IMG/VR virus record: IMGVR_UViG_3300044535_001065
Location: 1 to 35,431 of that record
Origin: a virus
Direction: 5' to 3' (one strand)
Length of the DNA: 35,431 nt
Shown: in pieces, positions 1 to 35,431 of the stretch
How positions within the stretch are numbered: position 1 is the stretch's first letter
Layout of the letters: each line of letters opens with the position of its first letter
The notes under the pieces: generated by a model
The model's database searches: none
What the model was told of the DNA's origin: nothing
Seen by the model: the letters and a program-made list of their open reading frames with translations, nothing else
Translations under genes and position numbers: made by a program

Positions 1-785
1 TGGATGCCTTGGTCGCCTTTTGGACCTTGAGCACCTGTTAGACCAATGTCACCTTGCGGACCGACATCGCCTTTATCTCCTTTAGGACCTTGAGCACCTG
101 TAGCACCAGTTTCACCAACAGGACCCTGTGGACCTACAACACCTTGTTCGCCCTGTGGACCAACAATCTTACCAGCATCCTCGAAAGCAGCTAGCGCATC
201 ATCCCACACCCAAGCGTGTTGAGTGTCCTCTAATATGTAGAGATCACCGTGCGTAGCAGTGGCTGGAAGATCGGTTTCGCTAGGAACCCGAGCAATAAAT
301 GTAATGCCCAATCCTGGGATACCCTGTGGACCTTGAGGACCAGTGGCACCAATTGGACCTTGAGGACCCATAGGACCTGGTACGATAGATGCGGCACCAG
401 TTGGACCTTGGTCTCCCTTTGGACCTGTAGGACCTTGGACACCTTGAGGACCCATTGGTCCAACTTCTCCAGCAGGACCAGCAGGACCTGTAGGACCAGG
501 AGCGCCAGTGTCACCTTTAGGACCTTGAACGGGACCAGTGTTCTGCCACTCGACTCCGTTCCAAACCCATAATTCACCATTGATCAGCCAACCGTCCCCA
601 TACTCACCACTAGGTGGGAGCTCTGAAGGAGAGTTGAGATTGCCATTAATTGTGATGCCTACGCCAGGAGGACCAACAGGACCTTGAGGACCTTGGGGAC
701 CAACTGGACCAGGTTCACCCTGTGGACCCGCAGGACCTTGTGGTAAATTATTTAAATCATTAAAATTGTCTGGATAACCTGACAT
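1..785 (-). CDS. Collagen-like tail fibre/adhesin protein, 3' end cut by window edge
   Basis: This reading frame opens at an ATG (785-783) preceded by AGGAGA and stays open to base 1, giving 261 residues with no stop, so the C-terminus lies outside the window. The N-terminus is [11 protein letters not shown], followed by runs of Gly-X-Y triplets rich in GPQ, GPA, GPT and GPK that interrupt two folded inserts. The second insert (about bases 160-320) has the pattern [30 protein letters not shown] and recurs in three other genes of this window. Collagen triplets in phage proteins usually form stiff triple-helical shafts of fibres. It is the most downstream visible member of the fibre array and is separated from the next gene by 120 bases containing a hairpin. 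The virion role is inferred from composition and context. Confidence 0.8.
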
Positions 786-857
786 AGACTTCTCCTATTC
801 TGCGAGTGATGCCACATCGACAAACACTCAACGAGGCAGATTATAATTCTAGTATTA

Positions 858-888
858 GGGACACTGCTAACTTTCGCTAACAGTGCCC
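858..888 (-). other. Intergenic RNA hairpin with GAAA tetraloop
   Basis: In the minus-strand transcript CACTGTTAGC, GAAA and GTTAGCAGTG form a 10-bp stem closed by a GAAA tetraloop. GGG/CCC extends it beyond a single bulged base. Two of the pairs are G-U, which pair only in the minus-strand RNA (A-C mismatches in the other strand), so the structure suits the transcribed strand. No clear T-tract follows (TAATACTAG), so it is not a standard intrinsic terminator. It could be an attenuator, an RNA-processing or stability element between two fibre genes. Confidence 0.5.
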
Positions 889-905
889 TCTCAACATTTA
901 CTTCA

Positions 906-3900
906 TTACACTGGTGCTGTTACAGTCACAGGTGCAGTTACAGGTTTACTCAACTCGTTTGGAGTGAAAGTAATTGTATACGTGCCAGCTGTGGTATAAG
1001 CATAAGTGCCAGTACCATCAGTTGTTGTTATCGAACCTTCTGGGACAGCAGGAACACCTGGCGTAATAACTGTTACACCATCAACATCTAACACTGGAGG
1101 AACTTCCGCTACAGCATCACCAAATGTATACGTTCCACCACAAGGAATATCAAGTGCCAATGAGACACTTAAATTTGTTGGTGTTGGAGTAATTACATAT
1201 GGAATGCTTGCGTGTGAGACAAACTCAACAGTCGCTTCATAGTTGTGATCGTCAGGAACATAGCGAATTGTGAATGTACCATCTCTACCGTAAGTATAAG
1301 TACCTGTACCATCTGCACTAACTAAAGAACCTTCTGGAACAGCTGGAACACCAGGAGTTACTTCAGTCACACCATCTTCACCCATTACTGGTGGAATCTC
1401 TGCAACAGGATCACCAAAGTAATATACACCAGGCAATGCTGGCGAAGAAGCTAAGGTGGCTATACGATCATCACGAGATGCAGTGATAGAGTACGTAGTG
1501 CGAGCAGGAGCAGACACAGCTAAAGTGACAGGCTTGCTCAACTCGTTAGGCTCGAAAGTGATTGTGTAATCACCAGGACGAGGATAAGTGTACTCTGCGA
1601 TACCATCAGTAGTCGTAACGACTCCCTCAGGAATTGCAGGAGCAGGTACTACATACCAGTCGTTATCACTAATCTGCTGAATGTTACCAGTGTCAAGAAC
1701 GTTCAACGCTAAGGTCGAAACAGCACCTGTAGCATCATCCGTAAAGGTTACTGTGTAAGTGCCAGCAGCAGGATATGTAAACACACCAGCAGTGTCAACC
1801 GTACCAGCAGGATCTCCGTATGAGTAGGAGCCAGCAGAACGACCAGACTTAGTAGCCTTCAATTGACGAATCGATCGAGAACCTACTTTGACAACTGAAC
1901 GAGAGAAAGCAGTTGGACCGTCATTCGTAAATGCGAACTTGTATGGAACAGGCTCAGGAGTGACGCCATCCGCACCGATAGTAGCATCAGGTGTGGCGAT
2001 GATGTGAGCTTTATACACACCAACAACCTCGGCAACTGCATCACCCATTCTATACTGACCACCACATGTCGGAGACAGGCTTAGCGTCTTGTATAAGAAA
2101 TATTCAGGAGATGAAATCACATAAGGAATACTTGTGTGAGCAATAAAACTTGAAGTCGCTTCATAGTTATGATCGTCTGGTACGTAACGAATTGTATACG
2201 TGCCTTCACGAGGATAGACATATGAACCAGTACCATCGGCAGATACAAGAGTACCCTCTGGAACTGCTGGGACAGCTGGAACGACATCAGTCAAGATTTC
2301 ATCAGGACTTGTTTGTGCTACAGGATCAACATCAGGAACTATCAAAGACAGAGTCGACACAGCAGCTGTAGCAGTCTCTGTGAAAGTCACTGTATAAGTA
2401 CCAGCAACAGTGTAGATCATCTGAGACGCACCGTTAGGTGTTGTACTAGTAGTTGCTTCGGCATCTCCAAACGCATAAGTACCATCCACACCAGTATCAA
2501 AGATAAAAGTGAGTGGAACTGGATCGTAAGTAGGAGTAGCTGTGATATGTTTCTTGTAAGTTGCAGGAACTTCTGGTACTTCAGGTACAGAATCACCAAA
2601 GTAATATACACCAGGCAAAGCTGGGGAAGAACTTAGTGTTGCTGTGCACTCATCTCGTGGAGTAGAGATCGTATATGTTGTACGTTCGATAGCACTTACA
2701 GCCAATGTGACAGGAAGACTCAACTCATTCGGATAAAATGTGATTGTGTAATCACCAACGCGTGGGTAAGTGTATGTGCCAGTACCATCAGTAGTGTCTA
2801 CTCTTCCAGCAGGAATAGCAGGAACCATCGGAACCAACGCTGTGATTTCTTCTACTGCGCCAGTCTGTGCGACAGGTGCATCATCCACAACTAAAGAGAG
2901 GTTCGAGACAACACCTGTTGTACTATCAGTAAAGGTAACAGCGTAAGTACCAGGACCAGGGTAAGTAAACACAGCTAGAGCATCAACTGTTGGGACAGCG
3001 TCGCCATAGCTATACGAACCAGCAGGAGCGTTCTCTACACTGAACGTCCACTTATATGGAACAGGCTCAGGAGTGACACCATCTGCACCAATGGTGGCAT
3101 CAGGTGTTGCAGTGATCTTGTTCTTATAGGTCGCAGGTACTTCAGGAACCTCGGCAACGTAGTCTCCCATGTCATAATAACCACCACATGTAGGAGCAAG
3201 ACTCAGAGCCTTGTACATGAAGTACTCAGGAGAACTGATTACGTATGGAACGCTTGTGTGAGCAATACATGTTGTAGTAGGATTATCATTGCCGTCATCT
3301 GGAGCATAGCGCACTGTGTAAGTGCCTTCGCGAGGATAGACATAAGTTCCCAAGCCATCAGCAGAAACTAACGTTCCCTCTGGAATAGCTGGAACAGCTG
3401 GAACTAGAGGTGTAATCTCTTGGTTCGCACTCACTTGAGCAGCAGTGTCACCGTCGGCGACTATCAAACTCAAGTTGGAGACAGCTCCACCATCTGTATG
3501 TGTAAAGGATACTTCGTACGTTCCGACAGCAGGATATGTAAATGTGCCATTGGCATCAACTGTAGCAGCAGGATCGCCATACGACCACGTACCAGCAGCA
3601 CCATCCTCGATAGCAAACGTCCACATGTATGGAGTGCCAGGTGTGAATGTGCCATCACCATTGTCTGTACGATTAGGTGTAGCAGTGATATGTGGTTGAT
3701 ATGTAGCAGGCACTTCTGGAATCTCAGCAACACCATCACCGAAATAATAGGTGCCAGGCAAACCAGGAGTCGTTGTGAATGTGCCAGTCATCTCGCTACG
3801 AGTGCAAGTTAGCGTGTAGAGAGTTGGCATGATAATGTTGACTGCGGCTGTTACACCATAGTTACCATCATCAGGTGTGAAGGTGATTGTGAAGTCACCA

Positions 3901-4958
3901 GCACGAGGGTAATTATATGTTGCGTTACCAGATGCGTCACTAGTCACAGTGTGAGTAGGAACAGGTGGAACGTAAGGACTAATCTCTTCGATTGCGCCAG
4001 TCTGAGCAACAGTGTCACCGTCGGAAACGACCAAGCTCAAGTTCGAAACGATACCCGAGGTGCCATCAGTAAATGTCACTGCATAAGTACCAGGACCGAC
4101 ATAAGTGAACACGCCAGTTGCATCTGTAGTTGCCTCAGCATTTCCATATGTCCATGTACCAGCAGCACCACCTTCGATAGCGAAAGTGTACATGTATGGA
4201 ACAGGCGTAGGATCTGGAGTAGCAGTAATACGATTCTTGTTCACAGCAGCTTGCTCAGCAATACCATCACCCATGTCATATACACCTGACATTGGAGGAG
4301 ACACAGACAGATTACACAAGTCGAAGCGAACGCTAGGACTGATAGTGTAACCTGTACGAGCGATTGCAGTGATCTCTGTAGTAGCTTCTGTCGACTCAGC
4401 ATTGTCTGGATCGAAACGAACTGTGTATGTGCCAGGAACTGTGTACTGATAGGTCGCTACTAAATTAGTAGTGTGAACGATACCACCAGGATAAGCTGGA
4501 ACTTCTGGAACACCAGGTGTAATTTCTGTAACGCCATCTTCTCCAAGAACTGGAGGAACAGCTGGAATGGCATCACGAGGGTCACCAAAGTAGAAAGTAC
4601 CTTCGTAGTTCGCACGAGCAGACTGATCTAACAGAGTAGCAGTTGCAGTACAATCCATGAATACCATAGATGCTGATGCAGTGTAATCGCGACCAATCTC
4701 AAAGAAAGCAATAACTTCACCGTCGGCAGTAACGCGAGTCAGCGACCGAACAGAGTTCAAAGTCGCATCGTCACCCTGTCCGATCTTATTCACGATATCA
4801 GTTTCTAGCTGAACAACGCGAGCCTCGAGACTGTCAATAGCTGCTGCGGCACTCTGAGCAATCCATGCGTAGCCATTCCAAATGTAAAGTGGACCACCGT
4901 CTGGTGCTTGATACTCTTGAGATAGCGTAGGATTAGTAGGAAAACTAAATGCGGTCAT
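906..4958 (-). CDS. Giant PKD/Ig-like repeat protein, probable tail fibre or adhesin
   Basis: A 1350-aa protein starting at an ATG with a strong GAGGAGG ribosome site. Residues 1-35 match an N-terminal motif found on phage fibre proteins (FPTNPTL ... YIWNGYAW), also present on the next gene upstream. A short helical segment follows (about residues 38-60). The rest is a long array of beta-rich modules with recurring signatures such as TYYFGD, GSYSYGDP, GTYTVTF, YTYPR-GDYTITF and ITATP. The ITATP-type unit occurs five times, each in a block of roughly 200-260 residues. The signatures resemble PKD/Ig-like folds, which are common adhesive modules. The fifth block carries an Arg/Lys/Ser-rich insertion of about 25 residues near bases 1830-1910. 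It is 42 bases downstream of a collagen/collar fibre gene. A host-binding virion role is inferred. Confidence 0.75.
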   Translation of the reverse strand: MTAFSFPTNPTLSQEYQAPDGGPLYIWNGYAWIAQSAAAAIDSLEARVVQLETDIVNKIGQGDDATLNSVRSLTRVTADGEVIAFFEIGRDYTASASMVFMDCTATATLLDQSARANYEGTFYFGDPRDAIPAVPPVLGEDGVTEITPGVPEVPAYPGGIVHTTNLVATYQYTVPGTYTVRFDPDNAESTEATTEITAIARTGYTISPSVRFDLCNLSVSPPMSGVYDMGDGIAEQAAVNKNRITATPDPTPVPYMYTFAIEGGAAGTWTYGNAEATTDATGVFTYVGPGTYAVTFTDGTSGIVSNLSLVVSDGDTVAQTGAIEEISPYVPPVPTHTVTSDASGNATYNYPRAGDFTITFTPDDGNYGVTAAVNIIMPTLYTLTCTRSEMTGTFTTTPGLPGTYYFGDGVAEIPEVPATYQPHITATPNRTDNGDGTFTPGTPYMWTFAIEDGAAGTWSYGDPAATVDANGTFTYPAVGTYEVSFTHTDGGAVSNLSLIVADGDTAAQVSANQEITPLVPAVPAIPEGTLVSADGLGTYVYPREGTYTVRYAPDDGNDNPTTTCIAHTSVPYVISSPEYFMYKALSLAPTCGGYYDMGDYVAEVPEVPATYKNKITATPDATIGADGVTPEPVPYKWTFSVENAPAGSYSYGDAVPTVDALAVFTYPGPGTYAVTFTDSTTGVVSNLSLVVDDAPVAQTGAVEEITALVPMVPAIPAGRVDTTDGTGTYTYPRVGDYTITFYPNELSLPVTLAVSAIERTTYTISTPRDECTATLSSSPALPGVYYFGDSVPEVPEVPATYKKHITATPTYDPVPLTFIFDTGVDGTYAFGDAEATTSTTPNGASQMIYTVAGTYTVTFTETATAAVSTLSLIVPDVDPVAQTSPDEILTDVVPAVPAVPEGTLVSADGTGSYVYPREGTYTIRYVPDDHNYEATSSFIAHTSIPYVISSPEYFLYKTLSLSPTCGGQYRMGDAVAEVVGVYKAHIIATPDATIGADGVTPEPVPYKFAFTNDGPTAFSRSVVKVGSRSIRQLKATKSGRSAGSYSYGDPAGTVDTAGVFTYPAAGTYTVTFTDDATGAVSTLALNVLDTGNIQQISDNDWYVVPAPAIPEGVVTTTDGIAEYTYPRPGDYTITFEPNELSKPVTLAVSAPARTTYSITASRDDRIATLASSPALPGVYYFGDPVAEIPPVMGEDGVTEVTPGVPAVPEGSLVSADGTGTYTYGRDGTFTIRYVPDDHNYEATVEFVSHASIPYVITPTPTNLSVSLALDIPCGGTYTFGDAVAEVPPVLDVDGVTVITPGVPAVPEGSITTTDGTGTYAYTTAGTYTITFTPNELSKPVTAPVTVTAPV

Positions 4959-5000
4959 TATAGACCTCCTCTTTCAATTTATTGTTTATCATACTTATCC

Positions 5001-6401
5001 TTATTCTGCAATTTTTACAGCTAGACCTGTGATAGTAGGAGTACCCGCAGTACCTCCGTTATGCTGCCAACCTCTACCCAACCATCTCCAAGTACCTGTC
5101 AAATTGGACGTGGGATCTGCGTGTGATTCAGTGACAGTCCATGAGCCTGCAAACGAAGTAGATGCTTCTGCGGAAGTTGGGTTAGCAATCTCTTGATTCT
5201 GTGCCACTGAAGGACCAACAACAATCATTGCAATACAACCAATTCCATTGGACGTGGGAATACCAACTGGACCAGCGGGACCTACAGGACCGACCGGACC
5301 CATCGGACCTTCAGGACCAGCAACACCCTGAGGACCCTCAGGACCAGGAGGACCACCAGGAGGACCATCGGCACCAGGAGGACCAGGAGGACCTTGGACG
5401 CCATCAGTTAAATCACCAGTTACCTTGATAATGTAAAGTAAAGAATAGTAAGGAGGTAGGTTGGCATTGACACCATCTACACCTGCGCTGTCTATTGTGA
5501 TGCCTGTGACTGCAGAGCTGGTTGGGAACACCAAACCAGTACTGCTGTTTAAGTCTCCACCACCGTTACCACCGCCACCGTTCTGACCATATGTTAAATG
5601 AACGTGACCAGGATCGATAAGAGTATGGTTATGCGCAACTACAACCGCATTTGCACTACCACCTACAGAGCCGATTGGATAAGTTAATCCTGCGCCAATA
5701 ATAAATTTATCGCGTAAATCAGGACGACCTTCTGCACCATCACATGGCGCCCAACCTAGCGGAACGCTTTCGACTGTTCCAGACCAGATTGCTATTGTGC
5801 CAATTGGAGTTCCACCAGGAGCAGGAGCACCTTGAGGACCTGGTACTGTTGAGTCTGCACCAGTTGCACCTACAGGACCTTGTGGACCTTGAGGACCAGT
5901 GGCACCTACAATCTTGCCAGCATTGTCCCAAACATTAGTAGTGCTGTTCCACACATGCGCAAAGCCAGTGTCGTCAGCAACATACACATCACCGTGAGTA
6001 GAAGACGCAGGTAGTTCAGCAGCATTTGCCACTCTACCTACATAGCGTAAGCCAATCCCCTGTGGACCGACTTCACCTTGAATACCTTGTGGACCCTGTG
6101 GTCCAACGGGACCTGTGAGACCGACTGAAGAAGATGTGGAAGATACCCAAACAAGAGTATTATCTGTAGGATTTAGATACGCGATGAACAAAGCACCTGT
6201 ATCGCTCTCATACCACTCTTCACCTTCAATTGTCGGAACAGGAGGTTCAACAGAGACAGAAAGAGAGGAAGCCCCTCCACCACCGCCACCTGCTGCTGGG
6301 AGAATGTCCCAACCATATCCATTAAATTTATATAAGATCCCAGCACCAGCGTCGACAATCTGTCCTAGCGTAGGATTTTGTGGAAATACTAAATTTGCCA
6401 T
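5001..6401 (-). CDS. Collagen-like tail fibre with tail-collar-like domain
   Basis: A 466-aa protein. Residues 1-31 carry the fibre N-terminal motif (FPQNPTLGQ ... YKFNGYGW) shared with the giant repeat protein downstream. A module with [11 protein letters not shown] and [10 protein letters not shown] follows, then collagen triplets, then the shared GLRYVGRV ... [12 protein letters not shown] ... AGKIVGATG module (about bases 5900-6060). The middle of the protein contains [32 protein letters not shown] and AHNHTL. This matches the phage tail-collar pattern (P-GW-CDG followed by PDLR-KF--G) that occurs at tips of T4-like short or long fibres. A second collagen block precedes a small C-terminal beta domain. 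The family assignment is by motif; the tip location is inferred. Confidence 0.78.
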
Positions 6402-6424
6402 TGTACAGCTCCTTACGCTATTCG

Positions 6425-7522
6425 TTAATCTGCGACCTTAATGATCCAACCACTAATGCTTCCAGTTGCTCCGCCACTTCCACCGCCAGTGCCTTCAGAT
6501 CGGACATTAACTGTGTAATCGTGCCAAGCCCACTGGCCAGTGTAATCGCCTGTAGAAGAAATATTTAAATAACCAGCACCGTAACTACCTGGTCTAGAAT
6601 CTGGAGGTCTTACAATATTAAACTGTCGATCACCAGTGCCTAATGGAAGAATATTGCCAGGAGAAATTACATAATCGCCCCAACCGAGAAAGACTGTGCA
6701 AGGCATAACTGAGCCTATCGCATTCCAGCCAACTCCACCACCTGTACCAGCAGGACCTTGAGGACCAACTTCACCTTGAATTCCTTGTGGACCTTGTGGA
6801 CCCACTGCGCCATCTGCACCAGCAGGACCTTGAGGACCTGGCACCTGTGAATCTAAACCAGCAGGACCTGCGGGACCTTGCGCACCGTCTAAGCCAGCAG
6901 GACCCTGTGGACCTGTTGCACCTACGATCTTACCAGCATCATCCCAAACACCTGTTGTACTATTCCACACGTGTGCATTACCTGTATCATCAGAGATATA
7001 AACATCACCGTGCGTTGCACCAGCAGGCAGAGCAGCGACAGTGGCTACTCGACCAACATAACGCAAGCCTATGCCTTGGGCACCAGCTTCACCTTGTGGA
7101 CCTTGAGGACCTGGTACAGTTGAATCTGCACCAGTAGGACCTGCGGGACCAACTTCACCTTGAATTCCTTGTGGACCTTGCGGACCGACTTCACCTTGTG
7201 GACCTTGAGGACCACCAACAGCGTCTACTTGAGACACTGCGATCCAACACCCAACAAGAGTGTCTGGATTTACATACCAAATATATGAGCGACCTGAGTC
7301 GGTCTCAAACCATGTCTGACCCTCGGTAGGAGCGTCAGGAGGAGTAGGACTTGACACAACACCACTACCACCACCGTTTCCAGTGGCAGCAGTAGCTTGT
7401 ATGGTACCGTCAGGAAATGCTAACGGACCGACTAATTGTGCGACATCATCAACCGCAAGTTCTCCTAGAGCCACGACGTTTCCGTCTGCATCATATATTG
7501 CTTTTACTAATAGTGCTGTCAT
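6425..7522 (-). CDS. Collagen-like tail fibre protein
   Basis: A 365-aa protein. The N-terminus ([19 protein letters not shown] ... [12 protein letters not shown]) is homologous to that of the upstream neighbour, suggesting both attach to the same virion site or arose by duplication. It then has the [11 protein letters not shown] ... [12 protein letters not shown] module also seen in the 5001-6401 protein. Three collagen blocks surround the shared [25 protein letters not shown] module (about bases 6920-7075). The C-terminal 90 residues form a Gly-rich, probably beta-rich head. Spacing to both neighbours is 12-23 bases, consistent with one operon. Collagen shaft plus distinct tip indicates a fibre or adhesin; the ligand is unknown. 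Confidence 0.75.
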
Positions 7523-7534
7523 GGCTCAAACTCC

Positions 7535-8557
7535 TTAGATAAACTTGATAGGTTTCAATGTACCGTTAGTGTCGTAAAATGGTAATGCTTTGTTTGCAAC
7601 TTCTTGAACAGCAGCTTGAACGTTAGTAGCAGCGATTGCTGTATCAGCAGGAGTACCTACAACAGGCACAAATGAAACATCAGCAGCAGTTACGTCTTTA
7701 ATAGCACCAGCAGTAGAGTCTTGCAACTCAATGATAGCAGCTTCCAGTTGATTCAACGAGCCTTGAACTTCAGCAGACTTCAGGATTGGACCAACACCGT
7801 ATGTACGAACTTGAACAGCAGCGTAATCGCCATCTGTAGCAACTACTACACCTGAACGACCATTGAAAGCGTTTACATAGTTACGACCTTCGATGTTCTG
7901 AACTTGAGACTCAATAATGCCCAATGCTTGGTCGGCTTGGTCTAAAGCGGCTTGAACGTCTGTGCCTTTTAGAATCTTATTGCCATTTGCATCGTAAGTG
8001 GTGCCAGCAGCAGTAGCAACGCGAGCAGAGTAAGGTAAATGAGCCCACTTAGCCGTACCGTCGTTGTAGATTAACCAATCGCCAATCTCAACCGCAACTC
8101 CAGCCGCATCTCCAACAGTACGCTGACCAGCTGTATTGAAAATGTAGTAAGGAACAACTGCGCCACCAGCAGCAGGCTTTGCAGGATCTGGAGAGTTGAA
8201 TCCTAATGTGCCAGCGAACTTAGTAGCACCTTGGATATTAGAAACTTGGTTAGAGATCGCTTGGAACGCATCTTGAACGTTAGCAGCGCCAGCAACTAGA
8301 GGTGATAATGTAACTTGGCTACCTGTGTAGTCACCAGTTGCTGGTAAAATATTGCCTTTACGACCTGCGAAACCAGTCACATTCTCTGCAGGAACGTATG
8401 CAGTAGTTTGTTGAGTTTTGTCTTGGAACTCTAAGGGACCAGGAACGATAGCGACGTCGCCTTGGACGAGTTCGCCTAATCCAACGACTTTACCTTCTAC
8501 GTCGCGGATTGGTTTGATTAGAATTGCTGATACTGTAGTTTTTGGGGCGATTGCCAT
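7535..8557 (-). CDS. Tail fibre-like protein with repeated helical/beta modules, no collagen
   Basis: A 340-aa protein. Residues 10-55 (ILIKPIRDVEGKVVGLGEL ... GPLEFQDKTQQT) are homologous to the N-terminus of the downstream fibre. The body has internal repeats: GRKGNILPATGDYTGSQV near residue 65 resembles GRSGVVVATDGDYAAVQV near residue 235, and segments of the type NVQDAFQAI, DVQAALDQAD, EVQGSLNQLE and NVQAAVQEV recur. These helices are common in phage fibre shafts. The C-terminus PFYDTNGT resembles PFYNTDGS at the end of the upstream 8567-8971 protein. It lacks Gly-X-Y triplets, unlike most of its neighbours. The virion role is inferred from homology to neighbours and position. Confidence 0.65.
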   Translation of the reverse strand: MAIAPKTTVSAILIKPIRDVEGKVVGLGELVQGDVAIVPGPLEFQDKTQQTTAYVPAENVTGFAGRKGNILPATGDYTGSQVTLSPLVAGAANVQDAFQAISNQVSNIQGATKFAGTLGFNSPDPAKPAAGGAVVPYYIFNTAGQRTVGDAAGVAVEIGDWLIYNDGTAKWAHLPYSARVATAAGTTYDANGNKILKGTDVQAALDQADQALGIIESQVQNIEGRNYVNAFNGRSGVVVATDGDYAAVQVRTYGVGPILKSAEVQGSLNQLEAAIIELQDSTAGAIKDVTAADVSFVPVVGTPADTAIAATNVQAAVQEVANKALPFYDTNGTLKPIKFI

Positions 8558-8566
8558 GTGAGCTCC

Positions 8567-8971
8567 TTAGGGATTAAGTGGGAATGCTGACGATGATCCG
8601 TCTGTGTTGTAAAATGGAAATGTCGCTGTAACAGAGATGACAGTTTCACCAGGTTCGATACCAGGAGTTGCTGTAAGACCATCGCCTAAACTAACGTTAT
8701 TACCAAGAAGTTGTTTGACTGCTTGACCAGTACCATCTGGAATAGTTGGAATAGACCCACCGCCACTCCCAGGCTCACCCTGTGGACCTTGCGGACCTAC
8801 CAAACTTGCTAACCATTCTTCTTCTGTTCCAACGAAACCGTTGGCTACTGCTATTTGATATGCTGAGGCACCAGCAGGACCTTGTGGACCCTGTGGACCT
8901 GCGGGACCCTGTGGACCTTCAGGACCAGGAGTCGTGCGCATCGTTCTGTATGTATCTGGAAAACCTGCCAT
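8567..8971 (-). CDS. Short collagen-like tail protein
   Basis: A 134-aa protein. After a short N-terminus (MAGFPDTYRTMR) come about eight Gly-X-Y triplets, then a helical segment SAYQIAVANGFVGTEEEWLASLVG. That segment type is common in phage fibre and collagen-like proteins, where it often precedes more Gly-X-Y repeats. A Ser/Gly linker leads to a beta-rich end finishing in PFYNTDGS, similar to the end of the next gene. Spacing to its neighbours is 9-11 bases with an AGGAGAAA ribosome site. It may be a shortened fibre, a fibre adaptor or a head/tail decoration; sequence alone does not decide. Confidence 0.65.
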   Translation of the reverse strand: MAGFPDTYRTMRTTPGPEGPQGPAGPQGPQGPAGASAYQIAVANGFVGTEEEWLASLVGPQGPQGEPGSGGGSIPTIPDGTGQAVKQLLGNNVSLGDGLTATPGIEPGETVISVTATFPFYNTDGSSSAFPLNP

Positions 8972-8982
8972 GATTTTCTCCT

Positions 8983-9387
8983 TTATGCTGTTACTGTGAT
9001 AGTGTATGTGGTACCTGCAAACTCTGGATGCTCGGCAGTGCCTAAATCTTGACAGACGACTTTTTTAGTGCCGTAAGATTTATAGGCATGAACCATAACG
9101 TTTCCGCCATAGCCACCGCCTTCGTTTGACGTGCTAGGACCATCCCAATCCCAGTAATAAGTACCAGAACCACCTACAGCAGTAAATTCGAATTCGCGAG
9201 TGTTACCAGTCTTACGCCATAAAATGTTAGACAGAGGACCGCCAGCAGCAGGAACAAGGTAGATGTCCTTCCAGACACCTCCGATGTTCACTTTAGCTGA
9301 TGTCACAGGTTTCCATGCGCCACCGATGTTTACTTTCTCAGGAGTGCCTTCTTTCCAGGCACCTCCAACATTAACAGCTATGGTCAT
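8983..9387 (-). CDS. Small tail protein with three VNIGGAWK repeats and a PKD-like domain
   Basis: A 134-aa protein. The N-terminal 45 residues hold three copies of a (K)VNxGGxWK motif at about residues 5-12, 18-26 and 32-40. Such GG-WK repeats occur at the N-termini of many phage tail or baseplate-associated proteins. The C-terminal 80 residues (FTAVGGSGTYYWDWDG ... VHAYKSYGTKKVVCQD) have the pattern of a PKD-like beta sandwich. Its ATG overlaps the stop of the upstream 1196-aa fibre gene as ATGA, suggesting translational coupling. It could be an adaptor or a chaperone-like accessory for the large fibre. Confidence 0.65.
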   Translation of the reverse strand: MTIAVNVGGAWKEGTPEKVNIGGAWKPVTSAKVNIGGVWKDIYLVPAAGGPLSNILWRKTGNTREFEFTAVGGSGTYYWDWDGPSTSNEGGGYGGNVMVHAYKSYGTKKVVCQDLGTAEHPEFAGTTYTITVTA

Positions 9388-12300
9388 GGTGTGTACCTCA
9401 CTAGGAGAGCACCTTCAGGATAATCTGCAGCAGCAGGTTCAGTTGCACCATCAGCAACAGAGACTATAGTTGCACCACCTTTAGAGTCTACATACTGTTT
9501 AGTAGCAGCCTGTAACGCTGTAGTAGGGTCTGCAGGTAACACAACAGGTACCAGTGATGTATGCTCAGCGGAATCGAATTTAAACTTTTGAGAGCCACCT
9601 GTGTAAACACCGATACCAGTGCCAACTTTTGACATGTAACCGCCACCATTACCAAACTGAATTCCAATGCCAGTAGCAGGAGTAATCAAAGGTTTGTAGG
9701 CATAAATACCTGTGCTACTTGCAGCCAACAAATCTGTGGCACCAAACCTAAACGACACGCCACCGTTACCAGTGAACATTGAGTAGGTATTAGTAAAGTT
9801 CATTACTGTGCCAACAGGCATAGTGATTGGACCTGTAAGTGTACCACCAGCTAGTGGGAGATAAGCACCTGTAGCACCGCCACCCGCAGCTACTTTGTCA
9901 TCGACATACTTCTTAGACGCAGCATGCTCATCTAATGTAGGAGCCACGAGGATTCTAAGTGGAACTGTCGCAACGACATAGTCTTCATTGAAACCTAAGA
10001 CAGATTTTGTGCCATAACGGAGAGCAGTGCTAGTCAAAACGGCTTGGAAATTAAATCCATTGTCCATCATGAAAGCAACAGCACCGTCACCTTTGACATT
10101 GATAGGACCTGTCATGTCTCCACCAGATGTTGGTAGATAGCCAGTAGGCTTTCCAACATACAGGAATCCATCAGTGCCTAATGTCGCAGTGTTGTCTGCA
10201 TCAGCAGAAACTGTAGTAGGACCTGCGGGACCTTGCGGACCTTCAGGACCAGTAGCACCAGCAGCACCAGCTTCGCCTTGTGGACCTGTAGGACCAACGA
10301 TAGGACCAGCATTCTCAAACGCAGCAGCACCGTCATCCCAAACCCAAGCATCACCAGTCGAGTCGATAATGTACATATCGCCTTGAGTAGCAGTAGCTGG
10401 CAAATCGCCAACAGTCGCTACACGACCTTTGAATGTGATACCCAAACCAGGAATGCCTTGGTCACCTTGGTCGCCCTTAGGACCAACTTCGCCTTGCGGA
10501 CCAGCAGGACCTACTTCGCCATCAGCACCAGCAGGACCGACAGGACCCACTTCACCTTGCGGACCAGTATTTCCGATGTCACCTTTAGCACCAACGTCGC
10601 CTTGAGGACCGAGGTCACCTTTAGGACCCATAGGACCTTCTGGACCAGCAGGACCCTGCGGACCTGGTACAGTTGAATCTGCGCCATCTATACCAGCAGG
10701 ACCTTGAGGACCATCAGCACCAGCAGGACCTTGCGGACCTGGTACAGTTGAATCTACACCAGCAGGACCTTGAGGACCCACTGCGCCATCGGCACCAGCA
10801 GGACCTTGAGCACCTGTAGGACCAGCAGGACCTGTGTCACCTTTAGGACCGACTGGGCCACGAGGACCTTGAGGACCCTGTGGACCAACAGTGCCTTCGC
10901 CACCACCGCCACCGCTACCACCACCGACAGCAGTGATCATGAGTTGCCATGCTTCGCCAGATGCAACTACAGCGTTTGCACTTAGAAACTCTTGAGGTGC
11001 TATACCATTTGAATCTGTCTTGGCTACATATAAACCATACGAATATGAAACTACATCACCACGTTGGTAGGAACGATTAGAATTCCACAGACCTTTGAAG
11101 TCATTGATAGGTAATTCATAAGTGTCGTACTGAGTCAACCATTGTTTAGTGACCATGTCCTGAATCATAGAGATCACAGGTAGATCGAAAGAAATTCTAG
11201 AACCGTCGCTCTTGACAAATGTTATCTCTTCAGATTCATAGTCATAATGAGCGTCTAAGATTTCTGCGGCATCTAAACCTTTCTCACCTTGGAGACCTGT
11301 GGGACCAGTGTCACCTTTAGCACCACGTTCACCACGTTTTACTAATAGGTTCCAATCTGGTGTCGTACCAGGTTCACCGTTAGGTTGAGATTTGTTGGCT
11401 ATCCAAGCAGACCCCGACGACGAGATGACGACGTCGAGTCTTTCATAAGTTGTGTCAGGATTCCAAGCCTTGCGAAACTCAAAGCCACGAAGCACGAGGC
11501 TATAAGCTGTGCTACTACCAGGAATGCTATCGCTATCTCGATTGGCAACATAATACCTTCCATCATGTTCGACCCATGAACCAGCTTTGATAACTGTATC
11601 AGGAGTCCATTGTTTAACTTTAGAACGATTAGCCTCGTCAATAGTCATTTCTAATTGAATAGATTTGGTATGGGCTACGGCAATCGCTTTATCGACTTCC
11701 ATTAGCTTCTCTGAGATTGTCTCAGTGACAGCATCAGAAACTTCTTGTGCCACTTGTAGACCAGCTTCTAGAGATTTAGTCTTAGAGATTTCTACTTCAG
11801 AATATAAATCTTCGAATGCTTTCTGTTGATCTTCAATGTAGAGATCAACGCTAGCCATCTTCTCTTGGAACTGTGCGTCTGCAGCTTCGATAGCCATGGA
11901 CACTTGAGTGCTCACAGCTTCGGCTGTCTCAGCGAGGAACTCTTGGATTGTCTTTTGGATTTCTGTAGGATCAACCTTCAGAGACTCAATGAGTTCAGAG
12001 TCAGACTTGAACTTGTCGTAGAACAGATCTACATCAAAGTCCGCACCGTCACGACCATCCGCACCCTTGATCATGCCTAGGTCAACTGTTTGACCATCTG
12101 ACATCTCAATCGTGAGTTCACCAGTTTCGGTAATCTCAAATGCCTTGATCGACAATCCCTCAGGACCTACTTCTCCTTGTGGACCTTGTTCGCCTTGAGG
12201 ACCAGCACTACCGCTGGGACCTGTTTCACCTTGTGCTCCGATGAGGCTTTTGACAAATTCGACGTCCAGAATAAGTGCTGATTTGACTTCGTCAACTGAC

Positions 12301-12974
12301 ACAGAATTTCCGTTATCACCTTTTTCTCCTTGAGGACCTACTTCTCCTTGTGGACCTTGTTCACCTACTAGAGATTTTGTGAAAGTTTCATTCTCGAGCA
12401 GAGCCTTTGTAACTTCTTCAACAGTAACCGAGTCTCCTCGCTCACCTTGTAATCCTTGGAGACCAACTTCACCTTGTAAACCTTGGTCACCCTTATCGCC
12501 TTTAACGGCTTGCAGGAACTCCTCATTGGCTTTGAGCACAGCGATCAACTCTTCAGCTGAGACCGCTTCGCCATCCTTACCATCAACGCCAGGAGCTCCG
12601 TCTAAACCTTTCTCACCAGGAATCCCTTGCTCGCCTGCGGGACCTTGAGGACCCTTCACAGCTTCTAAGAATTCTTGGTCAGCTATCAATGAAGCCATGG
12701 CTTCTTCGACAGTAACTGACTTACCATCTTGACCAGCAGGACCAACATCACCCTTCTCACCGACTACAGATGAGATGAATGATGTGTCCTCTAACAATGC
12801 AGACTTGATTTCTTCCGCACTGAGTAATTTCTCAGACGTTTTACTGGCTAATGCTCTAACCAACTCGATGTCAGCGAACGCTTCATCAATCTTAGACTGA
12901 AGTTGAGCTTTCTGCTGATCACTGTAGTCTTTCAGGTTTGTAGCAACCAGAACTAAAGACTTTTCGATATCCAT
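9384..12974 (-). CDS. Large mosaic tail fibre: helix/collagen alternation, coiled coil, carbohydrate-binding-like modules
   Basis: A 1196-aa protein starting at an ATG with an AAGGAATAA ribosome site. Residues 1-280 alternate short helical units ([10 protein letters not shown]...EFLEAVKG type, five copies) with collagen triplets. Residues about 310-460 are rich in Glu/Lys/Ala and look coiled-coil. Then come three modules with the aromatic pattern W-PDT-Y--GDVV---G--Y-A ([41 protein letters not shown]), resembling small carbohydrate-binding modules. A long collagen block and the shared [25 protein letters not shown] module follow. The C-terminal third carries phage-fibre repeats ([39 protein letters not shown]). 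It is the largest collagen-containing fibre and the first of the array; it is probably the main host-recognition fibre. Confidence 0.78.
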
Positions 12975-13037
12975 ATTTATTCCTTAACATTATCGAGGTG
13001 GCGAGCCATAACTATACTAACGCCTGTTATTCATACT

Positions 13038-14465
13038 TCATCTGAAGACCCCTTTCAACATGAGGTCTAATGCTTCCATGTCAATTTTAGCTTTGACAGG
13101 TTCTTTAACTTCTTCTTCATTTGGTGTGACTGGTGCTGCTGCGTCTGCAGCCATTGCACCTAAATCAGCATCTACAAGATCGTTTTCACGAGCGTTTGCA
13201 TCTGCTTGAATTCTAGCACTTTGTTCCATAGGTTGAATCTGAGATTGAGATACTAACTCATCCGCAATACCAGGAACTGGAGCCATGTACAATCTAGCAC
13301 GAGCTTCGTTCGGCTTCATGATACCATTCAGTACTAATCCTTTTAACATCTCAGCTTTGTTGCCAACTTCGGCACGAGCCAAGTCACCAATATCTAACAC
13401 CATCTCATCGTACTTCTGTAACTTGAAAGTGTGTTCAAATGCCATCTCAATGATCATACACACAGAGAGTAAACCTGTGGTGCGCCATCCGTACAAGAGT
13501 TGTTCAAGATTGTTATAAGTAACACCGACATTCTCACCTAACATAATAGGAGGAATACCAAATGCTTTTGCAATGTCTTTTGTAGTAAAGCTCAAGAGCT
13601 GTACAACTTGACTTTCATTCGCAGAAACTGACACAGGTTGGAAACGTAATCCATTCGAAAGAATAGGTGTTTCACCTTGCTTCATTTTCTGTGACATCTC
13701 ATTCCAACGGTCTCGTAGGCGATTAGCCTGTTCAGCAGTTAGAGAAGCATCCGTTGTCAACACACCAGAGGGTTGTCCCTTGTTAGTGTGGAATGCCTCT
13801 TGACCAGCACGTAGGATTGAACCTAAGCCAATTGAGTTGGCATATGCGTGCAACGGTGGAAGAGCTCGTAAAGGATTGCGAGGATCTACTTCAAAGCGAC
13901 CGTGAACAACGTATCGCTGAGGAATGTACATCGCACCCTTGTTGTCAGTCCAATCTCTCCAAGCTTCTCCAAGATGCTTCGTAGCTTCGTTAAAGTTTAT
14001 TTGGTAGAAGATCGTACCGTCTTCAGCTGCAACCATTTGAAAATCATTGAGAGGATGTAAAGTTTTACCTTCATTTCCATCTTCTACATAACATGCAAAC
14101 TCACCTTTGGTAAGTAAACCATCAATGATGACTCCAACCATCTCAGCCCATGACATATAAATGTTAGGTCTGAAGATAATCTTAGCGAGATCTGTATCAT
14201 CGAAAGTTTCGAGCCAAGCACCTTCCCTGTTCTGTTGAACGTGATATGCTGGGACAGCCATCAGTGCTCTCTTATAGAGACTGATTGCAGCAGCGACATC
14301 AGGATTGTATGCTTTGCTCACACCAGGTGTGTAACCTTGTTGGAACCAACCAGGAGTAAATGTACTTGGGAAGTAACCTTCACGAGTATCCCATCCACCA
14401 CCTGCTGATAATTCCTTTTCTTTGTCGGAAGCGACGAATGTCTTGATTCTATTGAGTAGTCCCAT
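13038..14465 (-). CDS. Portal protein, HK97 family
   Basis: A 475-aa protein, a normal length for HK97-type portals (about 400-500). The portal is the dodecameric ring at one capsid vertex through which DNA is packaged and ejected. Supporting motifs are AAISLYKRALMAVPAYHV near residue 60, GYTPGVSKAYNPDVAAAI near the N-terminus, and the clip/wing stretch IAKAFGIPPIMLGENVG-TYNNLEQ at about residues 305-330, which is typical of the family. Translation starts at an ATG behind GGAAGGAGGAAT. The gene lies about 3.7 kb downstream of the capsid gene, with nrdAB between, and about 18 kb downstream of the large terminase, which is an unusual position. Confidence 0.88.
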   Translation of the reverse strand: MGLLNRIKTFVASDKEKELSAGGGWDTREGYFPSTFTPGWFQQGYTPGVSKAYNPDVAAAISLYKRALMAVPAYHVQQNREGAWLETFDDTDLAKIIFRPNIYMSWAEMVGVIIDGLLTKGEFACYVEDGNEGKTLHPLNDFQMVAAEDGTIFYQINFNEATKHLGEAWRDWTDNKGAMYIPQRYVVHGRFEVDPRNPLRALPPLHAYANSIGLGSILRAGQEAFHTNKGQPSGVLTTDASLTAEQANRLRDRWNEMSQKMKQGETPILSNGLRFQPVSVSANESQVVQLLSFTTKDIAKAFGIPPIMLGENVGVTYNNLEQLLYGWRTTGLLSVCMIIEMAFEHTFKLQKYDEMVLDIGDLARAEVGNKAEMLKGLVLNGIMKPNEARARLYMAPVPGIADELVSQSQIQPMEQSARIQADANARENDLVDADLGAMAADAAAPVTPNEEEVKEPVKAKIDMEALDLMLKGVFR

Positions 14466-14489
14466 AGGGATTCCTCCTTCCGATTATAG

Positions 14490-15116
14490 TTATACTGTTG
14501 GTGCTGGCTCTTCAGGTGTTGGCTCTGGAGTTGGCTCTGGAGTTGGCTCTGGAGTTGGCTCTGGAGTTGGCTCTGGAGTTGGCTCTGGAGTTGGCTCTAC
14601 AACAGCAGCAGGAGCAACTACAGTAATTGAAGTAGTGGCATTCTTGTTACCGTCGGCTGGAACAAATGTTACAGTGTAGTTGCCAGCAGCAGCGAATGTG
14701 TGACCCATCTGACCATCAGCAGCATTGGCTACTGGTTTGCCATCGCCAAAGTTGTATGTACCAGCTTTGCCTGTCGGTGTAGCGTCGAAATGATACTTCA
14801 TCTGGTCCACTTCATCAACACGAGAGGCGATAGTGTAGGTGATGGTCGTTGGTGCTGTAAAGCCACCGTCTACACCAGCAGGTGTGCGAACACCAACCGT
14901 TGCCACTGAGAAATCTGCAGAGCTCGGAGCTGTTACAGGTGCTGCTGTGTTGTCTGGTGTAGGTGCTATTGCGAAATTGGTGCCTACCAGATCTAGACCA
15001 TTCTTAGCTGCGACAAAAGTTTTAGCTTGGGTGGCACTTAGACCAATAATATTACCTGCATGCCATACGTTACCTTTTTTATCGGTAACTGGCTTTAGTG
15101 TTAAAATTGCTTTCAT
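14490..15116 (-). CDS. PKD-like protein with (PTPE)n C-terminal tail, possible head decoration protein
   Basis: A 208-aa protein. The N-terminus (ILTLKPVTDKKGNVWHAGNIIGL) looks like a small adaptor domain. The centre has a PKD-like pattern: GTYNFGDGKP, HTFAAAGNYTVTFVPADGN. This resembles the repeats of the giant protein at 906-4958. The C-terminus is an extended Glu/Pro/Thr tail made of EPTP units encoded by a perfect 12-bp DNA repeat. Its ATG directly abuts the TAA of the preceding small gene. Its place between capsid/nrd and portal suggests a capsid-decorating Ig-like protein or an adhesin; neither is proven. Confidence 0.6.
   Translation of the reverse strand: MKAILTLKPVTDKKGNVWHAGNIIGLSATQAKTFVAAKNGLDLVGTNFAIAPTPDNTAAPVTAPSSADFSVATVGVRTPAGVDGGFTAPTTITYTIASRVDEVDQMKYHFDATPTGKAGTYNFGDGKPVANAADGQMGHTFAAAGNYTVTFVPADGNKNATTSITVVAPAAVVEPTPEPTPEPTPEPTPEPTPEPTPEPTPEEPAPTV
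14518..14598 (-). repeat. Perfect 12-bp tandem repeat encoding EPTP units
   Basis: On the plus strand the unit GGCTCTGGAGTT is repeated six times without a mismatch from 14521 to 14592, with partial units on both sides. It encodes the (EPTP)n tail of the PKD-like protein. Perfect identity at the DNA level, not just the protein level, points to recent slippage or unequal recombination, and the copy number should vary between related phages. Confidence 0.95.
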
Positions 15117-15284
15117 TTATTCTTCTCCTTGATTGGAATTGGTTTCTTCATCTTCGTCTGCGTAAACTCCGCATCCAGATGAGACGATAGCGAGAGCTAA
15201 AGCTGGTGGAACAGTATAGAACTCATCAGCTAGAAACTTTTGATTTTGTAATGTAACGGATTTGCCAAGATAAACTTCACGCAT
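15117..15284 (-). CDS. Small protein of unknown function, coupled to nrdB
   Basis: A 55-aa protein. I chose the ATG at 15284 because it overlaps the nrdB stop (ATGCGTGA) and has GGAG 12 bases upstream. Longer in-frame starts at 15308 and 15362 lie deep inside nrdB, and the one at 15308 has its GGAG only two bases away. The protein begins MREVYLGKSVTLQNQKF, has a hydrophobic central stretch (VPPALALAIVSSG) and an acidic tail (DEDEETNSNQGEE). I do not recognise a family. Tight linkage to nrdB on one side and to a PKD-like gene on the other does not fix its role; a small virion protein is possible. Confidence 0.6.
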   Translation of the reverse strand: MREVYLGKSVTLQNQKFLADEFYTVPPALALAIVSSGCGVYADEDEETNSNQGEE

Positions 15285-16275
15285 GTTGTGGAACAGCTCC
15301 CCAAACATCGCTCCAAGAACCTGACAAGGCTCCTTTAGCATAGTCTGTAACTCGACCTTCAAAGAAGTTTCCGTGTACAGGTGCGTTGATCATCTCTTCT
15401 ACCCATGGTAATGGATTCTTCTTGCGTTTGAAGATGCCCTTCAGTCCGAGAGAAATCAAGCGTCTGTCCGCAATGTAGCGGATGTACTCTTTGACTTCTT
15501 CGGCTTTGAGATTCCTCATATCCATACCGTTGAATGATAAATCAATAAACTTATCCTCTAGTTCTACCATCTTCTCAGCGATAGAATAGATTTTAGATTT
15601 CAGCTCATCGTTCCAAATCTCAGGATTTTCTTTAATGTATTCTTTGAATAGTTTCATCATGTTCTCAGTGTGCATTGTCTCATCGACAATAGACCAAGTA
15701 ATGATCTGTCCCATTCCCTTCATGAGTCCGTTGCGTGGAAAATTCAGCAACATGATAAATGAAGAGAACAACTGCATACCCTCTGTGAAAGCTGAGAATA
15801 CAGCAATGTGCTCTGCATGTGATGCGACAGTACCATTCTTAGAGGAAATCTCGAGAACGTAATCGTGCTTGTCCTTCATCTCCTGATACTCTAGGAATTG
15901 ATTGTAGGTGCTCTCAGGTAATCCAAGAGTTTCAATCAAATGAGAGTATGCGGCAATGTGTAGTGCTTCCCTAGCAGAGAACCCTAGCAACATCATTCGG
16001 ACTTCTGGTTGTGGGAAGTATGGAAGATAATTCTTCACATATGCACCAGCGACATCAATGTCACCCTGTGTGAAGAACCTGAAGATGTTCGTGAGGAACT
16101 GCTTCTCTTCTTTACTTACTTTCTTCTTCCAGTCTTGCACATCTTCTGCCATAGGGACTTCAGAGTGAAGCCAATGTGCTTGTTCGTGTTTCAACCAAGC
16201 GTCATAAGCCCATGGGAATGAGAAAGGTTTAAAATATTGTCGCTCATCGGTTAATTTGAGATGGGGTTGTTTCAT
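15277..16275 (-). CDS. nrdB: Class I ribonucleotide reductase small (beta) subunit NrdB
   Basis: A 332-aa radical-generating subunit. It houses the di-iron centre and tyrosyl radical used by NrdA to reduce ribonucleotides to deoxyribonucleotides. By motif, iron ligands are E39, E103, H106, E165, E199 and H202 (REALH, FTEGMQ, DETMH), and Y110 aligns with E. coli Tyr122. I set the start at ATG 16275 with AAGGA six bases upstream, one base after the nrdA stop (TAACATG). A GTG four codons earlier, inside nrdA, is less likely. The C-terminus runs on after NFFEGRVTDYAKGAL to SDVWGAVPQHA. This tail would normally bind NrdA and here overlaps the next gene by eight bases. Confidence 0.95.
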   Translation of the reverse strand: MKQPHLKLTDERQYFKPFSFPWAYDAWLKHEQAHWLHSEVPMAEDVQDWKKKVSKEEKQFLTNIFRFFTQGDIDVAGAYVKNYLPYFPQPEVRMMLLGFSAREALHIAAYSHLIETLGLPESTYNQFLEYQEMKDKHDYVLEISSKNGTVASHAEHIAVFSAFTEGMQLFSSFIMLLNFPRNGLMKGMGQIITWSIVDETMHTENMMKLFKEYIKENPEIWNDELKSKIYSIAEKMVELEDKFIDLSFNGMDMRNLKAEEVKEYIRYIADRRLISLGLKGIFKRKKNPLPWVEEMINAPVHGNFFEGRVTDYAKGALSGSWSDVWGAVPQHA

Positions 16276-16276
16276 G

Positions 16277-18076
16277 TTATCCTTCACAAGCTAGACATGT
16301 GTTTTCGTTATTAGTTAATTCAGAAAGATCGATCTCTTTGATGATCTCTCGTTCAATACGTTTGGCTACTTTATCTGCCTTTGCAATCTTATCAGAACGA
16401 CAGTAGTACATGGTCTTCAATCCTGCTTTCCATGCTTGGAAGTGGACTGCGTGAATGTACTTTATGTGGGAGTCTGGTCTGAAGAACACATTGAGAGATT
16501 GGGCTTGGTCGATCCATTGTTGACGATCTGCAGCATGCTGTACCACCCAACGTTGGTCAATCTCCATTGATGTTTTATACACATCCCTGTCCCACTCTGA
16601 CATCCAATCAAGATGCTGCACAGAACCATCATTAGCAATAATACTCGACCATACTTCATCGGTCCAACCTTCCTTGTGATTCTTCGACTCTTCATCTATG
16701 ACTTTTGATAGCCAACGATTACGAGTGAAGTGTGAACCAGAGAGGGTGTCTTGCCGATATGCGTTAGCACGGTAGGGTTCGATTGATGGGGACGTATTGC
16801 CCATTAGAATCGATGAAGATGCGTTAGGAGCAATAGCCATAAGATGACTGAAGCGTTGTCCTGTGCCTTTAGCATCTGGAGCTTCGCCACGTTCTGTGCC
16901 AAGTTCTAAGTTGGCTTTGTCTAAACTTGTTCTGATATGTTCAAATATTTTCTTGTTGCGACCAATGGCTAATGGTGATTCCCAAGGAATGTTATTCTTC
17001 TGTAGGAAGGCATGCCAACCTAAAGCACCAATACCAATAGAACGCTCGCGCATTGCAGAGAACTTAGCACGCTTGATAGTATCAGGAGCATTTTTGATGA
17101 AGTACTCTAGAACGTTATCTAGCATCTCTGCCACATCTCGTAGGAACAGTGGATCGTTCTTCCAAGAATCAAAGTATTCTAAGTTCAAAGAGGACAAGCA
17201 GCAAACTGCTGTGCGTTGTTCGTTCGTAGGTAGAATGATCTCTGAGCATAGATTAGACTGATGAACCTTTAGTCCCAAATCCTTCAAGTGTTGAGGGAGT
17301 TTGCGATTAGATTCGTCAATAAAGTGAATGTATGGTTCGCCTGTGGTCATACGCAACTCTAACAATTTCTGCCAGAGTTCTTTAGCGGACACTGTGTCCA
17401 TCACAGCTTTCGTGTGAGGGTCGACAAGGTTCCAAGAATCGTCAAAGTTTCTGTCTAACATAGACTTTTCAATGATCTCCATGAATGCGTCTGGAATATT
17501 CACACCGTGGTGTAGATTCAAGGCACGAAGATTCTGATCTCCAGTAGGCTTGCGCATCTCTAGGAAGTTCAGAATATCTGGATGATCTATGGATAAGTAT
17601 GCGGCATAAGAGCCTCTACGAGTACGACCTTGACGATACGCTAGTGAGGATGCGTCATAAGTTTTCAGGTGCGACATGACCCCTGTGGATTTCTCACCAG
17701 AGGATCTAATACCGAAGCCAATACCTACACCACCTCCGAGCATGCTGAGCCAGTTAGTCTCAGACAGATTCTCGACGAGTCCTTCGGCAGTGTCCTCAAT
17801 GTAATTGAGAAAGCAGGAGATGGGCATACCATTCTTGCTGCGACCGAAGGATAAAATAGGAGTGGAATAGGATAGCCAATGTTTACTACTATATTCATAT
17901 AGACGCTGTGCGTGCTCTGGGTTACTACTGAAAGTTTTGGACACAAACGCGAACCTCTCTTGAGGACTTTTCTCTTGTTCTGTCATGTAACTTTCTCTGA
18001 GACGAATCTTACCTAGCTCGTCAAACAAGCTGTCTCTAGAATAATCTACGAGGATATCGTGGACTGTGGGGGTCAT
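16277..18076 (-). CDS. nrdA: Class I ribonucleotide reductase large (alpha) subunit NrdA, no ATP-cone
   Basis: A 599-aa catalytic subunit. Active-site signatures are present: redox cysteine C88 (GMPISCF), the N275/C277/E279 triad (NLCSEI), second redox cysteine C292 (CCLSSLNL), the radical-relay pair Y557-Y558 (KTMYYCR) and the C-terminal shuttle C594/C597 (CLACEG). It is about 160 residues shorter than E. coli NrdA (761 aa), and no N-terminal ATP-cone is visible, so overall inhibition by dATP is probably absent, as is common in phage enzymes. The start has AGGAG five bases upstream. It lies between the capsid and portal genes, behind a hairpin that may set its expression below that of capsid. 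Confidence 0.96.
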   Translation of the reverse strand: MTPTVHDILVDYSRDSLFDELGKIRLRESYMTEQEKSPQERFAFVSKTFSSNPEHAQRLYEYSSKHWLSYSTPILSFGRSKNGMPISCFLNYIEDTAEGLVENLSETNWLSMLGGGVGIGFGIRSSGEKSTGVMSHLKTYDASSLAYRQGRTRRGSYAAYLSIDHPDILNFLEMRKPTGDQNLRALNLHHGVNIPDAFMEIIEKSMLDRNFDDSWNLVDPHTKAVMDTVSAKELWQKLLELRMTTGEPYIHFIDESNRKLPQHLKDLGLKVHQSNLCSEIILPTNEQRTAVCCLSSLNLEYFDSWKNDPLFLRDVAEMLDNVLEYFIKNAPDTIKRAKFSAMRERSIGIGALGWHAFLQKNNIPWESPLAIGRNKKIFEHIRTSLDKANLELGTERGEAPDAKGTGQRFSHLMAIAPNASSSILMGNTSPSIEPYRANAYRQDTLSGSHFTRNRWLSKVIDEESKNHKEGWTDEVWSSIIANDGSVQHLDWMSEWDRDVYKTSMEIDQRWVVQHAADRQQWIDQAQSLNVFFRPDSHIKYIHAVHFQAWKAGLKTMYYCRSDKIAKADKVAKRIEREIIKEIDLSELTNNENTCLACEG

Positions 18077-18110
18077 CCTTACTCCTATATTAAATGTGGT
18101 GCGGTTTGCT

Positions 18111-18148
18111 AATTAAAATACTCTAAGGCACTCGTTAGAATGCCCTAG
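18111..18148 (-). terminator. Terminator-like hairpin between capsid gene and nrdA
   Basis: In the minus-strand RNA, CTAGGGCATTC, loop TAAC and GAGTGCCTTAG (18148-18123) pair over 11 bp including two G-U pairs that exist only in this strand. AGTATTTTAATT follows, a modest T-rich stretch. It sits in a 113-base gap after the major capsid gene. A partial terminator here would let capsid mRNA accumulate while allowing some read-through into nrdAB and portal. The weak T-tract makes strong termination uncertain. Confidence 0.5.
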
Positions 18149-18189
18149 ATAGATTAACTAACTATAAAGTCAGTGAAATCAATTTGCGA

Positions 18190-19464
18190 TTAAACGCCAG
18201 CCAAACCGTCAACGATCTGAACTGAGCCACCACGTACATCAGCCCAACCAGTGTTGGTGATCATACGGATAGCTAACATGTCCTGTTGGAACATCGAAGC
18301 ATTCAATGCTGGGCCAGTTGCAGGAGCGTCGTCCATCTGGAGCGAAGCTGTGTCGCTAACTGCGAAGCTTGGTGAACCCAAACCGAAGTAAACTTCAGCA
18401 GCGTCAACCAACATGATGCTGTCAGCAGGAGCAGCGTTCGATACCAATACGTCCATACCCATGAAGCGACCAGAAGCCAACTCAGATTGGAATACGAAAG
18501 AACCAGTAGCAGACATGGTCATGCTCAAGCCGAGGTGAACAGCAGGAGTCATGATAGCAACAGGCTTGCTGGTGCGGTTCTGAGCAGACATTGCATTCAA
18601 TGCTTGCTTCAAAGCAGCAATAACTTCAGCTGTTGAAGGACCAGTTGCTGTGATTGGTGTAACACCGAACAACAGACCAGCAGGGGACAATGGGGTCGCA
18701 CCAGCATCGCTGAAAGCTACAGAATCCAACAGAGCAGCAGTATCACGGATGATAGCGTCGCGCAGGATTGGCTCGATAGCAGGAGTAGACTTGCGGAGGA
18801 TCTCCGAAGTGGCTACAGTGATAACGCCCATCTTGCTTGACACAATGGTCTTGCTACCAAACGCAGTTTTCTTAACTGGAATGGATTTTCCTTCGCCGAT
18901 GAAAGCACCAGCCAATGCGGTTGTGGAACCAGCATAGAAAGGAACGATCACAGAGTTGCTACCGTCGAAAGACAAGCTTACGCCACCTTTAGCTGCCAAC
19001 TGTGGCAACAAAGCAGCAGGACGGAGTAAATCGAGGAATGTGCCATAGGACTCACGAACGAGTTCTTGTGCCCAACCAGCAACGTCTGTACGAGCTTCTG
19101 GAGTAGCAGCTTTGGTTACAGCGTATGTGCCAGACTCTTGACCATACAATGCCTCAGCAGCAGCCAATTGGCTAATGCCGTCAACTTTAGCTTTCACAGC
19201 TACCAGAGCTTGCTTCTCGAAAGAGTACTCATTGGCAGATTTGTTACGGACAAAAGCAGGAGCAGTCTTGGTGATCAATACTTGCTCAGCCTTCTCTAAC
19301 GAACCGATCTTGGCTTGGTCTTCTTCGATTGACTTGGTCAATTGCTCGAGAGTCTCAGCGTCAACATCTTGACCTTCAGCAGCAGCTTGTGCTAAAGTTG
19401 CTAGTTCAGATTTCTTTGCTTCTACAGCAGATTTTGCTGCTTCAATTTTTGCGGAAATAGACAT
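18190..19464 (-). CDS. Major capsid protein, HK97 fold
   Basis: A 424-aa protein that would form the icosahedral shell. Residues 1-60 are a charged coiled coil (AKIEAAKSAVEAKKSELATL), typical of the delta/scaffold domain removed by the prohead protease. The mature part probably starts near residue 105-125 (before or around KAATPEARTDVAGW). Downstream segments are typical of the family: the early ELVRESYGTFLDLLRP, SFVFQSELASGRFMGMDVLVSN, and VYFGLGSPSF. Translation starts at an ATG with AAGGAT. It follows the protease by nine bases. The cleavage position is inferred, not read. Confidence 0.92.
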   Translation of the reverse strand: MSISAKIEAAKSAVEAKKSELATLAQAAAEGQDVDAETLEQLTKSIEEDQAKIGSLEKAEQVLITKTAPAFVRNKSANEYSFEKQALVAVKAKVDGISQLAAAEALYGQESGTYAVTKAATPEARTDVAGWAQELVRESYGTFLDLLRPAALLPQLAAKGGVSLSFDGSNSVIVPFYAGSTTALAGAFIGEGKSIPVKKTAFGSKTIVSSKMGVITVATSEILRKSTPAIEPILRDAIIRDTAALLDSVAFSDAGATPLSPAGLLFGVTPITATGPSTAEVIAALKQALNAMSAQNRTSKPVAIMTPAVHLGLSMTMSATGSFVFQSELASGRFMGMDVLVSNAAPADSIMLVDAAEVYFGLGSPSFAVSDTASLQMDDAPATGPALNASMFQQDMLAIRMITNTGWADVRGGSVQIVDGLAGV

Positions 19465-19473
19465 AATTATCCT

Positions 19474-20205
19474 TTATTTCTTTAATAGGCTCTTTGCCTT
19501 TTGATAGGCATTGAGTAATTGTTCATCTTTAATCTTCACTTGTCCGAAGACGGAGTTAGGATTGTGCGGTTTGCTAGATTTATGACCAGCAGTTAGAAGT
19601 GTTTGAGCCTTTTCAAGCGCCACGGAAAGTGGTAGAGGTGTATCGTCGTCAACATCAATGTCGGAATCGACTCCGTCAACAGATACAAAGGTTTTAACTA
19701 CATCATTACTAATGTCCAAGGATTTAGCGATCCTTATTGCGTTGGCATTCGCTGGCACGGATACGAGAGAAACCTCACGCAACACAGCCTTGTGAACAAC
19801 CATGCCCTTCCGTGGGCGACCTTGAGCGTCTTTCCTTTTCTCAAAGGATTTTACACCAAAGCCAACAGAAGTGGCGTTTAAAATTCCTGCGGACACCAAA
19901 GCGTTTGCGTACTTCAATACATCGCTTACTGGTGGTGCAAGAGTTAAATCTGCGATTGTCTCGTAACCGCCTTTTTCGCGAGCACGAGTCTGAATGTTTG
20001 ACCAGCGACCTATAGGTTGCTTATGGTCGTGTTGCAGGAGACAGATTGGATTTGCCATAAACTCATCCAACTGCCATCCGTCTTGCTTGACAATATCTTC
20101 GTCGCGATCTGGATCGTCTGTTGAGATGACGAATCTATAGGTAGGATCTGTAGTGCCTACAACCTGTTCAACAGGTGAGGTCAGAGCTTTGTTAATGATA
20201 TCCAT
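19474..20205 (-). CDS. Prohead (capsid maturation) serine protease, HK97 type
   Basis: A 243-aa protein of the Peptidase U35 family. It would trim the scaffold domain of the capsid protein during head assembly. Motifs: DRDEDIVKQDGW near residue 34, LLQHDHKQPIGRW around the catalytic His (H59 or H61), and ILNATSVGFGV around the catalytic Ser113, followed by VLREVSLVSVPANA, a strongly conserved family stretch. The C-terminal 70 residues look like a linker rich in Asp and Lys. The start has AAAGGAG. It lies between the holin and the capsid gene, so lysis and head genes share one transcript. Confidence 0.93.
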   Translation of the reverse strand: MDIINKALTSPVEQVVGTTDPTYRFVISTDDPDRDEDIVKQDGWQLDEFMANPICLLQHDHKQPIGRWSNIQTRAREKGGYETIADLTLAPPVSDVLKYANALVSAGILNATSVGFGVKSFEKRKDAQGRPRKGMVVHKAVLREVSLVSVPANANAIRIAKSLDISNDVVKTFVSVDGVDSDIDVDDDTPLPLSVALEKAQTLLTAGHKSSKPHNPNSVFGQVKIKDEQLLNAYQKAKSLLKK

Positions 20206-20217
20206 TTGATATCTCCT

Positions 20218-20841
20218 TTATTTAACCTTAATTAGCATGTCTGAAGCGATGTTTAGATAGTGTGTTTCAACTTTGTCTATACCACCAGGTGGTTGCTCTT
20301 TCCAACCTACAGTGATCTGTCCGATAAATTCATTGGGATCTGGTGGCACAGAAACTCTACATGTCCAGTTGACACCTTTGGTTTTGTAGAAGTAGCCGAT
20401 TTGCGATCTTGGAGTAGCGTATTCCGAGCACGGAATCTCTCCTGCCATTAGTCTAATCACATCGCTATTGTTGTTACCGTTTTTATTAAAGAGCGCATTC
20501 GTAAGACCGTCGATTTCTTTTACTCGACCTTCTTTGGTGTAGACGCGAGCTACTGAGCGTTTACCAAGAATAGGGTCTACTTCAAGAATGGCGACTAAAT
20601 CTACCTTTAGTGTAGTGAATAAAAGCTTTGCAGCGTCGTCATATTTAGACGAATCCATCCTTGGTAGTTCTTGACTTTTCTGATAAGCGCCGATTAATAG
20701 AGCCTGATTTGCATACACAAAATAGCCAGTAAAAGCCAGTACAGCAAGCAGAACAACAACGCCGAGCTTAAATGGGCTATCAATATAAGATAGGACTCCC
20801 AACAGAGTGTCTTTTGCATTTGATTGGTCTATTTCTGCCAT
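20218..20841 (-). CDS. T4-type holin (class III), single membrane segment with periplasmic domain
   Basis: A 207-aa protein with a short cytoplasmic N-terminus, one transmembrane helix (about residues 25-43, FKLGVVVLLAVLAFTGYFV) and a large C-terminal domain. T4 holin T has the same architecture and similar size (218 aa). The C-terminal part also resembles T: a WTC-V---PNEFIGQITVGWKE stretch parallels T4 YSCPYF---NIYAGTITMYW, and the end ASDMLIKVK resembles AARILGRAK. Holins open the inner membrane at a set time. The gene overlaps the o-spanin by 13 bases and closes the lysis cassette, which supports the call. I compared with T4 T from memory. Confidence 0.7.
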   Translation of the reverse strand: MAEIDQSNAKDTLLGVLSYIDSPFKLGVVVLLAVLAFTGYFVYANQALLIGAYQKSQELPRMDSSKYDDAAKLLFTTLKVDLVAILEVDPILGKRSVARVYTKEGRVKEIDGLTNALFNKNGNNNSDVIRLMAGEIPCSEYATPRSQIGYFYKTKGVNWTCRVSVPPDPNEFIGQITVGWKEQPPGGIDKVETHYLNIASDMLIKVK

Positions 20842-21065
20842 TTTGATAAGCCCTCGTGTCTACTGCGACAATCACCGTACTGGTTGATTACGTCTACAGT
20901 AAATTCGACCAGCTCACCTAGCGTTTTTACTTCGGATACCATTACAATTGGAGGGCAAGGTTGTGATAGATCACTTGGAGCCGTTTGCTGTATCAATTGC
21001 ACTCTTGAGGATGCGCAACCCATCAGGAGGAAGGGCACAAGTATAATCAGATTTCTTAGTTTCAT
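20829..21065 (-). CDS. Outer-membrane spanin lipoprotein (Rz1-like)
   Basis: A 78-aa protein with a lipoprotein signal peptide: Lys/Arg start, hydrophobic core and lipobox LLMGC with acylated Cys17. The mature part is about 60 residues. Its start lies inside the i-spanin gene in another frame (95-base overlap), the classic overlapped Rz/Rz1 arrangement. It would link to the i-spanin through the periplasm and fuse inner and outer membranes in the last step of lysis. The start has GAGGTGA upstream. Confidence 0.85.
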   Translation of the reverse strand: MKLRNLIILVPFLLMGCASSRVQLIQQTAPSDLSQPCPPIVMVSEVKTLGELVEFTVDVINQYGDCRSRHEGLSKWQK

Positions 21066-21303
21066 TTCTCACCTCGACTGTAAGCTTCTTTTGTGAAGCT
21101 GTTGCGATATCTCGTTGTTGTTGATATGCTTCAGAGAGGAGTTTACCTTTCTTCTCTAAAGCTTCTTTCTCTTCTAGCACGCTAGTGACGATCTCAGCTT
21201 CACGCTGTAACCAGTAGTTCTGCTCCATCTTCTTTCCAATATAGAAAGAAACTAAGAGTGCGATGACAGCAGCAGCGATCTTTGCTCCTAGGATTGGGTT
21301 CAT
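20971..21303 (-). CDS. Inner-membrane spanin (Rz-like)
   Basis: A 110-aa protein with an N-terminal transmembrane helix (about residues 6-23) and a long Glu/Lys/Gln-rich coiled-coil region (residues 30-80), ending in YTCALPPDGLRILKSAID, a motif common at the end of Rz proteins. Its ATG overlaps the endolysin stop as ATGA. Together with the overlapping lipoprotein it forms the spanin complex of Gram-negative phages. Confidence 0.85.
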   Translation of the reverse strand: MNPILGAKIAAAVIALLVSFYIGKKMEQNYWLQREAEIVTSVLEEKEALEKKGKLLSEAYQQQRDIATASQKKLTVEVRNETKKSDYTCALPPDGLRILKSAIDTANGSK

Positions 21304-21914
21304 GCGAACACCTCTAGAGCTTGAACGTAGTGCGAAGATCTGTCAGCCAGACCTATCTCTCCACCGTTGATTCTCTTGGTGACTGCTTTGACATCACTTG
21401 CGATTGAATTTAGATTGTTCTTGTTCCAAAACCAAGCTGCGGACAGAGCTGCGTATTGTGGCTCTGCTACTTGATCTGGATTGTCGATGATCGATGGCTC
21501 CCCGATGTCATTCGCAAAGGCAGTGTAATTCGACTTGCCTGTCAACTGAATGAATCCTCTTCCACGATATTTGAAGCCTTCACCAGATGCCTCGTCTCCA
21601 TTGCCCATGCGATCTGCATAGACTTTGTTTGCGATTTTCTCTGGTTGGCGATGATAGGGTTCTGCAGATGCTACGGTGGGGAAACGTTTTGGCCATGTGC
21701 CATGCAAACCTTGCGCTGAATAATTCAAGTTCTCTACAGTGGCCTTGAACTTGCCAGATTCGTGCGCTGCTTGCGCTAGGAACATGGCTACTTGTTCTGG
21801 AGTAGAGATATTAAAACGCTCACATGCTGCGGCAAGTGAGTCGGATACTTTAGCAGCAGTAGCTGCGTCTGTTAAATGTGCGGCAACTAAGTTGTCGGCT
21901 GTAATTTGAGTCAT
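21300..21914 (-). CDS. Endolysin, glycoside hydrolase family 19
   Basis: A 204-aa single-domain lysozyme/chitinase-fold enzyme, expected to cut peptidoglycan glycan strands. Motifs: FLAQAAHESGKF with general acid E52, second Glu E61 (ATVENLNYS), YADRMGNGDEASGEG, and YRGRGFIQLTGKSNY, the hallmark of the family. No signal peptide is visible, so release depends on the holin. It starts at an ATG with GAGG seven bases upstream and is first gene of the lysis cassette, directly after an intrinsic terminator. Confidence 0.93.
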   Translation of the reverse strand: MTQITADNLVAAHLTDAATAAKVSDSLAAACERFNISTPEQVAMFLAQAAHESGKFKATVENLNYSAQGLHGTWPKRFPTVASAEPYHRQPEKIANKVYADRMGNGDEASGEGFKYRGRGFIQLTGKSNYTAFANDIGEPSIIDNPDQVAEPQYAALSAAWFWNKNNLNSIASDVKAVTKRINGGEIGLADRSSHYVQALEVFA

Positions 21915-21936
21915 ATTAATCCTCGAGGGTTAGGAT

Positions 21937-21971
21937 AGAAAACAGGAGGACAGTTTGTGGCCATCCTCCTG
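21937..21971 (-). terminator. Intrinsic (Rho-independent) terminator upstream of the lysis cassette
   Basis: In the minus-strand RNA, CAGGAGGA and TCCTCCTG form a perfect 8-bp GC-rich stem around a 13-base loop, followed directly by TTTTCT. It lies 66 bases after the 22034-22837 gene and 22 bases before the endolysin start. It would end or reduce transcription from the accessory block before lysis and head genes, so those need read-through or another promoter. Confidence 0.75.
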
Positions 21972-21975
21972 AAAT

Positions 21976-22006
21976 CTTATAGAGAATTCACTCCCCCAAG
22001 CTTCAA
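21976..22006 (-). promoter_or_regulatory. Weak candidate sigma70-like promoter
   Basis: On the minus strand TTGAAG (-35-like, 22006-22001) and TATAAG (-10-like, 21981-21976) are separated by 19 bases, longer than the usual 17. Transcription would begin just before the terminator described above. It is the only pair with a near-consensus -10 that I found in this gap; it may be chance. Confidence 0.2.
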
Positions 22007-22033
22007 CCCTACAGATTTTTCCATAGCACTAAC

Positions 22034-22837
22034 TTAGCGGATAGCTGTGTTAGCGTTAGAAGCACTGTTACCAGACATAGTACCAGAACCAATATTAATT
22101 TGGTCGTTGGTAGCACGCTGATAAATCAAAGGAACTACACCATTCAATAGATTGGTAATTCCTTGGAGTTGAGCTTGTTGCTGAGCTTGTTGTTGCATTT
22201 GATTTACGTTCTGTGTAACGTTTACTTCGGTACCTAGAGCACGATTCGATGCGTCTAAGGTCATGAGCTTGTCACGCAGAGCTTGTGCTTCATTCTGAGC
22301 GATTGCTTGTAGAATGACAGCATTACCTTGGGCTACTTGTGTAGACAAGTCCTTAGTAGCTAATAAGTTACTTGTAGAACCTGCCATGACAGTATTACCT
22401 AACTGGTTCAAACCTTGGCAAATGCTGTTGCTTTGTTGTAGAATTGCGTTTTGAGTTTGTGAAGCGGTCAAAGGAATAGATCCTTGGATATCGCCTAACT
22501 TGCTCAATACTTCAGTAGTAGCAATCTGGGTTACCACAGAGCCAGGACCTTCGCCACCGTTTCCACCCAACCAGCCACCGTTACGATTGCCGATGAGAGC
22601 ACCGAATAGAAGTCCTGCCAGAAGACCACCACCGCCACCACCAAACCCAAAACCGTCCATGCCATAACCAGCGGCACCTCCAGAATGAGGTTTAAACACA
22701 TTAGTAATTTCAGGTGTTTCATACATATTTTTGTTTCCTTTTTCAAAATGCTCCCAGATGGAGTCAATTGACTTTTCGTGGGAAGCTAGTTTGTCCATGA
22801 CGTGCGCATACATCTGCTGTACTGTTGCATCATCCAT
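22034..22837 (-). CDS. Gly-rich, Gln-rich phage protein of unknown function
   Basis: A 267-aa protein. Residues 1-35 are helical (VQQMYAHVMDKLASHEKSID). Residues 52-97 are Gly-rich with a hydrophobic core (GGGGGGLLAGLLFGALIG) that could insert in a membrane. The remainder is predicted helical, rich in Gln, Asn and Ala, with a QMQQQAQQQAQLQ tract near residue 214. This architecture (Gly-rich centre plus Q/N-rich helix) is seen in uncharacterised phage structural-region proteins. It stands alone between a 151-base gap upstream and a terminator downstream, so it may be expressed as its own unit. A virion or injected protein is possible; I do not know its function. Confidence 0.65.
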   Translation of the reverse strand: MDDATVQQMYAHVMDKLASHEKSIDSIWEHFEKGNKNMYETPEITNVFKPHSGGAAGYGMDGFGFGGGGGGLLAGLLFGALIGNRNGGWLGGNGGEGPGSVVTQIATTEVLSKLGDIQGSIPLTASQTQNAILQQSNSICQGLNQLGNTVMAGSTSNLLATKDLSTQVAQGNAVILQAIAQNEAQALRDKLMTLDASNRALGTEVNVTQNVNQMQQQAQQQAQLQGITNLLNGVVPLIYQRATNDQINIGSGTMSGNSASNANTAIR

Positions 22838-22988
22838 ACTATACTCCTTTCTGTTAATTAAGAATGTGAAACGCTCTTTTTACGGAACGCTTCCTCTTCG
22901 TAACAAAAGGGGGTGTGAACGGGATAGGGGACTAACTAGGTTTGGTGCATTTTGATCGGGATTCAGTACTTGGGGGTGTGATAAATTC
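22838..22988. promoter_or_regulatory. 151-base intergenic region with direct repeats
   Basis: This is one of the larger gaps. The plus-strand 10-mer GGGGGTGTGA occurs twice (22909-22918 and 22972-22981), 63 bases apart. GAAACGCT and GGAACGCT also repeat at 22868-22875 and 22884-22891, the latter inside the small inverted repeat GGAA-CGC-TTCC. I found no convincing sigma70 promoter. The repeats may be binding sites for a regulator or promoter elements of a phage polymerase. Confidence 0.35.
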
Positions 22989-23780
22989 TTATTTTAAAGG
23001 GATCTCTCCCTTTGTGATAAACGACTGACGAACAGCTTCAAACTTTTCATAAAGTTCTGTAGGGATGACAGCTTCATCGATGTTTTGACGCATTCTTGCT
23101 GCCATCTCTTCTAACTGGGAAATGTCCCCGTTATAATTAAACGTTTTAGTGACTTTCTTTGTGTCGTAAAAGTCCATAATAATGTGGTAACGATCCTCGT
23201 CGGAATCATTACGAATTTGGTGCCATTGGTTTACCCAAACAGCGTAAGCTTTGCCAGCTTCCATGTGCAGCGTAGTACCGTTGCAGATGAACACGCACTT
23301 ATCGTTAGTGATCAGCGGAATGTGAAGCCGAGCCATGTAATCGTCAGTGTCTGCATCTCTGTGAACTAAAGACTTTGCTCTGGCTTTGAGACAGGTGACA
23401 CGAACTCGTCTTGGAGTCAAACCTAGCTCAGAAATCTGATCGATAACTTTTGCGATCTCGCCTTGATAGGCTTGTGTAGGATTCTTGTGCTCCATAGAGT
23501 GGGCGATGTCAAAGAACTTGAGAGCTTCGTAATTGCTCTTACCCTTTGGGAAGTAAACTTCCATTGCCTCGCCTTCATCGTTTTGGAAGAAGTCCCATCC
23601 GTCTTTCCAATCGCCTGTGCGAGAGGTTATAGACCATCCACCAAAACCATGATACAAAGGAGTTTCATACTCCTCTCCTTGGATAATTTGATTACCCAAT
23701 GTGAAGACGTGCTTCTTGACATCTTCACGTAATTTCTCAACATCAAACGAGAGTAGACTTGTTAGATCTTCGTAGAACAT
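22989..23780 (-). CDS. Aspartyl/asparaginyl beta-hydroxylase-like 2OG-Fe(II) oxygenase
   Basis: A 263-aa protein. The core (about residues 125-205) fits the Asp/Asn beta-hydroxylase family: VRVTCLKA, HRD with Fe ligands H140 and D142, RLHIPLITN, then CNGTTLHMEAGKAYAVWVNQWHQIRNDS with Fe ligand H187, and R197 for 2-oxoglutarate (DEDRYHIIMD). Such enzymes hydroxylate side chains using O2 and 2-oxoglutarate. Substrate unknown; a phage or host protein is most likely. Its ATG overlaps the desaturase stop by one base (TAATG), so it is the last gene of the enzyme block. Confidence 0.85.
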   Translation of the reverse strand: MFYEDLTSLLSFDVEKLREDVKKHVFTLGNQIIQGEEYETPLYHGFGGWSITSRTGDWKDGWDFFQNDEGEAMEVYFPKGKSNYEALKFFDIAHSMEHKNPTQAYQGEIAKVIDQISELGLTPRRVRVTCLKARAKSLVHRDADTDDYMARLHIPLITNDKCVFICNGTTLHMEAGKAYAVWVNQWHQIRNDSDEDRYHIIMDFYDTKKVTKTFNYNGDISQLEEMAARMRQNIDEAVIPTELYEKFEAVRQSFITKGEIPLK

Positions 23781-24490
23781 TATAATTCTTTCTTGAATTG
23801 GATTAAGTTGAATTTATTTAGTAATCTTAGATATTGATATCCGAGATCAAACTCATACTTCTTTACAGCAAAGTTACATTGCCTGCTGTTGTTGTGATGA
23901 TTGTTGTGCATCTCTTCGCCAACACAAAGAATCCCAACTGGTGATATATTCTTCGTTAGGTCTTTATTGTCAAAATTTCTGTAACCGATAGAGTGTCCAA
24001 AAACTGTGATAGTTGTGATCGTAAGGAAATTCACTACAAATAAATGTACTAGCCAAATCAGGATTCCTAACCAACCGAACAGTGTTACCGTGAGTAAAAG
24101 AAATAGAAACGGACCAAGTCTTGGATGTTTCTCAACAAAACCGACAGGCAATTCTCCGCCATATCTAGAAAGATCCTCAGGCGAAGTCTCTATTTTATAC
24201 GACCTAAAGAAACTAGGCACAAGACAACACTTCAGCAAACTCCAGTAACCAAAGCGTGGCGTGTGCGGATCTTTGTTACTATCTGAGAATACATGATGCT
24301 TTCGGTGTTGAACCACAAAAGCTGTAGATACAGTTTCAAAAAGAAACCAATACAGAACTCTCATAACAGATTCTAGACGTGGGTTCATTGTATACTGTCT
24401 ATGTATCAGATAGCGATGCATATACAGAGAGGCAAGAACCACACCGAGGTGAATCGTAAAGATTGTATATAAGATCGCAAAGATTAGCAT
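23780..24490 (-). CDS. Membrane fatty-acid desaturase
   Basis: A 236-aa integral membrane di-iron enzyme with hydrophobic segments near residues 1-22, 42-60, 126-148 and 148-165. The three His boxes of acyl desaturases are intact: HRYLIH (25-30), HRKHH (62-66) and HNNHH (195-199), plus GHSIGYRNF near 165-173. Members insert a double bond in an acyl chain of a lipid or acyl-thioester, needing reduced ferredoxin or cytochrome b5 from the host. It is shorter than many homologues (about 250-380 aa) but no box is missing. It starts with GAGGAAAG and overlaps its neighbours on both sides. It may alter membrane fluidity during infection, or act on a virion-associated lipid or lipopeptide. Confidence 0.9.
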   Translation of the reverse strand: MLIFAILYTIFTIHLGVVLASLYMHRYLIHRQYTMNPRLESVMRVLYWFLFETVSTAFVVQHRKHHVFSDSNKDPHTPRFGYWSLLKCCLVPSFFRSYKIETSPEDLSRYGGELPVGFVEKHPRLGPFLFLLLTVTLFGWLGILIWLVHLFVVNFLTITTITVFGHSIGYRNFDNKDLTKNISPVGILCVGEEMHNNHHNNSRQCNFAVKKYEFDLGYQYLRLLNKFNLIQFKKEL

Positions 24491-25008
24491 ACTTTCCTCA
24501 TTAGGTCTAGAACTTTCTCATACTCTAAATCATTAGAAGAAACTTGAAGAACTTTTCTAATGGACTTGGAACCCACAGGAGAACTAACTCCGTGAATAAC
24601 TTTACCGTTTAGAATGTACACATCTCCAGTTTGAGCTATAAAAGATCCTAACTTTTCCAGTTCATCAATCTTATAGACATGTCCATCACCGTGATCAGCA
24701 TATGTTGATCTATGGCTGTTGTCTCTACTGCTGTAAAAGTTTGTTGTGAAGTTTCCAGCATCTACATAAAAATTTATATTTACACTATCAACAATATCTG
24801 TGTGAGGAGGAACATCTGCTCCTATCATCACGAAAGACGTGTGAAAGTGTTTACTATAAGAACCAAACGACGAGATCAAATCATCTAAGTAAGGAGAAGA
24901 AACATTAAAATACTGTATCTTCTTTCCTTCTTCGTTGAGATCAAATTCTATGCGCTTGTCATGAACATTAAAGTCTATGATGGTGTCAACAGCAAGTTTC
25001 TTAAACAT
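24484..25008 (-). CDS. 2OG-Fe(II) oxygenase-like protein, paralogue of upstream gene
   Basis: A 174-aa protein. A double-stranded beta-helix pattern is visible: PPHTDIVDSVNINFYVDAG with candidate Fe ligands H69 and D71, GDVYILNGKVIHGVSS with candidate ligand H139, and R151 (RKVLQVSS) in the position of a 2-oxoglutarate-binding Arg. The upstream protein has the same order (PHVDMG, YLLNVSKPHGV, RQALSF) and even the same residue numbers for the HxD pair, so the two are paralogues. I cannot name a substrate. Start and stop overlap its neighbours by one and seven bases. Confidence 0.65.
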   Translation of the reverse strand: MFKKLAVDTIIDFNVHDKRIEFDLNEEGKKIQYFNVSSPYLDDLISSFGSYSKHFHTSFVMIGADVPPHTDIVDSVNINFYVDAGNFTTNFYSSRDNSHRSTYADHGDGHVYKIDELEKLGSFIAQTGDVYILNGKVIHGVSSPVGSKSIRKVLQVSSNDLEYEKVLDLMRKVC

Positions 25009-25568
25009 TAGAATGAACCATACTCTTTCAATGATTGGTATACAGTTTCATATGGAAGATCTGTAGTAAAGGACAGTGCTTGTCTGTAGTTTTCTCTAGA
25101 AATTCCCTCTACACCGTGTGGTTTAGAGACATTCAAAAGATATATGTCATGGCGCTTCGCCACAAACTGATCTTCTAGAACTAGATTCTCCACCTTCATT
25201 CCACAGGCACAATCGCCAGCACAGAAACGCTCTGGTGTACAGCCTTCACATGTCACAGGCTTTGGCTTGTCCAATTCTCTAGCTTTCACAGAGAAGAACT
25301 GCGTAGTAGCATTGTTCTCAGAAAGGTAAAGATTAATTCGACAACCAATGCCCATGTCAACGTGTGGAGACGCACTGTCGCCAATAAATGTCATGTAAGA
25401 TAGGTTGAAATAATTCTTCAAGTGATTTGGAAGGAGAATGTTCCTGCTCAGATCCGTCTTGTAGTATTTAGTCCAACCTCCACCACAACTATGCTGCTCA
25501 CCTAGATTCTTGAAGTCCTTGTATAAACTTGGACTAATGCTGTCTAGCTTAGTGAAGAATGGGTTCAT
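25008..25568 (-). CDS. 2OG-Fe(II) oxygenase-like protein with Cys-rich insert
   Basis: A 186-aa protein. Candidate Fe ligands are H69 and D71 (SPHVDMG) and H151 (KPHGV), with R162 as the probable 2-oxoglutarate Arg. Between them is an insert with five Cys (C107, C110, C116, C120, C122; CEGC ... CAGDCAC) that its paralogue lacks. The insert could bind zinc or a metal cluster, or be a docking site for the Cys-rich protein encoded upstream. It overlaps the upstream gene by ATGA and the downstream gene by TAATG, showing tight co-expression. Enzyme activity is inferred from motif spacing. Confidence 0.65.
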   Translation of the reverse strand: MNPFFTKLDSISPSLYKDFKNLGEQHSCGGGWTKYYKTDLSRNILLPNHLKNYFNLSYMTFIGDSASPHVDMGIGCRINLYLSENNATTQFFSVKARELDKPKPVTCEGCTPERFCAGDCACGMKVENLVLEDQFVAKRHDIYLLNVSKPHGVEGISRENYRQALSFTTDLPYETVYQSLKEYGSF

Positions 25569-25969
25569 AGCTTGCTCTGAAAGTCCACCATAGGTTTAGT
25601 GCTGATGCCTTCGGCTGCTACCATATCCTTAGGAATTGGAAGACCTTTCTTCGCTGCCCACTCTTTGTACTTGGCTACAACCCAACTTGGAGTGTAGTCG
25701 ATACCTTCATGTGGATCCTTCAGTGCGTCGTAGAATTCATTACCATATACGATATAATTAATCAGAGGATCGCCTGGCAATAAATATACTTTAGCAAATA
25801 CTGTGTGATATTTCTGAGCCATCTCAAAGAAACTCTCCAACTCAGCTTGAGTCAGAGTCGTGAATGTGGCTGCTACTTCACTATCAAGAAAGTACTTGAT
25901 GTTGTTATTATAATCTGTAACGTTAAAGTTTGGAGGTGGTTTAGAAACAACCCTAAATATAGTACTCAT
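25565..25969 (-). CDS. Hypothetical protein in the oxygenase block
   Basis: A 134-aa protein with no motif that I recognise. It begins MSTIFRVVSKPPPNFNV, has a likely alpha-helical middle (LTQAELESFFEMAQKYHTV) and a Trp/Tyr/Lys-rich stretch (YTPSWVVAKYKEWAAKKGL), and lacks Cys. AAGGA lies nine bases before its ATG. Position between two oxygenase-like genes, with a 4-base overlap downstream and 5-base gap upstream, suggests a linked role such as substrate, adaptor or virion part. Confidence 0.55.
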   Translation of the reverse strand: MSTIFRVVSKPPPNFNVTDYNNNIKYFLDSEVAATFTTLTQAELESFFEMAQKYHTVFAKVYLLPGDPLINYIVYGNEFYDALKDPHEGIDYTPSWVVAKYKEWAAKKGLPIPKDMVAAEGISTKPMVDFQSKL

Positions 25970-25974
25970 AATTT

Positions 25975-26637
25975 TTATCCTTTCGGTTCACAAACATTTT
26001 TTAGTCTTAGCATGCTATCACACCAGCTTTTGATAATCATAGCGTTAGGTGCATCTTTATCAACTATTTGATGTAAATCCGTTGAAATAGAGATGCGAAG
26101 GGAATCTGAACGATTACTCTGAACTTCGTGTATAATGTATGCAGGAAATATTACCAACTTACCAGCAACTGGAGTTATATGCTTATGTGGTAAAGTTGAA
26201 TAGTCATTGTTGATAAAAGAGCCATCAGAGTTGATCTGATCTCCCTGTAACATAAACACTATGTCGCCACTTGTCTCTTCAGCTTGTACATAATAAGTTG
26301 CGGTTAGTGAACAGTCGTTATGAGCGTGAGCTTCGATACCTTCGCCAGGACCTTTGACATTAATCCAACCGCCTGCAAAATCCATTTTGAGATTAAGCTC
26401 ATTCACTTCAGAGATGTCTCCACAGACTGCTTGATAGCACTTAGCAAGTATATATTCTTTTAAAGTGTTTAGGTGTGGTTTGTCGTAGTCCCATAAACTT
26501 AATTTACCGTATGTACCATGCTTAGAAATGCCTTGTCCAATCTCGTACACCTCTTGCAGAAGTGCTTTATTGAACTCGGCATCAAATGGAGACTGGTACT
26601 CCCAAACTGGGCTCAACCACCAGTTAGATCGTTCCAT
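25975..26637 (-). CDS. 2OG-Fe(II) oxygenase superfamily protein (phage TIGR02466-like)
   Basis: A 220-aa protein. The core has GWINVKGPGEGIEAHAHNDCSLTATYYV (with H106 and D108 as candidate Fe ligands), SGDIVFM, then GKLVIFPAYIIHEVQSN with H170, and R181 (LRISIS) as candidate 2-oxoglutarate residue. The layout W-N----G----HxH---S--YYV----SG---F is typical of the putative 2OG oxygenases often found in cyanophages and other aquatic phages. Substrate unknown. It follows the Cys-rich protein gene by one base, so the two are co-translated. Confidence 0.78.
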   Translation of the reverse strand: MERSNWWLSPVWEYQSPFDAEFNKALLQEVYEIGQGISKHGTYGKLSLWDYDKPHLNTLKEYILAKCYQAVCGDISEVNELNLKMDFAGGWINVKGPGEGIEAHAHNDCSLTATYYVQAEETSGDIVFMLQGDQINSDGSFINNDYSTLPHKHITPVAGKLVIFPAYIIHEVQSNRSDSLRISISTDLHQIVDKDAPNAMIIKSWCDSMLRLKNVCEPKG

Positions 26638-26638
26638 G

Positions 26639-27544
26639 TTATACCACCGCTCTCTTTAGCATGGTAGAAACTTTACTTACAACGTTATTGGCACCGACAA
26701 CAGCAGACGCAGTCCAATGGCTACCGTAGAATGCTGCCCACATTGCCAAGAGAACTGGCAAACGGTGGCGACGATCACGCTCACGAACGCGAGGCATTTT
26801 ATCTAAGAAGCGACAGATAGGAACACCGATCGACATGAGAACTTTACCATGAAGATTGTCTTCACGCAATGCGCCCATCTTGAAAGCCATATGCTCTGCC
26901 CAAGGAATACCCATCTTGGTAGCCATCTTGCGAGTTAATTCTTTCTGAGCTTCTACACGTTTCTCTTTATCGCGAATCCAGAACATAAAGTCTGGACCTT
27001 TGCCATCCATCCAAGCAGTAACAATGCGTGCCCAACGGATGTAGCCACGATAGACTACCTTGTCGTTCTTGAACAACCACTTACCGTAGGCTTGGTCTGC
27101 TGCAAAGATTGCAGGAGCCATCGCACCGATGTCGTAGAGCTTAGAGCAGATAATCTTAGAGCAGTTACATGCGCAGTTACAGTTGTAGCCGACTTCGCCA
27201 GTTGCACAGTTGTATGTACATGCACAGTTAGCACCAACCTGTAAGAACGGCTGTGGGTCGCAGTTTACGCAATCTACAGGTCCTGTAATATAACAGTTTT
27301 GACACTGAATGTTACCGCAGTTGCCAGCACCTAAGTCTGGGCAATTTCCGTTGGCGCAGTTGCCTTCAGTTGTGTTCTGAAAGTAACTCATTCCGTAGAA
27401 GATCGACATATTTGGAATTGCTGGTCGAACAGAAGGTTTAACCTGACTGTTCAAGAAGCTGAGAGATGTTGTATAAGTCGGAGCCTGTCCTATTTCGGTG
27501 CTAACATTGCTGAAAGCAATTGGCCCACTAGATTGGATTGTCAT
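26639..27544 (-). CDS. Cys-rich virion-like protein, candidate substrate of the radical SAM maturase
   Basis: A 301-aa protein. I set the start at ATG 27544, which has a GGAGG site six bases upstream; a Met 13 codons earlier lies inside the maturase gene. Residues 1-52 (SSGPIAFSNVSTEIGQ ... IPNMSIFYGMSYF) match a motif seen at the N-termini of phage structural proteins (GPISFSDVNTELG ... ISMSDFYGKS). Residues 63-133 hold 15 Cys, many as C-x-C or CxxC (NCNCACNCSK). The C-terminal 170 residues (FAADQAYGKWL, YIRWARIVTAWMDGKGPDFMFWI, MGIPWAEHMAFKMGA) look like a distinct globular domain common to uncharacterised phage proteins. A structural role is inferred from the N-terminus. Confidence 0.7.
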   Translation of the reverse strand: MTIQSSGPIAFSNVSTEIGQAPTYTTSLSFLNSQVKPSVRPAIPNMSIFYGMSYFQNTTEGNCANGNCPDLGAGNCGNIQCQNCYITGPVDCVNCDPQPFLQVGANCACTYNCATGEVGYNCNCACNCSKIICSKLYDIGAMAPAIFAADQAYGKWLFKNDKVVYRGYIRWARIVTAWMDGKGPDFMFWIRDKEKRVEAQKELTRKMATKMGIPWAEHMAFKMGALREDNLHGKVLMSIGVPICRFLDKMPRVRERDRRHRLPVLLAMWAAFYGSHWTASAVVGANNVVSKVSTMLKRAVV

Positions 27545-28982
27545 AGGCGACCTCCGATTTAGAGTAGATTGGAACGTTATCAACTACCTCTTCGATGCGA
27601 TTCACGATTTTGATAGGGATAACCTTACGAACAGACTCTTCTTTGTGCTCAAACAACGTACCAAATACATCTTGACGTTCCAAAGGTAAGTCATCATTTT
27701 TAATGTGGATAGGAATATATCCAGTTATTTTTTGAAATGCTAGTGCGAACAGTGCTACGTTATCTGAGTAAGCGTTAGCACATGAGATCTTCCAGAACTT
27801 ATTATCTAGGAACATACACGCACCTTTACAGAGATGGAGCACTGGGCACTTAGGACACTCTTCACGAGTAGACCAATGTGCTGATGTAGTGATCGACACG
27901 TCATCGTATGCGTCTAATGTTCCAGCCAGGTGAGATTCACCATTCTTAGAAGTCTCCACAGCAGAGACGTTCTGACAGGTTATCACATTACCGTGAAGAT
28001 CGACTGCTAATACATCGTCTTGATCCATACCACATTTCTGTGGAAGAGTTGACGCATGCTTCTGAGCCAATAAATCAGTAGTAAAGTTATTGATCTTCTG
28101 TAATTGCATCTTGAATGCAATATCACCGTCGGTAGTAAAGATGTCCGAGAAAGCTAAACGACGAAACTCGAAGTGATCTTGTTTAGTGATCAGTGAGTTG
28201 GTGATACCGTCTTCATCGTACGCATCTACAATGCCACCTTCGCCTAGCGAGATGTTTGGATCGCCTGTCAACTCTCGGAACCAGTCTGAGATTTCTTTGC
28301 GACTCTTATTCTTAGCAGACAACATAGAGTTGAAACTAATGTTCTTGTTCAGACGAGTCATCATGCGATAGAAACCGAGTAAACGTTTCTTTGTAGCAGG
28401 ATCATCGAATGGATCTGGACCACGAACAGCTTGACCAGGACCATCATGTGAGATAGACACAGTAAAATCCATCATCATAAGCCAATCGATAATGTCATCT
28501 GTGAGGATTGAACCGTTGGTGATCATGGAAAACATGGGTTTGCGTTCCCAATGTTTGTACTTCTCGCGAATTGCTTCGGCGAGTGGCTTCAGAGTCTTCC
28601 AGTAGACGAGTGGCTCGCCACCCCAGAATTCTACCTTCAGACCCTTTTCTTCGCTGATATCTAATGTGTCTAACTTCGCCATAAAGTTAGCAATATCTTT
28701 TGGAGAGGTGGAGTCAGCTCGCTCCACAAACTTCTGTGAGCAATAGTCACAGGAGTAGTTACAACCGAGACCTAACTGAATCTTCAACACTCCAATTTCC
28801 TTGGACTTCTTGAGTGGGATCTCTTTGCTGAACACCGTCGCAGGTGTTGAGTTGTCGGCACGTTTATCTGGAAACGCATACAACAAACCAAGTTCATCTG
28901 TCAACACGTTTGTCATGTTGTCGTAAAAGAATGTTCGTTGGTCGTTTGCTGATTTCTCAGCTAAAATTTCAAATACTGCCAC
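27528..28982 (-). CDS. Radical SAM/SPASM peptide or protein maturase
   Basis: A 484-aa enzyme. The radical SAM motif is CNYSCDYC (C74, C78, C81) that binds the 4Fe-4S cluster and SAM, with EFWGGEP at 118-124. The C-terminal SPASM domain is complete: C317, G331-x4-C336, C376-x2-C379-x5-C385-x3-C389, then C401, expected to hold two auxiliary clusters. This layout is typical of enzymes that modify ribosomal peptides and of anaerobic sulfatase-type maturases. The start is GTG 28982 with AGGAG six bases upstream. It overlaps the downstream Cys-rich protein by 17 bases and follows a 59-aa acidic peptide gene. Both are candidate substrates. A tail of about 70 residues after SPASM (KNDDLPLERQDV...) is of unknown role. 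Confidence 0.9.
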   Translation of the reverse strand: MAVFEILAEKSANDQRTFFYDNMTNVLTDELGLLYAFPDKRADNSTPATVFSKEIPLKKSKEIGVLKIQLGLGCNYSCDYCSQKFVERADSTSPKDIANFMAKLDTLDISEEKGLKVEFWGGEPLVYWKTLKPLAEAIREKYKHWERKPMFSMITNGSILTDDIIDWLMMMDFTVSISHDGPGQAVRGPDPFDDPATKKRLLGFYRMMTRLNKNISFNSMLSAKNKSRKEISDWFRELTGDPNISLGEGGIVDAYDEDGITNSLITKQDHFEFRRLAFSDIFTTDGDIAFKMQLQKINNFTTDLLAQKHASTLPQKCGMDQDDVLAVDLHGNVITCQNVSAVETSKNGESHLAGTLDAYDDVSITTSAHWSTREECPKCPVLHLCKGACMFLDNKFWKISCANAYSDNVALFALAFQKITGYIPIHIKNDDLPLERQDVFGTLFEHKEESVRKVIPIKIVNRIEEVVDNVPIYSKSEVAYDNPI

Positions 28983-29001
28983 TTTGCTCTCCTAGTTTGT
29001 A

Positions 29002-29181
29002 TTATTCTTCGTATTGACTTTCGTCTATTACTTCTTTTAGTGTTTGTGCGACAGCTTCGGCTTCTTCGACTGTCGAATCTTCAGAAACGTTATCCTGATA
29101 ACTCATAAAGTCATATGGAAACTCTTCAGCAGATCCGACAATTCTGTCAAATATCTCTCGAAATTGTTCGTTAGTTAACAT
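29002..29181 (-). CDS. Small acidic protein (59 aa) directly upstream of the radical SAM gene
   Basis: Reading from ATG 29181, which overlaps the preceding stop as TAATG, gives 59 codons ending at TAA 29002. The product starts MLTNEQFREIFDRIVG and ends with an acidic helix-like tail (DSTVEEAEAVAQTLKEVIDESQYEE). It has no Cys. It fills the otherwise empty 198-base gap and its stop is 19 bases before the radical SAM GTG. Position and size match those of RiPP precursors or small partner proteins, but no core peptide is evident. It could equally be a phage assembly chaperone. Coding use is supported by gapless fit and tight overlap. Confidence 0.6.
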   Translation of the reverse strand: MLTNEQFREIFDRIVGSAEEFPYDFMSYQDNVSEDSTVEEAEAVAQTLKEVIDESQYEE

Positions 29182-30836
29182 TATATTAATCCTTCTTTAG
29201 CGATGGAAGATTCTAAACCTTTGATCACATCATCCTTTGATAATCCGTTAGACCAGACAGGTCGTCCTGAACTATCTAATTTAATTTTAGTTAAATCATT
29301 AGATGAGATGTAACCCTTCTTGTACAGAATGTTAGCAGATTTCTGTGTAGCAAATGCTGCCTGTTTTCTGCTAGGTGTGCTATTCAAAGTTTTGTAGTAA
29401 GTCTTTGCGTTGCCAGACTTTTTGGAAGCCACGGTTTGAAGTGTCAATGCTCTATACAGATTGTTAGCTGTGATATTGGCGCCAGTTCCATCAAATGAAT
29501 TTGAAGAACCACCCCATTTACCAGTCTTAGCCAACTCTCCATTCTTCTTATAGGTCTTAGCCATAGACCACTCTAGCACGTGTGCCATTGCGTGTTCTTT
29601 TGGTGTCAGAGCAACTAAATTCTTACCGTTGTTTGAACCACCCATAGAAGCAGGAATCATGTGGTGTACATCGACATCAAAGCTAGCCAACTTGTTCTTC
29701 TCCATGAATCGGTTGAGACTCGTTGGGCTATTACCTTTAACGTTATCAGCTTGACCATAAGTCATACTGTCAATGTTACCTTGTCGCTTTCTTCCCCAAG
29801 CATATAACTCAGAGAGGGCTACTTCAGCTTTTCGCTTGCCTAATTCACCTTCGTTCATCCAAGACATAGCTTGTTCTTTGGTGAAGAATGCTGGGTACTC
29901 GTTCTTCCTAGAGAAATCTCCAACCTTCACCTTCGACGATAAGTCTCTAGGATTGTATGGCATATCTTTAGGATAGTTAGCTGGTCTAGCAGCGAGTGTC
30001 TTGACCTTACCACCGTAGACAGCACCTTTATCGGCACCTATAGTGTGACTTGGGTCGAAAGAATTGATCTTCTCTTTATAGACCTGATAGACTACATTTC
30101 TATCTAAGATGTCTCGGTTCTTTCCACCAGCAGCTCTAAGTTTACTGTCGTCAATCTTGATGTTGGCTTGATTGTCCTTGAGAGACAGTGCGGGACCAGT
30201 ACCAGAAGATGATGTAGTTTTGCCAGGTTTTGCGGCAGGTTTAGCACCAGCAGCAGGTTTGGCAGCAGTTGCAGGTTTAGCACCAGCACCTGTGCGGACA
30301 TATCTAGAACTTCTTCCAGATGGTCCCACCGTCAGACCCGATCCTGAGACTCTAAGAGTACCAGTCGAAGATCCTCCAGAGGCACCTCTACCACGACCGC
30401 CACCAGCACCAGGACCACCAAGACCTTCTTCGCCGAACTTGCCAGATCGATCTCTACGTTGAGATGCTCGGTACTTCTCCATGTTCAATAGAGATAGAGC
30501 TTTCTCGATAGCTGAGATTTTCGACTCTGGAAGTCTTGGGTAGTCTGTGACTTGATCTAAAACCTGTAAGCGAGCTGTGATGTACTCCATCATAGTGAAG
30601 TAGTCATAATCACCTTCAGTGTTCTCATCTACATAGATTGTGTCACCGTCGTATAAAGACTCTTTGAAATAGTAGGTTTCGTCGTCCAGTTGGCGGATCT
30701 CAAACACAGCGGTCTGATCGCTACCAAGATCATATCCAACATTAGAGGTCTTCTCGTTGGCGGTTGCCTCTTCAATGATTGAGTCTGCGGCATCCTTCAG
30801 ATTGAAATCTAAATCGGAGTATAGTTGAACGTTCAT
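29181..30836 (-). CDS. Large protein with C-terminal HNH nuclease and shared RDRxGKF tag
   Basis: A 551-aa protein. Residues 1-115 are an acidic domain. Residues 120-141 hold the motif MEKYRASQRRDRSGKFGEEG, nearly the same as in the upstream RNA polymerase-like protein, then a Gly/Ser/Arg-rich linker and an Ala/Lys/Pro repeat (AKPA units, 186-205). The C-terminal part carries an HNH motif: DVDVHHMIPASMGG (H391, H392), NLVAL (N406) and KEHAMAHVLEWSM (H415, H419). HNH domains cut DNA. The linker suggests a carrier plus cargo layout. ATG has AAGGAA. Position after TerL is where portal or MuF-like proteins usually lie. A DNA-injected nuclease or a head morphogenesis protein is possible. Confidence 0.7.
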   Translation of the reverse strand: MNVQLYSDLDFNLKDAADSIIEEATANEKTSNVGYDLGSDQTAVFEIRQLDDETYYFKESLYDGDTIYVDENTEGDYDYFTMMEYITARLQVLDQVTDYPRLPESKISAIEKALSLLNMEKYRASQRRDRSGKFGEEGLGGPGAGGGRGRGASGGSSTGTLRVSGSGLTVGPSGRSSRYVRTGAGAKPATAAKPAAGAKPAAKPGKTTSSSGTGPALSLKDNQANIKIDDSKLRAAGGKNRDILDRNVVYQVYKEKINSFDPSHTIGADKGAVYGGKVKTLAARPANYPKDMPYNPRDLSSKVKVGDFSRKNEYPAFFTKEQAMSWMNEGELGKRKAEVALSELYAWGRKRQGNIDSMTYGQADNVKGNSPTSLNRFMEKNKLASFDVDVHHMIPASMGGSNNGKNLVALTPKEHAMAHVLEWSMAKTYKKNGELAKTGKWGGSSNSFDGTGANITANNLYRALTLQTVASKKSGNAKTYYKTLNSTPSRKQAAFATQKSANILYKKGYISSNDLTKIKLDSSGRPVWSNGLSKDDVIKGLESSIAKEGLI

Positions 30837-30844
30837 GTGATTCC

Positions 30845-32776
30845 TTAGTCTTCGTATACAAAGTGGTTGTTATTCTTTTGAAACTTAAACTTTTCTTGAG
30901 ACTTTCGCAACTGTTTAAGAGCCTTCTCAAGATCTTTCTGATGTTTGTCAAGAGTTTGTTGAGGAGTTTTGTTCTTCTTATGTTGCTTCATAATCTGTTT
31001 TGCTAAATCCTCAAGTGGCTCATACTTCTGAGCAGCAGCCATTGAATTAGCAACACTCTCCTGTAAAGACTTAAGTCTTGACTTATTTATACCGATAGCG
31101 TCGTGAACTGTGTGTGGAGATCTATTCTTTAGCATCAAGTCCGACATCACAGCAGAGTCCCAGTTCTGAACAAACAGAGCTGCGGAACCTGAGCGAGTCT
31201 TGTTTGAGTTCACAGTAGTTGGAACATCTGTTTGAACTCTAACTTTTCCTGCTATTAAACTTGAAGACCCTTTACCACCAGCACCTTGTCCCAATACTAA
31301 GGTCATTCTCTTCGTATCATAGTTGTTAAAAGACATTCGATAACCAGACATTGGGTTCTCGTATACAAAATTCTCTGGAGCTTCAGCGATTATCTTCTTA
31401 AATCCTGGTGTAAAGTTAGCCAGCGAAGTTTCTTTGAAATTGTTCAACATCTTTTGTGCTGTCTGTTTAGCAAGCTCTGGTTTCATGCCACCTTTAACTA
31501 ACTCATCCATGACCTTGTTGCCCATGGCTTGGTCTTTACCTTTAGGGATTCCAAACTGTGGTTTAGAGCCATAAGAGCCAGCTGTCCAAATTGCTTTAGA
31601 TGCAACTTTGATACTTCCTTTGGAAGAATCGAATCCCTCAAAATCAGACTTAGTTAGAGAGCCTTTAGAACCAGACAAAACTGTATAGTATGGTTTACCA
31701 GTGTCTTTTGAATCTATACCGATTGCCTTAGCAACCTCATGGTGTTTAGGTTTCCATCCTGCTGGTCTCTCCAACAAAGCAGACATTTCTAAAGAATTCT
31801 TATCTCCAGTCATTACTCCAATGTGAGCTGTAACTGAAGAGGTGGCATCGTAAAATGAGATATTCTTTTTACCTTCAAAAACCTCAGTTCGAACAAACTT
31901 ACCACCCTTACCATCTTTGTCGGCACCAATAGGCGAGCCTTCTTTATCTTGTGCTTCTTTAGCAGAAATTTTTCCTGCCTTTAAGAGCTTTTGCCGACTA
32001 TCACCATACATCATCTCAGGTGAGGATCGATCTGCACTGTGGTAGCGACCTTGAGGAGCGAGACGTGTGTCTGAATACTCTTTGCGTCTAAACTCTAGTG
32101 CGCGATCAGCTAAACCACCTGCTGCGGGATCGAAACGTGCGGCTCTAGGACCTAGTGTGTGAGGAGACTTGATGTTGGAGCCTGTAGCTGCCAACTTTTT
32201 GTCAGGGACAGAAATACGATAAGTTTCAATTGACTTAGCTGCCCAATCTCCATCTTCGTTTCTTGTCCACATTACTTTACCAGCTTTTGCACCTTTATCT
32301 TCACCGTGTCGTAAGACTGTTTTCTCAAGTTTTACTGAGAGTTGTCCTTCTCTGTCCATTTGTTTTAAATGTCCATTTACAGCGAGTGCTAAAGCCGTAC
32401 CTTGAGGTATTCCTGTAGCATGAGAGACAGAAGCATAAATCTGACCAAGAGAAGAACCTTCTCCCTTTGGACCATTTATAGCACCAATGACGATAGCTCT
32501 AGCAGTTTTATTATGACCAGAGTCGCCAGCATTCTTACCGAACTCAGCAACTGTCATACGTTTCACCGTGGCTGTGGTAGGGTGTGTGTAGTTTGGTCCA
32601 GATCCTGAACCACCACCTCCACCTCCACCTCCGCCACCACCAGCGCCACCAGCACCACCTCCACCAGAGCCACCAGCTCCCATTTCAGCGAACTTTCCGT
32701 TGCGATCTCTGAGCTGTCCAGCTGTGTACTTTTCAACTATTTGACTTAGAGCTTCTTTTAATTTTATCAATGCCAT
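30845..32776 (-). CDS. T7-type single-subunit RNA polymerase-like protein, possibly packaged
   Basis: A 643-aa protein. Residues 15-32 carry the shared motif EKYTAGQLRDRNGKFAEM, then a polyglycine linker (33-60). Downstream, motifs of single-subunit RNA polymerases appear in order: A, ISFYDATSSVTAHIGVM with D310; B, SKAIWTAGSYGSKPQFG with K394 and Y402 spaced by eight as in T7 (K631/Y639); and C, TVHDAIG with H558-D559, preceded by FVQNWDSAVM like T7 FVHSQDGSHL. ENPMSGYRMSFNNY matches T7 W-TPDGFPVWQEY. A-to-B and B-to-C distances (84, 157) are close to T7 (94, 173). The N-terminal promoter-binding domain is much reduced versus T7 (883 aa). The fold is well supported; activity and packaging are inferred. 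Confidence 0.75.
   Translation of the reverse strand: MALIKLKEALSQIVEKYTAGQLRDRNGKFAEMGAGGSGGGGAGGAGGGGGGGGGGGSGSGPNYTHPTTATVKRMTVAEFGKNAGDSGHNKTARAIVIGAINGPKGEGSSLGQIYASVSHATGIPQGTALALAVNGHLKQMDREGQLSVKLEKTVLRHGEDKGAKAGKVMWTRNEDGDWAAKSIETYRISVPDKKLAATGSNIKSPHTLGPRAARFDPAAGGLADRALEFRRKEYSDTRLAPQGRYHSADRSSPEMMYGDSRQKLLKAGKISAKEAQDKEGSPIGADKDGKGGKFVRTEVFEGKKNISFYDATSSVTAHIGVMTGDKNSLEMSALLERPAGWKPKHHEVAKAIGIDSKDTGKPYYTVLSGSKGSLTKSDFEGFDSSKGSIKVASKAIWTAGSYGSKPQFGIPKGKDQAMGNKVMDELVKGGMKPELAKQTAQKMLNNFKETSLANFTPGFKKIIAEAPENFVYENPMSGYRMSFNNYDTKRMTLVLGQGAGGKGSSSLIAGKVRVQTDVPTTVNSNKTRSGSAALFVQNWDSAVMSDLMLKNRSPHTVHDAIGINKSRLKSLQESVANSMAAAQKYEPLEDLAKQIMKQHKKNKTPQQTLDKHQKDLEKALKQLRKSQEKFKFQKNNNHFVYED
32597..32682 (-). 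repeat. Low-complexity GGN-codon tract encoding a polyglycine linker
   Basis: The stretch (CCACCT/CCACCA on the plus strand) encodes Gly-rich residues 32-60 of the polymerase-like protein. It separates the N-terminal tag from the polymerase domain and is prone to slippage. A comparable Gly/Ser/Arg linker follows the same tag in the HNH protein. Confidence 0.85.
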
Positions 32777-32786
32777 AGAAACTCCT

Positions 32787-34412
32787 CTAAACTATCATTG
32801 AATCTATATTAATCTCATCAAACACACCGTCAGATAAAGGATACACAGACATTGCAAGAGCAACTAGTGTGTCTATACGTTGGGAGGATTTAGATTTATC
32901 GTATTTCTTAGAACCAGATGGGTCAGTAACGACCACAGCGTTCGCAGCACCTAAGTTCAATAGGGGATGCATACCGTGCCTGATCTTACCTTGTAGCAAC
33001 AGACTATCAAGTCCATCGACACGAAGTGAGAAATCCTTGAAGCCTTGACCTACTGGGATCCATTCACTTTCTGAGGCAAATCCAAACTCATCTGCGCGAG
33101 GTTTGAAATCATCTATACGCCACCTGTCAAACTGCACACTGGCTATAGTCATTCCTTTTGTTTGTTTAGCTAGTTCTTCGGCTATCATACCGTAGTCTAG
33201 GTGTCTACCTGGTAGAGCTATTATGTGACCAGACTTTGCCCATGTATCATATGGTGCTCTATCTTGTCTAGCTCTATCCTCAATGTTATCCAAAGGTGTG
33301 AACACAATAGGCTTGGTGTGAACCAGACCTGTCTCAGGATCTAAAACTGACAACACACAGGCTGTCAAGTCATTCCTAGCAGATAGGTCGAGACCGCAGT
33401 GAACGGGATAACTGTAGAATAACTCGTCGTTTGGCTCCGCTCCGTTAAGTTTCCACACCGAAGGTGCAACTGCCAGAGTCAGAAGTGATACTCTTTGATT
33501 TAACAAGAGGTTTCTTGCTGATGGTTCGGCAGTAGGCATTCGGGCAGCACGACTCAACTGTGTCCTCAAGTCTTCAATGTTACGGAATACTCCCAAAGCG
33601 GGATTAGACTTGTACCATTGATTCTCGTCCATCAGATCGCTATCCTTGTCTGCCTCGTAAACGTGGCACACCGTGGATGGATCATTGGACCTCTGAGCGT
33701 CATCAATCCAGATGCTCAGGAGATCACTGTCAGAAGCTGCTTGAGTGGAGATCACTAAAAGTAGAGGGTTGTCGTGAGCACCTTGGGAGGTCGTGATCGC
33801 ATCAAAGAATGCGTCTGTAGGACCTACAATCTGACCAGCTTCGTCCAAAACTGCGACTGCTGGTGATAATCCTTGGGCTCCTGCGCCATCTTTAGCCAAT
33901 GCTCTATATGTAACACCTGTGGTGATCCCTTTAATTGATTTCTGCGACGGGACCACAGCAGCTCTAGCTGTCATGTTGGTGTTCAAATTAATCATTTTAG
34001 CCATGGCGTCAAAGACGATGCCAGCTTGCTGTCTGTTCATAGCACCAGAGACTGTCTGGGAGTTCTTCCTAGCCTCTGGACCTATAATGTGTGCTAACAC
34101 TAGTGGAGCAATCAAACCTGTCTTGCCATTTTTTCTGGCGATAGATAAAATTGCGCGACGTGTTGCTGTATTGGGATTGTCGTAAACTGCTCTGATGAAC
34201 ATTCTTTGGAATGGTGATAAAATCACAGGTTTACCGACTTGGGAACCCTCTGGGACCTTACACTCCTTCTCAATGAACGCCATTACTCGTTCAGCACGTG
34301 TCCAATCCTTGGGTTTAATCTTATCATAGTCTCTGTCAAGTGGAATCCAACCACATCTGACAGCAGATTTACAATGTTCTGGGAACTCTTGCCAATCTTT
34401 GGTGAGAATCAT
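32787..34412 (-). CDS. Terminase large subunit, HK97/Terminase_1 type
   Basis: A 541-aa DNA-packaging motor and nuclease. ATPase motifs: Walker A-like SIARKNGKTGL (90-100) and Walker B VAVLDEAGQI (187-194; D190, E191), with coupling motif LLVISTQA near 218-225. The RNase H-like nuclease follows with catalytic Asp at D342 (CGLDLSARNDLTA) and D514 (QRIDTLVALAM). Length is normal for the family. It packs DNA through the portal, here encoded far downstream. Its ATG lies six bases after the HNH gene stop, and the ribosome site (AAGGATGG) is rather distant. Confidence 0.93.
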   Translation of the reverse strand: MILTKDWQEFPEHCKSAVRCGWIPLDRDYDKIKPKDWTRAERVMAFIEKECKVPEGSQVGKPVILSPFQRMFIRAVYDNPNTATRRAILSIARKNGKTGLIAPLVLAHIIGPEARKNSQTVSGAMNRQQAGIVFDAMAKMINLNTNMTARAAVVPSQKSIKGITTGVTYRALAKDGAGAQGLSPAVAVLDEAGQIVGPTDAFFDAITTSQGAHDNPLLLVISTQAASDSDLLSIWIDDAQRSNDPSTVCHVYEADKDSDLMDENQWYKSNPALGVFRNIEDLRTQLSRAARMPTAEPSARNLLLNQRVSLLTLAVAPSVWKLNGAEPNDELFYSYPVHCGLDLSARNDLTACVLSVLDPETGLVHTKPIVFTPLDNIEDRARQDRAPYDTWAKSGHIIALPGRHLDYGMIAEELAKQTKGMTIASVQFDRWRIDDFKPRADEFGFASESEWIPVGQGFKDFSLRVDGLDSLLLQGKIRHGMHPLLNLGAANAVVVTDPSGSKKYDKSKSSQRIDTLVALAMSVYPLSDGVFDEINIDSMIV

Positions 34413-34418
34413 TTATAT

Positions 34419-34715
34419 TTACCATCCTTCTGGAAGACCATCTAGACCGACAAAGGGTCTCTCACGATAGTCTGAGTTTCTGCCCATAGATGTGGGTGCG
34501 CGAGTATGGCACCGTCGACATAGGGTCTGTAAGTTTCCTGGTTCAAGTGCGAACTGTGGGTGGGTTGACATGGGTACTATATGATCAACCTGCAGATCTT
34601 TACTGGCGAGGGTCAGCTTGCATCTTACGCAAGTATAACCATCTCTAGCCAGTATTTTGAGTCTGAGTTGCTTCCAAATCGTAGAATTATAGAAGGGATT
34701 AGCTGTTTTTGACAT
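34419..34715 (-). CDS. HNH endonuclease next to terminase
   Basis: A 98-aa protein with the zinc-type HNH pattern: CVRC (C29, C32), VDHIVPMSTH, NLQTLCRRCHTR. Small HNH proteins beside terminase are often required for cutting at cos ends with the large subunit. It lies between small and large terminase genes. No good ribosome site precedes its ATG, so translation may be coupled to the preceding gene, whose stop is six bases away. A role in genome end formation is inferred from position. Confidence 0.88.
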   Translation of the reverse strand: MSKTANPFYNSTIWKQLRLKILARDGYTCVRCKLTLASKDLQVDHIVPMSTHPQFALEPGNLQTLCRRCHTRAPTSMGRNSDYRERPFVGLDGLPEGW

Positions 34716-34721
34716 GATTTT

Positions 34722-35171
34722 TTAGTGTGAATACAAGTTTAAGCCATCTTGAAGGTCATCCACAGAACGAATCTCAGCGTCAATGTCCAAGGCACCAAGA
34801 TGCTTGCGGGACTCTCCCTTGACTTGGGTAGGTGTCAGTTGCAGCAACCCTTGTAGATGCTTCACGACTACCATGTTGGCTTGAACCTGAGAGGAGTACT
34901 TCCTCGCCTCGGCCATGTCACCCTTGTGTGCGTAGTCTGCTTCCTTGCGTTGATAGAACGACACCAAGTACATCGACATAGACAACTGGCGTAACTGGAT
35001 AAGGTATGTCTCTTCCCACCACTTGGCAGGTCGAAGAGGGACTAGGGAGTCGAAGATGTCCTGTGCAGGCATCGGCAAACCCTGTTTCTGGGCTTCAATC
35101 TGAGGTTTGAGAGCTTGTAGGGATTCATACATGGCCATTTTACCGTCCACGGAGTCTACTCTGGTAGTCAT
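34722..35171 (-). CDS. Probable terminase small subunit
   Basis: A 149-aa, mostly helical protein located in the standard place before HNH and large terminase genes. It contains RPAKWWEETYLIQLRQLSMSMYL and a helical segment KGDMAEARKYSSQVQANMVVVKHLQGLL, consistent with an oligomerising small terminase, but I do not see a defined helix-turn-helix, so the call rests mainly on size, composition and position. The start is at ATG 35171 behind a weak GAGAGA site; a Met 11 codons in is an alternative. Confidence 0.65.
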   Translation of the reverse strand: MTTRVDSVDGKMAMYESLQALKPQIEAQKQGLPMPAQDIFDSLVPLRPAKWWEETYLIQLRQLSMSMYLVSFYQRKEADYAHKGDMAEARKYSSQVQANMVVVKHLQGLLQLTPTQVKGESRKHLGALDIDAEIRSVDDLQDGLNLYSH

Positions 35172-35431
35172 AATTCATCTCTCTTTGTAGGGTTTGAAGC
35201 ATTGTTTAAATTCTCACGTGCGCATGGGCACTCGCGCGATTAACTTAAAGAATAGTTCAAGGGAATTCCAAAATGATGTCACCGTCAAATCAAAATTGCA
35301 TTTAGGATAACGTCCCTTAAGGGAACGAGGCAGGACGAGGGCTGCAGGGCAACTATTTGCTCTGGGAGCGACCACTGTCGAGGGGTGGGTCTGGAAACCT
35401 CTCCAGGCACGTTAAAGATGGCTTAAATTTG
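35172..35431. other. Gene-free region upstream of the terminase genes, possible cos/packaging region
   Basis: I see no gene in these 260 bases to the window edge. They contain a perfect 12-bp palindrome TCCCTTAAGGGA (35313-35324), a small inverted repeat CTGGA-aacctc-TCCAG (35391-35406) and a section (about 35320-35410) clearly richer in G and C than the coding sequence around. A place next to the small terminase would suit a packaging (cos) site or a promoter, but no defined consensus is recognisable. Confidence 0.35.

Follow-up and report, generated by a model that had tools for sequence, protein, structure and literature searches.

A 643-aa protein encoded in the late arm of a freshwater-type phage almost certainly belongs, as a highly diverged single-subunit RNA polymerase, to the T7/N4/mitochondrial superfamily and, judged by its residues, appears catalytically complete. 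This assignment, which draws on sequence comparison and on a predicted structure, upholds the single-subunit polymerase proposed in the initial annotation, through profile, family HMM and fold matches. The window, as we call the whole stretch analysed (35,431 nt; IMG/VR record IMGVR_UViG_3300044535_001065, positions 1 to 35,431), covers the late arm only, and the gene lies among particle-building genes.

The gene and its catalytic motifs

The 643-aa ORF is read at 30845-32776, the coordinates initially annotated with no strand given, from the minus strand, the plus strand across this interval being full of stops. Its ATG (at 32776) is preceded by a GAGGAG Shine-Dalgarno sequence, and only 10 bp separate it from the stop of the large terminase gene on the same strand, in line with the reported position directly behind the terminase. 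The gene for a 551-aa HNH-like protein lies 8 bp downstream. The polyglycine-linked N-terminal tag was also there, with the polyglycine at about residues 35-60 of the translation. The features to which we refer are the following:

32787..34412, minus strand: large terminase, HK97-type, immediately upstream in the shared operon
30845..32776, minus strand: compact single-subunit RNA polymerase, 643 aa, P0001 (ORF with Shine-Dalgarno sequence, family profile, fold match)
32675..32776, minus strand: N-terminal tag, residues 1-34, VEKYTAGQLRDRNGKFAEMG (counterparts in relatives and inside the HNH-like protein)
32594..32674, minus strand: glycine-rich linker, residues 35-61 (shorter or absent in distant relatives)
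32207..32539, minus strand: small N-terminal domain, residues 80-190, three helices and strands (predicted secondary structure, pLDDT about 34-79)
32042..32059, minus strand: DxxGR-like motif, residues 240-245, APQGRY (G243-R244 invariant, D replaced by A)
31823..31852, minus strand: motif A, residues 309-318, with catalytic D310 (alignment; strand 306-310 in the model)
31565..31612, minus strand: motif B helix, residues 389-404, K390/K394/Y402-G403 (register from spacing, not from profile alignment)
31211..31366, minus strand: beta hairpin region, residues 471-522 (T7 specificity loop counterpart by position)
31154..31174, minus strand: FVQNWDS block, residues 535-541 (T7 NFVHSQD; the H784 counterpart is Q537)
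31091..31111, minus strand: motif C, residues 556-562, H558-D559 (alignment and family HMM)
29181..30836, minus strand: adjacent 551-aa protein, with an acidic domain of ~115 aa, tag and linker after it and an HNH-like region last (its gene exchanged along with that of the RNA polymerase)
30417..30485, minus strand: second tag copy, MEKYRASQRRDRSGKFGEEGLGG, residues 118-140 of the HNH-like protein (shared motif)

Elsewhere in the window, a radical SAM protein (27528-28982) is 89-95% conserved in most of the clade, and most of the genes around it have no PHROG family match.

Every residue quoted in the initial annotation (YDATSSVTAH with D310, K394, Y402, GYRMSFNNY, FVQNWDS and H558-D559) was found at its quoted position. 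A site overlooked there, APQGRYHS (240-247), resembles the DxxGR motif: GR is invariant, and the D is replaced by A240 in the window and by A in all relatives. The motif A Asp, the motif B pattern basic-x3-K-x7-YG and the motif C HD occur in the order typical of the superfamily and are invariant in the relatives; for motif B, the spacing K390-x3-K394-x7-Y402-G403 parallels R627-x3-K631-x7-Y639-G640 of T7. All nine counterparts of T7 catalytic residues (G243, R244, D310, K390, K394, Y402, G403, H558 and D559) are invariant in the family, including relatives at about 30% identity; the associated hypergeometric P of 2.8e-8 serves as support rather than as a blind test, because the residues were picked by the homology reading itself. 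Likewise, an ordered motif pattern was matched by none of 200,000 shuffles of the core, but it was composed after the sequence had been seen and several true RNA polymerases escape it, so that the weight of the argument rests on the profile and fold tests. With respect to family A DNA polymerases, motif A reads YDATSSVTAH and not DYSxIExR with its steric-gate Glu, and a Pol A is encoded by a separate gene in a sister record.

The polymerase core spans residues about 205-643. The N-terminal domain of T7 RNA polymerase comprises roughly 325 residues, and this promoter domain has no equivalent of its size here, about 140 residues standing in its place. For the small domain at 80-190, a family search gave no confident family and only weak single-member wHTH matches; our guess, from the predicted structure, is that it may be a winged helix. 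The hairpin at 471-522, which is among the more variable parts between alleles, is probably equivalent to the T7 specificity loop.

Profile, structure and family comparisons

Scans of IMG/VR recovered a 95% identical copy (L001/L035) and relatives at 66-67% (L002), roughly 35% (L024/L029) and roughly 30% (L044) identity. No relatives were found in INPHARED, PLSDB or the GTDB genomes, and no close one among 50,697 phage records. When the L044 protein was used as query, seven weak matches (E 0.2-10) were obtained over motif C, several of them being annotated RNA polymerases or phages carrying these. The gene follows the terminase in the window, L001, L002 and L044, while in L024/L029 it is located away from the terminase, between the lysis genes and the prohead protease. 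It is absent from the terminase site of three fragment records (L036, L038 and L042), one of which still contains a canonical RNA polymerase.

A profile built from five sequences of the compact family, when aligned by hhalign to a seven-member T7 family profile, yielded P = 1.6e-7 and a score of 68.2, against at most 22.5 for 200 column shuffles and 13.7-20.9 for reversed and unrelated profiles. The alignment paired YDATSS with FDGSCS (motif A), the P-x-G-hairpin blocks, FVQNWDS with FVHSQDG, and HD with HD, leaving motif B unregistered. The PHROG RNA polymerase family 414 (phrog_414) matched the L002 protein (P0003) at 8.9e-7 and the L044 protein at 4e-4. The search with PF00940 that the initial annotation had proposed did not turn out in its favour: the 643-aa protein scored 12.9 bits (16.5 bits in an own-genome search), below the gathering cut-off of 22 bits.

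For structural comparison we used an AlphaFold2 model computed from six alignment rows (pLDDT 58.6), setting aside a model from three sequences (pLDDT 36.7). Most of 320-400, 420-480 and the C-terminal helices had pLDDT values of 70-90. In a Foldseek search against the PDB, all 50 of the 50 matches listed were single-subunit RNA polymerases, of T7 or mitochondria. The best match by VIA-align was yeast mitochondrial RNA polymerase (Z 18.8, rmsd 4.4 Å over 325 residues), together with the human mitochondrial enzyme (Z 16.2), T7 (15.2), N4 RNAPII (14.0) and N4 mini-vRNAP (11.5), the matches spanning model residues about 207-640. The palm and fingers fold was thus recovered in the comparison with T7 RNA polymerase and N4 mini-vRNAP that had been suggested as a check, and the lack of a palm match, named there as refuting, did not occur. 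The predicted arrangement appears palm-like, with D310 at a strand end, K390/K394 on a helix and H558-D559 in a turn preceding a strand, residues 556-559 being modelled with low confidence.

With the T7 family (PF00940; Autographiviridae gp1) the protein shares the order of motifs A, B and C, the GR of DxxGR, a hairpin before FVQxxD/HD and a fold match at Z about 15 over 325 residues. However, identity is about 15%, the T7 N-terminal domain is missing, the D of DxxGR is A and the H784 counterpart is Q, and the compact enzyme is tagged and encoded in a late operon. The mitochondrial polymerases, despite being the best structural matches, exceed 900 aa and have large N-terminal extensions.

A truncated N terminus and a fold match are shared with N4 RNAPII (gp15+gp16). 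Motif A of gp16, DATSSGLQILACLTGD, and its TVHD closely resemble YDATSSVTAHIGVMTGD and TVHD of the compact polymerase, a resemblance at motif level only, since the N4 RNAPII profile alone matched the compact family weakly (P 0.005). Unlike this early-gene-encoded heterodimer, which transcribes middle genes with gp2 and totals 673 aa (PMC4496689), the compact enzyme is one uninterrupted late-operon ORF and not a pair of early-gene subunits. The N4 virion RNA polymerase (gp50, 3500 aa) is similarly a second phage RNA polymerase encoded with late genes, and its catalytic fold matches at Z 11.5; yet members of its family are by definition giants that include a metallopeptidase domain as well as regions for injection and encapsidation (PMC5512222), while the 643-aa protein has no 998-aa injection region, no C-terminal encapsidation region and no metallopeptidase domain. 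The BFVD phage polymerases of phiEcoM-GJ1 (648 aa) and KSY1 (610 aa) are similar in length and fold and not close in sequence. The size contrast drawn in the initial annotation was therefore too strong: the protein is indeed smaller than the T7 and N4 virion polymerases, but other phages have RNA polymerases with recorded lengths of 610-673 aa (BFVD; PMC4496689), so that small size alone is not new.

The shared tag and the second polymerase

The tag has the consensus EKY-x-A-x-Q-x-RDR-x-GKF. It is N-terminal in the RNA polymerase and internal in the 551-aa HNH-like protein, is followed in both by a glycine-rich linker, and is absent from the other proteins of the window. A counterpart occurs in every relative that has its N terminus, including those in which the gene has another place within the head/lysis block; in distant relatives VEK...G-[RQ]-F is retained, and a tblastn search with the L024 tag gave no match. 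The simplest reading of a tag shared by late proteins would be a head-packaging signal.

In L024 and L044, the RNA polymerase gene is followed by one for an acidic protein of ~100 aa, to which residues 1-115 of the window HNH-like protein are homologous, and the polymerase gene moves between lineages along with this acidic partner. The acidic domain thus stands alone in L044/L024 and is fused to the tag and HNH-like region in the window; it may partner or inhibit the polymerase. When the window is compared with L002, the RNA polymerase and HNH-like genes show 68-70% identity (third positions 0.47-0.52), as against 99.6% (third positions 0.98) for the terminase and 95.5% (0.80) for the radical SAM protein. 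This contrast implies that the pair (window 29000-32800) was exchanged as one block, suggesting that the two proteins work jointly.

The sister record G005 (39.8 kb) contains the compact gene and also, about 16 kb from it on the opposite strand, a canonical 802-aa T7-like RNA polymerase (PF00940 2.4e-86), which lies in the early arm next to Pol A, a T7-type primase-helicase, endonuclease I and SSB. The phage therefore has two RNA polymerases; for the genome of the window itself, of which the late arm is covered, a second one is presumed. The pairing in G005 is comparable to one reported earlier: where a species has a virion RNA polymerase, this is nearly always accompanied by another phage RNA polymerase, a heterodimer (PMC4496689). 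We rejected a recent duplication of the 802-aa polymerase as the origin of the compact one, its family profile scoring the 802-aa protein no better than other phage RNA polymerases.

When phage promoters were sought as repeated intergenic words, hammerhead ribozyme cores and repeat arrays were found instead. Type I hammerhead ribozymes above the Rfam gathering score are present on the early-gene strand (L053 18376-18327, L056 2787-2736 and L056 8128-8079, all minus) and in further intergenic regions of L053-L056, with none in the window; two sister records each have about nine intergenic regions in which CTGATGAG core words recur. The large gene-poor region between the divergent arms (L054 5394-9141; L056 15247-17634) holds AAACCTTAGAATCTAAAAGGAAA-like repeats in arrays, to which L054 adds 13-bp tandem repeats and nine repeats of roughly 102 nt; among records that otherwise agree at about 98% in their early arms, this region varies strongly. 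The early arm of L053 additionally encodes an amino acid:DNA transferase (PF18724; 2061-3338) and inositol-phosphate synthase-like (661-1941) and thymidylate synthase-like (6018-7070) proteins, and from this gene content the phage DNA may carry hypermodified thymidine.

Possible roles of the compact polymerase

In the scheme that we favour, the compact polymerase would be made late, alongside the head genes, and the short N-terminal tag that it has in common with its HNH-like neighbour would most likely direct both proteins into the procapsid. At infection, the enzyme would accompany the DNA into the cell and begin transcribing the early arm, and the canonical 802-aa polymerase encoded there would then take over. 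N4 follows the same logic, with a virion enzyme about five times as large. That the protein is a packaged virion RNA polymerase, as the context and the shared tag suggest, seems to us about an even call; the whole explanation, from a compact core through tag-directed packaging, injection and early transcription to the handover, we rate slightly above even. The late-operon site, the tag in two otherwise unrelated neighbours and the presence of the second, canonical polymerase in the sister phage are all consistent with a packaged, early-transcribing role, and they count in favour of the explanation together with the 10-bp spacing. Against it count the missing gene at the terminase of the fragment records L036, L038 and L042, the moderate model confidence and the sub-threshold PF00940 score. 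Furthermore, the two compact alleles are only 67% identical while the early arms of two sister records agree at about 98% (allele and early arm being presumably paired in one of these records), which is awkward for tight promoter specificity.

An active polymerase working late inside the cell and not in the virion, either transcribing late genes or cooperating with the terminase at concatemer junctions, is rather unlikely though far from negligible. T7 RNA polymerase participates in T7 DNA packaging, the gene is directly behind the terminase, and the canonical early-arm enzyme leaves space for a late-specific partner; but in the L024/L029 lineage the gene has no such position, and the tag and linker common to the HNH-like protein are left unexplained. 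We consider it distinctly improbable that the two proteins constitute an exchangeable cassette for conflict, whether or not it is delivered, directed against host or rival phage nucleic acid, for which promoter-driven early transcription is not the main job. Replacement of both genes as one block and relocation between lineages with the acidic partner fit this idea, and polyvalent packaged proteins are known (PMC5512222). On the other hand, allele exchange is common in phages, and the catalytic and hairpin elements expected when an enzyme transcribes have all been retained. As to whether the protein is an RNA polymerase at all, chance motif matches, a DNA polymerase A-like protein or a dead palm protein could be suspected from the PF00940 score, the moderate model confidence and the lack of close relatives among the 50,697 phage records, but the profile, HMM and fold tests agree, the catalytic residues are invariant throughout, and DATSS in motif A is RNA polymerase-like and devoid of the Pol A DYSQIE, making this very improbable indeed.

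To our knowledge, T7-type virion RNA polymerases are known essentially from N4-like phages, as giant multidomain proteins. It is plausible, if somewhat short of an even chance, that we are dealing with a virion-carried polymerase of an architecture unrelated to N4 gp50, in a phage with HK97-type head genes and a canonical T7-like RNA polymerase, where a tag of ~30 residues, also present on a nuclease-like protein packaged alongside, substitutes for the thousands of packaging and injection residues of N4. If the enzyme is packaged, it would represent a second, minimal solution, showing with how little a transcription enzyme can be packaged and delivered, and a portable cargo tag would be available for testing. 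Since the family is missed by current databases (the phage, plasmid and GTDB collections searched, and Pfam, where it falls below cut-off), similar enzymes have probably been overlooked in late operons elsewhere.
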